Source: Streptomyces antibioticus
GTDB lineage: Bacteria > Actinomycetota > Actinomycetes > Streptomycetales > Streptomycetaceae
Assembly: GCF_002019855.1 (NCBI RefSeq)
Contig: NZ_CM007717.1
Coordinates: 5,133,798 to 5,197,797, forward strand
Direction: 5' to 3'
DNA: 64,000 nt
Shown here: positions 1 to 64,000 of the stretch, piece after piece
Layout of the letters: each line of letters starts with the position of its first letter
How positions within the stretch are numbered: the first letter of the stretch is position 1
Position numbers and translations under genes: made by a program
Notes under the pieces: model-generated
Told to the model about the DNA's origin: nothing
The model's database searches: none
What the model saw: the letters and a program-made list of their open reading frames with translations, nothing else

Positions 1-2
1 CC

Positions 3-920
3 CAGTCCATCGGTGAGCCCGGTACCCAGCTCACGATGCGTACCTTCCACACCGGTGGTGTGGCCGGTGACGACATCACCCAGGGTCTGCCGCGTGTCGT
101 CGAGCTCTTCGAGGCCCGTACCCCGAAGGGTGTCGCCCCGATCTCCGAGGCCCAGGGCCGCGTGCGGATCGAGGAGACCGAGAAGACCAAGAAGATCGTC
201 ATCACGCCGGACGACGGCAGCGACGAGACGGCGTTCCCGATCTCGAAGCGTGCCCGTCTCCTGGTCAGCGAGGGCGAGCACGTCGAGGTGGGCCAGAAGC
301 TCACCGTGGGTGCCACCAACCCGCACGACGTGCTGCGCATCCTGGGTCAGCGTGCCGTCCAGGTCCACCTGGTCGGCGAGGTCCAGAAGGTGTACAACTC
401 GCAGGGTGTGTCGATCCACGACAAGCACATCGAGATCATCATCCGGCAGATGCTGCGCCGGGTGACGATCATCGAGTCGGGCGACGCCGAGCTGCTGCCC
501 GGCGAGCTGGTCGAGCGCTCGAAGTTCGAGGTCGAGAACCGTCGTGTGGTCCAGGAGGGCGGTCACCCGGCCTCCGGTCGTCCGCAGCTCATGGGTATCA
601 CCAAGGCCTCGCTGGCGACGGAGTCCTGGCTGTCGGCCGCCTCCTTCCAGGAGACGACCCGAGTGCTGACGGACGCGGCGATCAACGCCAAGTCCGACAG
701 CCTCATCGGCCTCAAGGAGAACGTCATCATCGGTAAGCTCATCCCGGCCGGTACGGGTCTGTCCCGCTACCGCAACATCCGGGTGGAGCCGACCGAGGAG
801 GCCAAGGCCGCGATGTACTCGGCCGTCGGCTACGACGACATCGACTACTCGCCGTTCGGCACGGGCTCCGGCCAGGCCGTTCCGCTGGAGGACTACGACT
901 ACGGTCCGTACAACCAGTGA
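3..920 (+). CDS. rpoC: RNA polymerase subunit beta' (C-terminal part, 5' truncated by window)
   Basis: The frame is open from the window edge and encodes about 305 residues of the beta' C-terminus. It enters at the universal motif [16 protein letters not shown], which belongs to the trigger-loop region of the active centre, and continues through the downstream jaw and clamp segments ([16 protein letters not shown], then the conserved [21 protein letters not shown] and [17 protein letters not shown] motifs). It ends with the acidic, Tyr-rich tail usual for Streptomyces beta'. The upstream part, and rpoB before it, lie outside the window. A strong hairpin terminator follows 60 nt after the stop, so the rpoBC transcript probably ends before the next gene. 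Confidence 0.98.
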
Positions 921-979
921 GGCGTCCGTCGAGGCGCCGAGCGGGCTGAGCCACTGAGCACCGCGCGCTGAGGCACAGG

Positions 980-1014
980 AGGGCGGTCACCCGATGGGGG
1001 TGACCGCCCTTCGG
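980..1014 (+). terminator. Rho-independent-type terminator after rpoC
   Basis: A 13-bp perfect stem (980-992 pairs with 998-1010) with a 5-nt loop is followed by only a short T stretch (cttcgg). A strong stem with a weak U-tract is usual for Streptomyces terminators. It closes the rpoBC operon. Confidence 0.8.
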
Positions 1015-1151
1015 CGCGCGCGGGGCCGTGGCGACGCTCCACCGGGGCCGAGAGCGCCGTGGGACGGGTCACGGGATGCCCCGGGAACCATCGCGCGACG
1101 CCCGGCGTAGGAGAACAATGAAGGCATTCGCGTTCAGCGGGGGAGGTGTCC

Positions 1152-1679
1152 ATGTCGTATCCGTCGCCGTGGCAGGGGCAGAGCGGTCCGCCGATGCTGG
1201 CCGCACACGCGGACCGCGAGCGCGCCGTCGATGTGCTCAGAGCGGGTTTCGCCGAGGGACGCCTGCTGCAGACCGAGTTCGAGCGCCGCGTCCAGCGGGC
1301 CTACGAGGCGCGGACCGTGGCCGAGCTGTCCCTGCTCGTCGCGGACCTGCCGCAGGGCCCGTCCGCCGTCCAGCAGCAGAACATCCCGCAGGTGATGGCG
1401 TACGGCCCGCCCGTGCCCCGCACCTTCCTCCCGGCCCCGCCGCCCACCAACGGCAAGGCGGTGGGCGCCATGATCTGCGGTGTCCTCACCACCATGACCC
1501 TCGGCGTCACCGGCATCCCGGCGGTGATCCTCGGGCACACGGCCCGCGGTGAGATCCGCCGCACCGGCGAGGGCGGCGACGGCCTCGCGATGGCCGGGCT
1601 CGTCCTCGGCTGGATCTCGGTGGTCGGCTGGGCCTTCTTTCTGGCGATCATGTTCCTGGCGGTCGCCTCGGGCTCCTGA
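1152..1679 (+). CDS. DUF1707/DUF4190-type small membrane protein
   Basis: 175 residues of unknown function. Residues about 15-60 (ADRERAVDVLRAGFAEGRL, then EFERRVQRAYEARTVAEL) match the DUF1707 module found at the N-terminus of many actinobacterial membrane proteins. The C-terminal half has two hydrophobic segments separated by GHTARGEIRRTGEGGDG, the layout of DUF4190 proteins. The ATG at 1152 is preferred because GGAGG at 1142-1146 sits just upstream; an in-frame GTG at 1146 would overlap that ribosome site. The gene stands alone between the rpoC terminator and a convergent gene, so the context gives no functional clue. The domain assignment is by recognition only. Confidence 0.85.
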   Translation: MSYPSPWQGQSGPPMLAAHADRERAVDVLRAGFAEGRLLQTEFERRVQRAYEARTVAELSLLVADLPQGPSAVQQQNIPQVMAYGPPVPRTFLPAPPPTNGKAVGAMICGVLTTMTLGVTGIPAVILGHTARGEIRRTGEGGDGLAMAGLVLGWISVVGWAFFLAIMFLAVASGS

Positions 1680-1724
1680 GCGCGACGGCGGGCCCGGCCC
1701 AGGGAGCGGCCGGGGCAGGCGGCT

Positions 1725-3020
1725 CTACGGAATGCCGAGTTCGAAGATCACGTAGTGCGCGTACCAGCCGGAGGCCAGTGCCGCGGTCGTGAAGAACACG
1801 GTGAGGCTCGGCCACTTCAGCCGGCCGAGGGCCGCCGCGGGGGCCAGCAGCAGGGGGAACGCGGGCAGCAGATAGCGCCCGGTGTTGCCGAACATCTGCT
1901 GGGTCCCCAGCACCGTCACGATCGACGCCAGGGTGTACGCGACCAGCACCAGCGGGGGCTTCTTGCGCAGCATCAGCGCGATCAGGAACGGCAGCGCCAG
2001 CACGATCTGTACGGCGATCAGGTCGGGCGTGGAGAAGGCGAACAGATAGTCGTTGTGACCGACCGCGATGTTGCCCAGCACGTCCAGCGTGTACGCGCCG
2101 TAGTCGAAGTAGTGCGCCCAGCCCTCGCGCTGGAGCGTGAAGTACGCGGTGAGGTCGCCCATGGCGAGCCCGACCCAGGTCACGTAGGTGAGCAGGCCGA
2201 GCGGCGCCGCGATCATCGCGTACACGGGTCCCGCCACGCCGTGTTCGCGCCGCGTCTCCCTGCGGGCCAGCGTCACGATCGCGGCGAGCCCCACGGCGCC
2301 GATGAGCGCGGCGGACGTCGGCCGGTTGAGCCCGGCGAGGAAGGCGAGCAGCCCCGCCGCCACCCACCGGCGCTTCATCACGCAGTAGCAGCACCAGGCG
2401 GCGATCGCCACGAACAGCGACTCCGAGTAGACCGCCCACTCCACGCCCGCCCCGGGCACCACCGCCCACAGCCCGGCCGCGATCGTCCCGGCCCGGACCC
2501 CGGCGAGCGTCGAGACGACGGCGTAGATGCCGGCGGCGGCCACGAAGGACGCCAGGACCGAGATCAGGATCCCGGAGCCGAACAGCCCGAGACCGGTGAT
2601 CTCCGACACGCCCCGGATCAGCCCCGGATACAGCGGGAAGAACGCGACCGAGTCCTGTTTGACCGTGAAAAGACCACCGGGACCGAGGGGCTGCAGCGGC
2701 TTGGGGTCGTAGCCCTTCTCCGCGACCTGGAGGTACCACCAGCCGTCCCAGGTGCCGAGGACGTCCCACCAGTGCGCGCCGCCGCCGAAGCGCGGCTCCT
2801 TCTTGTGGAAGTCGTCGGCCCACTCCAGCAACCAGGCGAAAACGGCGAGCCCTACGAGCTTCGTCACACCGTAGAGGAGCAGGGGGGCGCGGTACGGTCG
2901 TAGACCTTCCGGAATCGCGAGACGGCGGAACACCGGCGGCCGCTTCTGCTGCCCGCCGGTGGGGCCGGCCTCGTCGGGCGGGGGCGAGTCCGTCGCCGTG
3001 TCGCTGCGGGCCGTGCTCAT
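1725..3020 (-). CDS. PIG-V-like integral membrane mannosyltransferase
   Basis: 431 residues with about ten hydrophobic segments after a 35-residue cytoplasmic N-terminus rich in Pro, Ser and Thr. The motif WDGWWYLQVAEKGYD after the first membrane segment, FFPLYPGLIR, and a later AVYSESLF-to-GLNRPTS region are typical of the PIG-V/Mannosyl_trans2 family, which takes sugars from polyprenol-phosphate donors on the outer face of the membrane. A run of Gs lies before the ATG at 3020 as ribosome site; the frame stays open upstream but without support. It is divergent from a GT2 polyprenol-phosphate glycosyltransferase (3153), so that enzyme may make the lipid-linked sugar used here. The acceptor cannot be read from the sequence. 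Confidence 0.9.
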   Translation of the reverse strand: MSTARSDTATDSPPPDEAGPTGGQQKRPPVFRRLAIPEGLRPYRAPLLLYGVTKLVGLAVFAWLLEWADDFHKKEPRFGGGAHWWDVLGTWDGWWYLQVAEKGYDPKPLQPLGPGGLFTVKQDSVAFFPLYPGLIRGVSEITGLGLFGSGILISVLASFVAAAGIYAVVSTLAGVRAGTIAAGLWAVVPGAGVEWAVYSESLFVAIAAWCCYCVMKRRWVAAGLLAFLAGLNRPTSAALIGAVGLAAIVTLARRETRREHGVAGPVYAMIAAPLGLLTYVTWVGLAMGDLTAYFTLQREGWAHYFDYGAYTLDVLGNIAVGHNDYLFAFSTPDLIAVQIVLALPFLIALMLRKKPPLVLVAYTLASIVTVLGTQQMFGNTGRYLLPAFPLLLAPAAALGRLKWPSLTVFFTTAALASGWYAHYVIFELGIP

Positions 3021-3152
3021 GGCTGGGGTCCCCCCTCGGACGACGGGCCGGCGTGCGGGGACGGAGCCGAACCGCTGCCCGGATGGTCGTGAAGTGTGGT
3101 CATAAGATCGCAACAGAGTCGCACATGTGCGCATCAGCTTGGGGGAGGACGG

Positions 3153-4184
3153 GTGCCCGAAGCGCCGAACACCGTGGCGGCGGCGACCGTCTTGTCGGTC
3201 GTCATACCGATGTACGACGAGGAAGAGGTCCTGCCCGCCCTGGTCACCAGGCTGCGCCCGGCCCTCGACGGCCTCGGTGCCGCCTACGAGGTGATCGCCG
3301 TCGACGACGGCAGCACCGACCGCACCGCCGAGCTGCTCGCCGCGTTCCGGCTGGGCTGGCCCGAGCTGCGGATCATCGGCCTGCGCCGCAACTCCGGCCA
3401 CCAGGCCGCCCTCACCGCCGGACTGGACCGCGCGCGGGGCGCCTATGTGGTCAGCATCGACGCCGACCTCCAGGACCCGCCCGAGAAGATCCCCGAGATG
3501 CTGGAGCTGGCCCGCAGGAACGAGCTGGACATCGTCTACGGCATCCGGGCCGACCGGGCCAGCGACACCGGCTTCAAGCGGTGGACGGCCGGCCTGTACT
3601 ACCGGCTGGTGCGCCGCCTCGCGGGGCCGTCGGTGCCCGCGCAGGCCGGTGACTTCCGGCTGCTCAGCAGGGCCGCCGTGGACGCCCTGAAGGCGCTGCC
3701 GGACCAGCAGCGGGTCTACCGGCTCCTGGTGCCCTGGCTGGGCTTCCCCAGCGGCGAGGTGACGTACGAGCGCGCCCCGCGCCCGGCCGGCCGGAGCAAG
3801 TATCCGCTCGGCCGGATGATCCGGCTCGCCGTGGACAGCGTCACCGGGTTCTCGGCGGCGCCGCTGCGGGTGGCGACCTGGCTGGGCGGCTTCGCCTTCC
3901 TGGTCTGCCTGGGGCTGATGGTCTACACGCTGAGCGCGCACGCCTTCGATCACACGGTCCCCGGCTGGACCTCCCTGTTCACCGGGGTGCTGTTCATCGG
4001 GGCGGTCCAGCTCGTCTGTGTGGGGCTGCTCGGCGAGTACGTCGGCCGCATCTACACGGCGGTGCAGAACCGGCCGACGTATTTCGTGGGCCATGACACT
4101 TTCGTGGGCCATGACACGGCCGAAGAGCGTCCCGAGGGGGCCACGACCCCGGTATCACAAGGGCGGTCGGGCTCCCGAACGTGA
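3153..4184 (+). CDS. GT2 polyprenol-phosphate glycosyltransferase (GtrB/DPM1-like)
   Basis: 343 residues. The N-terminal GT-A domain starts VLSVVIPMYDEEEVLPAL, has the nucleotide-binding VDDGSTDRT and the metal-binding DAD at residues 103-105 (VSIDADLQDPP), and a later LPDQQRVYR segment. Two C-terminal membrane helices end in GLLGEYVGRIYTAVQNRP, the signature of GtrB/DPM1-like transferases that load a sugar from a nucleotide donor onto polyprenol phosphate at the inner membrane face. The GTG at 3153 is chosen because GGGGGAGGA at 3141-3149 precedes it; an earlier in-frame start at 3096 lacks one. It is paired with the divergent PIG-V-like gene. The C-terminus carries a tandem FVGHDT duplication caused by an 18-bp repeat. 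Confidence 0.92.
   Translation: MPEAPNTVAAATVLSVVIPMYDEEEVLPALVTRLRPALDGLGAAYEVIAVDDGSTDRTAELLAAFRLGWPELRIIGLRRNSGHQAALTAGLDRARGAYVVSIDADLQDPPEKIPEMLELARRNELDIVYGIRADRASDTGFKRWTAGLYYRLVRRLAGPSVPAQAGDFRLLSRAAVDALKALPDQQRVYRLLVPWLGFPSGEVTYERAPRPAGRSKYPLGRMIRLAVDSVTGFSAAPLRVATWLGGFAFLVCLGLMVYTLSAHAFDHTVPGWTSLFTGVLFIGAVQLVCVGLLGEYVGRIYTAVQNRPTYFVGHDTFVGHDTAEERPEGATTPVSQGRSGSRT
4083..4118 (+). repeat. 18-bp exact tandem duplication in the GT2 C-terminus
   Basis: The unit tttcgtgggccatgacac occurs at 4083-4100 and again at 4101-4118 with no mismatch. It is in frame and gives FVGHDTFVGHDT just after the NRPTY motif. Confidence 0.95.
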
Positions 4185-4214
4185 CCGCGGTGTGTCGGGA
4201 GCACTGCCTTTGTT

Positions 4215-4243
4215 TTGACCGGAGTGGTTGCGCTGGGTACGCT
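4215..4243 (+). promoter_or_regulatory. Predicted promoter of the str operon
   Basis: TTGACC at 4215-4220, a 17-bp spacer and TACGCT at 4238-4243 fit the major (HrdB-type) sigma factor consensus. It lies just after the GT2 stop and about 190 nt before rpsL, leaving a long untranslated leader. The same -35 hexamer precedes rpsJ and rplM. Not experimentally mapped here. Confidence 0.6.
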
Positions 4244-4344
4244 CAGACCTTGTGCCTGGGGTGTGCCCTGGCCCTCGTGCGTGCCTTCCCACCGCACCGG
4301 GGCCGCGTGCGGCCACCGCAATCTGCGCCTCTTTCTGCCTCGCG

Positions 4345-4390
4345 GCGGAAGTCCGCGGGATTCGACACACCCGACCGCGTGGGTCGGAGA
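4345..4390 (+). promoter_or_regulatory. Structured leader element of rpsL, shared with rpsJ
   Basis: A small hairpin (gcgg aagt ccgc, 4345-4356) is followed by GGGA and then a 28-nt block at 4363-4390. The block contains a perfect 6-bp hairpin (ccgacc / ggtcgg around gcgtg) and matches 16769-16796 before rpsJ in 27 of 28 positions. It probably acts in the RNA because it lies downstream of the predicted promoter. Its ligand, if any, is unknown. Confidence 0.65.
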
Positions 4391-4437
4391 TGTTCCAGGT
4401 TAGCTGTACACATCGGCACACAGAAACCGGAGAAGTA

Positions 4438-4809
4438 GTGCCTACGATCCAGCAGCTGGTCCGTAAGGGCCGGCAGGACAAGGTCGAGAAGAACAAGACG
4501 CCCGCACTCGAGGGTTCCCCTCAGCGTCGTGGCGTCTGCACGCGTGTGTTCACGACCACCCCGAAGAAGCCGAACTCGGCCCTGCGTAAGGTCGCGCGTG
4601 TGCGTCTGACCAGCGGCATCGAGGTCACCGCTTACATTCCGGGTGAGGGACACAACCTGCAGGAGCACTCCATCGTGCTCGTGCGCGGCGGCCGTGTGAA
4701 GGACCTGCCGGGTGTTCGCTACAAGATCATCCGCGGCTCCCTCGACACCCAGGGTGTCAAGAACCGCAAGCAGGCCCGCAGCCGCTACGGCGCCAAGAAG
4801 GAGAAGTAA
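4438..4809 (+). CDS. rpsL: 30S ribosomal protein S12
   Basis: 123 residues, the usual Streptomyces length. S12 lines the decoding centre of the 30S subunit. The loop [13 protein letters not shown] carries Lys43, and [10 protein letters not shown] carries Lys88 with Asp89, the site of beta-methylthiolation in other bacteria. Both lysines are wild type, so no streptomycin-resistance substitution is visible at these positions. The GTG at 4438 (protein begins [11 protein letters not shown]) is the family start; the frame is open far upstream but that part is leader. First gene of the str operon, 3 nt before rpsG. Confidence 0.98.
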
Positions 4810-4812
4810 GAA

Positions 4813-5283
4813 ATGCCTCGTAAGGGCCCTGCCCCGAAGCGCCCGGTCATCATCGACCCGGTCTACGGTTCTCCTCTTGTCACCTCGCTCATCAACAAGG
4901 TGCTGCTGAACGGCAAGCGCTCCACCGCCGAGCGCATCGTCTACGGCGCCATGGAGGGCCTGCGCGAGAAGACCGGCAACGACCCGGTCATCACGCTGAA
5001 GCGCGCTCTCGAGAACATCAAGCCGACCATCGAGGTCAAGTCCCGCCGTGTCGGTGGCGCGACCTACCAGGTCCCGGTCGAGGTCAAGCCCGGCCGCGCC
5101 AGCACGCTCGCGCTGCGCTGGCTCGTCGGTTACTCCCGCGCCCGTCGCGAGAAGACCATGACCGAGCGCCTGCTCAACGAGCTTCTCGACGCGTCCAACG
5201 GCCTGGGTGCCGCTGTGAAGAAGCGCGAGGACACGCACAAGATGGCCGAGTCCAACAAGGCCTTCGCGCACTACCGCTGGTAG
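4813..5283 (+). CDS. rpsG: 30S ribosomal protein S7
   Basis: 156 residues. S7 nucleates assembly of the 30S head by binding the 3' domain of 16S rRNA and lies near the exit site. The N-terminal [21 protein letters not shown] and the conserved [14 protein letters not shown] and [12 protein letters not shown] segments identify it. It begins 3 nt after rpsL and precedes fusA by 39 nt, the standard str order. In other bacteria S7 represses its own operon; no S7 target was identified here. Confidence 0.98.
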
Positions 5284-5322
5284 TCGCTACCCACATCGAG
5301 ACCGAGAGAAGACTGAAGCCTT

Positions 5323-7449
5323 ATGGCTACCACTTCACTTGACCTGGCCAAGGTCCGCAACATCGGGATCATGGCCCACATCGACGCGGGCAAGACGACC
5401 ACCACCGAGCGGATCCTGTTCTACACCGGTGTGTCTTACAAGATCGGTGAGGTCCACGACGGCGCTGCCACCATGGACTGGATGGAGCAGGAGCAGGAGC
5501 GTGGCATCACGATCACGTCTGCTGCCACCACCTGTCACTGGCCGCTCGCCGACGTCGATCACACGATCAACATCATCGACACCCCGGGTCACGTCGACTT
5601 CACCGTCGAGGTGGAGCGTTCCCTGCGTGTGCTCGACGGTGCCGTGACGGTGTTCGACGGCGTGGCCGGCGTCGAGCCCCAGTCCGAGACCGTGTGGCGT
5701 CAGGCGGACCGCTACGGCGTCCCGCGCATCTGCTTCGTCAACAAGCTGGACCGCACCGGCGCCGAGTTCCACCGCTGCGTCGACATGATCAGCGACCGTC
5801 TGGGTGCCCAGCCGCTCGTCATGCAGCTCCCGATCGGTGCCGAGGCGGACTTCAAGGGTGTCGTCGACCTCGTCACCATGAAGGCGTTCGTCTGGTCCGC
5901 CGAGGCGACCAAGGGCGAGATGTACGACATCGTCGACATCCCGGACACCCACACCGAGGCTGCCGAGGAGTACCGCGGCAAGCTCATCGAGGCCGTGGCC
6001 GAGAACGACGAAGAGATCATGGAGCTGTACCTGGAGGGCGAGGAGCCTTCCGTGGAGCAGCTGTACGCCGCGATCCGTCGCATCACCATCGCGTCCGGCA
6101 AGTCCAAGGACACCACGGTCACCCCGGTGTTCTGCGGTACCGCGTTCAAGAACAAGGGTGTTCAGCCCCTGCTCGACGCGGTCGTGCGCTACCTCCCCTC
6201 CCCGCTCGACGTCGAGGCCATCGAGGGCCACGCCGTCAACAACGCGGAGGAGGTCGTCAAGCGCAAGCCGTCCGAGGATGAGCCGCTGTCGGCGCTCGCG
6301 TTCAAGATCATGAGCGACCCGCACCTCGGCAAGCTCACCTTCGTCCGGGTCTACTCGGGCCGCCTGGAGTCCGGCACCGCCGTGCTGAACTCCGTCAAGG
6401 GCAAGAAGGAGCGCATCGGCAAGATCTACCGCATGCACGCGAACAAGCGTGAGGAGATCGACGCGGTGGGCGCCGGCGACATCGTCGCCGTCATGGGCCT
6501 GAAGCAGACCACCACCGGTGAGACGCTGTGCGACGACAAGGCCCCGGTGATCCTGGAGTCCATGGACTTCCCGGCGCCGGTGATCCAGGTCGCCATCGAG
6601 CCCAAGTCCAAGGGCGACCAGGAGAAGCTGGGCATCGCGATCCAGCGCCTGGCCGAGGAGGACCCGTCCTTCCAGGTCCACTCGGACGAGGAGACCGGCC
6701 AGACCATCATCGGTGGCATGGGCGAGCTGCACCTCGAGGTGCTGGTCGACCGTATGCGCCGTGAGTTCAAGGTCGAGGCCAACGTCGGCAAGCCGCAGGT
6801 CGCGTACCGCGAGACCATCCGCAAGGCGGTCGACCGGGTCGACTACACGCACAAGAAGCAGACCGGTGGTACCGGTCAGTTCGCGAAGGTGCAGATCGCG
6901 ATCGAGCCCATCGAGGGCGGCGACGCGTCGTACGAGTTCGTGAACAAGGTGACCGGTGGCCGTATCCCGAAGGAGTACATCCCTTCGGTGGACGCCGGTG
7001 CGCAGGAGGCCATGCAGTTCGGCATCCTCGCCGGTTACGAGATGACCGGCGTGCGCGTCACCCTGCTCGACGGTGGCTACCACGAGGTCGACTCCTCCGA
7101 GCTCGCGTTCAAGATCGCCGGTTCGCAGGCCTTCAAGGAGGCCGCGCGCAAGGCTTCTCCCGTGCTCCTCGAGCCGATGATGGCCGTCGAGGTCACCACG
7201 CCCGAGGACTACATGGGTGAGGTCATCGGCGACATCAACTCCCGCCGTGGCCAGATCCAGGCCATGGAGGAGCGGGCCGGTGCCCGCGTCGTCAAGGGCC
7301 TGGTGCCCCTGTCGGAGATGTTCGGCTACGTCGGCGACCTCCGCAGCAAGACGTCGGGTCGCGCAAGCTACTCGATGCAGTTCGACTCCTACGCCGAGGT
7401 TCCGCGGAACGTCGCCGAGGAGATCATCGCGAAGGCCAAGGGCGAGTAA
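5323..7449 (+). CDS. fusA: Elongation factor G
   Basis: 708 residues. This GTPase drives translocation of tRNA and mRNA on the ribosome and, with RRF, recycling. The G1 P-loop AHIDAGKTT is at residues 18-26, followed by the switch regions ([11 protein letters not shown]), G3 DTPGHVDF and G4 NKLD. The C-terminal domains IV and V include [12 protein letters not shown] and the [20 protein letters not shown] motif. The ATG at 5323 has gagagaag upstream. It is the housekeeping copy in the str operon. Confidence 0.98.
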
Positions 7450-7492
7450 CGCACCGCGCTACGACGCTTTAGGCTTGACCCTGGAGCCTCAC

Positions 7493-7526
7493 GGGTCGTT
7501 CCTCCGCATTCGTGGCGGAACGACCC
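7493..7526 (+). promoter_or_regulatory. Hairpin in the fusA-tuf intergenic region
   Basis: A perfect 10-bp stem (7493-7502 with 7517-7526), extendable by 4 more pairs, stands midway between fusA and tuf. No T-tract follows, so it looks more like an attenuator, processing or stability element than a plain terminator. In some Streptomyces tuf1 is reported to have its own promoter in this region; no convincing -10/-35 pair was found here. Confidence 0.5.
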
Positions 7527-7605
7527 CGGGCCCGGGACCCAACAGCAAAGATCACCTGGCGCCGACGATCCAAGGCGTACAGAACCACTCCACAGGAGGA
7601 CCCCA

Positions 7606-8799
<1,194 letters not shown>

Positions 8800-8847
8800 T
8801 CTCGCTGATGTGACCGGTTGCTCCAGCTTGGGCTGAAGCACCTTGGG

Positions 8848-8883
8848 AGGGCCCGTACAACCTCGGTTGTACGGGCCCTTTCG
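8848..8883 (+). terminator. Terminator of the str operon
   Basis: A perfect 15-bp stem (8848-8862 with 8865-8879) with a minimal loop is followed by ttt, 48 nt after the tuf stop. Confidence 0.88.
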
Positions 8884-8984
8884 CTGTACCGGGCGGCAAC
8901 TCCACTGCCGGAGACGTCACCCGGTCGAGGGAAAGGTGGGGCAAATGCGGGTGGCACATGACGTTTCATCCCTAGCTTTGCCTC

Positions 8985-9908
8985 ATGGTCAGCTCATCCC
9001 ATGAGGCCCTGCACCGGATCTTCCAGAAGGACCCGGGCCTCTTCGCCCGCGCCGCCAGAAACCTCGGCGTCGCCTTTCCCCCTCCCGTCTCCGCCACGGA
9101 ACTCTCCACCGACCTCACGGAGACCCAGCCGCTGGAACGCCGGGTGGACACGCTGCTGCGGATGGACACCGAGGACGGGAGTTTCCTCCTGGCCGTCGAG
9201 TCGCAGGGAGAACCGGACCCGCGCAAGCCCGCGAGCTGGGCGTACTACCTTTCGTACGTGTACGCCAAGTACCGCGTTCCGCCGGTGCTCCTCGTCGTCT
9301 GCGCGGACCGGGGGACGGCCGAGTGGGCAGCCCGGCAGGTCGACATCGGCCCACGGCAGTGGCCCGCGCTCACCTTGCGCCCCCTCGTTCTGGGGCCCGA
9401 CGACGTACCGGTGATCGACAGCCCGGACGAAGCCGCTCGCGACATCCCGCTCACGGTCCTGTCCGCGGCGCTGCACCGTCGTGACCCGTACGCCGATGCC
9501 ATACTGAACGCGCTGGCCAAGGCACTCAAGGACCTCTCGGCCGACGACGAGAGCACCGCAGGCACCTACATCGAACTCATGGAACAAGGCCTCGGCAAGA
9601 CGCCGGCCGCGGAAATCTGGAGGCATCTCATGGCCGTCGACCTGTCCTTCTTCCAGTCGGAGACTGCGCAGAAGCTTCGTGCGGAGGGCAGGGAGGAGGG
9701 TCGCGAGGAGGGGCTGGTCGAGAGCCGGGCGAAGGACATCCTTATTCTGCTTGCCCATCGGGGCGTCGAGGTCACCGAGGCGGACCGGGAGCGGATCGTC
9801 GGCTGCGACGACCTCGACGTGCTGGGGCGGTGGTTCACGAAGGCCATCACCGCCACGTCGACGGCGGAGGTCCTGGCGTCGACCGGGGAGTCCGGGACTG
9901 CGGACTGA
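8985..9908 (+). CDS. Rpn-like PD-(D/E)XK family protein (multi-copy Streptomyces family)
   Basis: 307 residues. The N-terminus MVSSSHEALHRIFQKDPGLF, the core RRVDTLLRMDT ... FLLAVESQGEPDPRK with an E-x-Q variant of the nuclease motif, WAYYLSYVYAKYRVPPVLLVVC, and a charged GREEGREEG tail place it in a large Streptomyces family usually called hypothetical. The fold resembles Rpn/YhgA-like recombination-promoting nucleases; nuclease activity is inferred, not shown. The ATG at 8985 lies only about 7 nt after a possible -10 (TAGCTT, 8973-8978), so the mRNA may be nearly leaderless. It opens the accessory stretch after the str operon and stands alone. Confidence 0.75.
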   Translation: MVSSSHEALHRIFQKDPGLFARAARNLGVAFPPPVSATELSTDLTETQPLERRVDTLLRMDTEDGSFLLAVESQGEPDPRKPASWAYYLSYVYAKYRVPPVLLVVCADRGTAEWAARQVDIGPRQWPALTLRPLVLGPDDVPVIDSPDEAARDIPLTVLSAALHRRDPYADAILNALAKALKDLSADDESTAGTYIELMEQGLGKTPAAEIWRHLMAVDLSFFQSETAQKLRAEGREEGREEGLVESRAKDILILLAHRGVEVTEADRERIVGCDDLDVLGRWFTKAITATSTAEVLASTGESGTAD

Positions 9909-9922
9909 GGGGCGGGTGCGGC

Positions 9923-10216
9923 ATGACGGCGGCTGCGGAGTCGACCACTGACGAGTGGCTGGGGGCCTTGCGGGCGCATGCGAAGGTGTCGTCGGCGACG
10001 CGGCGGAGGTAGTGCTTCGCGGTCGTCGTGGCGCGCGTCCCCGCGGCCATGTCGGTCCGTATCACGCCGGAAGGCGGTTCCGTGAATCCCGTCGGGCTGA
10101 GCAGGACTCGCTGGTCCGCGCTGTCGCGGTACGTCGAGACCCGTCGGCTGTTCGTGCTGTTCAGCGTCGACAACGAGGCCGCGCACCTGACCAGGGCGGG
10201 GGACCCCCGCCGCTGA
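9923..10216 (+). pseudogene. Remnant of a YcxB-like membrane protein gene
   Basis: One frame runs from ATG 9923 through TDEWLGALRAHAKVSSATRRR to a TAG at 10010-10012. It then continues in the same frame as FAVVVARVPAAMSVRITPEG and ends SRTRWSALSRYVETRRLFVLF plus a short tail at 10216. The last part resembles the C-terminal strand-rich domain of YcxB-like proteins, which normally follows two membrane helices; here the membrane part is nearly absent. I infer an internally deleted, stop-interrupted gene. Family assignment is tentative because the remnant is short. Nothing else was seen in the 9909-10223 gap. Confidence 0.4.
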
Positions 10217-10223
10217 CGGAGTC

Positions 10224-10574
10224 TCAGGCGCTCGTGGACGATTCCGCGCCGTCCCGCTCGGTCGTCTCGGCGGGGGACAGGCGGTTCAGGAGCTTGGCGT
10301 AGACCGTGGTCGCCGCTGCCGTGATCGTCGCGAGGAGGGTCACGGACAGGATGCTCAGGAGGGCCGGCCACTGGCGGAGGGCTTCGTCGCGGCACTGTTC
10401 GGAGGGGTCGGGGTCGATGAGGGGGCCTCGGCAGAGGGCGTCGGGGCCGTGGTCGGCCAGGAGCAGGAAGCTGAAGAGGCCCCAGAGCGCCAGGGCCAGG
10501 AAGGTCCAGGCGACCGACCACTTGTCCATCCGTGAGGCGGCTGAGGCGTCGTCACGGGGCTCGGTGGCTGTCAT
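10224..10574 (-). CDS. Small two-helix membrane protein
   Basis: 116 residues, not recognised as a named family. Two hydrophobic segments (about residues 21-42, WTFLALALWGLFSFLLL, and 71-92, LLSILSVTLLATITAAATTV) are separated by an acidic loop with two Cys (LCRGPLIDPDPSEQCRDEA) that could form a disulfide outside the cell. The C-terminal tail is acidic. The ATG at 10574 has gaaggag upstream, a good ribosome site. It is divergent from the WXG-like cassette at 10702 and could share its regulatory region, but no functional link is visible. Confidence 0.7.
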   Translation of the reverse strand: MTATEPRDDASAASRMDKWSVAWTFLALALWGLFSFLLLADHGPDALCRGPLIDPDPSEQCRDEALRQWPALLSILSVTLLATITAAATTVYAKLLNRLSPAETTERDGAESSTSA

Positions 10575-10701
10575 GGTCCGGTCTCCTTCGGTCGTGGTTT
10601 CCTTTTGAAATGTACGCGGTCCGAAGATCTTTCCAGAAGCGGGCGGACGCGCTTGCTAACCTGACGCGTGTATGTCAACCGAGGGCGCGGGGGAGTCCGT
10701 C

Positions 10702-11127
10702 ATGACGCAATCGGCAGGAGAGCAGGGCCCCCTCGGGGTGCAGATCGACCATGTGCCGTCGGAACCGGGAGGGTCGGGGACCCCCGGCCTTTGGCAGCCG
10801 AACCTGGTGTCGACCCCCGCTCAGAAGAAAGCCGCCGCCCAGGCCATCGAGGACCACATCGAGCCGGACACGAGCAAGGCCGGCGACCACGCGGACGACG
10901 AGACCGGCAAGGCCGTCACGGCGTTCGCCCCGAAGGACGGCGACGGCTGGGTCACCTCCACCTCGCTCAAGTCGGCGCACAAGACCTGGGGTGACCAGGT
11001 CAAGAACCTGATGAACCGGCTCGCCTCGGAGAAGGCCGCGCTGCGCAGCACCGGACTGCTGTTCCAGACCACGGACTTCGGCATCGGGACCGGCCTGCGC
11101 CAGACCTCACCGCTCGACGGGTACTGA
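10702..11127 (+). CDS. Small WXG100-partner-like protein of a type VII-like cassette
   Basis: 141 residues from ATG 10702. An earlier in-frame ATG at 10672 exists, but GGGGGAG at 10688-10694 fits the internal start better. The N-terminal half is polar and Pro/Gly-rich. The C-terminal half is amphipathic helical (SLKSAHKTWGDQVKNLMNRL, then EKAALRSTGLLFQTTDFGIG), resembling one arm of ESAT-6/WXG100-type helical hairpins. There is no signal peptide. It precedes the 764-residue WXG-containing protein by 60 nt, suggesting that the two products form a secreted or chaperone pair. Assignment to the type VII world is inferred from motif and context; no Ecc secretion genes lie nearby. Confidence 0.65.
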   Translation: MTQSAGEQGPLGVQIDHVPSEPGGSGTPGLWQPNLVSTPAQKKAAAQAIEDHIEPDTSKAGDHADDETGKAVTAFAPKDGDGWVTSTSLKSAHKTWGDQVKNLMNRLASEKAALRSTGLLFQTTDFGIGTGLRQTSPLDGY

Positions 11128-11187
11128 CAGGGCCGTAGCGCCCGCCGCTCCGATCAAGCCGTACGCCATCACGCATCACGGGGACCC

Positions 11188-13482
11188 ATGCCGACGTACA
11201 ACGAGATCATGACGACCGACCTGTCCACGCTCACCGCGGCCGCCGAACGCTGGGACGGCATGGCGGGGGAGTTCCTCAAGCAGGAGACGGCGTACCGGCG
11301 GGACGTGTACGGCATCAGCATGGGCCAGACCTGGCTCGGGCTGAGCGCGAACGCCGCCGGCAAGCGTTTCGACGTCACGCTCAAGGAGTTCCAGAACGCC
11401 CAGGTCGAGGCCAAGGCCATCGCCTCGCTGCTGCGCGACGCGCACGCCCAGTTCGTGGATCTGCGCGGAAAGCTGGAGACGGCCCGCAAGGAGGCCGTCG
11501 AGGCGGGGATGCGCGTGTCCGACCAGGGCATCGTCACCTTCGACACCTCGCAGTTGGGCGCGGGTGAGCTGAACGCCTACCGCCACGACCCGGATTACCA
11601 GCAGAGCGTGCGGAAAAGCGTCAGTTCCTGGCAGCAGCGCGTCGACCACCTGGTGCAGGCCGTGAACGACGCCGACGACGGCGTCAAGGTCGCCTTCGAC
11701 GCCGTCGTCGTCGACTCGGACATCACCGACGGCACCGTCAACGGCTTCAACGGCAAGGCCCAGGGCGACATCGAGAAGTACGAGGCGCAGAAGGCCGACG
11801 ACATAGCCGGCCGGCTCGCCAAGGGCGAGAAGGTCTCCGACGCCGATCTGGCCGAACTCCGGCGCGCGTTCCGGGACAACGCCGGGGACGACGTGTTCAA
11901 CAAGACGTTCCTCAGCGGACTCGGCCCCGACGCGACCATCAAGTTCACCAATGAGCTGAACGACCTCGCCTACGACTCCGACAAGAGCCGCAAGAGCGTC
12001 TACCTCGACCTCCAGGGCGGACTCGCCAACACCGTCGCCGCGGCGACCCAGGTGCCGGGCTCGGTCGCCGACATGCCGCCCGGATCGCAGAAGTTCAAGG
12101 ACTGGCTCGCCAGCGACGACGGCGCCTTCTACCGCCAGTGGACGCAGGGCCTGGAGAAGGCCGGCACCAAGAACTTCGGGTCCAACACCAACCCGCTGTA
12201 CGGCTACCAGTCGTTCGTGAGCCTGATGCAGCACAGCGACACCAAGTACGACGACCAGTTCCTCTACCAGATGGGCGACGACCTCATCGCGGCGGAGAAG
12301 AAGCACCCCGGCATCTTCACGGAGTGGGGCCCCGGCCACGACGGGATCCGCGCCGACGCCATCGACGGGCTCCTCGGTGTGATGAGCCGTAACCCGGACG
12401 CCGCCACCGCCTTCTTCGACCCGGCGGGCAACGGCGCCGGCGCCGACCACGTCGGCAACGACCATCTGCACTATCTGGCCGGCAGCGGCGACGGCACCCG
12501 CGAGTGGCCCAAGCACGTGATCACCGGCATCTCGGTCATGGAGTTGGACGACCCGCTGCACAAGGCCGGTCTGGGCGCCGCGCTGGAGGCCGCCACGACC
12601 GGCCACCCGCCGCTGGCGGCCGGTCAGGACCCGTGGCCCGAGACCAAGCACACCGACGCCCAGGCCCGGGTGATGCACGCGGTCATCACCGAACTGGCGC
12701 CCTCCGCCGGCACCGACGGGGTGGCCGCGAACATGCGGCAGCCGCTGGCCAACGCGCTTGCCGCGTACACGGACGACACCCACGAGATCCTCGGCGGCAT
12801 GGACGCCGACTACGTGCGGGCGGCGACCGGGGAAGGCACCTTCCGGGACGGCGACACCACGCATGTGGCGGTGACCCAGAAGGACCTGGTCCAGTTCATG
12901 CGGGGACTCTCCGAGGACCCGGACGCCTACGCCACCCTGCACAAGGCGGAGTCCCGGTACATCGACGTCGAGATGCGCGGCATCCCGGAGGGGGCCACCG
13001 ACTTCGAGCGGTCCGCGCCGCTGAGCAAGGCGGGCGCCACCCTCGGGGCGTACTCGGCCATCCGCGAGGACGTGATCAACGACGAGCGCATGGCCGGATA
13101 CAGCGAGGCCGACTGGAAGTCGAAGATCGCTTATCACATCATCGGCGGCGCGGTGACCCCGCTGGCCATCCCCACGGCGGGCGGCTCCATCGTCGTGGGC
13201 GACGCCCTCCAGCGCGGGGTGGACACCTGGGCCTGGCAGTGGGGCAACTCGATGAAGGCCGAGGCGGACGTCACGGCCAACGCCGGCATCGCCGACGAGT
13301 ACCTCAACGCCCACAACCAGATGGTCACCATGGTCGACACCTGGGCCTCCGACCGTACGGACATCGACACCTCGACCGACAAGGGCAAGGCCCAGCTCCA
13401 GGTGCTCACCGACGACATCCTGAACGGCCACGACCGCGGGTCGAGCACGGCCCAGAAGTACCTGACGGACACCACCAACTGA
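11188..13482 (+). CDS. Large WXG-domain protein, DUF6571-type
   Basis: 764 residues. The first 110 form two long helices around TWLGLSANAAGKRF, where W49-L50-G51 is a WXG motif, like an ESAT-6/LXG-type targeting domain. A long helical middle follows. From about residue 516 a C-terminal domain (MRQPLANALAAYTDDTHEILGG to the end) includes a hydrophobic stretch near residue 655 (GGAVTPLAIPTAGG). I recall this arrangement from Streptomyces proteins called DUF6571; their function is unknown. The C-terminal domain is paralogous to the luminal part of the next gene product. There is no signal peptide, so export, if any, would use a type VII-like route. The upstream ribosome site is weak (cacgggga). 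Confidence 0.8.
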   Translation: MPTYNEIMTTDLSTLTAAAERWDGMAGEFLKQETAYRRDVYGISMGQTWLGLSANAAGKRFDVTLKEFQNAQVEAKAIASLLRDAHAQFVDLRGKLETARKEAVEAGMRVSDQGIVTFDTSQLGAGELNAYRHDPDYQQSVRKSVSSWQQRVDHLVQAVNDADDGVKVAFDAVVVDSDITDGTVNGFNGKAQGDIEKYEAQKADDIAGRLAKGEKVSDADLAELRRAFRDNAGDDVFNKTFLSGLGPDATIKFTNELNDLAYDSDKSRKSVYLDLQGGLANTVAAATQVPGSVADMPPGSQKFKDWLASDDGAFYRQWTQGLEKAGTKNFGSNTNPLYGYQSFVSLMQHSDTKYDDQFLYQMGDDLIAAEKKHPGIFTEWGPGHDGIRADAIDGLLGVMSRNPDAATAFFDPAGNGAGADHVGNDHLHYLAGSGDGTREWPKHVITGISVMELDDPLHKAGLGAALEAATTGHPPLAAGQDPWPETKHTDAQARVMHAVITELAPSAGTDGVAANMRQPLANALAAYTDDTHEILGGMDADYVRAATGEGTFRDGDTTHVAVTQKDLVQFMRGLSEDPDAYATLHKAESRYIDVEMRGIPEGATDFERSAPLSKAGATLGAYSAIREDVINDERMAGYSEADWKSKIAYHIIGGAVTPLAIPTAGGSIVVGDALQRGVDTWAWQWGNSMKAEADVTANAGIADEYLNAHNQMVTMVDTWASDRTDIDTSTDKGKAQLQVLTDDILNGHDRGSSTAQKYLTDTTN

Positions 13483-13502
13483 CCAGCGCAGCGAGGAAGA
13501 AC

Positions 13503-14498
13503 ATGCCCGAGACACCGCCGCCGACCGACCGGCGTCCGCGCCGCCGTGCCGCGCTGATCGCCGCCGTCGCCTGTGTGGCGGTCGCCGGGGGCATCGGGGC
13601 GTGGTTCCTCGTCGGATCCGGCGGGGACGCGGAGGGCTGCGCCGACTTGCTGAAGGACAAGCGGATCCAGAAGGCGCTGGGCGAGGACCACGCGGCCGTC
13701 ACGGACTGCGCCGAGCTGGGTACGGCGATCCGCGAGGCCACCGTGGGGTCGGTACCGGGGGAGCACTCGCTGCGCCAGGCGCAGGCCATGAAGGACGTCC
13801 TCGTCGCCGTCGGGAACGGCCTGGACGACAAGGGCGGGCGCCTCGACCCGGAGCTGAGCGTGCCGCTCGCCGTGGCCCTGGCCGACTACGCGGCGGACAC
13901 CGACAAGCTGCTCGGCATCGGGGACGCCGACCACGTGTCCCACGCCGTGCCCTCGGAGCCGGCCTGGGAGGACGCCGACGGTGTCCACATGTCCGTACTG
14001 AGACTCGAACTACTTCGTACGATACGGGCGTTGTCGCAGGAGCCCGCCGCGTACACAGCGCTGCGGGACGCGGCGACCCGGTACGCCGCCGAGGGGCTCG
14101 CCGCGGTGCGGCCCGGCACCACCGGCGCCGAACTGACCGTGCCCCCCGCCCGCAACTCCCGCACCCTGGGCACCCTGGACGGCGTGCGCGCCGACGTCCT
14201 GCGCGACCTCGGCGCGAAGGAGGCGGACCGCTGGCAGGACGAGGTCCTGGCGGGGCTGACCAAGGACGCCACCGAGCCGCCGTCGTACACGAAGGACCCC
14301 GTCGGCCACCTCGTCGCCACCTGGCAGCAGACCCTGCGCGCGAAGGGCGCGGACGCCCTGGAGGACCAGAGCGCCGACCTGACCGCCACCTGGGGCACGG
14401 CCCTGGGGCTGGACGCGTCCGTGCGGGACGACCTGCGAAAGGACGCCTCCGACAGCTCTTTCAACGAGCGAAAGGACACGCTCGACCAGCTCGACTGA
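13503..14498 (+). CDS. Membrane-anchored paralogue of the DUF6571-type C-terminal domain
   Basis: 331 residues from ATG 13503 (gaggaag upstream), 20 nt after the previous stop. An Arg-rich cytoplasmic N-terminus precedes one membrane helix (about residues 16-37); the rest should lie outside. From about residue 118 the sequence follows the C-terminal domain of the 764-residue neighbour: LSVPLAVALADYAADT against MRQPLANALAAYTDDT, then DADHV, the LLRTIRALSQEPAAYTAL segment, and a GTLDGVRADVLRD segment. The two are therefore divergent paralogues, one free and one anchored. An immunity, receptor or assembly-partner role for the anchored copy is possible but unproven. Confidence 0.75.
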   Translation: MPETPPPTDRRPRRRAALIAAVACVAVAGGIGAWFLVGSGGDAEGCADLLKDKRIQKALGEDHAAVTDCAELGTAIREATVGSVPGEHSLRQAQAMKDVLVAVGNGLDDKGGRLDPELSVPLAVALADYAADTDKLLGIGDADHVSHAVPSEPAWEDADGVHMSVLRLELLRTIRALSQEPAAYTALRDAATRYAAEGLAAVRPGTTGAELTVPPARNSRTLGTLDGVRADVLRDLGAKEADRWQDEVLAGLTKDATEPPSYTKDPVGHLVATWQQTLRAKGADALEDQSADLTATWGTALGLDASVRDDLRKDASDSSFNERKDTLDQLD

Positions 14499-14570
14499 GA
14501 GGTCCCACCCCGGGTCTCAGATGCCGGACGATCACGCAGCCCCCTGGCCTTCCGGTTTACACAGGAGTAA

Positions 14571-15986
<1,416 letters not shown>

Positions 15987-16089
15987 GGACCGGACGCGGG
16001 GGCGGACGCCGGGCGGGCCGTCGGAGAACCGACAGGCGCTACCCCACATGGCCCTGTCACCGCACGGCGTCCGTGGGAAGACTTGACCC

Positions 16090-16422
16090 ATGCAGAAGCT
16101 CTCCCTCGACGCCCTGGCCCGGGAACACCTCGAACGCGCTGCCGCCGCCTCCACGGGCCGCAGTGCGAGCACCGTGTACGGCGGTCATGAACACGTGCTG
16201 CGTCAGACCCTGCTCGCCCTGACCGCCGGCACCTCCCTCGCCGACCATGAGAACCCGGGGGAGGCGACCCTGCTGGTCCTGCGTGGCCGGGTGCGTCTGA
16301 CCAGCGGCGACACCGCCTGGGAGGGAAGGAGCGGTGACCTGATCACCGTGCCTGACGCCCGGCACGGGCTCGAGGCGCTGGAGGACTCGGCGGTCCTGCT
16401 GACGGTCGCCAAGACCGGCTGA
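16090..16422 (+). CDS. Small cupin-domain protein
   Basis: 110 residues. A single cupin barrel is suggested by the beta-rich, Gly-spaced pattern ADHENPGEATLLVLRGRVRL (first cupin motif, with His and Glu ligands) and GDLITVPDARHGLEALEDS (second motif, with His). Such proteins bind a metal and may act as sensors, isomerases or dioxygenase-like enzymes; the sequence does not say which. The ATG at 16090 is the natural start. It lies alone 103 nt after gdhA and before the long S10-operon leader. Confidence 0.85.
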   Translation: MQKLSLDALAREHLERAAAASTGRSASTVYGGHEHVLRQTLLALTAGTSLADHENPGEATLLVLRGRVRLTSGDTAWEGRSGDLITVPDARHGLEALEDSAVLLTVAKTG

Positions 16423-16445
16423 CCGGCGGGGCGGCGTGCGAGGGT

Positions 16446-16473
16446 TTGACCTTCGTCACGCTCGGGGTATTCT
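16446..16473 (+). promoter_or_regulatory. Predicted promoter of the S10 operon
   Basis: TTGACC at 16446-16451, a 16-bp spacer and TATTCT at 16468-16473. A second weaker pair may lie about 40 nt downstream (TTGGCG near 16485, with a -10 in the cagact region near 16510). The resulting leader to rpsJ is about 370 nt, long enough for regulation by RNA structure. No reading frame of note was seen between 16423 and 16853. Confidence 0.5.
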
Positions 16474-16746
16474 CTCCGGCTCGATTGGCGGAGGCGCTGC
16501 CCCGTATGGCAGACTAGCGGGGTTGCTCGGTCGAGTGTTGATGCTGTGCGCCTCCCGCCGGGAGGACCGGAAGCGAGTCCCACAGTACTCGTCGCCCTAA
16601 CTGCCAGATGGCAGCGCTGGGGCGGACGTACGGGAATCTTTCGGGAAGCGCGGTGCGGCACCGGCCAGGCGCCCGGTGGGCCTTTCGTCCCCGGCTTGCG
16701 GTTCCGGTAGGGCCGTGTGCATTCCCGCAGGGGTGTTCGAACAAGG

Positions 16747-16796
16747 GACATCTTTGTCAGCGGGAGCGCGACACGCCCGACCGCGTGGGTCGGAGA
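16747..16796 (+). promoter_or_regulatory. Structured leader element of rpsJ, shared with rpsL
   Basis: A small hairpin (gaca tctt tgtc, 16747-16758) is followed by GGGA and the 28-nt block 16769-16796, which matches 4363-4390 before rpsL at 27 of 28 positions. The first hairpin differs in sequence between the two leaders but keeps a stem, which suggests selection on RNA structure. It lies about 60 nt before the rpsJ start. Confidence 0.65.
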
Positions 16797-16853
16797 ACGA
16801 AGCGGGAACACCAGGCTTCAGAGCGTACGAAGAGACAGGACTACTGAGTAGCC

Positions 16854-17162
16854 ATGGCGGGACAGAAGATCCGCATCCGGCTCAAGGCCTACGACCACGA
16901 GGTCATCGACTCCTCGGCGAAGAAGATCGTCGAGACGGTGACGCGTACTGGTGCGTCGGTCGCGGGCCCGGTGCCGCTGCCCACTGAGAAGAACGTGTAC
17001 TGCGTCATCAAGTCGCCGCACAAGTACAAGGACTCGCGCGAGCACTTCGAGATGCGCACGCACAAGCGCCTGATCGACATCCTCGACCCCACCCCCAAGA
17101 CCGTTGACTCTCTGATGCGACTCGACCTCCCGGCCGGTGTCGACATCGAGATCAAGCTCTGA
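16854..17162 (+). CDS. rpsJ: 30S ribosomal protein S10 / NusE
   Basis: 102 residues ([19 protein letters not shown], then [29 protein letters not shown]). It is a 30S head protein and also acts as NusE, linking transcription and antitermination factors to NusG. First gene of the S10 operon, 17 nt before rplC. The long loop with the conserved HKDSRE-type motif that contacts 16S rRNA is complete. Confidence 0.98.
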
Positions 17163-17179
17163 GGGTCGGTGAGCTGAGA

Positions 17180-17824
17180 ATGGCAAAGCAGATCAAGGGC
17201 ATCCTGGGCGAGAAGCTCGGCATGACGCAGGTGTGGGACGAGAACAACCGTGTTGTTCCGGTCACCGTCGTCAAGGCCGGCCCCAACGTCGTGACCCAGG
17301 TTCGTACGAACGACGCCGACGGCTACGAGTCCGTCCAGATCGCGTTCGGCGAGATCGACCCGCGCAAGGTGAACAAGCCCCTCAAGGGCCACTTCGCGAA
17401 GGCCGACGTCACCCCCCGTCGCCACCTCGTCGAGATCCGCACCGCGGACGCCTCCGAGTACACGCTCGGCCAGGAGATCACCGCTGAGGTGTTCGAGGCC
17501 GGCATCAAGGTCGACGTGACCGGCAAGAGCAAGGGCAAGGGCTTCGCCGGTGTCATGAAGCGTCACAACTTCAAGGGCCTCGGCGCCGGTCACGGCACCC
17601 AGCGCAAGCACCGCTCCCCCGGCTCCATCGGTGGCTGCGCCACCCCGGGCCGTGTGTTCAAGGGCCTCCGTATGGCGGGTCGCATGGGCAACGAGCGGGT
17701 CACCACCCAGAACCTGACCGTCCACGCCGTTGACGCGGAGAAGGGTCTGCTGCTCATCAAGGGCGCTGTCCCCGGTCCGAACGGCGGCCTCGTCCTGGTC
17801 CGCACCGCGGCCAAGGGGGCCTGA
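17180..17824 (+). CDS. rplC: 50S ribosomal protein L3
   Basis: 214 residues. L3 is an early assembly protein whose extension reaches toward the peptidyl-transferase centre. [19 protein letters not shown] at the N-terminus and [28 protein letters not shown] in the central loop, broken here by name only, mark it; that loop includes the Gln usually methylated. No substitution suggestive of pleuromutilin or linezolid resistance could be judged from sequence alone. It starts 17 nt after rpsJ. Confidence 0.97.
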
Positions 17825-17832
17825 GGTAACCG

Positions 17833-18486
17833 ATGAGCACTGTTGACATCCTTTCGCCTGCCGGCGAGAAGACCGGTAGCGTCGAGCTCCCCGCGGAGAT
17901 CTTCGGCGTGGAGAAGGTCAGCATCCCGCTGATCCACCAGGTCGTCGTCGCGCAGAACGCGGCTGCCCGTCAGGGCACGCACAAGACGAAGACCCGTGGC
18001 GAGGTCCGTGGTGGTGGCAAGAAGCCTTACCGCCAGAAGGGCACCGGCCGCGCCCGTCAGGGCTCGACCCGCGCGCCGCAGTTCGCCGGTGGTGGCGTCG
18101 TGCACGGTCCCGTGCCGCGCGACTACTCGCAGCGGACCCCCAAGAAGATGAAGGCTGCCGCCCTGCGTCACGCCCTCACCGACCGGGCCCGCCACAACCG
18201 CATCCACGTCGTCACCGGCGTGGTCGACGGCGAGATCTCCACCAAGGCCGCGAAGTCGCTGTTCGGCAAGATCAGCGAGCGCAAGAACCTGCTGCTCGTC
18301 GTCGAGCGCAGCGACGAGGCCGCGTGGCTCTCCGCCCGCAACCTGCCCCAGGTGCACATCCTGGAGCCGGGCCAGCTGAACACGTACGACGTGATCGTCT
18401 CGGACGACGTGGTCTTCACCCAGGCCGCTCTCGAGTCCTTCGTCGCAGGCCCGAAGGCCAACGACTCCGAAGGGACTGAGGTCTGA
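17833..18486 (+). CDS. rplD: 50S ribosomal protein L4
   Basis: 217 residues. L4 lines the nascent-peptide tunnel through its extended loop, here [20 protein letters not shown] followed by [18 protein letters not shown]. In E. coli L4 represses the S10 operon through leader RNA. Whether the leader at 16747-16796 works this way here is unknown. Its stop overlaps the rplW start by one base. Confidence 0.97.
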
Positions 18487-18905
18487 TGGCCGTCCGTCAC
18501 CCCTCCATCGCCGCGAAGGCCGCGAAGGCCGCCAAGGCCGCGCGCGTCGCCAAGGCGAAGCGCCACGCCACCGAGGGCAAGAACACCGTCGTCACCGCGC
18601 CCAGCAAGGCGTACACGGACCCCCGTGACGTGCTGCTGAAGCCGGTCGTGTCGGAGAAGAGCTACGCGCTCCTCGACGAGAACAAGTACACGTTCATCGT
18701 CGACCCGAACGCCAACAAGACCCAGATCAAGCAGGCCGTCCAGTCGGTCTTCTCGGTCAAGGTCACCGGGGTCAACACGATCAACCGCCAGGGCAAGCGC
18801 AAGCGGACCCGCACGGGCTTCGGCCAGCGCGCCGCCACCAAGCGCGCGATCGTGACCCTCGCCGAGGGCGACCGTATCGACATCTTCGGCGGTCCGACCG
18901 CGTAA
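18486..18905 (+). CDS. rplW: 50S ribosomal protein L23
   Basis: 139 residues, longer than the roughly 100 of most bacteria. The first 40 residues are an Ala/Lys-rich extension ([20 protein letters not shown]) seen in Streptomyces. The conserved part begins [21 protein letters not shown]23 sits at the tunnel exit and docks trigger factor, SRP and SecYEG. The ATG overlaps the rplD stop (TGATG), implying coupled translation. The extension is low-complexity and may be flexible. Confidence 0.96.
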
Positions 18906-18943
18906 GCGGGTCGGATCGTCCGATATCGGACGAGGACTGAGAA

Positions 18944-19780
18944 ATGGGAATCCGCAAGTACAAGCCGACTACGCCGGGCCGCCGTGGCTCCAGCGTCGCC
19001 GACTTCGTCGAGGTCACGCGGTCCACGCCGGAGAAGTCGCTGGTCCGTCCCCTGCACAGCAAGGGCGGCCGTAACAATTCCGGTCGTGTGACCGTTCGCC
19101 ACCAGGGTGGCGGACACAAGCGCGCCTACCGCGTGATCGACTTCCGTCGTCACGACAAGGACGGCGTGCCGGCGAAGGTCGCGCACATCGAGTACGACCC
19201 CAACCGCACCGCGCGCATCGCGCTGCTGCACTACGCGGACGGCGAGAAGCGCTACATCCTCGCCCCGCGCAACCTCCAGCAGGGCGACCGCGTCGAGAAC
19301 GGTCCCGGGGCCGACATCAAGCCGGGCAACAACCTGGCGCTCCGCAACATCCCGGTCGGTACCACGATCCACGCGATCGAGCTCCGTCCCGGTGGCGGCG
19401 CCAAGTTCGCCCGCTCCGCCGGTGCCTCCGTGCAGCTGCTCGCGAAGGAGGGCTCGATGGCCCACCTCCGCATGCCCTCCGGCGAGATCCGCCTGGTCGA
19501 CCAGCGCTGCCGCGCCACGGTCGGCGAGGTCGGCAACGCCGAGCAGAGCAACATCAACTGGGGCAAGGCCGGCCGTAAGCGCTGGCTGGGCGTGCGCCCG
19601 ACCGTCCGTGGTGTCGCGATGAACCCGGTCGACCACCCGCACGGTGGTGGTGAGGGCAAGACCTCCGGTGGTCGCCACCCGGTCTCCCCGTGGGGTCAGA
19701 AGGAGGGTCGTACTCGTTCGCCGAAGAAGGCTTCGAACAAGTACATCGTCCGCCGCCGCAAGACGAACAAGAAGCGCTAG
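18944..19780 (+). CDS. rplB: 50S ribosomal protein L2
   Basis: 278 residues. L2 is needed for subunit joining and supports the peptidyl-transferase centre. [20 protein letters not shown] begins it; the conserved [19 protein letters not shown] and [17 protein letters not shown] are present, including the His region thought important for activity. It starts 38 nt after rplW. Confidence 0.98.
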
Positions 19781-19792
19781 GAGCGGGTTCAG

Positions 19793-20074
19793 ATGCCGCG
19801 CAGTCTCAAGAAGGGACCCTTCGTCGACGGCCACCTCGTGAAGAAGGTGGACGCCCAGAACGAAGCCGGTACCAAGAACGTCATCAAGACCTGGTCCCGT
19901 CGCTCGATGATCATCCCCAGCATGCTGGGCCACACGATCGCGGTGCACAACGGCAAGACCCACATTCCGGTGTTTGTCACCGAGTCGATGGTCGGCCACA
20001 AGCTCGGCGAGTTCTCGCCGACGCGCACCTTCCGGGGTCACGTCAAGGACGACCGGAAGTCGAAGCGCCGCTAA
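19793..20074 (+). CDS. rpsS: 30S ribosomal protein S19
   Basis: 93 residues beginning [19 protein letters not shown] and ending in [13 protein letters not shown]. It is a 30S head protein that contacts the S13 region and the 50S subunit through bridge B1a. It starts 12 nt after rplB with a ggagcgg ribosome site. Confidence 0.98.
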
Positions 20075-20116
20075 CAGCGGGGTGGAATGACCATGACAGA
20101 CACTGGAAGGACAACC

Positions 20117-20464
20117 ATGGAAGCCAGGGCCCAGGCGCGGTACATCCGCGTCACGCCCATGAAGGCCCGCCGCGTGGTGGACCTTATCCGTGGCATGGAT
20201 GCCACGGAGGCTCAGGCGGTCCTGCGTTTCGCCCCGCAGGCCGCGAGCGTGCCGGTCGGCAAGGTGCTGGACAGCGCCATTGCCAACGCCGCGCACAACT
20301 ACGACCACACCGATGTCGACAGCCTCTTCATCTCCGAGGCGTACGTCGATGAGGGCCCGACCCTGAAGCGGTTCCGTCCGCGTGCCCAGGGCCGTGCCTA
20401 CCGGATCCGCAAGCGGACCAGCCACATCACCGTGGTCGTCAGCAGCAAGGAAGGAACCCGGTAA
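20117..20464 (+). CDS. rplV: 50S ribosomal protein L22
   Basis: 115 residues from ATG 20117 ([20 protein letters not shown]), which has ggaagga upstream. In-frame ATGs at 20087 and 20093 would add about 8-10 residues lacking in the family. L22 spans the ribosome and its beta-hairpin ([20 protein letters not shown]) lines the exit tunnel, the macrolide-sensitive constriction. No insertion or deletion is seen in the hairpin. Its stop overlaps the rpsC start. Confidence 0.96.
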
Positions 20465-21291
20465 TGGGCCAGAAGGTTAACCCGCATGGGTTCCGGCTCG
20501 GCATCACCACCGACTTCAAGTCGCGTTGGTACGCCGACAAGTCGTACAAGGAATACGTCAAGGAAGACGTCGCCATCCGTCGGATGATGACGTCCGGCAT
20601 GGAGCGCGCCGGCATCTCGAAGGTGGAGATCGAGCGCACCCGTGACCGTGTCCGCGTCGACATCCACACCGCGCGTCCGGGCATCGTCATCGGCCGCCGC
20701 GGCGCCGAGGCCGACCGTATCCGCGGCGACCTGGAGAAGCTGACCAAGAAGCAGGTCCAGCTCAACATCCTCGAGGTCAAGAACCCGGAGACGGACGCTC
20801 AGCTCGTGGCCCAGGCCGTCGCCGAGCAGCTCTCCTCCCGCGTCTCCTTCCGTCGGGCCATGCGCAAGAGCATGCAGTCCGCCATGAAGGCCGGCGCCAA
20901 GGGCATCAAGATCCAGTGCGGTGGCCGCCTCGGTGGCGCCGAGATGTCCCGCTCGGAGTTCTACCGCGAGGGCCGTGTGCCCCTGCACACGCTCCGCGCG
21001 AACGTGGACTACGGCTTCTTCGAGGCCAAGACGACCTTCGGCCGTATCGGTGTGAAGGTCTGGATCTACAAGGGCGACGTCAAGAACATCGCCGAGGTCC
21101 GCGCCGAGAACGCCGCTGCCCGCGCCGGCAACCGCCCGGCCCGTGGCGGCGCCGACCGCCCGGCCCGTGGTGGCCGCGGTGGCGAGCGTGGCGGTCGCGG
21201 TCGTAAGCCGCAGCAGGCTCCGGCTGCCGAGGCCCCCAAGGCCGAGGCTCCCGCCGCCGCTCCGGCTGAGAGCACCGGAACGGAGGCCTGA
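20464..21291 (+). CDS. rpsC: 30S ribosomal protein S3
   Basis: 275 residues. The type II KH domain motif is [18 protein letters not shown], and the C-terminal domain includes [17 protein letters not shown]3 forms part of the mRNA entry tunnel with S4 and S5. The last 50 residues are an Arg/Gly-rich then Ala/Pro-rich tail ([19 protein letters not shown]), longer than in E. coli but normal for Streptomyces. TAATG overlap with rplV. Confidence 0.98.
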
Positions 21292-21296
21292 CCGAC

Positions 21297-21716
21297 ATGC
21301 TGATCCCCCGTAGGGTCAAGCACCGCAAGCAGCACCACCCGAAGCGTCGCGGTGAGGCCAAGGGCGGTACGACGGTCGCGTTCGGCGAGTACGGCATCCA
21401 GGCCCTCACGCCGGCGTACGTGACCAACCGCCAGATCGAGGCGGCCCGTATCGCGATGACCCGCCACATCAAGCGTGGCGGCAAGGTCTGGATCAACATC
21501 TACCCGGACCGTCCGCTGACGAAGAAGCCTGCCGAGACCCGCATGGGTTCCGGTAAGGGTTCTCCGGAGTGGTGGATCGCGAACGTGCACCCGGGCCGGG
21601 TCATGTTCGAGCTGTCCTACCCCAACGAGAAGATCGCCCGTGAGGCCCTGACTCGCGCCGCTCACAAGCTGCCGATGAAGTGCCGGATCGTCAAGCGCGA
21701 GGCAGGTGAAGCGTGA
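21297..21716 (+). CDS. rplP: 50S ribosomal protein L16
   Basis: 139 residues, starting [19 protein letters not shown] and containing [20 protein letters not shown] and [13 protein letters not shown]16 helps position tRNA in the A and P sites and is a late assembly protein. It begins 5 nt after rpsC, and its TGA overlaps the rpmC ATG. Confidence 0.98.
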
Positions 21717-21940
21717 TGTCGGCCGGTACCAAGGCGTCCGAGCTGCGCGAACTGGGTGACGAGGAGCTTCTCGCGAAGCTCCGCGAAGCCAAGGAAGAGC
21801 TGTTCAACCTCCGCTTCCAGGCGGCGACGGGTCAGCTCGAGAACCACGGTCGGCTCAAGGCCGTCCGCAAGGACATCGCGCGGATCTACACCCTGATGCG
21901 TGAGCGCGAGCTGGGCATCGAGACGGTGGAGAGCGCCTGA
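21716..21940 (+). CDS. rpmC: 50S ribosomal protein L29
   Basis: 74 residues from ATG 21716, which overlaps the rplP stop by one base; a GTG one codon earlier is less likely. Two helices ([20 protein letters not shown], and [19 protein letters not shown]) form the L29 hairpin, which neighbours L23 at the tunnel exit. Confidence 0.96.
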
Positions 21941-22224
21941 TGAGCGAGAGCAACGTGACTGAGAACACTGAGGCGCGCGGTTTCCGCAAGACCCGTGAGG
22001 GTCTCGTCGTCAGCGACAAGATGGACAAGACCGTCGTCGTCGCCGTCGAGGACCGCGTCAAGCACGCGCTGTACGGCAAGGTCATCCGCCGTACCAACAA
22101 GCTCAAGGCGCACGACGAGCAGAACGCCGCGGGTGTCGGCGACCGTGTCCTCCTGATGGAGACCCGGCCGCTGTCCGCCACGAAGCGGTGGCGCGTCGTC
22201 GAGATCCTCGAGAAGGCCAAGTAA
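21940..22224 (+). CDS. rpsQ: 30S ribosomal protein S17
   Basis: 94 residues. An acidic Ser/Asn/Glu-rich start of about 10 residues precedes the conserved [21 protein letters not shown] and [20 protein letters not shown]17 is a primary 16S-binding OB-fold protein. One-base overlap with rpmC. It is the last gene before a 100-nt gap with two hairpins, which may mark the S10/spc boundary. Confidence 0.97.
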
Positions 22225-22227
22225 GTC

Positions 22228-22296
22228 TCCTGCGAGGCATCCCCCGCAGGACAGTTCCGCCAGGCTCCGGGAGCCGCTCCGCTGAGCGGCTCCCGG
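22228..22296 (+). promoter_or_regulatory. Two consecutive hairpins between rpsQ and rplN
   Basis: A 7-bp stem (22228-22234 with 22245-22251) is followed by a perfect 12-bp stem (22267-22278 with 22285-22296). No T-tract follows. The position is the boundary between S10-type and spc-type gene groups, so partial termination, processing or r-protein binding is plausible. Confidence 0.55.
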
Positions 22297-22324
22297 GGAA
22301 CCGGCAGACAAACAGGAGATAGAC

Positions 22325-22693
22325 GTGATCCAGCAGGAGTCGCGACTGCGTGTCGCCGACAACACTGGTGCGAAGGAAATCCTTTGCATCCGTGTGCTCG
22401 GTGGCTCCGGTCGCCGCTACGCGGGCATCGGTGACGTCATCGTCGCCACCGTCAAGGACGCGATCCCCGGTGGCAACGTGAAGAAGGGTGACGTCGTCAA
22501 GGCGGTCATCGTTCGCACCGTCAAGGAGCGCCGCCGTCCGGACGGCTCGTACATCCGCTTCGACGAGAACGCCGCCGTCATTCTGAAGAACGACGGCGAC
22601 CCTCGCGGCACCCGTATCTTCGGCCCGGTCGGCCGTGAGCTGCGCGAGAAGAAGTTCATGAAGATCATCTCGCTCGCGCCGGAGGTGCTGTAA
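22325..22693 (+). CDS. rplN: 50S ribosomal protein L14
   Basis: 122 residues ([20 protein letters not shown], then [17 protein letters not shown]). L14 forms intersubunit bridges and is the docking site of silencing factor RsfS. GTG start with acaggag upstream. First gene of the spc-type cluster, 2 nt from rplX. Confidence 0.98.
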
Positions 22694-22695
22694 GC

Positions 22696-23019
22696 ATGAA
22701 GATCAAGAAGGGCGACCTGGTCCAGGTCATCACCGGTAAGGACAAGGGCAAGCAGGGCAAGGTCATCGCGGCCTTCCCCCGCGAGGACCGCGTCCTGGTC
22801 GAGGGTGTCAACCGGGTCAAGAAGCACACCAAGGCCGGCCCGACCGCCAAGGGTTCGCAGGCCGGCGGCATCGTGACCACCGAGGCCCCGATCCACGTGA
22901 GCAACGTTCAGCTCGTCGTGGAGAAGGACGGCAACAAGGTCGTCACGCGTGTCGGTTACCGCTTCGACGACGAGGGCAACAAGATCCGCGTTGCCAAGCG
23001 GACGGGTGAGGACATCTGA
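22696..23019 (+). CDS. rplX: 50S ribosomal protein L24
   Basis: 107 residues, beginning [20 protein letters not shown], the KOW motif. L24 is an assembly initiator protein on 23S rRNA and lies near the tunnel exit. Overlaps rplE by one base (TGATG). Confidence 0.98.
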
Positions 23020-23576
23020 TGGCTACCACCACGACTCCGCGTCTCAAGACGAAGTACCGCGAGGAGATCGCGGGCAAGCTGCGTGAGGAGTTCTCCTACG
23101 AGAACGTCATGCAGATCCCCGGCCTCGTCAAGATCGTGGTCAACATGGGTGTGGGCGACGCCGCCCGCGACTCCAAGCTGATCGAGGGCGCCATCCGCGA
23201 CCTCACCACGATCACCGGTCAGAAGCCGGCCGTCACCAAGGCCCGCAAGTCCATCGCGCAGTTCAAGCTGCGTGAGGGTCAGCCGATCGGTGCCCACGTC
23301 ACCCTCCGTGGCGACCGCATGTGGGAGTTCCTGGACCGCACCCTGTCGCTCGCGCTCCCGCGCATCCGCGACTTCCGTGGTCTGTCCCCCAAGCAGTTCG
23401 ACGGCCGTGGCAACTACACCTTCGGTCTCACGGAGCAGGTCATGTTCCACGAGATCGACCAGGACAAGATCGACCGTGTCCGGGGTATGGACATCACCGT
23501 GGTCACCACGGCGACCAACGACGCTGAGGGCCGCGCGCTCCTTCGTCACCTCGGCTTCCCCTTCAAGGAGGCGTGA
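23019..23576 (+). CDS. rplE: 50S ribosomal protein L5
   Basis: 185 residues. L5 binds 5S rRNA with L18 and contacts the P-site tRNA elbow. The conserved [37 protein letters not shown] and [17 protein letters not shown] motifs are complete. It precedes rpsN by 5 nt. Confidence 0.98.
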
Positions 23577-23581
23577 GCGAG

Positions 23582-23767
23582 ATGGCGAAGAAGGCTCTGA
23601 TCGCTAAGGCTGCTCGCAAGCCGAAGTTCGCTGTGCGTGCGTACAACCGTTGCCAGCGCTGCGGCCGTCCGCACTCCGTGTACCGCAAGTTCGGCCTCTG
23701 CCGTGTGTGCCTTCGTGAGATGGCTCACCGTGGCGAGCTGCCGGGCGTGACCAAGAGCTCCTGGTAA
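23582..23767 (+). CDS. rpsZ: 30S ribosomal protein S14, zinc-binding type Z
   Basis: 61 residues from ATG 23582. The four-cysteine zinc ribbon is [20 protein letters not shown] (C-x2-C-x12-C-x2-C), the zinc-dependent form. Streptomyces often carry a second, cysteine-free S14 elsewhere under Zur control; that copy is not in this window. A GTG 9 nt earlier is in frame but lacks family support. It is followed by a 213-nt gap before rpsH. Confidence 0.96.
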
Positions 23768-23811
23768 ATCCCTATTTAGGGGTTCCGGAGGCTCTCGGTA
23801 AGCAATGGGCG

Positions 23812-23864
23812 TGTCAGGTGCCCACCTCTTCATGGCTTAGGCTTGGAGGGTTGGGCGCCTGACA
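23812..23864 (+). promoter_or_regulatory. Long-range hairpin in the rpsH leader
   Basis: Arms of 12 nt at 23812-23823 and 23853-23864 pair with one G-U pair across a 29-nt loop. The 213-nt gap before rpsH is the largest within the spc genes and probably includes a promoter and leader. S8 regulates spc genes in E. coli by binding mRNA; similarity of this structure to the S8 site was not established. Confidence 0.4.
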
Positions 23865-23980
23865 GTCGCCCGTACGACTTACTACGCCGTAGGTCCACCG
23901 CGCCGCACCCGTCCCGTCTCGGATCGGGGAGAGGGATGGCGCACCAGGAAACCCCGGCGAGAGAGGCCACAGGCCAATTC

Positions 23981-24379
23981 ATGACCATGACTGATCCGAT
24001 CGCAGACATGCTGACGCGTCTGCGGAACGCGAACTCGGCGTACCACGACTCTGTGACGATGCCGGCGTCCAAGATCAAGTCGCACATCGCGGAGATCCTC
24101 CAGCAGGAGGGCTTCATCACGGGCTGGAAGGTCGAGGACGCCGAGGTCGGCAAGAACCTCACCCTCGAGCTGAAGTTCGGCCCGAACCGTGAGCGCTCCA
24201 TCGCGGGCATCAAGCGGATCTCCAAGCCCGGTCTCCGGGTGTACGCGAAGTCCACCTCCCTGCCGAAGGTGCTGGGCGGCCTCGGCGTGGCGATCATCTC
24301 CACGTCGCACGGTCTCCTCACCGACAAGCAGGCCGGCAAGAAGGGCGTAGGCGGAGAAGTTCTCGCCTACGTCTGGTAG
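23981..24379 (+). CDS. rpsH: 30S ribosomal protein S8
   Basis: 132 residues from ATG 23981 ([20 protein letters not shown]), the usual Streptomyces start; the open frame upstream is leader. S8 is a primary binder of the 16S central domain. The conserved [21 protein letters not shown]-terminus is present, followed by VLAYVW. Confidence 0.97.
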
Positions 24380-24402
24380 CGGAAGGGAACGGAGAGACAG
24401 CT

Positions 24403-24942
24403 ATGTCGCGCATTGGCAAGCTCCCCATCACGGTTCCCGCCGGCGTGGACGTCACCATCGACGGCCAGACGGTGTCGGTCAAGGGCCCCAAGGGCTCGCT
24501 GACCCACACGATCGTCTCGCCGATCGCGATCGCCAAGGGTGAGGACGGCGTCCTGAACGTCACCCGCCCCAACGACGAGCGTCAGAGCAAGGCCCTGCAC
24601 GGCCTGTCCCGCACGCTGGTGGCGAACATGATCACCGGCGTGACCCAGGGTTACGTGAAGAAGCTCGAGATCAGTGGTGTCGGTTACCGCGTGACCGCGA
24701 AGGGCTCGAACCTCGAGTTCGCGCTCGGTTACAGCCACCCGATCACCGTCGAGGCCCCCGAGGGCATCACCTTCAAGGTGGAGGCCCCCACCCGGTTCTC
24801 GGTCGAGGGCATCGACAAGCAGAAGGTCGGCGAGGTTGCGGCCAACATCCGCAAGCTGCGCAAGCCCGACCCGTACAAGGCCAAGGGCGTCAAGTACGAG
24901 GGCGAAGTCATCCGCCGCAAGGTCGGAAAGGCGGGTAAGTAA
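24403..24942 (+). CDS. rplF: 50S ribosomal protein L6
   Basis: 179 residues, two repeated L6 folds. [20 protein letters not shown] begins it, and [17 protein letters not shown] and the C-terminal signature [20 protein letters not shown] are present. L6 sits near the sarcin-ricin loop. It precedes rplR by 3 nt. Confidence 0.98.
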
Positions 24943-24945
24943 GCC

Positions 24946-25329
24946 ATGGCATACGGGCAGAAGATCCTCAAGGGCGACGCTTACAAGCGTGCCGCGATCA
25001 AGCGTCGCCACATCCGGATCCGTAAGCACATCTCGGGTACGGCCGAGCGTCCGCGCCTCGTCGTGACGCGCTCGAACCGCCACATCGTCGCCCAGGTCAT
25101 CGACGACATCAAGGGTCACACCCTGGCGTCGGCGTCCACCCTGGACAGCACGATCCGCGGTGGCGAGGGCGACAAGTCCGCGCAGGCCAAGTCGGTCGGC
25201 GCCCTGGTCGCCGAGCGCGCCAAGGCCGCCGGTGTCGAGGCAGTCGTGTTCGACCGTGGTGGCAACCAGTACGCCGGGCGCATCGCCGCCCTGGCGGACG
25301 CCGCCCGCGAGGCCGGGCTCAAGTTCTGA
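24946..25329 (+). CDS. rplR: 50S ribosomal protein L18
   Basis: 127 residues. It binds 5S rRNA in the central protuberance. Arg/Lys-rich N-terminus [17 protein letters not shown], then [20 protein letters not shown] and a terminal [20 protein letters not shown]. It follows rplF by 3 nt. Confidence 0.98.
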
Positions 25330-25372
25330 GCCCTGGTTCCGTAGCTAGCGGAGACAGAGAGAGGTAATTCCA

Positions 25373-25978
25373 ATGGCTGGACCCCAGCGCCGCGGTGGCG
25401 GTGCCGGTGGCGGCGAGCGGCGGGACCGGAAGGGCCGTGACGGCGGCGCTGCTGCCGCCGAGAAGACCGCGTACGTTGAGCGCGTCGTCGCGATCAACCG
25501 TGTCGCCAAGGTTGTGAAGGGTGGTCGTCGCTTCAGCTTCACCGCGCTGGTCGTGGTGGGCGACGGTGACGGCACCGTGGGTGTCGGTTACGGCAAGGCC
25601 AAGGAGGTGCCGGCCGCGATCGCCAAGGGTGTTGAAGAGGCCAAGAAGCACTTCTTCAAGGTCCCGCGTATCCAGGGCACCATCCCGCACCCGATCCAGG
25701 GTGAGAAGGCTGCCGGCGTCGTGCTGCTCAAGCCCGCGTCCCCGGGTACCGGCGTCATCGCCGGTGGTCCGGTGCGCGCCGTGCTCGAGTGCGCCGGCGT
25801 GCACGACATCCTGTCGAAGTCCCTGGGCTCCGACAACGCGATCAACATCGTGCACGCGACCGTGGAGGCCCTGAAGGGCCTGCAGCGTCCCGAGGAGATC
25901 GCGGCCCGCCGCGGTCTGCCCCTCGAGGACGTCGCTCCCGCGGCCCTGCTTCGTGCGCGTGCCGGGGCTGGTGCGTAA
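25373..25978 (+). CDS. rpsE: 30S ribosomal protein S5
   Basis: 201 residues. A Gly/Arg-rich N-terminal extension of about 30 residues, as in other actinobacteria, precedes the S5 RNA-binding motif ([20 protein letters not shown]) and the [19 protein letters not shown] segment. S5 is part of the mRNA entry channel and affects decoding accuracy. Ribosome site gagaggt precedes the ATG. TAATG overlap with rpmD. Confidence 0.98.
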
Positions 25979-26160
25979 TGGCTCAGCTCAAGATCACGCA
26001 GACGAAGTCGTACATCGGCAGCAAGCAGAACCACCGTGACACCCTGCGTTCGCTCGGGCTCAAGCGCCTGAACGACGTGGTCGTCAAGGAGGACCGCCCC
26101 GAGTTCCGCGGCATGGTGCACACCGTCCGCCACCTCGTGACGGTCGAGGAGGTCGACTGA
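25978..26160 (+). CDS. rpmD: 50S ribosomal protein L30
   Basis: 60 residues from ATG 25978, overlapping the rpsE stop. [20 protein letters not shown], then [20 protein letters not shown] match the small L30 fold. The longer frame upstream is out of family. It lies 2 nt before rplO. Confidence 0.97.
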
Positions 26161-26162
26161 TC

Positions 26163-26618
26163 ATGGCGGAGAACAACCCGCTCAAGATCCACAACCTCCG
26201 TCCCGCCCCGGGCGCCAAGACCGCCAAGACCCGTGTGGGTCGTGGTGAGGCGTCGAAGGGTAAGACGGCCGGTCGTGGTACCAAGGGCACGAAGGCCCGC
26301 TACCAGGTTCCGGAGCGCTTCGAGGGCGGGCAGATGCCCCTCCACATGCGTCTTCCGAAGCTGAAGGGCTTCAAGAACCCGTTCAAGACCGAGTTCCAGG
26401 TCGTGAACCTCGACAAGCTGGCCGCGCTGTACCCGGAGGGTGGCGAGGTCACCGTCGAGGGTCTCGTCGCCAAGGGTGCCGTTCGCAAGAACAGCCTCGT
26501 CAAGGTCCTCGGCCAGGGCGAGATCTCCGTGGCGCTCCAGGTGACGGTCGACGCCGTCTCCGGCTCCGCCAAGGAGAAGATCACCGCCGCCGGCGGTACC
26601 GTCACCGAGCTCGTCTGA
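26163..26618 (+). CDS. rplO: 50S ribosomal protein L15
   Basis: 151 residues. The unstructured Gly/Lys/Arg-rich N-terminus ([20 protein letters not shown]) threads into 23S rRNA, and the globular part has [19 protein letters not shown]. It is the last ribosomal gene before a strong hairpin and the secY promoter region. Confidence 0.97.
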
Positions 26619-26653
26619 ACACCACAGGCGTCTCGATGACTTGAGCGATCCCG

Positions 26654-26692
26654 ACCGGGGATACCCCACAAATGGGGTATCCCCGGTTGGTC
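26654..26692 (+). terminator. Strong hairpin between rplO and secY
   Basis: A perfect 15-bp stem (26654-26668 with 26673-26687) has the 4-nt loop caaa, 35 nt after rplO. The following bases (tggtcgttcc) are only weakly T-rich. It probably terminates or attenuates the ribosomal transcript, and a separate promoter for secY follows. Confidence 0.7.
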
Positions 26693-26767
26693 GTTCCTAG
26701 GGCAGGTGTGTCGCGGGTAAGGTGACCTGCACTGCCCACTTTCACAAGGTTCCCTCAAGGGGGCACC

Positions 26768-26796
26768 TTGAGCGGCAGTCGACCGTTAGCTAAGTC
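26768..26796 (+). promoter_or_regulatory. Predicted secY-adk promoter
   Basis: TTGAGC at 26768-26773, a 17-bp spacer and TAAGTC at 26791-26796, about 68 nt before the secY GTG. The -35 overlaps the 3' arm of a short hairpin (caaggt / accttg). Confidence 0.5.
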
Positions 26797-26863
26797 GTTC
26801 CTATTAGTCGAACCTCAAGACCGTCACCCTTGACGCAGACGCGCGGGGGTCGCAGGAGGCACC

Positions 26864-28177
26864 GTGCTCACCGCGTTCGCCCGGGCGTTCAAGACGCCCG
26901 ACCTGCGCAAGAAGCTGCTCTTCACGCTTGCCATCATCGTGCTGTACCGGATCGGCACCCACATCCCGATCCCCGGCGTCGACTACACGGCCGTCCAGGC
27001 CTGCGTCGACCAGGCGAGCGGCAACCAGGGCATTTTCGGCCTGGTCAACATGTTCAGTGGCGGCGCACTGCTCCAGATCACGATCTTCGCGCTCGGCATC
27101 ATGCCGTACATCACGGCGAGCATCATCCTGCAACTGCTGACCGTGGTGATCCCGCGCCTGGAAGCCCTGAAGAAGGAGGGGCAGTCCGGCACGGCGAAGA
27201 TCACGCAGTACACGCGTTATCTGACGGTGGCGCTGGCCATCCTCCAGGGCACCGGCCTGGTGGCCACCGCGCGCAGCGGCGCCCTGTTCTCCGGCTGCAC
27301 GGTCGCGAGCCAGATCGTCCCGGACCGCGCGATCTTCACCACGATCGTCATGGTCGTCACCATGACCGCGGGTACGGCGATGGTCATGTGGCTCGGTGAG
27401 CTGATCACCGACCGCGGCATCGGCAACGGCATGTCGATCCTGATGTTCATCTCGATCGCCGCGACCTTCCCGGCCGCGCTGTGGGCCATCAAGAAGCAGG
27501 GCACCCTGGCGGGCGGCTGGATCGAGTTCGGCACGGTCATCCTGGTCGGCCTGGTGATGGTCGGACTCGTGGTCTTCGTCGAGCAGGCCCAGCGCCGCAT
27601 CCCCGTGCAGTACGCGAAGCGGATGATCGGCCGCCGGGCCTACGGCGGTACGTCGACCTACATTCCGCTCAAGGTCAACCAGGCCGGTGTGATTCCGGTC
27701 ATCTTCGCGTCGTCGCTGCTCTACATTCCCGCGCTGATCGTCCAGTTCACCGGATCCAAGGCCGGATGGTCGACGTGGATCCAGCAGAACCTGGCCAGCC
27801 CTTCGGCGCCGGTGCACATCACTTTCTACTTCTTCCTGATCGTGTTCTTCGCGTTCTTCTACGTGGCCATCTCGTTCAACCCCGAGGAAGTCGCGGACAA
27901 CATGAAGAAGTATGGTGGCTTCATCCCGGGCATCCGGGCTGGCCGACCGACCGCTGAGTACCTGAGCTACGTACTCAACCGGATCACCTGGCCGGGTTCG
28001 CTGTACTTGGGCCTGATCGCTCTCGTGCCGACGATGGCGTTGGCTGGTTTCGGGGCAGACCAGAACTTCCCGTTCGGCGGTACCAGCATCCTGATCATCG
28101 TGGGTGTCGGTCTCGAGACGGTGAAGCAGATCGAGAGCCAGCTCCAGCAGCGCAATTACGAAGGGTTCCTCCGCTGA
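26864..28177 (+). CDS. secY: Protein translocase subunit SecY
   Basis: 437 residues with ten hydrophobic segments. It is the channel of the SecYEG translocon in the plasma membrane. The N-terminus ([20 protein letters not shown]) and the plug region ([35 protein letters not shown]) are conserved. Cytoplasmic loops include [17 protein letters not shown], and the C5 loop [12 protein letters not shown] that contacts SecA and ribosomes. GTG start with caggagg. The stop overlaps the adk start. Confidence 0.98.
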
Positions 28178-28839
28178 TGAGAATCGTCCTCGTCGGGCCG
28201 CCTGGTGCCGGAAAGGGCACACAGGCGACTCGCCTCGCCGAGACGCTGCGTGTTCCTCACATCTCCACGGGCGACCTGTTCCGCGCCAACATCAGCCAGC
28301 AGACGGAGCTCGGCAAGCTCGCGAAGTCCTACATGGACAAGGGCGAACTGGTGCCGGACGAGGTCACCATCGCCATGGCCAAGGACCGCATGGAGCAGCC
28401 GGACGCCGAGCGCGGTTTTCTGCTCGACGGCTTCCCGCGCAATGTGTCGCAGGCGGAGGCGCTGGACGAGCTGCTCACCACCGAGGCCATCAAGCTGGAC
28501 GCGGTGCTCGACCTGGAGGCCCCCGAGGAGGAGGTCGTCAAGCGGATCGCCGGCCGGCGCATCTGCCGCAACGACTCCTCCCATGTCTTCCACGTGTCGT
28601 ACAAGAAGCCGGCGCAGGAAGGCGTCTGTGACGTCTGCGGCGGCGAGCTGTACCAGCGGGACGACGACTCCGAGGAGACCGTGCGCACCCGGCTGGAGGT
28701 CTACCACACGCAGACCGAGCCGATCATCGACTACTACAAGGCCCAGGGCCTGGTCGTGACGATCGATTCCATGGGTCCCGTGGAAGAGGTCACCGGCCGT
28801 GCGCTGGCCGCGTTGAAGCGCGAGGGCGACGACCGCTAG
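28177..28839 (+). CDS. adk: Adenylate kinase
   Basis: 220 residues. It interconverts ATP + AMP and 2 ADP. P-loop GPPGAGKGT is at residues 7-15, the AMP-binding STGDLFR follows, and the long LID domain has cysteines in CRND and CDVC patterns, suggesting a zinc-stabilised lid with one non-Cys ligand. TGATG overlap with secY, the classic secY-adk pair. Confidence 0.98.
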
Positions 28840-28851
28840 CCGTCGTCCCTG

Positions 28852-28892
28852 TACGGCCGTGGAGTCCCCCGGGACCCCACGGCCGTACTGTT
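28852..28892 (+). terminator. Hairpin between adk and map
   Basis: An 11-bp stem (28852-28862 with 28877-28887) with additional inner pairs (gtccc/gggac) is followed by ctgttgtgt. It may attenuate reading into map. Confidence 0.55.
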
Positions 28893-28952
28893 GTGTAGTA
28901 CATGCCCCACCGAGTCCCCATCGACCTGAGTGACGGAGAGCGCAGGCCCCCC

Positions 28953-29789
28953 ATGGTGCAGATCAAGAGCCCCGAGCAGATCGCCAAGATGCGTGCGGCG
29001 GGGCTGGTCGTCGCAGCCATCCACGCGGCCACGCGTGAGGCGGCGGTGCCGGGGGCGAGCACGAAGGATCTCGACGAGGTCGCGCGCAAGGTGCTCGCGG
29101 AGCACGGCGCGAAGTCGAACTTCCTCGGGTACGGCGGCTTCCCGGCGACCATCTGCACCTCGGTCAACGACGTGGTGGTGCACGGCATCCCCTCCGACGA
29201 CGTGGTCCTCAAGGACGGCGACCTCATCTCCATCGACTGCGGCGCGATCGTGGACGGCTGGCACGGCGACGCGGCGTTCACCGCGTTCGTGGGTTCCGGT
29301 CACGCCCCGGAGCTGGTCGAGCTGTCGCGGGTGACCGAGGAGTCGATGTGGGCCGGCATCGCGGCCATGAAGGCCGGCAGCCGGCTCGTCGACGTCTCGC
29401 GGGCCATCGAGACGTACATCCGTCGGCAGCCGAAGCCGGGCGGCGGCCGCTACGGCATCATCGAGGACTACGGCGGCCACGGCATCGGCACCGAGATGCA
29501 CATGGACCCGCACCTGCTGAACTACGTCGACCGCCGCCGCGGCAAGGGCCCCAAGCTGGTCCCGGGCTTCTGCCTGGCCATCGAGCCGATGGTCTCGCTG
29601 GGCACCCCGCGCACGGAGGTCCTCCAGGACGACTGGACGGTCATCACGACGGACGGCACGTGGTCCTCCCACTGGGAACACTCCGTCGCGCTGACGGAGG
29701 AGGGCCCGCTGGTGTTGACGGCCCCGGACGGTGGCAAGGCGAAGCTCGCCGAGCATGGTGTGACCGCGGCCCCGGACCCGCTGGCCTGA
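28953..29789 (+). CDS. map: Methionine aminopeptidase, type I
   Basis: 278 residues from ATG 28953 (MVQIKSPEQIAKMRAAGLVV), the Streptomyces family start; an earlier ATG at 28902 is in frame but unsupported. It removes the initiator Met from nascent proteins. The pita-bread metal ligands are visible: ISIDCGAIVDGWHGD with two Asp, the GHGIGTEMH region with His, and the C-terminal Glu residues in AIEPM and HWEHS. The last 159 bp recur at 29896-30054, just downstream, with synonymous differences only. Confidence 0.98.
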   Translation: MVQIKSPEQIAKMRAAGLVVAAIHAATREAAVPGASTKDLDEVARKVLAEHGAKSNFLGYGGFPATICTSVNDVVVHGIPSDDVVLKDGDLISIDCGAIVDGWHGDAAFTAFVGSGHAPELVELSRVTEESMWAGIAAMKAGSRLVDVSRAIETYIRRQPKPGGGRYGIIEDYGGHGIGTEMHMDPHLLNYVDRRRGKGPKLVPGFCLAIEPMVSLGTPRTEVLQDDWTVITTDGTWSSHWEHSVALTEEGPLVLTAPDGGKAKLAEHGVTAAPDPLA

Positions 29790-29895
29790 GTGACGGGCCT
29801 GTCCTCGGCCGCCGGTCGGAGGCCGGCGCAGCCGCTCGACGCTTGTGAGGCGCCCTCGGCGCCGAGCCCGCGAGAGGGGCGTCCAAGAATGGGTC

Positions 29896-30054
29896 GACTG
29901 GACCGTCATCACGACGGACGGCACGTGGTCCTCCCACTGGGAACACTCCGTCGCGCTGACGGAAGAGGGCCCGCTGGTGTTGACGGCGCCTGATGGCGGC
30001 AAGGCGAAGCTCGCCGAGCACGGTGTGACCGCGGCACCGGATCCGCTGGCCTGA
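29896..30054 (+). pseudogene. Second copy of the map 3' end
   Basis: The 159 bp align without gaps to 29631-29789, the last 53 codons of map including the stop. There are 9 differences, all at third codon positions and all synonymous, so both copies encode the same segment from DWTVITTDGTWSSHWEHS to APDPLA. No map N-terminus precedes it; 29790-29895 holds no recognisable gene. The frame is open from a GTG at 29845 (69 residues), but such a product would lack most metal ligands. Confidence 0.93.
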
Positions 30055-30097
30055 GGTCGGTCGCGTAATGATCTCGTTCCTGGGGCAGACTTCTCGA

Positions 30098-30127
30098 TTC
30101 GTGTTTCCGAGAGGGCTGACGTAGACT
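30098..30127 (+). promoter_or_regulatory. Possible infA promoter
   Basis: TTCGTG at 30098-30103, an 18-bp spacer and TAGACT at 30122-30127, about 95 nt before infA. The -10 is good and the -35 weak. Confidence 0.4.
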
Positions 30128-30220
30128 GACTCGTCGGCTCTCGTGCACCCGCATGTCCGCATGCGCCCGTTAGGGAAAAGCTCGGGAGTCGATCAAGGTA
30201 GTCGATTCGAAGGGCGAAGC

Positions 30221-30442
30221 GTGGCCAAGAAGCAAGGTGCCATCGAGATCGAGGGCACTGTCGTCGAGTCTCTGCCGAACGCCATGTTCAAGGTCGAGCT
30301 CCAGAACGGCCACCAGGTCCTGGCACACATCAGCGGCAAGATGCGTATGCACTACATCCGCATCCTCCCTGACGACCGGGTCGTGGTGGAGCTGTCTCCG
30401 TACGACCTGACGCGTGGCCGGATCGTCTACCGGTACAAGTAG
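30221..30442 (+). CDS. infA: Translation initiation factor IF-1
   Basis: 73 residues from GTG 30221 ([20 protein letters not shown]). The single OB-fold includes [20 protein letters not shown] and ends [11 protein letters not shown]-1 occupies the A site during initiation. The frame is open upstream, but homologous sequence starts here. It sits 43 nt before rpmJ. Confidence 0.97.
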
Positions 30443-30485
30443 ATCTTGCCGGTTGCCGGCAACTGACCCGGAGAACCTCACTTTC

Positions 30486-30599
30486 ATGAAGGTCAAGCCG
30501 AGCGTCAAGAAGATCTGCGACAAGTGCAGGGTGATCCGCCGTCACGGTCGGGTCATGATCATTTGCGACAACCCGCGCCACAAGCAGCGCCAGGGCTGA
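30486..30599 (+). CDS. rpmJ: 50S ribosomal protein L36, zinc-binding type
   Basis: 37 residues ([20 protein letters not shown]). Zinc ligands Cys11, Cys14, Cys27 and His32 are present, the C+ form. L36 binds helices near the GTPase-associated centre. The next 198 nt before rpsM contain hairpins but no gene. Confidence 0.97.
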
Positions 30600-30797
30600 C
30601 CGCACTCTGATCACCCTCTGCATCGACATCGCAGGGACTTCGCGCGACGCGCTCAACATGTTCATAGGCAGGGCCCAGTCGATGCACGACATCGTCTGAC
30701 ACCCCCGGTTCGGAGGCCGGGGACCCAGTTCGTACCTGGTACGGCGGCTGGGATCTGGTCCTGCGGAAGACCTCCGAAGATCACCAGGAGCCATTGA

Positions 30798-31178
30798 ATG
30801 GCACGCGTTTCCGGTGTTGACATCCCGCGCGACAAGCGCGTGGAGGTCGCCCTCACCTACGTGTTCGGCATCGGCCGGACCCTTTCCCAGGAGACGCTGG
30901 CTGCGACCGGCGTCGACCCCAACACCCGCGTCCGCGACCTCTCCGAGGAGCAGCTCGTCGCGATCCGCGAGTACGTGGACAACAACATCAAGACCGAGGG
31001 TGACCTCCGTCGCGAGATCCAGGCCGACATCCGCCGCAAGGTCGAGATCGGCTGCTACCAGGGTCTGCGTCACCGCCGTGGCCTGCCCGTCCGCGGTCAG
31101 CGCACCAGCACCAACGCCCGCACCCGCAAGGGCCCGCGTCGCGCCATCGCCGGCAAGAAGAAGCCGGGCAAGAAGTAG
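30798..31178 (+). CDS. rpsM: 30S ribosomal protein S13
   Basis: 126 residues ([20 protein letters not shown], ending in a Lys/Arg/Gly tail). S13 is in the 30S head and contacts tRNA and L5. The [15 protein letters not shown] motif is present. caggag precedes the ATG. The 198-nt leader upstream includes a G/C hairpin (ccccggttcggaggccgggg region) and a second inverted repeat near 30730. Confidence 0.98.
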
Positions 31179-31248
31179 TCCTCAGCGGACAACGCTTCAT
31201 CAGCGGTCTTCGCTGTAGGACCGACCACCTCCCCGTAGGAGTTTGTAG

Positions 31249-31653
31249 ATGCCCCCCAAGGGTCGTCAGGGCGCTGCCAAGAAGGTGCGCCGCAAGGAAA
31301 AGAAGAACGTCGCGCACGGCCAGGCGCACATCAAGAGCACGTTCAACAACACGATCGTGTCCATCACGGACCCGGCCGGCAACGTGATCTCGTGGGCCTC
31401 CGCGGGCCACGTCGGCTTCAAGGGCTCCCGCAAGTCCACGCCGTTCGCCGCGCAGATGGCCGCCGAGTCGGCCGCCCGTCGCGCGCAGGAGCACGGCATG
31501 CGCAAGGTCGACGTGTTCGTCAAGGGCCCGGGCGCCGGTCGTGAGACCGCCATCCGTTCGCTCCAGGCGACGGGTCTCGAGGTCGGCTCCATCCAGGACG
31601 TCACCCCGACCCCGCACAACGGCTGCCGTCCGCCGAAGCGTCGCCGCGTCTGA
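31249..31653 (+). CDS. rpsK: 30S ribosomal protein S11
   Basis: 134 residues. It is a platform protein near the exit site. The conserved [20 protein letters not shown] and [18 protein letters not shown] motifs and basic C-terminus [13 protein letters not shown] are present. It lies 70 nt after rpsM. In this order rpsD is not between rpsK and rpoA, as is usual for Streptomyces. Confidence 0.98.
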
Positions 31654-31674
31654 CGCACGCTTGACTGAGGTTCG

Positions 31675-31712
31675 GGCGGTACGGCTCCTTCGAGGCGTGC
31701 CGCCCGTACCCT
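31675..31712 (+). promoter_or_regulatory. Hairpin between rpsK and rpoA
   Basis: A 10-bp stem with one G-U pair (gggcggtacg with cgtgccgccc) surrounds a loop containing tccttcgagg. The following gtaccctt is slightly T-rich. Attenuation before rpoA is possible. Confidence 0.45.
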
Positions 31713-31767
31713 TGCAGTACCAGTAGGACGTCAAATAGCGGGCGTCCCTGACTGAAGGAAACGAAAC

Positions 31768-32790
31768 ATGCTGATCGCTCAGCGTCCCTCGTTGACCGAA
31801 GAGGTCGTCGACGAGTTCCGCTCCCGGTTCGTGATCGAGCCGCTGGAGCCGGGCTTCGGCTACACCCTCGGCAACTCCCTCCGCCGGACCCTCCTCTCCT
31901 CGATCCCGGGTGCGGCGGTCACGTCCATCCGTATCGACGGCGTGCTGCACGAGTTCACCACCGTGCCGGGCGTCAAGGAGGACGTCACCGACCTGATCCT
32001 CAACATCAAGCAGCTCGTCGTCTCCTCGGAGCACGACGAGCCGGTCGTGATGTACCTGCGCAAGCAGGGCCCGGGTCTGGTCACCGCCGCCGACATCGCG
32101 CCCCCGGCCGGTGTCGAGGTGCACAACCCCGACCTCGTCCTCGCCACGCTCAACGGCAAGGGCAAGCTGGAGATGGAGCTGACGGTCGAGCGCGGCCGCG
32201 GTTACGTCTCCGCCGTGCAGAACAAGCAGGTCGGTCAGGAGATCGGGCGCATCCCGGTCGACTCGATCTACTCGCCGGTTCTCAAGGTCACGTACAAGGT
32301 CGAGGCCACGCGTGTCGAGCAGCGCACCGACTTCGACAAGCTGATCGTCGACGTCGAGACCAAGCAGGCGATGCGTCCCCGTGACGCCATGGCCTCCGCC
32401 GGTAAGACGCTGGTCGAGCTGTTCGGTCTCGCCCGCGAGCTGAACATCGACGCCGAGGGCATCGACATGGGTCCGTCCCCGACGGACGCGGCCCTGGCGG
32501 CCGACCTCGCGCTGCCGATCGAGGAGCTGGAGCTCACCGTTCGGTCGTACAACTGCCTCAAGCGTGAGGGCATCCACTCCGTGGGTGAGCTGGTCGCCCG
32601 TTCCGAGGCGGACCTGCTCGACATCCGCAACTTCGGTGCGAAGTCGATCGACGAGGTCAAGGCCAAGCTCGCGGGTATGGGGCTTGCGCTGAAGGACTCG
32701 CCGCCCGGATTCGACCCGACCGCTGCCGCGGACGCCTTTGGTGCGGACGACGACGCGGATGCGGGTTTCGTGGAGACCGAGCAGTACTGA
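31768..32790 (+). CDS. rpoA: RNA polymerase subunit alpha
   Basis: 340 residues. The N-terminal dimerisation domain ([20 protein letters not shown]) assembles beta and beta'. An Asp/Ala-rich linker leads to the C-terminal domain ([20 protein letters not shown], then [14 protein letters not shown]), which binds UP elements and activators. The acidic tail is normal for actinobacteria. It starts 114 nt after rpsK. Confidence 0.98.
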
Positions 32791-32805
32791 TCCGGCTGCG
32801 GACCG

Positions 32806-32849
32806 GCTGTGGCTGGTCGCGCAGTTCCCCGCGCCCCTTTGGGGCGCGG
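32806..32849 (+). repeat. Copy of a dispersed Streptomyces intergenic repeat with hairpin
   Basis: The stretch ggctggtcgcgcagttcccc followed by a perfect 9-bp stem (32829-32837 with 32841-32849, loop ttt) is a sequence I recognise as recurring between genes in many Streptomyces genomes. It lies between rpoA and rplQ, and a second hairpin (32856-32879) follows. Only one copy is seen in this window, so the dispersed nature is from general knowledge. Confidence 0.6.
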
Positions 32850-32958
32850 ACCACTCCGGGCGTCCGAAAAGGCGCCCGGATCTCCGACAGGCGACCGCCT
32901 GCTCGGATACTGACTCCGGTACCTGATACGGCCGGGGCAGACACCTAGGAGAAACACC

Positions 32959-33453
32959 ATGCCGAAGCCCACCAAGGGTGCCCGTCTGGGCGGCAGCGCC
33001 GCGCACGAGAAGCTGCTCCTCGCGAACCTCGCGAAGGCGCTCTTCGAGCACGGCCGCATCACCACCACCGAGGCGAAGGCCCGCCGCCTGCGCCCGTACG
33101 CCGAGCGTCTGGTCACCAAGGCGAAGAAGGGCGACCTTCACAACCGCCGTCAGGTGCTCCAGGTGATCACGGACAAGAGCATCGTGCACACGCTCTTCAC
33201 CGAGATCGGCCCGCGCTACGAGAACCGCCCGGGTGGCTACACCCGTATCACCAAGATCGGTAACCGCCGTGGCGACAACGCGCCCATGGCCGTCATCGAG
33301 CTGGTCGAGGCGCTGACGGTGGCGCAGCAGGCGACCGGTGAGGCCGAGGCCGCGACGAAGCGCGCGGTCAAGGAGGCCGAGGAGGCCAAGGTCGAGGAGA
33401 CCAAGGCCGACGACGCCGCCGAGGCTCCCGCCGAGGAGTCGAAGGACGCGTAA
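32959..33453 (+). CDS. rplQ: 50S ribosomal protein L17
   Basis: 164 residues. The first 115 are canonical ([20 protein letters not shown], then [20 protein letters not shown]). The last 50 are a charged Glu/Lys/Ala-rich tail ([20 protein letters not shown]) longer than in E. coli, normal for actinobacteria. L17 lies at the tunnel exit. Last gene of the alpha operon, followed by a strong terminator. Confidence 0.97.
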
Positions 33454-33472
33454 GCGCCCCTTCCTGGCGTAG

Positions 33473-33510
33473 AGCGGGCCCGTCCCTTCCAAGGGGCGGG
33501 CCCGCTTTCG
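33473..33510 (+). terminator. Terminator after rplQ
   Basis: A perfect 10-bp stem (33473-33482 with 33497-33506), extended inward by tccctt/aagggg, is followed by ttcg. It ends 22 nt before the truA start and closes the alpha operon. Confidence 0.85.
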
Positions 33511-33531
33511 TGGTGCTGAGAGGATCTCTGT

Positions 33532-34389
33532 GTGAGTGACGAAGTGGAGCCCGGGTTCGTCCGGGTGCGGCTGGACCTGTCCTACGACGGGACGGACTTC
33601 TCCGGGTGGGCCAAGCAGGCCGGGGGACGGCGGACCGTGCAGGGCGAGATCGAGGACGCGCTGCGGACCGTCACCCGGTCGCACGGGACGACGTACGAGC
33701 TGACCGTGGCCGGGCGGACGGACGCCGGGGTGCACGCGCGGGGGCAGGTCGCCCATGTCGATCTGCCGGAGCCGCTCTGGCGTGAGCATCACGAGAAGCT
33801 GCTGAAGCGGCTCGCGGGCCGGCTGCCCCGGGACGTGCGGGTGTGGGCCCTGCGGGAGGCGCCGAGCGGCTTCAACGCCCGCTTCTCGGCGATCTGGCGG
33901 CGCTACGCCTACCGTGTCACCGACAACCCGGGGGGTGTCGACCCGCTGCTGCGCAACCACGTCCTGTGGCACGACTGGCCGCTCGACGTGGACGCCATGA
34001 ACGAGGCGGCCGCGCGGCTGCTCGGTGAGCACGACTTCGCCGCCTACTGCAAGAAGCGCGAGGGCGCGACGACCATCCGCACGCTCCAGGAGCTGAGCCT
34101 GGTCAAGGGCGACGACGGGATCATCACCGCGACCGTCCGGGCCGACGCCTTCTGCCACAACATGGTGCGCTCGCTGATCGGGGCGCTGCTGTTCGTGGGT
34201 GACGGCCACCGGGGCGCCGAGTGGCCGGGGAAGGTGCTGGCCGCGGGTGTGCGGGACTCGGCCGTCCATGTCGTACGGCCGCACGGGCTGACGCTGGAGG
34301 AGGTCGGCTACCCGGCCGACGAGCTGCTCGCCGCGCGCAGCAGGGAGGCGCGCAACAAGCGGACGCTGCCCGGGGCCGGCTGCTGCTGA
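33532..34389 (+). CDS. truA: tRNA pseudouridine(38-40) synthase
   Basis: 285 residues. It isomerises U38-U40 in the anticodon stem-loop. The catalytic motif [18 protein letters not shown] has the nucleophile Asp64, and [16 protein letters not shown] and [17 protein letters not shown] are conserved. GTG start. A C-terminal Cys-Cys end is unusual but short. It sits immediately downstream of rplQ, the common linkage. Confidence 0.97.
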
Positions 34390-34411
34390 GCCGGCCCCTC
34401 GGGCGGGCCGG

Positions 34412-35287
34412 TCAGCCGGCCGCCGCCGCGGCCGACGCCTGGGCCTCGCCGCGGCGGCGGATCTGCTGGAAGGCGGAGTCGGCGAGGTCGTCGCCCGCGG
34501 TGAAGACCGCGGTGTCCTTCGTGGTCACGTTCTTGCCGTCGGTGAAGCCCGTGATCGTGAAGTAGGCGTAGCGGCCGAAGGAGTTGGTCGTCGAGCGGCA
34601 GACCGGGCCGTTGCAGAAGGCCTTGATGCCGCTGCCGGTGAGGGCCTTGACGATGCTCTTGCTGTCGGACTGGCTCTTCACCTTCAGCGCCTGCGCCTCG
34701 GTGTCGAAGATCGCCACGCCGACCGTCACCGCGATGTCGCCCTTGGTGTAGGTGACCCGCAGCAGCCGGGTGCAGTCGTTGGCCGCGAGCACCTTGGGCA
34801 GGGAGCCCTGGACGCCGGTGTCGCACTTGGTGGAGTCGGCCGTCGGACCCTTCTTGTACACGTTGGAGCCCATGGTGAGCTGCGTGCCGGGGAAGAGGAG
34901 GTCCGCGCTGATGGGGGCCTTGTCCTTGGCCTTGCTGGAGACGAAGTCCTTCGGGTCCAGCGGCGGCGGGGCGCTGGTCGGCGCGAAGGACGGCGTGCCC
35001 GAGGCGCTCGGCAGGTCGGCGGTCGCGGGCAGCGAGGACGAGGGCCGGCCGGCCGTGTCGTCGCCGGCGGAGACGACGGCCATGGCGACGGCCGTGCCTA
35101 TGCCGAGCGTGGCGAGCACGCCGCCGCCTATGAGGGCCACCCGGCGGCGTTTGCTGCGCTTCTCGGAGGCGTCGGCCAGCGCCGCCCAGTCCGGGGACAA
35201 ACCGTCACTGTCGCCGGTCCACGGCTGCTGGGAGTTCGGTTTCCACGGATCCCACTGGGACTGAGGTCCCCCCTGCCCATAGCTCAT
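34412..35287 (-). CDS. Membrane-anchored secreted protein of unknown function
   Basis: 291 residues. A Gly/Gln/Pro/Trp-rich cytoplasmic start (MSYGQGGPQSQWDPWKPNSQ) leads to an Arg/Lys cluster, then one membrane helix (about residues 51-72), and a Ser/Pro/Thr linker. The outer domain has four Cys (TKCDTG, NDCTRLL, FCNGPVCR) that probably form disulfides. No enzyme motif was recognised. The ATG at 35287 is chosen by resemblance to other Streptomyces starts; an ATG 9 nt earlier is possible and neither has a clear ribosome site. It is divergent from a GT87-like gene. Confidence 0.7.
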   Translation of the reverse strand: MSYGQGGPQSQWDPWKPNSQQPWTGDSDGLSPDWAALADASEKRSKRRRVALIGGGVLATLGIGTAVAMAVVSAGDDTAGRPSSSLPATADLPSASGTPSFAPTSAPPPLDPKDFVSSKAKDKAPISADLLFPGTQLTMGSNVYKKGPTADSTKCDTGVQGSLPKVLAANDCTRLLRVTYTKGDIAVTVGVAIFDTEAQALKVKSQSDSKSIVKALTGSGIKAFCNGPVCRSTTNSFGRYAYFTITGFTDGKNVTTKDTAVFTAGDDLADSAFQQIRRRGEAQASAAAAAG

Positions 35288-35360
35288 GCGCGGCATCTTA
35301 GACGGGGCCGAGGTGTGCTGTTCCGCCTCGTCGGACCCCCGAGCCCCTAGCGTTCGGTGG

Positions 35361-36596
35361 ATGAGCAAGGGCAAAGACGACATCTCCGGATGGTTGGTAC
35401 GGCGTTCTCCGTGGCCGCTGTGGCTGGGGCTGGTGGCGGTGCTGGCCGCGACGGCGGGACATGTGGCGCGGGCCACCTCGGACGGCGGGATGGACAACGC
35501 GATCGTGGCGGGCGCCGCCCGGCTCTGGCTGGCCGGCGGCTCCCCGTACGACGACCCGCACTTCCTCTATCTGCCGAGCGCCGTTCTGGCGGCCGCCCCG
35601 CAGACCCTGCTCCCGCCGCTCGCGCTGCGGCTGCTCGTGCCGCTGGCGGTCACGGTCTGTCTGGCGGGCGGCTGGGCGTGCGCGCTGCGGCTGCACGGGG
35701 TGCCGCTGCGCAGCCGGTTCGCGGTACTGGGGCTCGCGGGGCTCGCGGCGGGCTTCGCGCCCTTCGGTCATCTGGTGCTGCTGGGGAACTGGACGGCGAC
35801 GGCGGCGCTGGCCCTGCCGCTGGCGCTGCTGCTGATGAGCCGGGGCCGGTGGGTGGCGGCGGGGGCGGTGCTCGGCGCCGCGCTGGCGCTGAAGCCGCTG
35901 CTGGCCCCGCTGGCGCTGCTGTTCGTGTTCGCGCGCCGTTGGCGGGCGCTGGCCGTGCTGCTGGCGGTGCCGGCCGCGGCCTCGGGGCTCGGCGCGCTGC
36001 TGCTGCCCGACCCGGCCGGCTTCGTCACCCGGACGCTGCCGTTCCTGCTGAGCGGCCAGGACGCCTTCGTACGGCTCTACGAGGCGTCGCCCGGGGCCGT
36101 GCTGCCCCGGCTGGGAGTGCCGGTCCCGGTCGCCCAGGCGGTGGCCCTGCTGGCCTGCGTCGGCGGGCTGGGGTGCGCGTATCTGCGCTGGCGGCGGGCC
36201 GACCCCGGGCCGCTGCGGCTCGCCGAGACGGCGGCGGGGCTGATGCTGTCGGCGTTCCTGGTGTCCAGGCCGTCGTACGACCACTATCTGCTGGTCGTGG
36301 TGCCGGTGCTGCTCGCCGGGCTGCCGTGTCCCGGGTCGGTGGTGCGGCGGCCGTGGTTCTGGCTGGCGCTGGTGCCGCAGGTGCCGGGGGTGAGCTGGCC
36401 GTATCTGGAGCCGGTGCGGCGGCGGGCGTTCAAGGACGCCTTCACGCTGTGCGTGCTCGCGGCGGCGGTGGCCGCGCACGCGGTCGGCGGACGGGCGGCG
36501 GCGCGGCGCGCCGGGAGCGGTCCGGGGATCTTCGTGCGGCCCCGCGGGGAGCTGAGGCGTGATCTGCGGCGCAGCCGGGAGACGGCCCCGTTTTGA
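35361..36596 (+). CDS. GT87/DUF2029-like polytopic membrane glycosyltransferase
   Basis: 411 residues with about nine to ten hydrophobic segments. After the first helix lies GGMDNAIVAGAARLWLAGGSPYDDPHF, with the Asp typical of polyprenol-sugar-using GT-C enzymes, then FLYLPSAVL. GLVLLGNWTATAAL-like and ALKPLLAPL motifs match DUF2029 (PimE-like) proteins. It probably adds a mannose or related sugar outside the membrane; the substrate is unknown. The ATG at 35361 starts just before the WLVRRSPWPLWLGL helix. Its TGA lies inside the -35 box of the rplM promoter. Confidence 0.8.
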   Translation: MSKGKDDISGWLVRRSPWPLWLGLVAVLAATAGHVARATSDGGMDNAIVAGAARLWLAGGSPYDDPHFLYLPSAVLAAAPQTLLPPLALRLLVPLAVTVCLAGGWACALRLHGVPLRSRFAVLGLAGLAAGFAPFGHLVLLGNWTATAALALPLALLLMSRGRWVAAGAVLGAALALKPLLAPLALLFVFARRWRALAVLLAVPAAASGLGALLLPDPAGFVTRTLPFLLSGQDAFVRLYEASPGAVLPRLGVPVPVAQAVALLACVGGLGCAYLRWRRADPGPLRLAETAAGLMLSAFLVSRPSYDHYLLVVVPVLLAGLPCPGSVVRRPWFWLALVPQVPGVSWPYLEPVRRRAFKDAFTLCVLAAAVAAHAVGGRAAARRAGSGPGIFVRPRGELRRDLRRSRETAPF

Positions 36597-36621
36597 CCCT
36601 TCCGGGTCACCCCGGTAGTCT
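36593..36621 (+). promoter_or_regulatory. Predicted rplM-rpsI promoter
   Basis: TTGACC at 36593-36598, a 17-bp spacer and TAGTCT at 36616-36621. The -35 includes the stop codon (36594-36596) of the upstream gene. A 6-bp hairpin (tgaccc/gggtca) overlaps it. The leader to rplM would be about 175 nt. Confidence 0.6.
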
Positions 36622-36800
36622 GCTTGTTCGTTGTGTATTGGCTTGCTCATTCTCACGGGACGGGCCCTTACACCGGTCCACCGGGCCGATGACCAGCGAC
36701 CAGCACGCGGTTTGCGTCACCGCAGTGCGGTCACGGCTGTCGTGATCGTCTTCGGTGAGCCTGTCAGGACCATTCACTGAAGAAGCGAAGGCTACGAACC

Positions 36801-37244
36801 GTGCGTACGTACAGCCCCAAGCCCGGCGATGTGACGCGCCAGTGGCACGTCATCGACGCTCAGGACATCGTCCTGGGCCGTCTCGCGAGCACTGCCGCCT
36901 CCCTCCTGCGCGGCAAGCACAAGCCGATCTACGCCCCCCACGTCGACACCGGTGACTTCGTCATCATCATCAACGCCGACAAGGTGCACCTGTCCGGCAA
37001 CAAGCGGACCCAGAAGATGGCCTACCGCCACTCGGGCTACCCGGGCGGTCTGCGCTCGGTCCGCTACGACGAGCTCCTGGACAAGAACCCGGAGAAGGCC
37101 ATCGAGAAGGCCGTCAAGGGCATGCTCCCCAAGAACACGCTGGGCCGTCAGATGCTCTCGAAGCTGAAGGTCTACAAGGGTGACCAGCACCCGCACGGCG
37201 CGCAGCAGCCGCAGCCGTTCGAGATCACCCAGGTCGCGCAGTAA
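36801..37244 (+). CDS. rplM: 50S ribosomal protein L13
   Basis: 147 residues. It is an early-assembly protein. [38 protein letters not shown] and the conserved [19 protein letters not shown] are present. GTG start after agcgaagg. It is paired with rpsI 45 nt downstream. Confidence 0.98.
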
Positions 37245-37289
37245 GTCCGGCCACACCACCCCAAGCTGAAGAGAATCTGAGGTATCACC

Positions 37290-37811
37290 GTGGCTGAGAC
37301 CACTGCCGAGCAGCCGCTCGAAGAGACCGAGCTCGTCGACATCGACAGCTACACCACCGAGTCCGAGGTGCCCGTCGAGGGCGAGTACACCTCCGAGTCG
37401 CTGGCCTCCCGCTTCGGCGACCCGCAGCCGGCCGCCGGCCTGGGCCGCCGCAAGAACGCCATCGCCCGCGTCCGGATCGTCCCGGGCACCGGCAAGTGGA
37501 AGATCAACGGCCGCACCCTCGAGGACTACTTCCCGAACAAGGTGCACCAGCAGGAAGTCAACGAGCCCTTCAAGGTGCTGGAGCTCGAAGGCCGTTACGA
37601 CGTCATCGCCCGCATCGCGGGTGGCGGTGTCTCCGGTCAGGCCGGTGCGCTCCGTCTCGGTGTCGCCCGTGCGCTGAACGAGGCGGACGTCGACAACAAC
37701 CGCGGCCCGCTGAAGAAGGCCGGCTTCCTCAAGCGCGACGACCGTGCGGTCGAGCGCAAGAAGGCCGGTCTCAAGAAGGCCCGCAAGGCTCCGCAGTACA
37801 GCAAGCGTTAA
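37290..37811 (+). CDS. rpsI: 30S ribosomal protein S9
   Basis: 173 residues. The first about 45 residues are an acidic extension ([20 protein letters not shown]) found in actinobacteria. The canonical fold begins [20 protein letters not shown] and ends in the basic tail [12 protein letters not shown] that contacts the P-site tRNA. GTG start. Followed by two hairpins. Confidence 0.97.
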
Positions 37812-37838
37812 GCTTCGCTGCCTGCCCGTACGTATCAG

Positions 37839-37919
37839 GAGCGAGCCTCACCGGCTCGCTCCCGCGTACTCCGAACGCCCCGGCGGCACGCCATTGTGCC
37901 GTCGGGGCGTTCGTTTTCT
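37839..37919 (+). terminator. Double terminator after rpsI
   Basis: A 10-bp perfect hairpin (37839-37848 with 37854-37863) is followed by a 17-bp stem with one G-U pair (37874-37890 with 37897-37913) and then a real T-run (gttttct). Strong intrinsic terminator. Confidence 0.9.
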
Positions 37920-38067
37920 CGCAGCCGTGGGCGTATAACGGCACAAGGTGCTCAAAGGCTTGTGTGATCGGATGTTGAAGGCATGAAATGCCTGAGATGC
38001 GGGAGCCGCTCCGACATCGCTCCGCGGCCGCCCAGCCTTTGAAACTGACGCTTCCTCAGGAGGACAA

Positions 38068-39426
38068 GTGGGACGACTCTTCGGCACGGACGGCGTGCGC
38101 GGTGTCGCCAACGCGGATCTGACGGCCGAGATGGCGCTCGGGCTGTCCGTCGCCGCGGCGCACGTGCTGGCCGAGGCGGGCACCTTCGAGGGCCACCGGC
38201 CGGTGGCCGTCGTGGGGCGGGACCCGCGCGCGTCCGGGGAGTTCCTGGAGGCCGCCGTGGTGGCCGGTCTGGCCAGCGCCGGTGTGGACGTGCTGACGGT
38301 CGGCGTGCTGCCGACGCCCGCGGTCGCCCATCTCACCGGTGTGCTCGGCGCCGACCTCGGCGTGATGCTCTCCGCGAGCCACAACGCCATGCCCGACAAC
38401 GGCATCAAGTTCTTCGCCCGCGGCGGCCACAAGCTCGCCGACGAGCTGGAGGACCGCATCGAGTCCGTCTACGAGGAGCACCGGCGCGGTGAGCCCTGGG
38501 AGCGGCCGACCGGCTCCGGCGTCGGCCGGGTGCGCGCCTACGACGAGGGCTTCGACCGTTACGTCGCCCATCTGATCGCCGTCCTGCCGAACCGGCTCGA
38601 CGGGCTGAAGATCGTCCTCGACGAGGCGCACGGCGCCGCGGCCCGGGTGTCCCCGGAGGCGTTCGCGCGGGCCGGGGCCCAGGTCGTCACGATCGGGGCC
38701 GAGCCGGACGGGCTCAACATCAACGACGGGTGCGGGTCGACGCACCTGGAGAAGCTGACGGCGGCCGTCGTCGAGCACGGCGCCGACCTCGGTATCGCGC
38801 ACGACGGCGACGCCGACCGGTGCCTGGCCGTGGACCACCTCGGCGAGGAGATCGACGGCGACCAGATCCTCTCCGTCCTTGCCCTCGCCATGCGCGAGCG
38901 CGGCGTACTGCGCTCCGACACCGTCGTCGCGACCGTGATGTCCAACCTCGGCTTCAAGCTCGCCATGGAGCGCGAGGGCATCCAGCTCGTCCGGACCGCG
39001 GTCGGCGACCGGTACGTGCTGGAGGAGATGAAGGAGCACGGCTACGCGCTGGGCGGCGAGCAGTCCGGGCATGTGATCATCCTCGATCACGCGACCACCG
39101 GCGACGGCACCCTGACCGGGCTGCTGCTGGCGGCGCGGGTCGCCCAGACGAAGCGGCCCCTGCGGGAGCTGGCCGGGATCATGGAGCGGCTGCCCCAGGT
39201 CCTCGTCAACGTGCCGGACGTCGACCGGACCCGGGTCGGGGACTCGGCCGAGCTGGCCGACGCGGTCGCCGACGCCGAGCGCGAGCTGGGGGAGACCGGC
39301 CGGGTGCTGCTGCGCCCCTCCGGCACCGAGCCGCTGGTGCGGGTCATGGTCGAGGCGGCGGACATCGACCAGGCCCGCGCGGTCGCGGGCCGACTGGCCG
39401 ACGTGGTGAAGTCCGCGCTGGGCTAG
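38068..39426 (+). CDS. glmM: Phosphoglucosamine mutase
   Basis: 452 residues. It converts glucosamine-6-P to glucosamine-1-P for UDP-GlcNAc. The phosphoserine loop [13 protein letters not shown] has Ser104, the metal loop is [12 protein letters not shown], the sugar-specificity loop is GGEQSGHVI, and the phosphate loop is [17 protein letters not shown] start with caggaggac. It acts after GlmS, encoded at 40620 in the same region but separated by the opposite-strand coaA. Confidence 0.98.
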
Positions 39427-39446
39427 CAGCCTCGCTTGGAGACGAT

Positions 39447-39489
39447 CGGCCCGGTCCCCGCGCACATCGCGCGGGGACCGGGCCGTTCT
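39447..39489. terminator. Bidirectional terminator between glmM and coaA
   Basis: A perfect 16-bp stem (39447-39462 with 39470-39485) lies between the convergent ends of glmM and coaA, 20 nt after glmM and adjacent to the coaA stop. Confidence 0.8.
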
Positions 39490-40478
39490 CACAGCTTGCG
39501 CAGGCTGAGGCGTTGGACCTTGTGGTCGGGGCCCTTGCGGACGACCAGGGTGGCGCGGCCGCGGGTGGGGGCGATGTTCTCCACCAGGTTGGGCTTGTTG
39601 ATGGTGCGCCACATGGTGCGGGCGTAGTCGAGGGCCTCGTCCTCGGAGACCTGGGTGTACTTCGTGAAGTACGAGTTCGGGTCCTGGAAGGCGGTGTCGC
39701 GCAGCTTGCGGAACCGGTTGAGGTACCAGCGCTCGATGTCCTCGGTGCGGGCGTCGACGTACACGCTGAAGTCGAAGTAGTCGGCGAGGCCGACGCGGGT
39801 GCGGCCGTCGGTGCCCGGCAGGGCGGGCTGGAGGACGTTCAGGCCCTCCACGATCAGGATGTCCGGGCGGCGCACGGTGAGCTTCTCGCCGGGGACGATG
39901 TCGTAGATCAGGTGGGAGTAGACGGGCGCGGTGACCTCGTCCTTGCCGGCCTTGATGTCGGCGACGAACCGGGTCAGGGCGCGGCGGTCGTAGGACTCGG
40001 GGAAGCCCTTCCTCGACATCAGGCCGCGGTTCTCCAGCTCCCGGGTGGGCAGCAAGAAGCCGTCGGTGGTGACCAGCTCCACCCGGGGGTGCTCCGGCCA
40101 GCGGGAGAGCAGGGCCTGGAGGAGCCGGGCGACCGTGGACTTGCCGACCGCCACCGAACCGGCCACCCCGATGACGAACGGGGTCCCGGACTGGGAGCCC
40201 TGCTCGCCGAGGAAGGTGTTGAGCGCGCCGCGCAGCCCGTCCGTGGCACCGATGTACAGGTTGAGCAGGCGCGACAGCGGCAGATAGATGTCGCGCACCT
40301 CGTCGAGGTCGATGACGTCACCCAGGCCGCGCAGCCGCTCGACCTCCTCCGCGGTCAGCGGCAGCGGAGTCTTCTCGCGCAGCGCGCTCCACTCGGGGCG
40401 GGTGAGGTCGACGTAGGGAGTCGCCTCCGGCCTGTGCCGGTGGGCGCTCCGGGGTATCGAGGAGACCGGAGAGATCAC
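39489..40478 (-). CDS. coaA: Pantothenate kinase, type I
   Basis: 329 residues. It phosphorylates pantothenate, the first step to coenzyme A. The P-loop [12 protein letters not shown] is at residues 104-115, and [29 protein letters not shown] and [12 protein letters not shown] are typical of the feedback-regulated type I (CoaA) enzyme. The start is a GTG at 40478 with only a weak ribosome site. It is divergent from glmS; the 141-nt region between them holds no obvious operator. Confidence 0.97.
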
Positions 40479-40619
40479 AGTCCATTGTTAACGGAGTTTG
40501 AACACGATGGCGGGTGGGGTCCGTCACGTGCCCGGGGGCGTTCGTACCCCGGTGGGAATTTCCGGAATCGGGCACGCGGAGCCTCTTTCGGGGTGCCCGG
40601 CGGCCGTAGGCTGCCGCGC

Positions 40620-42467
40620 ATGTGCGGAATCGTGGGATACGTGGGGTCTCAGTCGGCGCTCGAGGTCGTCATGGCCGGGCTGAAGCGGCTGGAGTACCGG
40701 GGGTACGACTCGGCGGGTGTCGCCGTGCCGGCGGACGGGGGGCTCGCCGCCGCCCGGAAGGCGGGCAAGCTCGTCAATCTGGAGAAGGAGCTGACGGAGC
40801 GGCCGCTGCCGACCGGCACGACCGGTATCGGTCACACCCGGTGGGCCACGCACGGCGGGCCGACGGACGCCAACGCGCATCCGCACCTCGACAACGCGGG
40901 CCGGGTCGCCGTCGTGCACAACGGCATCATCGAGAACTTCGCCGTGCTGCGGGCCGAGCTGGCCGAGCGGGGGCACGAGCTGCTCTCCGAGACCGACACC
41001 GAGGTGGTGGCCCATCTGCTCGCCGAGGAGTTCTCGGTGACGGCCGACCTCGCCGAGGCCATGCGGCTGGTGTGCCGGCGGCTCGAAGGGGCGTTCACGC
41101 TGGTCGCGGTGCACGCCGACGAGCCGGACGTGGTCGTGGGGGCGCGCCGCAACTCGCCGCTCGTGGTGGGTGTCGGTGAGGGGGAGGCGTTCCTCGCCTC
41201 GGACGTCGCCGCGTTCATCGCGCACACCCGGTCGGCGATCGAGCTGGGCCAGGACCAGGTGGTCGAGCTGCGGCGGGACGGGGTGACGGTCACCGGTTTC
41301 GACGGGCTTCCGGCGCAGACCCGCTCGTACCACGTCGACTGGGACGCCTCGGCCGCGGAGAAGGGCGGCCACGACTACTTCATGCTCAAGGAGATCGCCG
41401 AGCAGCCCAAGGCGGTCGCCGACACCCTCCTCGGGCGGATCGACGCCTCGGGTTCGCTGACGCTGGACGAGGTGCGGATCTCCGCCTCCGAGCTGCGGGA
41501 GGTCGACAAGGTCGTCATCGTCGCCTGCGGTACGGCCTTCCACGCGGGGCTCATCGCCAAGTACGCCATCGAGCACTGGACGCGCATCCCCTGCGAGGTG
41601 GAGCTGGCCAGCGAGTTCCGTTACCGGGACCCGATCCTGGACTCGCGGTCGCTGGTCATCGCGATCTCCCAGTCCGGCGAGACCATGGACACCCTGATGG
41701 CGCTGCGGCACGCCCGTGAGCAGGGCTCCAAGGTGCTCGCCATCTGCAACACCAACGGCTCGACGATCCCGCGGGAGTCGGACGCCGTGCTGTACACGCA
41801 CGCCGGGCCCGAGGTGGCGGTCGCCTCCACCAAGGCGTTCCTGACCCAGCTCGTGGCCTGCTATCTGGTGGCCCTGTATCTGGGGCAGGTGCGGGGCACC
41901 AAGTGGGGGGACGAGATCACCGCCGTCATCCGGGACCTCGCCCGGATCTCCGGGTCGGTCGAGCAGGTGCTGGAGACCATGGAGCCGGTGCGGGAGCTGG
42001 CGCGGTCGCTCGCCGACAAGAAGACGGTGCTCTTCCTCGGCCGGCACGTGGGCTATCCGGTCGCCCTCGAGGGCGCGCTGAAGCTCAAGGAGCTGGCGTA
42101 CATGCACGCGGAGGGCTTCGCGGCGGGGGAGCTGAAGCACGGGCCGATCGCGCTGGTCGAGGACGATCTGCCGGTCGTCGTGATCGTGCCGTCGCCGCGG
42201 GGCCGCTCGGTCCTGCACGACAAGATCGTCTCCAACATCCAGGAGATCCGGGCCCGGGGCGCCCGCACGATCGTGATCGCGGAGGAGGGGGACGAGGCGG
42301 TCGTGCCGTACGCCGACCATCTCGTCCGGGTGCCGGTCACGCCGACGCTGCTCCAGCCGCTGGTGGCGACGGTGCCGTTGCAGGTGTTCGCCTGCGAGCT
42401 GGCGACGGCCCGGGGCAACGAGGTGGACCAGCCGCGCAACCTGGCGAAGTCCGTGACCGTGGAGTGA
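40620..42467 (+). CDS. glmS: Glutamine-fructose-6-phosphate aminotransferase
   Basis: 615 residues. It makes glucosamine-6-P from fructose-6-P and glutamine. The ATG at 40620 exposes the N-terminal nucleophile in MCGIVGYVG; the very long open frame upstream is not coding. The glutaminase domain has GHTRWATHG, and two SIS domains follow (VACGTAFHAGLIAKYAIE, SQSGETMDTLMALR, VASTKAFLTQLVA), ending PRNLAKSVTVE, the conserved C-tail. No glmS ribozyme-like sequence is seen upstream, as expected for actinobacteria. Confidence 0.98.
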   Translation: MCGIVGYVGSQSALEVVMAGLKRLEYRGYDSAGVAVPADGGLAAARKAGKLVNLEKELTERPLPTGTTGIGHTRWATHGGPTDANAHPHLDNAGRVAVVHNGIIENFAVLRAELAERGHELLSETDTEVVAHLLAEEFSVTADLAEAMRLVCRRLEGAFTLVAVHADEPDVVVGARRNSPLVVGVGEGEAFLASDVAAFIAHTRSAIELGQDQVVELRRDGVTVTGFDGLPAQTRSYHVDWDASAAEKGGHDYFMLKEIAEQPKAVADTLLGRIDASGSLTLDEVRISASELREVDKVVIVACGTAFHAGLIAKYAIEHWTRIPCEVELASEFRYRDPILDSRSLVIAISQSGETMDTLMALRHAREQGSKVLAICNTNGSTIPRESDAVLYTHAGPEVAVASTKAFLTQLVACYLVALYLGQVRGTKWGDEITAVIRDLARISGSVEQVLETMEPVRELARSLADKKTVLFLGRHVGYPVALEGALKLKELAYMHAEGFAAGELKHGPIALVEDDLPVVVIVPSPRGRSVLHDKIVSNIQEIRARGARTIVIAEEGDEAVVPYADHLVRVPVTPTLLQPLVATVPLQVFACELATARGNEVDQPRNLAKSVTVE

Positions 42468-42504
42468 ACGGCCCGGCGCCGGGGGAGGCCCCGGCGCCGA
42501 CCGG

Positions 42505-44247
42505 TCAGCCGTTGCCCTCGCGGCGCCGCCAGGACGCGCGGGCCCAGCGGAACAGGCTGTACTCCAGGACGGCCATGCCGAGCATGCCGTGCAGGGGAGG
42601 GAAGCGGTCCTCCTGGATCCGCTCGACGATCAGGTACCCGCAGATCACCGGCCAGACGGCGGCCGCAGTGCCCAGGACGGCGCAGAGCGCCGTCCAGCCC
42701 CAGCGGCGGGCCGTCCCGCGCACGTCGCGGGGCGGCTTCTCGGGCTTGCGGGGCCGCGGGATCTGCTCCTCCGGGCGGGCCGGCAGCGGTACCACGGCGT
42801 CCGCAGGTACGGCCGCGTCGATCGCCGCGATCCGCTCGGCGGTGACCCCCTTGAACAGGGTGGGTTCCACGGTGACGATGAAACCGTCGTGACCGGTGAG
42901 GACCCGGGCCCCGTCGGGCCGGGCCGTGATCGCCGCCAGGGCGTCGAAGCGGACGGTGACCGGGCCCCGGGGCGTCACCAGGCTCACGCCCTCGGCGCCG
43001 ATCACCAGCGCGACCTGGTCGTTCTCCAGAGACACGTGCCGGGTGCCGGTCACCTGGTCCTCGGAGTGCTGCGGCGCCAGGGTGAGGCCTGCCCAGTCGA
43101 CACCCCGGCCCGGCACCTGGAGCAGGGTGCTCTGCCACGCCTCGCGGGCGACCTCGCGCAGATCGGCGAGGGTCACCGCGTCCAGCTCGGCCCGGTGCCG
43201 GTCGGGGCTGAGGATCGGATGCCCCAGCAGCAGGCTCAGCGCGTACGAGGGGAGCGAGACGGCGCCCAGGTCGGGAAGGTCGTACAGCTTGAGGAGCTTG
43301 GTGCGCACGGAGTCCAGTTCGGACTGCTCGATGCGGCCCGCGCGCAGCCGGGCGAGGGTGTCGACGAAACCGCCGACCACCGCGTCCTGCTTCTCCGGCA
43401 GGGCGTCGGCGTACGCGGTGAGGGTGGCGTACTCGGCGTCGCGCGGGGAGTAGTCGGCCTCCGCCGTGTAGGAGTAACCGCCCTCCTGGCGCAGGTCCTT
43501 GAAGAGGGCCCGGCCGACGACGTCGGCGTAGACGGAGGCGGCCGTGGAGCGGCGTACGACGGAGGTGAGGACCACATGGCCGTCCTCGCCGTGGATGTAG
43601 GCCGGGGTGACCGGCAGGGCGCTGGTCGGGGCGGGGGCCGGGATGCGCTCGCCCGCCGGGAGGGTCAGGTCGAGGCCCTCGGGGACATGGCCGGCGGTGA
43701 TCCACAGGACCGCGTTGTCGCGGGTGAAGCGGGTCTCGGCCCACCGCCGGACCTGGTCGGCGGTCAGGCTCCAGGTGCCGGGCTCGCTGTATCCGGCCAG
43801 GCCGTAGCCCTGGGCGCCGTACCGCCACACCGGCATCTGGTGGTTCGGACCGGTGCCCCGGCCGGCCGCCTCGGTGCGCAGGATCTCCTTCTCGGTCTCC
43901 AGGCGCTCCATCGGCAGATCGCGCAGGCCCGCGCAGACGCCGTTGAGATGGGCGACGATCTCCTCCTCGGCGCCGGTGGCGTGGAAGAGGGTGTACGTGC
44001 TTCCCGTCGCGCCGTTGTGGTGCAGGTCGGACAGGCCGAGGCGGTGCAGGGCGAGATGCTCGACGAGATGGGTGATCCCGGCGGTGGCCAGGGTCTCGTC
44101 GGCGCGGCCCACCCGGAAGAAGAGACCGGCGGTGATCTCCGTGCCGGTCCCGGGGGCGTACAGGACGGGAACGCCCTGGACGGTCGTGTGCGAGAGCAGG
44201 CCGTCGAGCGTGTCCAGGCCGCTCGGGCCGGTGAGTCCGGTGGTCAT
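42505..44247 (-). CDS. M16-family (insulinase-like) metallopeptidase with C-terminal membrane helix
   Basis: 580 residues. The inverted zinc motif HxxEH is intact at residues 60-64 (HLVEH), with the distal Glu region in EEEIVAHLNGVCAGL further on. A second half (VVRRSTAASVYADVV, LFKDLRQEGGYSY) resembles the C-terminal M16 domain. Unusually, a hydrophobic segment near residues 527-552 (WTALCAVLGTAAAVWPVICG) suggests membrane anchoring. No signal peptide is seen, so the catalytic part may face the cytoplasm. The ATG at 44247 overlaps the upstream stop by 4 nt. Activity and substrate are unknown. Confidence 0.8.
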   Translation of the reverse strand: MTTGLTGPSGLDTLDGLLSHTTVQGVPVLYAPGTGTEITAGLFFRVGRADETLATAGITHLVEHLALHRLGLSDLHHNGATGSTYTLFHATGAEEEIVAHLNGVCAGLRDLPMERLETEKEILRTEAAGRGTGPNHQMPVWRYGAQGYGLAGYSEPGTWSLTADQVRRWAETRFTRDNAVLWITAGHVPEGLDLTLPAGERIPAPAPTSALPVTPAYIHGEDGHVVLTSVVRRSTAASVYADVVGRALFKDLRQEGGYSYTAEADYSPRDAEYATLTAYADALPEKQDAVVGGFVDTLARLRAGRIEQSELDSVRTKLLKLYDLPDLGAVSLPSYALSLLLGHPILSPDRHRAELDAVTLADLREVAREAWQSTLLQVPGRGVDWAGLTLAPQHSEDQVTGTRHVSLENDQVALVIGAEGVSLVTPRGPVTVRFDALAAITARPDGARVLTGHDGFIVTVEPTLFKGVTAERIAAIDAAVPADAVVPLPARPEEQIPRPRKPEKPPRDVRGTARRWGWTALCAVLGTAAAVWPVICGYLIVERIQEDRFPPLHGMLGMAVLEYSLFRWARASWRRREGNG

Positions 44248-45230
44248 CGGTGGGCCCCTCCCTGTGCCTGGAACGCGGCGTCGCGGAACTTCAGGAACGT
44301 GGCCCTCGGGTCGCCCGTGTACTGCCAGGGGAACTCGGAGGCCAGGTCGCCGAGGAAGGCGAAGTGCGGGGCCGCCAGCGCGTGGTGGCCGCCGAGGGAG
44401 AAGGCGAACGCGAACGCGCTGTGCGCGCCGACCGAGTTCCAGCCGGGGCGGTAGTCGGCGTGCAGCACGGACACCTGGGCGGCGAAGCGCAGATCGTCGC
44501 GGACCGGTACGCCCCGCAGATAGGCGGCGGAGTCGGTGCCGTCCAGGTCCGCCGCGTGTTCGATGTGGGCCAAGGCGACCACGGCGGCGGCGTCGGTGGC
44601 GTCCGGCGCGGAGGTCGCGCACTCGCGGGCGAAGCCGTGGGCCAGCTCCCAGGTGCCGCCCCACTTCGGGCAGAGCTGCTGGAGCAGTTGGGTCTGCGCC
44701 CGGTACAGATGCGGGTGGTGGGCGGAGAGCCGGTCGAAGCGGCGGCGGGCCTCCGCCCGGCCCAGCTCCAGACCGCGTGCGGTGAGCAGGCGGGCCGTCC
44801 AGGCGGGGGCGTAGCCGGGCTGTTCGGCGCAGACGTCGATCAGCAGGCGCTCGGCCCTGCGCAGCCAGTCGTGGAACTGGTCGAACTGGTCGCGCGAGAC
44901 GTGGTTCGCGCGGGCGCCGCTGCGGATGTCCCAGCCGATGCGGATGTACCGCTCGGCGAGCAGGGTGCGGGGCAGCGGGTCGGCGGGGAGGTCGGCGGCG
45001 GCCTGCTCCAGAAACGTTTCGACGCCGTCGATGTCGGCGAGGACGGACGCGCCGGTGGTGACCTTCTCCACCGAGTCGAGCGACCCGAACCAGGCACGTA
45101 CCTCGGGCCACTTGCCCGCGCGGGCCGCGGTGCGCAGCGGGCGCAGCTCGGGTGTGTTGTCGAAGGGGCTGAAGGTGGGCCCCGGCGGGCCCCAGCCCGC
45201 TGTCGTGGGTCTGCCGTCGGTTCCGCTCAT
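44244..45230 (-). CDS. Hypothetical helical-repeat protein coupled to the M16 peptidase
   Basis: 328 residues, not recognised as a named family. The predicted structure is mostly helical with TPR/Sel1-like spacing (ELRPLRTAARAGKWPEVRAW, LLAERYIRIGWDIRSG, LLIDVCAEQPGYAPAWTARL). There is no signal peptide or membrane segment. The ATG at 45230 is preferred over 45254 and 45260 because a G-rich site lies before it. Its TGA overlaps the next ATG (ATGA), so it is translationally coupled to the M16-type peptidase and may be its adaptor or regulator. This role is inferred from position only. Confidence 0.7.
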   Translation of the reverse strand: MSGTDGRPTTAGWGPPGPTFSPFDNTPELRPLRTAARAGKWPEVRAWFGSLDSVEKVTTGASVLADIDGVETFLEQAAADLPADPLPRTLLAERYIRIGWDIRSGARANHVSRDQFDQFHDWLRRAERLLIDVCAEQPGYAPAWTARLLTARGLELGRAEARRRFDRLSAHHPHLYRAQTQLLQQLCPKWGGTWELAHGFARECATSAPDATDAAAVVALAHIEHAADLDGTDSAAYLRGVPVRDDLRFAAQVSVLHADYRPGWNSVGAHSAFAFAFSLGGHHALAAPHFAFLGDLASEFPWQYTGDPRATFLKFRDAAFQAQGGAHR

Positions 45231-45349
45231 GTCCCCCGCCCGCCTTTTTGTCATGATCAAGTCGCGGAAGGCTAGCAGGAAGCTGTGACATCCGGGTGGG
45301 CGGGCGGGGCGGCAGGGCCGCCCCCGGGGGCAGCCGTAGGGTGCTCGGC

Positions 45350-45721
45350 ATGAGCATCATCGGGGTCGGTATCGACGTGGCCGAGATCGAGCGGTTCGCC
45401 GCCTCGCTGGAGCGGACCCCCGCGCTGGCCCAGCGTCTCTTCATCGAGAGCGAGTTGCTGCTGCCGAGCGGGGAGCGCAGGGGGGTCGCCTCGCTGGCGG
45501 CGCGGTTCGCGGCGAAGGAGGCGCTGGCCAAGGCGCTGGGGGCACCGGCGGGGCTGCTGTGGACCGACGCGGAGGTGTACGTCGAGGACAGCGGGCAGCC
45601 GCGGCTGCGGGTGTCCGGGACCGTGGCGGCACGCGCCGCCGAACTGGGCGTCCAGTCCTGGCATGTGTCGCTCAGTCACGACGCGGGGGTGGCCTCGGCG
45701 GTGGTGATCGCGGAGGGGTGA
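45350..45721 (+). CDS. acpS: Holo-[acyl-carrier-protein] synthase
   Basis: 123 residues. It transfers phosphopantetheine from CoA to ACP serine. The metal-binding [12 protein letters not shown] with Asp9 and the [13 protein letters not shown] motif with Glu are intact. The C-terminal [17 protein letters not shown] is conserved. The ATG at 45350 is the family start. It precedes nnr by 55 nt. Confidence 0.97.
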
Positions 45722-45776
45722 CGGCTCGGCGGCGATTGCCGGGGGCCGGGCGCCCGGCGGTGACAGACTCGGTCGT

Positions 45777-47210
45777 ATGCGTACCGCGTACAGCGTAGAG
45801 ACGGTCAGGTCAGCCGAGCGCGCGCTCATGGCGCTGCTTCCCGAGGGGGCGTTGATGCAGCGGGCCGCCGCCGGGCTGGCGGCCGCCTGCGCCGATCTCC
45901 TCGGGCGGGTGTACGGGCGGCGGGTCGTCCTGCTGGTCGGCAGCGGGGACAACGGCGGCGACGCCCTGTACGCCGGGGCCCGGCTCGCCCGGCGCGGCGC
46001 CGGGGTGACGGCCGTCCTGCTCGCCCCCGGCCGGGCCCACGCCGAGGGGCTGGCCGCGCTGCTGCGGGCCGGCGGCAGGACCGTGACGCCCGGCGACGCC
46101 GGACCGGCGATCCGGCGGGCCGATCTGGTGCTGGACGGAATCGTCGGCATCGGCGGCAAGGGCGGACTGCGCGAGGACGCCGCCGCGCTCGTCGAACGGG
46201 TGGCCGCCACCCGCGCCGCCGTCGTCGCCGTCGACCTGCCCAGCGGGGTGGAGGCGGACACCGGCGAGGTGCGCGGCGCGGCCGTCCGGGCCGACCTCAC
46301 CGTCACCTTCGGCGCGCACAAGCCGGCCCTGCTGGTCGACCCGGCGCGCGAGTACGCCGGGTCGGTGCGGTTCGTCGGCATCGGCCTGGAGCCGCCCGCC
46401 GACGGGGCCGTGCTGGAGGCGTTGCAGCACGGCGACGTGGCCGCGCTGCTGCCGGTGCCGGGGGCCGAGAGCGACAAGTACCGGCGCGGGGTGGTGGGCG
46501 TCGCCGCCGGGTCGGCGCGCTATCCCGGGGCCGCCGTGCTGGCCGTCGCGGGCGCGCTGCGCGGCGGGGCGGGGGCCGTCCGGTACGTCGGACCCGCCGG
46601 GCCCGCCGTGCTCGCCCGGTTCCCCGAGACGCTGGTGTCGGACCGCGGGCCCCGGGAGGCGGGGCGTGTGCAGGCGTGGGTGGTCGGACCCGGGGCCGGG
46701 GACGACGCCGCCGCCGTCACCGAGGTGCTCGCGGCGGACGTACCGGTGCTGCTGGACGCGGACGGCCTGCGGCTGGCCGACCGGGACGCGGTACGGGCCC
46801 GGACCGCGCCGACCCTGATGACCCCGCACGCCGGAGAGGCCGCGGCCCTGCTCGGGGTGGCGCGCGAGGAGGTCGAGGCCGCGCGGCTGGCCCACGCCCG
46901 CGAACTCGCCGCGCGCTACCGGGCGACGGTCCTGCTCAAGGGCTCGACCACGCTGGTCGCCGACCCGGACGGGGGGCCCGTCCGGGTGAACCCGACCGGA
47001 ACCCCGTGGCTCGCCACCGCCGGCAGCGGTGACGTGCTCTCCGGGCTCGCCGGATCCCTGCTGGCGGCGGGCCTGACGGCACGGGACGCGGGCAGCGTGG
47101 CGGCGTATCTGCACGGCCTGGCGGGCCGCTTCGCCTCGGACGGCGCACCGGTGGGCGCCCACGACGTGGCGGACGCGCTGCCGGAGGTGTGGCGGGACGT
47201 ACGGGGGTGA
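45777..47210 (+). CDS. nnr: Bifunctional NAD(P)H-hydrate repair enzyme
   Basis: 477 residues. The N-terminal YjeF_N domain (epimerase) has LVGSGDNGGDALYAGARLA. The C-terminal ribokinase-like ADP-dependent dehydratase domain has MTPHAGEAAALLG, LLKGSTTLVADPDG and the GSGDVLSGLAGSLLA motif. Together they repair hydrated NADH and NADPH, a damage-control role. The fusion is the standard bacterial form. It sits between acpS and alr, a common actinobacterial arrangement. Confidence 0.96.
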   Translation: MRTAYSVETVRSAERALMALLPEGALMQRAAAGLAAACADLLGRVYGRRVVLLVGSGDNGGDALYAGARLARRGAGVTAVLLAPGRAHAEGLAALLRAGGRTVTPGDAGPAIRRADLVLDGIVGIGGKGGLREDAAALVERVAATRAAVVAVDLPSGVEADTGEVRGAAVRADLTVTFGAHKPALLVDPAREYAGSVRFVGIGLEPPADGAVLEALQHGDVAALLPVPGAESDKYRRGVVGVAAGSARYPGAAVLAVAGALRGGAGAVRYVGPAGPAVLARFPETLVSDRGPREAGRVQAWVVGPGAGDDAAAVTEVLAADVPVLLDADGLRLADRDAVRARTAPTLMTPHAGEAAALLGVAREEVEAARLAHARELAARYRATVLLKGSTTLVADPDGGPVRVNPTGTPWLATAGSGDVLSGLAGSLLAAGLTARDAGSVAAYLHGLAGRFASDGAPVGAHDVADALPEVWRDVRG

Positions 47211-47364
47211 GGCGGGCGTCCGGCCGGGTGGCTCGGCGTGAGCCGGGTGCGGGCCGGGGCGGGGCCGGGCGGGTGAGCGTTCGGGTGCTGCCGCGGGAGC
47301 CCGTCGCGCGGGGACCGGCCCGGTCCCCGAGGGCTTGTCCGGCCGCTCTGAGACACTGGGCGCG

Positions 47365-48528
47365 ATGAGTGAGACTGCACGCCCGCCCGCCGCCCCGCCC
47401 CGCGCCCGCGCCGAGATCGACCTGGCCGCGCTGCGGGCCAATGTGCGGACCCTGCGCGCCAAGGCGCCGGGGGCGGCGTTCATGGCCGTGGTCAAGGCCG
47501 ACGGGTACGGGCACGGCGCGTTCCCGTGCGCCCGGGCGGCCGTCGAGGCCGGGGCCACCTGGGTGGGCACCGCCACCCCCGAGGAGGCGCTCGCGCTGCG
47601 CGCCCGCGGCGGGCTGCCGGCGGACGTCCGGATCATGTGCTGGCTGTGGACGCCGGGCGGGCCCTGGCGGGAGGCCGTCGAGGCCGGTATCGACGTGTCC
47701 CTGAGCGCGATGTGGGCGCTGCGGGAGGTCGTCGGGGCCGCCCGCGCCGCCGGCCGTCCCGCGCGCGTGCAGCTCAAGGCCGACACCGGGCTCGGGCGGA
47801 GCGGCTGCCAGCCCGCCGACTGGCCCGAACTGGTCGCCGGGGCGCTGCGCGCCGAGCGCGACGGACTGGTCCGGATCACCGGGCTGTGGTCGCACTTCGC
47901 CTGCGCCGACGAACCCGGCCACCCCTCCGTGGCCGCCCAGCTCACCCGCTTCCGCGAGATGGTGGGGTACGCCGAGGCGGAGGGCGTACGGCCCGAGGTG
48001 CGGCACATCGCCAACTCGCCGGGCCTGCTCACCCTCCCGGAGGCCCACTTCGACCTGGTCCGTCCGGGCGTCTCGATGTACGGCCTGTCGCCGAGCCCCG
48101 AGGTCGGCACCAGCGCGGACCTGGGACTGCGCCCGGTGATGACGCTCGCCACCCCGCTGGCCCTGGTCAAGCACGTCCAGGGCGGGCACGGCGTGAGCTA
48201 CGGCCACCACTACGTCACCCCGGGCGCCACCACCCTCGGCCTGGTCCCGCTGGGGTACGCCGACGGCGTCCCGCGGCACGCCTCCGGGACCGGACCGGTG
48301 CTGATCGGCGGCAAGTGGCGGACGGTCGCCGGGCGGATCGCCATGGACCAGTTCGTCGTCGACCTCGGCGGAGACGAACCGGAGGCGGGCGGCGAGGCGG
48401 TCCTCTTCGGCCCCGGCGACCGCGGCGAGCCCACGGCGGAGGACTGGGCGCAGGCGGCGGGAACCATCGGGTACGAGATCGTCACACGCATCGGCGGACG
48501 CGTCCCGCGCGTCTATGTGAACGAGTGA
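47365..48528 (+). CDS. alr: Alanine racemase
   Basis: 387 residues. It makes D-Ala for peptidoglycan. The PLP lysine is Lys44 in VKADGYGHG and the second catalytic base is about Tyr279 in GVSYGHHYV. ANSPGLLTLPEAHFDLVRPG and the later VAGRIAMDQFVVDLG match the family. The ATG at 47365 is chosen by family length; an in-frame GTG at 47335 has no support. A 15-bp tandem repeat spans the stop codon. Confidence 0.97.
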   Translation: MSETARPPAAPPRARAEIDLAALRANVRTLRAKAPGAAFMAVVKADGYGHGAFPCARAAVEAGATWVGTATPEEALALRARGGLPADVRIMCWLWTPGGPWREAVEAGIDVSLSAMWALREVVGAARAAGRPARVQLKADTGLGRSGCQPADWPELVAGALRAERDGLVRITGLWSHFACADEPGHPSVAAQLTRFREMVGYAEAEGVRPEVRHIANSPGLLTLPEAHFDLVRPGVSMYGLSPSPEVGTSADLGLRPVMTLATPLALVKHVQGGHGVSYGHHYVTPGATTLGLVPLGYADGVPRHASGTGPVLIGGKWRTVAGRIAMDQFVVDLGGDEPEAGGEAVLFGPGDRGEPTAEDWAQAAGTIGYEIVTRIGGRVPRVYVNE

Positions 48529-48561
48529 CGCGTGAACGGGCGACGCGTGAACGGGTGACGC
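48517..48561 (+). repeat. Three 15-bp tandem repeats across the alr stop codon
   Basis: gtgaacgagtgacgc (48517-48531), gtgaacgggcgacgc (48532-48546) and gtgaacgggtgacgc (48547-48561) follow each other directly. The first contains the last two alr codons and its TGA at 48526-48528. The copies differ at one or two bases. Confidence 0.93.
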
Positions 48562-48649
48562 GCGACCAGTGACGTGACGGGGACGGGCGCCCCGCGGGCG
48601 GGACCCGACGGCAGGCGCCCGGCGGACCAGCGGATCAGAGGAGCGGTAC

Positions 48650-49906
48650 GTGAGCGAGAGCAGTGCGGAGGCGGTGGCGGGCGCCGCCTCGGCGGCCGTC
48701 GCCGCCGCCTCCGCGACGGGGGCGGCCGGGAACTGGCGCCGGGCGACCGGTATCGCCGGTGCCGCGATAGGCGTGATCGCCGCGGGCGCCGCGGCCGGGG
48801 TCGCCCTGGAGCGGATGACCGTGGGGCGCGGGATGCGGGCCAAGGCCCGGCTCGCCCTCGACTCGGCGGGCCCGTACGGGGCGCTGCGCGGCACCCCCGG
48901 CAGGGCGACGGCCGACGACGGCACCGAGCTGTACTACGAGGTGGACGACGTCGAGCCGCAGGGCGGCCCGGCCCCCCGGCGCCGCCGGCTGTTCGGCCGC
49001 AAGGCTCCGCTGCCGGTCACCGTCGTCTTCAGCCACGGCTACTGCCTCTCCCAGGACTCCTGGCACTTCCAGCGGGCCGCGCTGCGGGGCGTGGTGCGCA
49101 CCGTGCACTGGGACCAGCGCAGCCACGGCCGGTCCGCGCGCGGGGCGGCCCAGCTCCAGGACGGGGCGCCGGTCACCATCGACCAGTTGGGGCGCGATCT
49201 GAAGGCCGTGATCGACGCGGCCGTGCCGGAGGGGCCGATCGTGCTGGTCGGGCACTCCATGGGCGGGATGACGGTGATGGCGCTCGCCGCCCAGTTCCCG
49301 GAGCTGATCCGGGACCGGGTCGTCGCGACCGCCTTCGTCGGTACGTCGTCCGGGCGGCTCGGCGAGGTCAACTTCGGTCTGCCGGTCGCGGGCGTCAACG
49401 CGGTCCGGCGGGTGCTGCCGGGCGTGCTCAAGGCGCTCGGTCAGCAGGCGGCCCTGGTGGAGAAGGGGCGCCGGGCCACCGCCGACCTCTTCGCCGGGAT
49501 CATCAAGCGGTACTCCTTCGCGTCCCGGGACGTGGATCCGGCGGTGGCGCGGTTCGCCGAGCGGATGATCGAGGGCACCCCGATCGACGTGGTCGCCGAG
49601 TTCTACCCGGCCTTCACCGACCACGACAAGACCGAGGCGCTGGCCTGCTTCACGGAGATGCCGGTGCTGGTGCTCGCCGGGATCGGCGACCTGGTCACGC
49701 CCAGCGAGCACAGCGAGGCCATCGCCGATCTGCTGCCGGACGCCGAGCTGGTGCTCGTGCCGGACGCCGGGCACCTGGTGATGCTGGAGCACCCGGAGGT
49801 GGTCACCGACCGCCTCGCCGACCTGCTGACCCGCGCGGGCGCCGTGCCGGCAGGGGCTACCGTGGGTGGCTATGGAAGCACCAGCAGCACCGCACAACCC
49901 GGCTGA
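48650..49906 (+). CDS. Alpha/beta hydrolase
   Basis: 418 residues. An Ala-rich start and one hydrophobic segment (residues 33-53) suggest a membrane anchor. The alpha/beta fold follows: oxyanion-region VVFSHGYCLSQDSW, HWDQRSHGRS, nucleophile elbow VGHSMGGMTVM with Ser203, and a C-terminal VLVPDAGHLVMLEHPE with the catalytic His. The family occurs between alr and tsaE in many Streptomyces; its substrate is unknown. GTG start with gagaggagcgg upstream. It overlaps tsaE by 35 nt. Confidence 0.88.
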   Translation: MSESSAEAVAGAASAAVAAASATGAAGNWRRATGIAGAAIGVIAAGAAAGVALERMTVGRGMRAKARLALDSAGPYGALRGTPGRATADDGTELYYEVDDVEPQGGPAPRRRRLFGRKAPLPVTVVFSHGYCLSQDSWHFQRAALRGVVRTVHWDQRSHGRSARGAAQLQDGAPVTIDQLGRDLKAVIDAAVPEGPIVLVGHSMGGMTVMALAAQFPELIRDRVVATAFVGTSSGRLGEVNFGLPVAGVNAVRRVLPGVLKALGQQAALVEKGRRATADLFAGIIKRYSFASRDVDPAVARFAERMIEGTPIDVVAEFYPAFTDHDKTEALACFTEMPVLVLAGIGDLVTPSEHSEAIADLLPDAELVLVPDAGHLVMLEHPEVVTDRLADLLTRAGAVPAGATVGGYGSTSSTAQPG

Positions 49907-50384
49907 GACCGAGCTGATCGTCGACTCCCCCGAACGGATGCGGGAGTTGGGCCGCCGTCTGGCGAAACTGTTGCGGGCCGGCGACCTCGTGATGCTCAGC
50001 GGGGAGCTGGGCGCGGGCAAGACGACGCTGACCCGCGGCCTGGGCGAGGGGCTGGGCGTGCGGGGCGCGGTCACCTCGCCGACCTTCGTGATCGCCCGGG
50101 TCCACCCTTCCCTGGGGGACGGGCCGCCGCTCGTCCACGTCGACGCGTACCGCCTGGGCGGCGGGCTCGACGAGATGGAGGACCTCGACCTCGACGTGTC
50201 GCTCTCCGACTCGGTGATCGTCGTGGAGTGGGGCGAGGGGAAGGTCGAGGAGCTGACCGACGAGCGGCTCCAGGTCCGGATCCACCGCTCCGTCGGCGAC
50301 ACCACCGACGAGGTGCGGCACGTGACCCTCACCGGGCTGGGCCCGCGGTGGGCGGCGGCGGACCTGGGCGTGCTGTCCGCCTGA
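49872..50384 (+). CDS. tsaE: tRNA t6A-modification ATPase TsaE
   Basis: 170 residues. The P-loop GELGAGKTT is at residues 44-52, with TSPTFVIARVHP and HVDAYRLGG. It is required with TsaB and TsaD for threonylcarbamoyl-adenosine at position 37 of ANN-decoding tRNAs. The ATG at 49872 is inside the 3' end of the hydrolase gene; a GTG 6 nt earlier is an alternative. The other t6A genes, tsaB and tsaD, follow after a short interruption. Confidence 0.95.
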   Translation: MEAPAAPHNPAETELIVDSPERMRELGRRLAKLLRAGDLVMLSGELGAGKTTLTRGLGEGLGVRGAVTSPTFVIARVHPSLGDGPPLVHVDAYRLGGGLDEMEDLDLDVSLSDSVIVVEWGEGKVEELTDERLQVRIHRSVGDTTDEVRHVTLTGLGPRWAAADLGVLSA

Positions 50385-50487
50385 CCGCCTGTCCCCCTGA
50401 CCGGTCGGGCGTGTGAACGTTTCCGACAGGACGTCGGCAAAATGTTGCATTCGGTGTCGTGGGCGTGGTCACATGGTACCCAGACCT

Positions 50488-50507
50488 TGGTTAGGTCTAC
50501 CTAACCA
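50488..50507. promoter_or_regulatory. Iron-box-like palindrome (IdeR/DmdR type)
   Basis: TGGTTAGGTCTACCTAACCA is a 20-bp inverted repeat, perfect apart from its 2-bp centre. It resembles the TTAGGTTAGGCTAACCTAA-type sites bound by actinobacterial DtxR-family iron repressors. It lies 27 nt before the start of a 61-residue gene. The match is by eye. Confidence 0.7.
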
Positions 50508-50534
50508 GGCCCCGCCCCATCCGAGGAGGCGTCC

Positions 50535-50720
50535 ATGTCGGCCACCGAGCACCGGGCCCCCGAGGCCGCACCGGACCCGTCGCGGCCGTACACGCTCCCC
50601 GGGGTGTCCATGAGCGCGCTGCTGGCCTCCTGTGAGGCCGCGCGCGCCGTCTCGACCCCGCCCCGGACCCCCGACCGTACGGCGCCGGCCGGGCCCGTCG
50701 CGCACCCCGAGGCCGCCTGA
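50535..50720 (+). CDS. Small hypothetical protein behind an iron box
   Basis: 61 residues, not recognised. An excellent ribosome site (gaggagg) precedes the ATG. The sequence has a central LPGVSMSALLASCEAARAVS segment with one Cys, flanked by Pro/Ala/Arg-rich ends. There is no signal peptide, membrane helix or metal cluster motif. The upstream palindrome implies repression under iron sufficiency. It lies between tsaE and the degenerate transpeptidase-like gene, so it breaks the t6A gene run. Confidence 0.7.
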   Translation: MSATEHRAPEAAPDPSRPYTLPGVSMSALLASCEAARAVSTPPRTPDRTAPAGPVAHPEAA

Positions 50721-50741
50721 CCGTACGGCTGCGAGGCCGCT

Positions 50742-51305
50742 CTAGCGGATCACGACGACCCGCTCGCCGATCGTCGCGAAGTGCCACATCACCTTGCCGT
50801 CCTCGCGGGACTCACGGATGCCGCCCGTGCGCCGGCCCGGGTCCGCCTCCGGTGCCGAGCCGGTCACCGCCGCGCTGAAGCCGATCGTCACGCCCTTGGC
50901 GGTCGCGAACCGGACGACGTGCTCGATGGGAGTGCCGTCGGTGCCGACGGCCGCGTTCGAGCGGGAGGTGACGGTGTACACGCCCGGCACCGGGTCGACC
51001 GAGCCGGGGGACACCTGGAACGTACGTTCCACCTTGCCGTCGCCGGTGACCAGCCACACCCGGTCGTCGTCCACCGAGTACACCACCCGCCGGCCCGACC
51101 CGGAGCCGGCCGGCAGCGCCGTGGGGTGCCTCTTGTCGCGCGGGGCCTTGGTCACCGTAGGGGTCGCGGCGGTCTCGGCCCGGGGTCTGCCCAGGCCGGC
51201 GGGCACGTTCGCGGACGCCTGGTAGGCCAGGACCCCGACCGTCGCCAGGGCCGCCGCGGTGAGACCGGCGACGACCGCCGCGCTGCTGCCTGCCACCGTG
51301 ACCAC
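50742..51305 (-). CDS. Degenerate L,D-transpeptidase (YkuD)-like membrane protein
   Basis: 187 residues. A hydrophobic N-terminus (about residues 9-28) acts as anchor or signal. After a Pro/Thr/Lys linker, the domain begins VVYSVDDDRVWLV and continues with PGVYTVTSRS, IGFSAAV and a TGGIRESREDG motif at about 160-170. This parallels YkuD transpeptidases, where the last motif is S/T-H-G-C-x-R. Here His and the catalytic Cys are absent, so the protein should be inactive as a transpeptidase. It may bind cell-wall peptides or regulate another enzyme. GTG start with gatggag. It is convergent with the 61-residue gene. Confidence 0.7.
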   Translation of the reverse strand: MVTVAGSSAAVVAGLTAAALATVGVLAYQASANVPAGLGRPRAETAATPTVTKAPRDKRHPTALPAGSGSGRRVVYSVDDDRVWLVTGDGKVERTFQVSPGSVDPVPGVYTVTSRSNAAVGTDGTPIEHVVRFATAKGVTIGFSAAVTGSAPEADPGRRTGGIRESREDGKVMWHFATIGERVVVIR

Positions 51306-51443
51306 TCCATCGTCAAATCGGTGTATGTCGTGCTTCTGTCGCTCTTCTGCCTTTTTCGGTGCCGCTCCGGCGTGACGTTAGCAGCCGTCGCGGCCCCGAC
51401 CGGGACATCCGACACAGCCGCCGAGGAGCCGTAGGCTGTTGGC

Positions 51444-52097
51444 GTGCTCTTGCTCGCTCTGGATACCGCCACCCCCGCCGTCACCGTCGCCCTGCACGAC
51501 GGCACGGACGTCATCGCCTCCTCGACCCAGGTGGACGCGCGCCGGCACGGTGAGCTGCTGCTGCCCGCCGTCGACCGGCTGCTCACCGAGGCGGGGCGCG
51601 CGCTGGACGCCGTCACCGCGATCGTCGTCGGCATCGGCCCCGGCCCCTACACCGGGCTGCGCGTCGGACTGATGACCGCCGACACCTTCGGGCTCGCGCT
51701 CGGCGTCCCGGTGCACGGCCTGTGCACCCTCGACGGCCTCGCCTACGCCGCCGACCTCGCCGGACCGTTCGTCGTGGCGACCGACGCCCGCCGCAAGGAG
51801 GTCTACTGGGCGCGCTACGACGACTCCCGCACCCGGGTCACCGACCCGGCCGTGGACCGGCCCGCCGACATCGCGGAGCGGGTCGCGGGGCTCCCGGCGG
51901 CCGGCGCGGGCGCACTGCTCTACCCGGACACCTTCCCGGACGTCCACGAGCCCGCGCACGTCTCCGCGGCCGCCCTCGCCTCGCTCGCCGCCGAGCGGCT
52001 GGCCCGGGGCGAGGAGCTGCCGGCGCCACGGCCGCTGTATCTGCGCAGGCCGGACGCCCAGGTCCCCAAGAACTACAAGGTGGTCACCCCCAAGTGA
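51444..52097 (+). CDS. tsaB: tRNA t6A-modification protein TsaB
   Basis: 217 residues. ASKHA fold; LLALDTATPAVTVALHDG and GIGPGPYTGLRVGLMTA are typical. It is the scaffold partner of TsaD. GTG start. Its TGA overlaps the rimI GTG by 4 nt (GTGA), so the two are coupled. Confidence 0.95.
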   Translation: MLLLALDTATPAVTVALHDGTDVIASSTQVDARRHGELLLPAVDRLLTEAGRALDAVTAIVVGIGPGPYTGLRVGLMTADTFGLALGVPVHGLCTLDGLAYAADLAGPFVVATDARRKEVYWARYDDSRTRVTDPAVDRPADIAERVAGLPAAGAGALLYPDTFPDVHEPAHVSAAALASLAAERLARGEELPAPRPLYLRRPDAQVPKNYKVVTPK

Positions 52098-52600
52098 CCG
52101 GAGCCGCCCTTCCCGTGCTGCGCGAGATGCGCTGGTGGGACATCGAACCCGTGCTCGAACTGGAGAAGATCCTCTTCCCGGAGGACGCCTGGTCGCGAGG
52201 CATGTTCTGGTCCGACCTGGCCCACGCCCGCGGGCCCGAGGCGACCCGGCGGTACGTCGTCGCGACCGAGGGCGAGCGGATCGTCGGCTACGCCGGGCTG
52301 GCGGCCAACGCGGACGTCGCCGACGTGCAGACCATCGCCGTCGCTCAGGGCCACTGGGGCACCGGGCTCGGCGGCCGGCTGCTGACCGAGCTGCTGCGGG
52401 CCGCGACCGCCTTCGAGTGCGCCGAAGTGATGCTGGAGTGCCGGGTCGACAACGTCCGGGCCCAGAAGCTCTACGAACGGTTCGGCTTCGAGCCGATCGG
52501 CTTCCGGCGCGGCTACTACCAGCCGGGGAACGTGGACGCGCTGGTGATGCGTCTGACGGACCCCTCCACCCAGGTACAAGGAACCGACACCCATGGCTGA
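52094..52600 (+). CDS. rimI: Ribosomal protein S18 alanine N-acetyltransferase
   Basis: 168 residues from GTG 52094. GNAT fold with acetyl-CoA loop [18 protein letters not shown] and [20 protein letters not shown]. RimI acetylates S18 in E. coli; target specificity in Streptomyces is not certain. Overlaps tsaB by 4 nt and tsaD by 8 nt. The tsaB-rimI-tsaD order is conserved in actinobacteria. Confidence 0.93.
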
Positions 52601-53678
52601 CGAACCCCTCGTCCTCGGCATCGAGACGTCCTGCGATGAGACCGGCGTCGGCGTCGTCCGGGGCACCACCCTGCTGGCGGACGCCGTCGCCTCCAGCGTC
52701 GACGAGCACGCCCGCTTCGGCGGGGTCGTCCCCGAGGTCGCGTCCCGGGCCCACCTGGAGGCGATGGTCCCGACCATCGACCGGGCGCTGAAGGAGGCCG
52801 GCGTCTCGGCGAAGGACCTCGACGGCATCGCCGTCACCGCGGGCCCCGGCCTGGCGGGCGCGCTGCTGGTCGGCGTCTCGGCGGCCAAGGCGTACGCCTA
52901 CGCGCTCGGCAAGCCGCTCTACGGCGTCAACCACCTCGCCTCGCACATCTGCGTCGACCAGTTGGAGCACGGCGCGCTGCCCGAGCCGACGATGGCGCTG
53001 CTGGTGTCCGGCGGCCACTCCTCGCTGCTGCTGTCCACGGACATCACCTCCGACGTGCGTCCGCTGGGCTCGACCATCGACGACGCGGCGGGCGAGGCGT
53101 TCGACAAGATCGCGCGCGTGCTGAACCTGGGCTTCCCCGGCGGGCCGGTCATCGACCGCTACGCCCGCGAGGGCGACCCGAAGGCCATCGCCTTCCCGCG
53201 CGGCCTCACCGGGCCGCGCGACCCGGCGTACGACTTCTCCTTCTCCGGCCTCAAGACCTCCGTGGCCCGCTGGATCGAGGCGAAGCGGGCGGCCGGCGAG
53301 GAGGTCCCGGTGCGGGACGTCGCGGCCTCCTTCCAGGAAGCCGTCGTGGACGTCCTGACCCGCAAGGCCGTCCGCGCGTGCAAGGACGAGGGCGTCGACC
53401 ATCTGATGATCGGCGGCGGGGTGGCCGCCAACTCGCGGCTGCGCGCCCTGGCCCAGGAGCGCTGCGAGGCCGCCGGCATCCGGCTGCGCGTCCCGCGCCC
53501 CAAGCTGTGCACCGACAACGGCGCGATGGTCGCCGCCCTCGGCGCGGAGATGGTGGCCCGCAACCGGGCGGCGTCGAGCTGGGACCTCTCGGCGGACTCC
53601 TCCCTGCCGGTGACCGACCCGCACGTCCCGGGCCACGACCATGTGCACGAGGTCAGCAAGGAGAACCTCTACTCGTGA
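52593..53678 (+). CDS. tsaD: tRNA N6-adenosine threonylcarbamoyltransferase
   Basis: 361 residues. Kae1/Qri7 family. [14 protein letters not shown] begins it; metal ligands His114 and His118 lie in NHLASHI, with [23 protein letters not shown] and a terminal [12 protein letters not shown]. It transfers the threonylcarbamoyl group to A37. ATG start inside rimI. The downstream stop overlaps the next small gene. Confidence 0.97.
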
Positions 53679-53935
53679 CCGTCGCCCTGATGTGGGAGGC
53701 CCGAGCCCTCCCCGGCCGCGGCCCGGACCTCCTCGCCTGGGCCCGCACCCAGCGGCTCCCGCGGCCACCCCTGCGCCGGGAGGTGCTCCGCGCCCCCCAG
53801 GACCGGGTCCTGGTCATCACGTGGTGGAACGCCCCGTACGACGCGGACCTCCCGGAACTCCCGGACCCGCCCGTCGAGTTGGTGACCCGCCCGGTCCACA
53901 GGTGGCGCTTCGAGTCGGTGCCGGACGGGGAGTAG
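53675..53935 (+). CDS. Small hypothetical protein coupled to tsaD
   Basis: 86 residues from GTG 53675, overlapping the tsaD stop by 4 nt (GTGA). No domain was recognised. The pattern [20 protein letters not shown], then [20 protein letters not shown] and [11 protein letters not shown] suggests a compact alpha/beta protein, possibly dimeric ferredoxin-like. There is no signal or membrane segment. The coupling suggests an accessory role near the t6A operon, but there is no direct evidence. A repeat region follows. Confidence 0.65.
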
Positions 53936-53954
53936 CGCCGGGCGGCTTATCGGG

Positions 53955-54573
53955 GCCGCGGCTCCGACAGGGCCAGACGGGGTGAGCCCGAGGCTGGTGG
54001 CACTGAGCGGCGTTGCGCCCGGCGAGCGGCGTCCCCTGCCGCGCGTTGCGCTGCCGACAGGGGTTGCGCTGCCGACAGGGTGGGACCGCTGACGCCGGAC
54101 CGCCCCGGCGGGGGTGAGCCCGGGCCGGGTGGCGCCGAGTGTTGTGGCGTACGGGGCGTCTTGCGGCGGGCGGTGCCGGACGCCGAGTGGCTCCGACGGG
54201 CGTCGCCTGCCGGGGCTCTGGCTCCGGCAGGGCCAAGGCGGCTGCCGCCGGGGCCGCCCCGGTGAGGGCGAGCCCGGGGCGGGTGGCGCCGAGTGTTGTG
54301 GCGTACGGGGGGTCCTGCGGCGGGCGGTGCCGGACGCCGAGTGGCTCCGACGGGCGTCGCCCTGCCGGGGCTCTGGCTCGACCAGGGCCAAGGCGGCTGC
54401 CGCCGGGGCCGCCCCGGTGAGGGTGAGCCCGGGCTGGTGGCACCGAGTGTCCCTGGCGTACGCGAGCGGCCTCCCCTCGCCGGGGCAGCGGGTCCGGCGG
54501 GGCCCAGGCCGGTGCCGCCGGGGCCGCCCCGGTGAGGGTGCGCCGCGCCGAATGGCATGGCGTACGGCGGCGC
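53955..54573. repeat. Degenerate tandem array derived from the 3' end of the DUF3592-like gene
   Basis: About five related units fill the gap. Their shared gag-ccc points are at 53984, 54116, 54270, 54425 and a truncated one near 54540, giving periods of about 132, 154, 155 and 115 bp. The units at 54116-54269 and 54270-54424 are about 95% identical. Each resembles, on the minus strand, the last codons of the gene at 54574-55518 (LTLGGAALAAAAWALSDPQPR region) with the stop codon lost and an internal deletion. No plausible gene was seen in this gap. Confidence 0.8.
54045..54080. repeat. 18-bp exact tandem repeat inside the array
   Basis: gttgcgctgccgacaggg occurs at 54045-54062 and 54063-54080 without mismatch, nested inside the larger degenerate array. 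Confidence 0.93.
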
Positions 54574-55518
54574 CTACCGTGGCTGCGGATCCGACAGCGC
54601 CCAGGCCGCTGCCGCCAAGGCCGCTCCGCCGAGCGTGAGGGCGATCGTGCCTGTCGGGGAGGCGTCGGTCAGGGTGATGCCCGTGGCGGTGCCGAGTGTC
54701 GTGCCGGCTGCCGCGGCCCAGGCCGCGCCGCGCCAGGGAAGCGCCGGTCCCGCGGCGGTGCCGGGCGGGAGGAGGAAGGCGTCTCGCAGGTCGGTGCGGA
54801 CGGCTTCGTCGAGGAAGCCGCCCGCCGGGCGGCGGTGGCGCGGGCGGCCCAGGGGGACCAGGCGGGTGCCGTCCGGGAGGGCGACGACCGCCGGGCGCCG
54901 GGGCGACCGGCCGTGGACCCGTACCGGCGTCGCGTCCGGGACGTCCGTCGTCGCCGGGTGCCACATCACGCGCTGCCAGTGCCGGGTGCCGTCCGGCGCG
55001 GTCAGCTCCAGCCAGGTCTTCGGCCCGCGCCCGGCCGTGCGGCGGCGCACCCGGACCGTCATCGGGCGGCCGGGGAACCGTGCCGTGACGAGGAAGCGCA
55101 GCCCGCGCCAGCCCCACACCCCGGCCAGTGGCAGGGCGACCAGCCCGGCCAGGAGGATCGGGACGAGCAGGTCGTCCTCGGCGGCGGTCTCGTCCGGGTC
55201 GGCCGGGAAGCCCTCGGTGCCGCCGGGGGCGTACCGCACGGGGAACCGGGTGCCCTCGGTGTGGCGGCCGGTGTCGTAGACGCCGAAGCGCTGGACGTGG
55301 GTGCGGCCCTGGTCGTCCGTCCAGCGCACCCGGATGTCCTCCGCGTCGCCGACGCCGTCCGCGACGACCACCCCGACCGCCAGGGAGGTGGCGCGGTCGC
55401 GGGCGTCCTGGTGGCGGACCAGATGGAGACCGAGCCAGCCGGCGAACAGCGCGTGGCCGAGGACGGTGACCGCGACGCCGAAGAGGCCCAAGCGCAGGGC
55501 CGGGCCGGGGCGGTTCAT
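54574..55518 (-). CDS. DUF3592-like membrane protein paired with an M48 peptidase
   Basis: 314 residues. A first membrane helix is followed by an outer or luminal beta-rich part (DIRVRWTDDQGRTHVQRFGV, TEGTRFPVRYAPGGTEGF) resembling DUF3592, then a second helix (VPILLAGLVALPLAGVWGW) and a basic cytoplasmic region. Two further hydrophobic segments lie at the C-terminus. The ATG at 55518 overlaps the stop of the M48 gene (ATGA), so they are translated together. Its 3' end is the source of the degenerate repeats downstream. Function unknown. Confidence 0.75.
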   Translation of the reverse strand: MNRPGPALRLGLFGVAVTVLGHALFAGWLGLHLVRHQDARDRATSLAVGVVVADGVGDAEDIRVRWTDDQGRTHVQRFGVYDTGRHTEGTRFPVRYAPGGTEGFPADPDETAAEDDLLVPILLAGLVALPLAGVWGWRGLRFLVTARFPGRPMTVRVRRRTAGRGPKTWLELTAPDGTRHWQRVMWHPATTDVPDATPVRVHGRSPRRPAVVALPDGTRLVPLGRPRHRRPAGGFLDEAVRTDLRDAFLLPPGTAAGPALPWRGAAWAAAAGTTLGTATGITLTDASPTGTIALTLGGAALAAAAWALSDPQPR

Positions 55519-56978
55519 ACGGCGGTCTCCTTCGGGCCGGTGGTGGTCAGCAGGGCGCGCAGGGGGCCGGGGTCGCCGTCGTCGAGCGCCGTGGCGGCCC
55601 GCTCGTAGAGGTCGATCGGCCGGCCGTCGGGGGTGAGCAGCACGGTGCGGGTCCAGCGGCCGGCGGGGGTCAGGCCGGCCGCGAGCAGGACGTCCGCCAG
55701 GGTGTGGCCGACGGCGGCGGCGACGACCGTCCGGGCGATCGGGGCGCGCGCGGCGGCCGGGGCGTGCCGCAGGGACGGCTCCAGCGCGCGGGCCAGCGCG
55801 GTCCAGGTGCCGTCGGCGATCGCGTCCAGGGCGGCGGACACCGCCTCGGCCGGGGTGTCGCGGCCGGTGGCGCGGCACAGCGCGGGGGAGAGGGGGCTCC
55901 CGCCCAGCTCCCGCAGGTCGTCGTCCGGCAGCTCCAGGAGGCGGACCGGGCGCAGCGCGTCGGTGTCGGAGGCCGGGGTGCCGGGCCGCTCCTCGCCGTG
56001 GGCCAGCGCGCGGGCGCACCACGCCTCGACGGCGGCGGCCGTCCGCAGCGGCACCGGCGTGTCGCCGTAGGGCGTCCCGGTGTGGTGGGGCAGCGCGGCC
56101 AGACGCCGTTCGAGGGGCGGGTGGTCGGACGTGGCGTAGGGGTCCGGGTGCAGGAGGTCCGCCTCGGCCACGGCGCGGGCGGCGCGGTGCGCCACGTGCG
56201 GGTCGGCGAGGGCGGCGTCGAGGGCGTCGTAGACGTCCTCGGGGCGCCGGCCGTCCTCGGCCAGCCGGTCCAGCCAGCTCTCGCCGAGGTTGTCCAGGAC
56301 GGTGTGCAGCAGCGCGGTGCGGCGCAGCGCCCCGGCGGTGGCCTCGGTGCCCGCGACGCGCGCGGCGTCGGCGTCGGCCGCCGTCTCGGCCCGCCACATC
56401 TGCGGCTGGGAGGCGCGCAGCAGCGGGCCGGCCAGGGGTGCGGTGGGCCGGAAGCGGCCTTCGAGGCCGTCCGCCGTCCAGGCCCGCGCGAACCGCAGCA
56501 GGACGACACCGCGGTCGCCCACGTGCCGTTCGTGCGCCAGCTCGTGGGCGACGACCGACGCCAGCTCGGCGGCGGTGAGCGCGCGCAGCAGCGGCAGGCC
56601 GAGCAGCAGGACCCGGGTGTCGGTCCGGCCGACGCGGACCCGGCCCAGGGACGCCTCGACGCCGGGGACGACCCGGACGAGCAGGGGCTCGCCGAAGCCG
56701 ACGCGTTCGGCGACGTCCCGGACCAGCGCGGCCAGTTCGGGCTCGTCGTCGGGGTTCAGCGCCCGCCCCGGCAGCGGTCCGCGCCGGCCGACGGCCCGGA
56801 CCGCCCGCACCGTCACGAAGGCGACGACGCACGCCGCGCCCGCGACCTGGTCGAAGTGCAGACAGACGAGGATCCACCCCACCGCGAGGACGGTCCTGGG
56901 CAGCCAGGACAGCGCCAGCAGGGCGGCGCTCAGCAGCCACCGCCCGGCTCTGCCGTCCTCGGATATCGGCGTGTCCAT
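55515..56978 (-). CDS. M48-family membrane metallopeptidase
   Basis: 487 residues. Two N-terminal hydrophobic segments (about 14-40 and 44-60) precede the zinc motif HELAH at residues 145-149 in SVVAHELAHERHVGD. A later Glu-containing helix (MWRAETAADADAARVAG) supplies the third ligand pattern. This is the HtpX/Ste24-like membrane protease layout with a long extra C-terminal domain. Substrates are unknown. The start ATG at 56978 follows a weak ribosome site; an in-frame ATG at 57056 would add 26 residues without family support. Confidence 0.85.
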   Translation of the reverse strand: MDTPISEDGRAGRWLLSAALLALSWLPRTVLAVGWILVCLHFDQVAGAACVVAFVTVRAVRAVGRRGPLPGRALNPDDEPELAALVRDVAERVGFGEPLLVRVVPGVEASLGRVRVGRTDTRVLLLGLPLLRALTAAELASVVAHELAHERHVGDRGVVLLRFARAWTADGLEGRFRPTAPLAGPLLRASQPQMWRAETAADADAARVAGTEATAGALRRTALLHTVLDNLGESWLDRLAEDGRRPEDVYDALDAALADPHVAHRAARAVAEADLLHPDPYATSDHPPLERRLAALPHHTGTPYGDTPVPLRTAAAVEAWCARALAHGEERPGTPASDTDALRPVRLLELPDDDLRELGGSPLSPALCRATGRDTPAEAVSAALDAIADGTWTALARALEPSLRHAPAAARAPIARTVVAAAVGHTLADVLLAAGLTPAGRWTRTVLLTPDGRPIDLYERAATALDDGDPGPLRALLTTTGPKETAV

Positions 56979-57136
56979 CGCGTTCCCGTCGCGTGTGTGC
57001 CTGCGTATCCCTGTGCAACGCCTGTACGGCGTCGGCGGATTGTGGCACAGCGGCACCCGGGGACCCCCGGCCGCCCCGGCTCGGCTCCATCGCGCTCCAC
57101 CGCACCCGGCCGAATTTTTCGTGACTCACTTCGAAT

Positions 57137-57147
57137 GTTCCGGGAAC
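57137..57147. promoter_or_regulatory. Small palindrome upstream of the LacI-type regulator
   Basis: GTTCCGGGAAC is an 11-bp palindrome 55 nt before the regulator gene, in the gap shared with the divergent M48 gene. Autoregulation is possible; it does not closely match the usual LacI-family consensus. Confidence 0.25.
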
Positions 57148-57201
57148 CCATGGCGGAACACGGGGTTCGTCCAGAGGCCGCGCGAGGATACGATCGCCGC
57201 C

Positions 57202-58308
57202 ATGACACCCTCGGAGCCCGCTGAGACACGGACCCAGGACGACACGGCGGCCCCCGGCGGCGGCCGGTCAGCGGCGCGTGCGGACGGCCGGTCCGGGCAG
57301 ACCGCGACCCTCGCGGAGATCGCCCGCGAGGCCGGCGTCTCGGCGCCGACTGTTTCGAAGGTCCTCAACGGCCGCGCCGACGTGGCCCCCGGGACCCGCA
57401 GCCGCGTCGAGGAGCTGCTGCGCGCCCATGGCTACCGGCGGCGGCGCGCGGAGGCGGCCCGTTCGCCCCTGATCGACCTGGTCTTCCACGAGCTGGAGAG
57501 CGCGTGGGCGATGGAGGTCATCCGGGGCGTGGAGAACGTGGCGCGGGACGCGGGGCTGAGCGTGGTGCTCAGCGAGAGCGCCGGGCGCCTCACCCCCGGC
57601 CGGAGCTGGGCCGACCAGGTCGCCGCCCGCCGGCCGCACGGGGTGGTGCTGGTGCTGTCCGGGCTGGACGAGTCCCAGCGGGCGCTGCTGACCAGCCGTT
57701 CCATCCCGTTCGTGGTGATGGACCCGGCCGGCGACCCGGGCGCGGACGTGCCGTCGATCGGCGCCACCAACTGGCAGGGCGGGCTGGCCGCCACCCGGCA
57801 TCTGGTGGAGCTGGGGCACCGCAGGATCGGGGCGATCAGCGGTCCGCCGCAGATGATGTGCAGCCGGGCCCGGATGGACGGCTTCCGGGCCGCGCTGGAG
57901 ACCGCCGGACTGCCCGTCGACCCCGGGCTGATCCTGACCGGGGACTTCCACCACGACACCGGCTACCGGCTCGGCCGTGAACTGCTCGGCCGCCCGGACC
58001 GGCCGACCGCCGTCTTCGCCGGCAACGACCTCCAGGCGCTCGGCTGCTACGAGGCCGCCCGCGAGCTGGGGCTGCGTATCCCGGAGGACGTGAGCGTGGT
58101 CGGCTTCGACGATCTGCCGGTGGCCCGCTGGGTGGGCCCGCCGCTGACGACCGTACGGCAGCCGCTGACGGAGATGGCCGAGGCGGCGGCCCGGCTGGTC
58201 CTCGAACTGGGCCGGGCCCCGGCCGTCGAGTCCCCGACGGCGACCCGCATCGAACTGGCCACGAGCCTGGTGGTGCGGGCGAGCACGGGGGCGCCGCCGG
58301 TTCCGTAG
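57202..58308 (+). CDS. LacI-family transcriptional regulator
   Basis: 368 residues from ATG 57202. A 35-residue Ala/Gly/Thr-rich extension precedes the helix-turn-helix at about 36-57 (TLAEIAREAGVSAPTVSKVL, then NGRADVAPGTRSRVEELL). The periplasmic-binding-like effector domain includes IDLVFHELESAWAMEVIRG, the GATNWQGGLAATRHLVELGH loop and VSVVGFDDLPVARWVGPPLT. Effectors are probably sugars, but no sugar transport or catabolic gene is adjacent. The long open frame upstream is not coding. Confidence 0.93.
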   Translation: MTPSEPAETRTQDDTAAPGGGRSAARADGRSGQTATLAEIAREAGVSAPTVSKVLNGRADVAPGTRSRVEELLRAHGYRRRRAEAARSPLIDLVFHELESAWAMEVIRGVENVARDAGLSVVLSESAGRLTPGRSWADQVAARRPHGVVLVLSGLDESQRALLTSRSIPFVVMDPAGDPGADVPSIGATNWQGGLAATRHLVELGHRRIGAISGPPQMMCSRARMDGFRAALETAGLPVDPGLILTGDFHHDTGYRLGRELLGRPDRPTAVFAGNDLQALGCYEAARELGLRIPEDVSVVGFDDLPVARWVGPPLTTVRQPLTEMAEAAARLVLELGRAPAVESPTATRIELATSLVVRASTGAPPVP

Positions 58309-58380
58309 GCACGGGCGGCGGCCGGAGGGGGCGCGGGGCGTACAACGGGGCTGGGCCGGACGGGGGTTCGGGGTGACGCC

Positions 58381-58460
58381 GACGGAGAATGATGAGATTT
58401 TCACAAGAAATCCCGCCCGGAGTGGCTGTCCTAACAGTCCGCTAATAATTCGGACTTACG
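58381..58460 (+). promoter_or_regulatory. AT-rich promoter-like region before the LCP gene
   Basis: A locally AT-rich patch (agattttcacaagaaatc, near 58395-58412) and a 5-bp inverted repeat around ctaataatt (58437-58441 with 58451-58455) stand out from the GC-rich background. No well-spaced -35/-10 pair was fixed. Confidence 0.35.
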
Positions 58461-58469
58461 TTCCTCCCC

Positions 58470-59531
58470 GTGACGCGACACGAGGAGAACCGCGAGGACG
58501 GCACCCGAGGGGGCCGACGGCCGGGCCGGCGTGTGCTGAAGGCCGCCGGTCTCGCCCTGGCCGCCGCCCTGGTGCTGGGCGCCGGGGCGGCAAGCTGGGC
58601 CTACCGGCACCTCGACGGCAACATCCGCAGCGTCGACATCGACAGCGCGCTCGGCGACAACCGGCCCGCGCGGGCGCTCACCACCTCGGCGCCCACCGGT
58701 TCGGCCTCGGCCTCCCCGCTGCCGACTGGGGCCGTCAACATCCTGGTGCTGGGCTCCGACTCGCGCAGCGGCGCGGCCAACAAGGCGCTCGGCGGCGGCG
58801 ACAGCGGCGGGGCGCGCTCCGACACGGCGATGGTCGTGCACATCGACGCGGGGCGGACCGGCGCCACCGTGGTCAGCATCCCGCGCGACACCCTCGTCAC
58901 CCGCCCGTCCTGCCCGCTGTCCTCGGGCGGCTCCACGGCGGTGGCGTACGGCGCGATGTTCAACACCGCGTACGCGGTGGGCGGGCCGGTCTGCGCGGTC
59001 AAGACGGTCGAGTCCCTCACGGGCGTCCGCATGGACCACTACATCGAGGTCGACTTCGCGGGCTTCGCCGAACTGGTGGACGCGCTCGGCGGGGTCACCG
59101 TCACCACGGACGAGGACATCGACGACGACGACAGCCATCTGCACCTCGCGGCGGGCACCCACCATCTCGACGGCGAGCAGGCCCTCGCGCTGGCCCGCAC
59201 CCGGCACGGCATCGGCGACGGCAGCGACCTCGGCCGCATCGGCCTCCAGCAGCACCTGGTCAAGGCCCTGCTGGCCCAGATCTCCTCGACGGACCTGCTG
59301 ACCAGCCCCGCCAAGCTGTACGGCGTCGCCGACGCGGTCACCGGCAGCCTCACCACCGACACCGGTCTGGACTCGCTCGGCGAGCTGACCCGGCTCGGCG
59401 AGAGCCTGCGGGACCTGAGCACCGAGCACCTCACCACGGTCACCATGCCGGTGGTCACCGCCCCCTCCGACCCCAACCGGGTGGTGGCGGACGAACCGGA
59501 GGCGAGCGCACTGTGGGAATCGCTGCGCTGA
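58470..59531 (+). CDS. LytR-CpsA-Psr (LCP) family cell-wall ligase
   Basis: 353 residues. An Arg-rich cytoplasmic start and one membrane helix (about 22-45) lead to the outer LCP domain: VNILVLGSDSRS, RSDTAMVVHIDA, VVSIPRDTLV and the later LDGEQALALARTRHG with conserved Arg residues. LCP enzymes transfer undecaprenyl-linked glycopolymers such as teichoic-acid-like chains to peptidoglycan. Two Cys (CPLSS, CAVKT) may form a disulfide. GTG start. Streptomyces carry several; the substrate of this one is not evident. Confidence 0.93.
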   Translation: MTRHEENREDGTRGGRRPGRRVLKAAGLALAAALVLGAGAASWAYRHLDGNIRSVDIDSALGDNRPARALTTSAPTGSASASPLPTGAVNILVLGSDSRSGAANKALGGGDSGGARSDTAMVVHIDAGRTGATVVSIPRDTLVTRPSCPLSSGGSTAVAYGAMFNTAYAVGGPVCAVKTVESLTGVRMDHYIEVDFAGFAELVDALGGVTVTTDEDIDDDDSHLHLAAGTHHLDGEQALALARTRHGIGDGSDLGRIGLQQHLVKALLAQISSTDLLTSPAKLYGVADAVTGSLTTDTGLDSLGELTRLGESLRDLSTEHLTTVTMPVVTAPSDPNRVVADEPEASALWESLR

Positions 59532-59611
59532 GCGTGTCGATCCGACGGCCTCCCGTTCGACGCAGGGGTGAGCGGCCGGGAAGGACCCGGCGCCGGACCC
59601 GAGGAGTCACC

Positions 59612-59968
59612 GTGCCCCGCTATCTCTCCCTCGTGAAGATCGACGAAGCCTCCGCCCCCGCCGAGGGCCCCAGCCCCGAGCTGATGCGCCGGATGGGCGA
59701 ACTCATCGAGGAGGTCACCAAGGCGGGCGTCATGCTCGACACCGCCGGCCTCACCCCGTCCGCCCAGGGCACCCGCGTGCACTGGGAGGGCGGCGAGATC
59801 TCCGTCACCGACGGCCCCTTCACCGAGTCCAAGGAGGTCGTCGGCGGCTACGCGATCATGCAGTGCAAGGACCTGGCCGAGGCCCTGGAATGGACCAAGC
59901 GCTTCCTCAAGGTCCACGAGGACTTCTGGACGGTGACCTGCGAGGTCCGCGAGATCGCCGAGGGCTGA
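59612..59968 (+). CDS. YCII-related DGPF-domain protein (ECF42 partner)
   Basis: 118 residues from GTG 59612 with gaggag upstream. The motif SVTDGPFTESKEVVGGYAIM contains the DGPF signature of the YCII/PhnB-like fold. Genes of this type lie next to ECF42 sigma factors and are typical members of their regulons; here the sigma factor gene begins 33 nt downstream. Biochemical role is unknown. Confidence 0.93.
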   Translation: MPRYLSLVKIDEASAPAEGPSPELMRRMGELIEEVTKAGVMLDTAGLTPSAQGTRVHWEGGEISVTDGPFTESKEVVGGYAIMQCKDLAEALEWTKRFLKVHEDFWTVTCEVREIAEG

Positions 59969-60001
59969 TCCCCCGACCCCACGGCACGGGCCCCTCCGGG
60001 G

Positions 60002-62272
60002 GTGTTCGATGGAGACGTGGAACGCCATCCCGCCATCGCCCCTCGCGCCACGCCCGCCTCGGAGCCGCCGACGGACCCTTGTCGCCCGGCCACGGGGGCC
60101 GGCCTTGCCGGCAGCGGCGCGGAGTCGGGGGCGGGGGCTGGCCCTGCTGGCAGCGGCGTGGACTCGGAGGCGGGATCCGGTGCGGGCATCGGGGCCGCCC
60201 CGGAGATGGTGGCCGAGGCGGGCAGCGGGCCCGTCCCGGGGGCAGCGTCCGGTGCCGACACCACGGCGGTGCCACGCGCGTCGGCCGATCCCTGCGGTCC
60301 GGCTGCGCCGGAAGCGGGGGCCGGCCCTGTCGGCAGCGGCGCGGAGTCGGAGGCGGGATCCGGTGCGGGCATCGGGGCCGCCCCGGAGATGGTGGCCGAG
60401 GCGGGCAGCGGGCCCGTCCCGGGGACAGCGTCCGGTGCCGATACGACGGCCGTGCCACTGGCGTCGGCCGAGCCCTGCGGTCCGGCTGCGCCGGAGTCGG
60501 GGGTCGGCCCTGTCGGCAGCGGCGTGGACTCGGAGGCGGGATCCGGTGCGGGCACCGGGGCCGCCACGGAGGCGGTGGCCGGTGCTGGCATCAGGCCCGT
60601 CCCAGAGGCAGCGTCCGGTGCCGATACGACGGCCGTGCCACTCGCGTCGGCCCAGCCCTGCGGCCCGGTTGCGCCGGAGTCGGGGGCCGGTGCCGTCGGC
60701 CCCGTGGCCGGTTCGGGGGTGGGGTTCGGCGTCGGCGCCGCGGTCGGCCCGCATGCGGCGGGTGATGCCGTCGACGCCGAGGTCGGTCCGGCGGCATGCG
60801 GCGGGCCTCGTACCGGGGATGGCCCGGAGGCAGCGGCCGGTTCGGGGGCGGGCGGCGGGGCTCGTATCGGGGATGGCGCGGAGGCGGCGGTCGGTCCGGC
60901 GGTGGGCGGCGGAGCTCGTACCGGGGGTGGCCCGGAGACGGCGGCCGGTGCCGGGGCCGAGGTCGGCACGCATACGCCGGTCGGCGTGGGTGCCCCCGCT
61001 GGCCCGGGTCCGGGGGCCGGTGCCCGGGAGCCGACCGACCCCCGGGCCGCCGTCGAGATCGTTTTTCGGATGGAGTTTGCCCGGGTCGTCGCCGCCGTCA
61101 CCCGGGTCGTGCGGGACGTGGGGATCGCCGAGGAGTTGGCGCAGGACGCGCTGGTCGCGGCCCTGGAGCAGTGGCCGCGGGACGGGGTGCCGGACCGGCC
61201 GGGGGCCTGGCTGGTCACCGCCGCGCGGCGACGGGCCGTCGATCTGGTCCGGCGGCGGGAGAACTACGCCCGCAAGCTCCGGGAGATCGGCCGCGACCTC
61301 GCCGACGTACCGCCGCCGCAGGAGCCGTCCGGCCCCGACGACATCGACGACGACCTGCTGCGGCTCGTCTTCATGACCTGCCACCCCGTGCTCTCCGCCC
61401 AGGCCCGCACCGCCCTCACCCTGCGGCTGCTCGGCGGCCTCACGACGCCCGAGATCGCCCGCGCGTTCCTCGTGCCCGAGGCCACCGTCGCGCAGCGCAT
61501 CGTCCGCGCCAAGCGCACCCTCGCCACCAGGAACATCGCCTTCGAGGTGCCGTACGGACCCGACCGCGAGGCCCGGCTCGGCTCGGTCCTCGACGTCATC
61601 TACCTGATCTTCAACGAGGGGTACGCGGCCACCGCCGGCGACGACCTGCTGCGCCCGGCGCTGTGCGAGGACGCGCTCCGGCTGGCCCGGCAGCTCGCCG
61701 CGCTGATGCCCAAGGAGCCCGAGGTGCACGGCCTGGTCTCCCTGCTGGAGTTCCAGGCGTCCCGCACGGCCGCCCGCACCGCCCCCGACGGCACCCCGGT
61801 CCTGCTCCGGGACCAGAACCGCCGCCGCTGGAACCGCATGCTGATCGCCCGCGGCATCACCGCCCTCGACCGGGCCGGCGCCACCGCCCCGGCGGCCCCC
61901 GGCCGCTACGCCCTCCAGGCCGCCATCGCCGCCTGCCACGCGCACGCGTACACCTACGAGGACACCGACTGGGCGAGCATCGCCACCCTGTACGGCCTGC
62001 TCGCGGCCCGTTTCCCGTCCCCGGTGGTCGAGCTGAACCGCGCGGTCGCCGTCTCGATGACCGAGGGCCCGGCCGCCGCCCTGGCCCTCGTCGACGCCCT
62101 GACCGATGAACCGGCCCTGCGCGGCTACCACCTGCTCCCGAGCGTCCGCGCCGACCTGCTCGCCCGCCTCGGCCGCACGGCGGAGGCCCGGGCGGAGTTC
62201 ACCCGCGCCGCCGCCCTCGCGGGCAATGGACGCGAACGGGACCTGCTGCTGCGCAGAGCGGAGACCTGCTGA
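60002..62272 (+). CDS. ECF42-type sigma factor with a very long repetitive N-terminal extension
   Basis: 756 residues, roughly 410 being the expected ECF42 core. Region 2 starts near residue 346 (DPRAAVEIVFRMEFARVVAA, then DVGIAEELAQDALVAALEQW). Region 4 has LTLRLLGGLTTPEIARAFLV and EATVAQRIVRAKRTL. The C-terminal TPR-like extension characteristic of the group runs to the end (AVAVSMTEGPAAALALVDAL). The first about 340 residues are Ala/Gly/Pro-rich with 3 x 61-residue repeats. A GTG at 60002 starts the frame; GTG 60017 is an alternative. No anti-sigma gene is adjacent, in keeping with ECF42. The DGPF gene precedes it. Confidence 0.85.
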   Translation: MFDGDVERHPAIAPRATPASEPPTDPCRPATGAGLAGSGAESGAGAGPAGSGVDSEAGSGAGIGAAPEMVAEAGSGPVPGAASGADTTAVPRASADPCGPAAPEAGAGPVGSGAESEAGSGAGIGAAPEMVAEAGSGPVPGTASGADTTAVPLASAEPCGPAAPESGVGPVGSGVDSEAGSGAGTGAATEAVAGAGIRPVPEAASGADTTAVPLASAQPCGPVAPESGAGAVGPVAGSGVGFGVGAAVGPHAAGDAVDAEVGPAACGGPRTGDGPEAAAGSGAGGGARIGDGAEAAVGPAVGGGARTGGGPETAAGAGAEVGTHTPVGVGAPAGPGPGAGAREPTDPRAAVEIVFRMEFARVVAAVTRVVRDVGIAEELAQDALVAALEQWPRDGVPDRPGAWLVTAARRRAVDLVRRRENYARKLREIGRDLADVPPPQEPSGPDDIDDDLLRLVFMTCHPVLSAQARTALTLRLLGGLTTPEIARAFLVPEATVAQRIVRAKRTLATRNIAFEVPYGPDREARLGSVLDVIYLIFNEGYAATAGDDLLRPALCEDALRLARQLAALMPKEPEVHGLVSLLEFQASRTAARTAPDGTPVLLRDQNRRRWNRMLIARGITALDRAGATAPAAPGRYALQAAIAACHAHAYTYEDTDWASIATLYGLLAARFPSPVVELNRAVAVSMTEGPAAALALVDALTDEPALRGYHLLPSVRADLLARLGRTAEARAEFTRAAALAGNGRERDLLLRRAETC
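60149..60697 (+). repeat. 3 x 183-bp in-frame tandem repeat in the sigma factor gene
   Basis: Units begin at 60149, 60332 and 60515, each 183 bp (61 codons) and each starting GSG(V/A)(D/E)SEAGSG. Units 1 and 2 are nearly identical; unit 3 is more diverged. Partial or older degenerate copies flank them on both sides. Confidence 0.93.
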
Positions 62273-62286
62273 CGTCCGCCCGGACA

Positions 62287-63459
62287 TCAGACGGTTGCCG
62301 GGCCGCCGATCAGCACGGTCGGGGCGCCCGCCACCCGGGTCAGGAACACCGTCACCGCACGCGACCCCTGCGGCTTGGGCAGCACCTTGCGGCGCAGTTC
62401 CTCCGGCTCCACCGCCGAGCCCCGCTTCTTCACCGTCAGGATCCCGACCTCCCGCTCCCGCAGCAGCGCCTTCAGCTTCTTGACGTTGAAGGGCAGCCGG
62501 TCGGTGATCTCGTAGGCGGTCGCGTACGGCGTCGGACGCAGGGTGTCGGCGGTGACGTAGGCGATCGTCTCGTCGATCAGCCCGCCGTCGAGCGCGGCGG
62601 CCGCCTCGGCGACCAGATGCGCCCGGACGACGGCGCCGTCGGGCTCGTACAGATAGCGGCCGACGGGCCGGACCTCCGGGTTCGGCAGCCCGGTGCCGAG
62701 CAGGGTGCGCGGCCCCGGCAGCAGGGTCGCCCGTACGGCGCCCGGCTCGGTGCCGAACCACAGCACCGCCTCCTTCACGTCCCCGCCGTCCGAGATCCAC
62801 TCCGCCTCCGCCGCGTCGGGAATCGCCTCGTGCGGCACCCCGGGCGCGATCTTCAGCGCGGCGTGCGGAGCGGCGAGGGCGGCCCCGATCGCCCAGGACA
62901 GCGGCGGGGAGTACGCCTCGGGGTCGAAGATCCGGCCCCGGCCGCCCCGCCGGGCCGGGTCCACGAACACGGCGTCGAAACCGGCCGTGTCCACCTCGGT
63001 GACGTCCGCCTCCCGTACGTCGATCAGGCCGGCGAGCCCGAGCGCCTCGGCGTTCGCCCGGGCCGCCGCCGCGGTCAGCGGATCGCGGTCGACGGCCAGC
63101 ACCCGGATCCCGGCGCGGGCGAGCGCGATCGCGTCCCCGCCGATCCCGCAGCACAGGTCGGCGACGGAGGTGATGCCGAGGCCCTTCATCCGCTCGGCCC
63201 GGTAGGCCGCCACGCTCGCCCGCGTCGACTGCTCGACCCCGTTCGGCGTGAAGAACATCCGCCGCGCGTCCTCGGCCCCGAACTTCGCCTCCGCCCGCTG
63301 CCGCAGCCGGGCCTGCCCGAGGGCGGCGGACACCAGCTCCGCCGGATGGTCGCGGCGCAGCCGGGTGGCGACGGCGAGTTCATCGGCGGGGGCGGTACCG
63401 CGCACGGCGTCGAGGAGGGCACGGCCCTCGGGGGTGAGGAGCGGGGCGAGGTCGTTCAC
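62287..63459 (-). CDS. SAM-dependent methyltransferase with THUMP-like domain
   Basis: 390 residues from GTG 63459. The class I motif I is DLCCGIGGDAIALARAG, the acidic motif II is VLAVDRDPLTAAAA, and motif IV is VFVDPARRGGRGRIFDPEAY, a DPAR variant of the DPPY catalytic motif. The C-terminal part (LPFNVKKLKALLREREVGIL, GSAVEPEELRRKVLP) resembles the THUMP-like domain found with such enzymes, suggesting RNA as substrate. The specific target is unknown. No clear ribosome site; the frame is open to 63597 but those residues are unlike the family. Confidence 0.88.
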   Translation of the reverse strand: MNDLAPLLTPEGRALLDAVRGTAPADELAVATRLRRDHPAELVSAALGQARLRQRAEAKFGAEDARRMFFTPNGVEQSTRASVAAYRAERMKGLGITSVADLCCGIGGDAIALARAGIRVLAVDRDPLTAAAARANAEALGLAGLIDVREADVTEVDTAGFDAVFVDPARRGGRGRIFDPEAYSPPLSWAIGAALAAPHAALKIAPGVPHEAIPDAAEAEWISDGGDVKEAVLWFGTEPGAVRATLLPGPRTLLGTGLPNPEVRPVGRYLYEPDGAVVRAHLVAEAAAALDGGLIDETIAYVTADTLRPTPYATAYEITDRLPFNVKKLKALLREREVGILTVKKRGSAVEPEELRRKVLPKPQGSRAVTVFLTRVAGAPTVLIGGPATV

Positions 63460-63560
63460 CGGGACATTGTGGGCCAGTCGGAGGACGGTGTGCCTCCGGT
63501 GGTGGTGTCGTGCGGTGTCGGGCCGGGTTTCGCGGGGCACGGCTGCGAGGATCCGGCGCC

Positions 63561-64000
63561 ATGGGATCCGTCGTACAAAATGACAAGAATGGTGCATCTG
63601 GGGCTTACGGCACTGCTGACACCGCCCGCACCACCCCTGCGTCCCGTGCCGCGCGCCGCAGGGCCGGCATCCGGGGCGGTATCGCGATGCTGGCCCTCAC
63701 CGCGATCGGCTCGGGCTGTGTCCAGGGCGGCGGTGCGGAGCGCGGCGGCGGTGCGGGCTCCCCGGGGCCGGAGTCCGGCGCCGCGGCGCCTCCCGCCGGA
63801 CCCGCCGACGCGGCCGACGCCGCCGACGCCCGCCGTGAGCAGGCGTCCCGGCTCCGGGCCGAGCGCACCGCCCGGATCGCGGCCGCCTGGCGATGGGGCC
63901 TGAAGAAGGTCCCGCTCACCGCACCGGCCCCGCCCGCGCAGAAGCCCCGGATCACCACCCGCGACGGCTTCGAGGTCGACGACCACGAGGAACTCGGCCT
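63561..64000 (+). CDS. Secreted protein, probable polysaccharide deacetylase (3' truncated by window)
   Basis: The first 146 codons are visible. A basic N-terminus (RAARRRAGIRGG) precedes a hydrophobic segment (IAMLALTAIGSGCVQGG) with a lipobox-like Cys, though the -3 residue is Gly rather than the usual Leu. A long Ala/Gly/Pro linker is followed by AAAWRWGLKKVPLTAPAPPA and KPRITTRDGFEVDDHEELGL. I recall this start from Streptomyces polysaccharide-deacetylase-like proteins, in which the catalytic domain follows; that domain lies beyond the window. It is divergent from the methyltransferase. Confidence 0.6.
   Translation, partial: MGSVVQNDKNGASGAYGTADTARTTPASRAARRRAGIRGGIAMLALTAIGSGCVQGGGAERGGGAGSPGPESGAAAPPAGPADAADAADARREQASRLRAERTARIAAAWRWGLKKVPLTAPAPPAQKPRITTRDGFEVDDHEELG

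Follow-up and report, generated by a model that had tools for sequence, protein, structure and literature searches.

The 64,000-nucleotide stretch of Streptomyces antibioticus DNA analysed here (the window) carries the 3' end of map twice. With a probability that we put at about 0.8, the second of these ends arose as a target duplication when a small mobile element, here named X, inserted. X is a dispersed repeat, one member of which makes up the spacer of about 100 bp between the two map copies. It would be non-autonomous; its mobility is suggested, at the level of sequence comparison, by its dispersed copies at unrelated genes. In the proposed mechanism X would insert just behind a stop codon, and a second gene tail, extending from a GA|Y site (GA|C, 26-250 bp upstream) to the stop, would be left behind X; the upstream gene would stay intact, the downstream gene would keep its leader, and the direct repeats would then permit tandem expansion, precise loss and within-genome homogenisation. 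We describe below the anatomy of X, its family, fold, taxonomic range, orientation and recurrence, and the positions of its boundaries.

The map-infA locus and its two map 3' ends

The gene order around the locus is secY-adk-map-infA-rpmJ-rpsM-rpsK, and the features of the map-infA interval are collected in Table 1. An alternative in-frame ATG for map is present at 28902, and a strong 18-bp inverted repeat that is probably a terminator (28851-28888) lies between adk and map. Two more map-like paralogues, both without X, are found in the same genome (G000:C1:6841229-6841876 and 2655350-2655971), with about 65-69% DNA identity over parts.

Table 1. Features of the map-infA interval, in window coordinates.
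Feature	Position	Strand	Basis
map, type I methionine aminopeptidase, full-length functional copy	28953..29789	+	ORF list and match to Streptomyces map loci
Direct-repeat copy 1, map 3' end	29630..29790	+	repeat comparison
Variable 5' extension, map stop to X core	29791..29802	+	comparison with single-copy relatives
X core: hairpin 1 followed by a long, imperfect hairpin that contains internal loops	29803..29894	+	covariance model (85.5 bits), covariation, dispersed copies elsewhere
Direct-repeat copy 2, truncated map 3' end	29895..30055	+	9 silent differences over 159 bp
Native infA leader, adjoining copy 2 as in single-copy relatives	30056..30220	+	comparison with relatives
infA	30221..30442	+	ORF list and relatives

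The original prediction, that the last 159 bp of map recur 265 bp downstream with nine gap-free and wholly silent substitutions, is borne out in full. The direct repeat (29627-29790 / 29892-30055) has a period of 265 and 94% identity; within it, 29631-29789 aligns without gaps to 29896-30054 over 159 bp with exactly 9 differences (at 29639, 29699, 29723, 29726, 29729, 29732, 29756, 29771 and 29777), all at third positions and silent, and a tenth difference, A29629/T29894, falls at the X junction. The upstream boundary of copy 1, which we call P1, reads 5'-GGA|C-3' and lies between 29629 and 29630; the 3' boundary is 1 nt past the TGA stop. The X core of the window ends ...GGGT at the P1 junction.

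Only 28% of random changes in this 159-bp piece would be silent, so that the chance of a silent-only outcome is 0.28^9 = 1e-5 if all changes fell in copy 2, or 6e-4 if both copies drift. Since this is improbable for a freely decaying copy, coding constraint on both copies during their divergence is suggested, which agrees with the earlier proposal that the two had diverged as functional alleles. Silent-only differences are also seen at an era (-101) and a response regulator (-71) locus. Over 86 loci the differences between copies split 51:66:139 by codon position, indicating that some second copies decay while others do not. The simplest source of the silent changes at map could be that, once X had inserted, the functional copy exchanged alleles with close relatives outside our sample; part of the earlier proposal is retained in this, although its view of how the duplication arose is not.

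The same silent pattern, expected between functional alleles, had led to the proposal that recombination brought in a map allele and spared the resident gene's 3' end, which stayed behind. As an origin of the duplication this is now very improbable. The two copies are each other's best match at 94.3%, whereas neither exceeds 88.7% to about 125 other map 3' ends, so that copy 1 does not group with another sampled lineage as import had implied; no sampled relative lies within 11% of either copy. At most other duplicated map loci the copies within one genome are likewise closer than any between-species pair, which indicates that they are homogenised or recent. Nor can import of a map allele account for the recurrence of this anatomy, X between the copies included, at 22 gene families, i.e. 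at 21 besides map. That copy 2 adjoins the infA leader is correct, but no import is needed to account for it, because this is simply the native map-infA junction, as single-copy relatives show. In those relatives the map stop passes almost directly into the infA leader, which represents the empty site, and for this reason the 5' extension is assigned to the insertion. We thus prefer to see the duplication as existing because a mobile element, X, stands between the copies.

The covariance model search finds one X in this genome and no second copy, which would suit a misassembled or composite sequence, or a tandem duplication of unrelated origin confined to this strain. This explanation has a negligible probability. 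With 29560-30240 as query, the same map layout is found in several of 393 Streptomyces genomes; it recurs in many independent genomes, including on contigs of several megabases, which is not expected of a one-off assembly error. In other species the repeated map piece starts elsewhere and still ends at the map stop, and in one genome (G370, L010) five map 3' ends and four spacers stand in tandem.

Element X, a structured repeat of the Streptomycetaceae

A search with the spacer alone reveals X at map and at many other places in 93 of the 393 Streptomyces genomes, often as tandem arrays whose period (123-373 bp) differs from locus to locus; it is this recurrence that identifies the spacer as a dispersed repeat, a feature that the original prediction had passed over. 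Copy number ranges from 1 to 27 per genome, with 14-27 in the seven richest genomes, and the spacer core at the map loci of other species is 80-94% conserved. An array at L317 (84-718) in Streptomyces lilacinus NRRL B-1968 has six X copies in perfect tandem with a 120-bp period.

X is 80-95 nt long (about 92 nt for the core in the window) and is without an ORF of its own. The 92-position consensus, from 83 aligned copies, consists of a hairpin CCGG..CCGG followed by GCNG...CNGC enclosing CGAAGC..G.GAGGC(GCC/CCC)..(GGC/GGG)GCCGAGC.G.GCGAG; the 3' end at the P1 junction is GGY. In the proposed fold 97.4% of cells pair, and 123 cells are double-changed, compared with 45 +/- 4 after shuffling and at most 22 with one arm slid. 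The fold is visible only in the alignment: single-sequence folding of the window spacer is not significant (z -0.4). G-U pairs are common on the sense strand of the upstream gene, an argument for this being the strand that folds, as RNA. A CGTC occurs close to the 3' end of many copies but does not tag a simple palindrome, and no GTTRRRY core is obvious in X. Rfam models do not match X, whether in the window (E up to 10) or at nine other loci (E up to 5). A 69-codon ORF (29845-30054) begins with a GTG inside X and reads copy 2 in frame, perhaps by chance, although it could permit translation of the second map tail.

Among 247 Actinomycetes genomes of 103 genera the covariance model finds X only in Streptomyces. 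An exact-pattern scan of GTDB contigs returned, among the matches listed, Streptomyces, Streptacidiphilus, Streptantibioticus and Actinacidiphila, together with one contig labelled Actinobacteria bacterium OV450. By these sequence searches X is restricted to the Streptomycetaceae among the genomes and listed matches examined. The pattern is absent from the viral contigs of IMG/VR, and a phage or plasmid source was rejected, as the matches in phage and plasmid records were all short or weak and none spanned most of the query. Our search of the open literature turned up no account of X, which appears to be an undescribed genus- to family-wide structured repeat of Streptomyces.

All fetched loci were reduced to 250 non-redundant X loci, with genes called by codon usage, and over this set X stands at gene 3' ends. 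A direct repeat flanks X in 140 of the 250; where such a locus has a callable upstream gene, that gene is on the X strand in 133 of 134 cases and opposite in one. The stops preceding X are TGA, TAG or TAA, and the next gene is often far off; X lies between divergent genes at a single locus of the 250. At most of the 110 loci without a direct repeat, the 3' end of X abuts a convergent gene's stop codon (61 of 80 fall between -11 and +13 nt from it), and in some of them X supplies the stop. At L216, L218, L222, L223, L232 and L255 a 5'-truncated second copy, comprising the last 20-45 nt of X, follows a full X beside the convergent stop. In G089, G173, G258 and G074 many X copies have a longer intergenic repeat attached on the 5' side; at L206-L225 (G089) and L226-L241 (G173) these are long composites that contain tandem sub-repeats of 85-92 bp and lie against the stops of convergent genes. 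X may belong, as one module, to a larger repeat system.

Duplicated gene tails and how they may arise

At the 128 loci with a sense upstream gene, the repeated tail is 26-250 bp long (median 70) and its 3' end falls within -4..+10 nt of the stop in 87; part of the remainder are decayed copies or copies that include X hairpin 1. In five loci (L023, L055, L062, L104 and L123) the second tail continues beyond the stop into the 5' extension and part of X hairpin 1, and such copies are not explained by simple target duplication. The longest repeat observed, at L129 (G006), is a 252-bp direct repeat around X with a period of 330. The base before P1 is A in 83% (background 16%), a preference that the definition of the repeat boundary partly favours, and RA|C occurs in 52% (background 4%).

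The duplicated tails belong to 22 host gene families, among them map, era, obgE, tyrA, an MtrA/OmpR-type regulator, ABC-F, folP, fabI, lysS, moaE, thiolase, fumarase and malate dehydrogenase. Within one gene P1 varies between species (map about -162, -138, -111, -60 and -33; era -100 and -30; tyrA -123 and -40) while the stop-codon end is constant. At several loci P1 is identical across species, so the independent events are fewer than 128. In arrays, n copies of X alternate with n+1 host fragments at 19 of 26 loci, among those listed; this order, fragment-X-fragment-X-fragment, is the signature of insertion with target duplication.

The arrays bear on a rather unlikely explanation, namely that X has been inherited at each gene since an old burst, and that the varied fragments came about later via tandem duplication at the X hairpins and deletion of the last X. 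Partial last X copies do occur at some loci, the target genes recur across species with P1 often shared, and copies are homogenised within genomes, all of which such a history would accommodate. It fits poorly with a last unit that is a host fragment without X after it (the 19 of 26 arrays above), with the ending of that fragment at the stop codon and not at random deletion points, and with the 14-27 copies per genome at unrelated genes, which need dispersal.

The n+1 pattern is also compatible with the main alternative, which we consider possible although doubtful: that X is a MITE moved in trans, with no RNA step, by a transposase of the IS1549/IS1634 type, whose target duplications are long and variable. 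Variable duplications of 8-514 bp are reported for these two elements (PMC2266710). Against this, no IS1634 transposase over cut-off was found in 20 genomes, X-rich ones included, no terminal inverted repeats are obvious by eye in the X alignments, and a random stagger would not put one boundary at the stop codon. Y1_Tnp (PF01797) is likewise absent from the X-rich genomes G173, G089, G074, G277 and G308. These negative searches, with that for a reverse transcriptase given below, also weigh against our preferred reading of X as a mobile element. Campbell-type integration of a circle was rejected, since repeats of 26 bp are shorter than ordinary homologous recombination requires.

How X as a mobile element would come to duplicate a tail may be asked of the two boundaries. 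Mycobacterial RNase E prefers RR|C (PMC10641625). Because P1 resembles this actinobacterial RNase E site and the other end is the stop codon, an RNA intermediate is suggested: the duplicated tail would be copied from mRNA, from an RNase E-like cut to the stop codon. Such copying is speculative. It is favoured in that a stop codon has no meaning for a DNA nuclease, and in that the gene-sense strand is the folded one and X follows the orientation of the host gene. In its fullest and still tentative form, X would be a structured RNA that copies the host mRNA tail together with itself back into the gene, in an RNA-templated reaction coupled to translation termination, with the X-rich members lacking recognised reverse transcriptases. 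The RVT_1 reverse transcriptase domain (PF00078) is indeed absent from X-rich G173, G089, G098, G074, G277 and G308, which counts against the mRNA-copy route; an enzyme that has been lost, or one of a non-RVT_1 type, may be compatible with this absence.

Together, these results describe an element that appears to rearrange the 3' ends of essential genes while leaving the genes themselves intact. It accounts for puzzling second copies of gene tails with silent differences, as a class, and for species-specific tandem repeats, which may serve as strain markers. X also offers a defined and testable target: what moves it, and whether RNA is the template.

Comparison with known systems

The closest likeness in the duplications is to IS1549 and IS1634, of the IS1634 family, in which variable direct repeats of 8-514 bp flank the insertion without an accepted mechanism (PMC2266710). 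X shares the long variable direct repeats (26-250 bp), but those insertion sequences are 1.5-2 kb long with a DDE transposase, whereas X has no ORF, X-rich genomes have no such transposase, and the X duplications end at stop codons.

MIRUs share with X an orientation that follows the adjacent genes; they insert at DTGA sites between coupled genes and are not known to duplicate gene tails. They are intergenic units of 40-100 bp that occur in tandem in an actinomycete (PMC2734929), and in this X resembles them. X differs from them in sequence, in its conserved fold and tail duplication, and in following TGA, TAG or TAA and not DTGA stop/start overlaps.

X is also like REP/REPIN and the GTAG- and CGTC-tagged palindromes with RAYT in being a short structured repeat at gene 3' ends; CGTC-tagged palindrome families without a transposase are described (PMC3733652). 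REPs are palindromes of 20-40 bp, usually in head-to-head pairs, whereas X is a two-part unit of ~92 nt in one orientation with host-gene duplications, and the Y1 transposase of the REP/RAYT system is absent from the five X-rich genomes named above. With retroelements that have a reverse transcriptase (SINE/LINE-like, group II, retron), X shares a structured RNA strand and a conserved 3' end (GGY at P1), unlike them lacking PF00078 in the six X-rich genomes tested.

Phage 21 and e14 at icd present a picture like that at map here, a gene 3' end that occurs twice with mostly silent differences; theirs is one fixed gene end with an integrase, whereas X stands behind 22 different genes and the two copies enclose no integrase gene. 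The attC of an integron cassette is a structured site directly after a stop, in tandem arrays, with recombination near the 3' end of the site. X resembles it in being structured, right behind the stop codon and in tandem arrays, and differs in that its sequence is conserved (that of attC is not), that its unit is a gene tail only, at the native locus, and that no GTTRRRY core is obvious.

Short structured repeats that sit at the ends of genes are of a known kind. We know of no described element that makes a stop-codon-bounded duplication of a host gene tail with an RNase E-like site at its other end; should an RNA step be proven, X may stand further still from the known small repeats.
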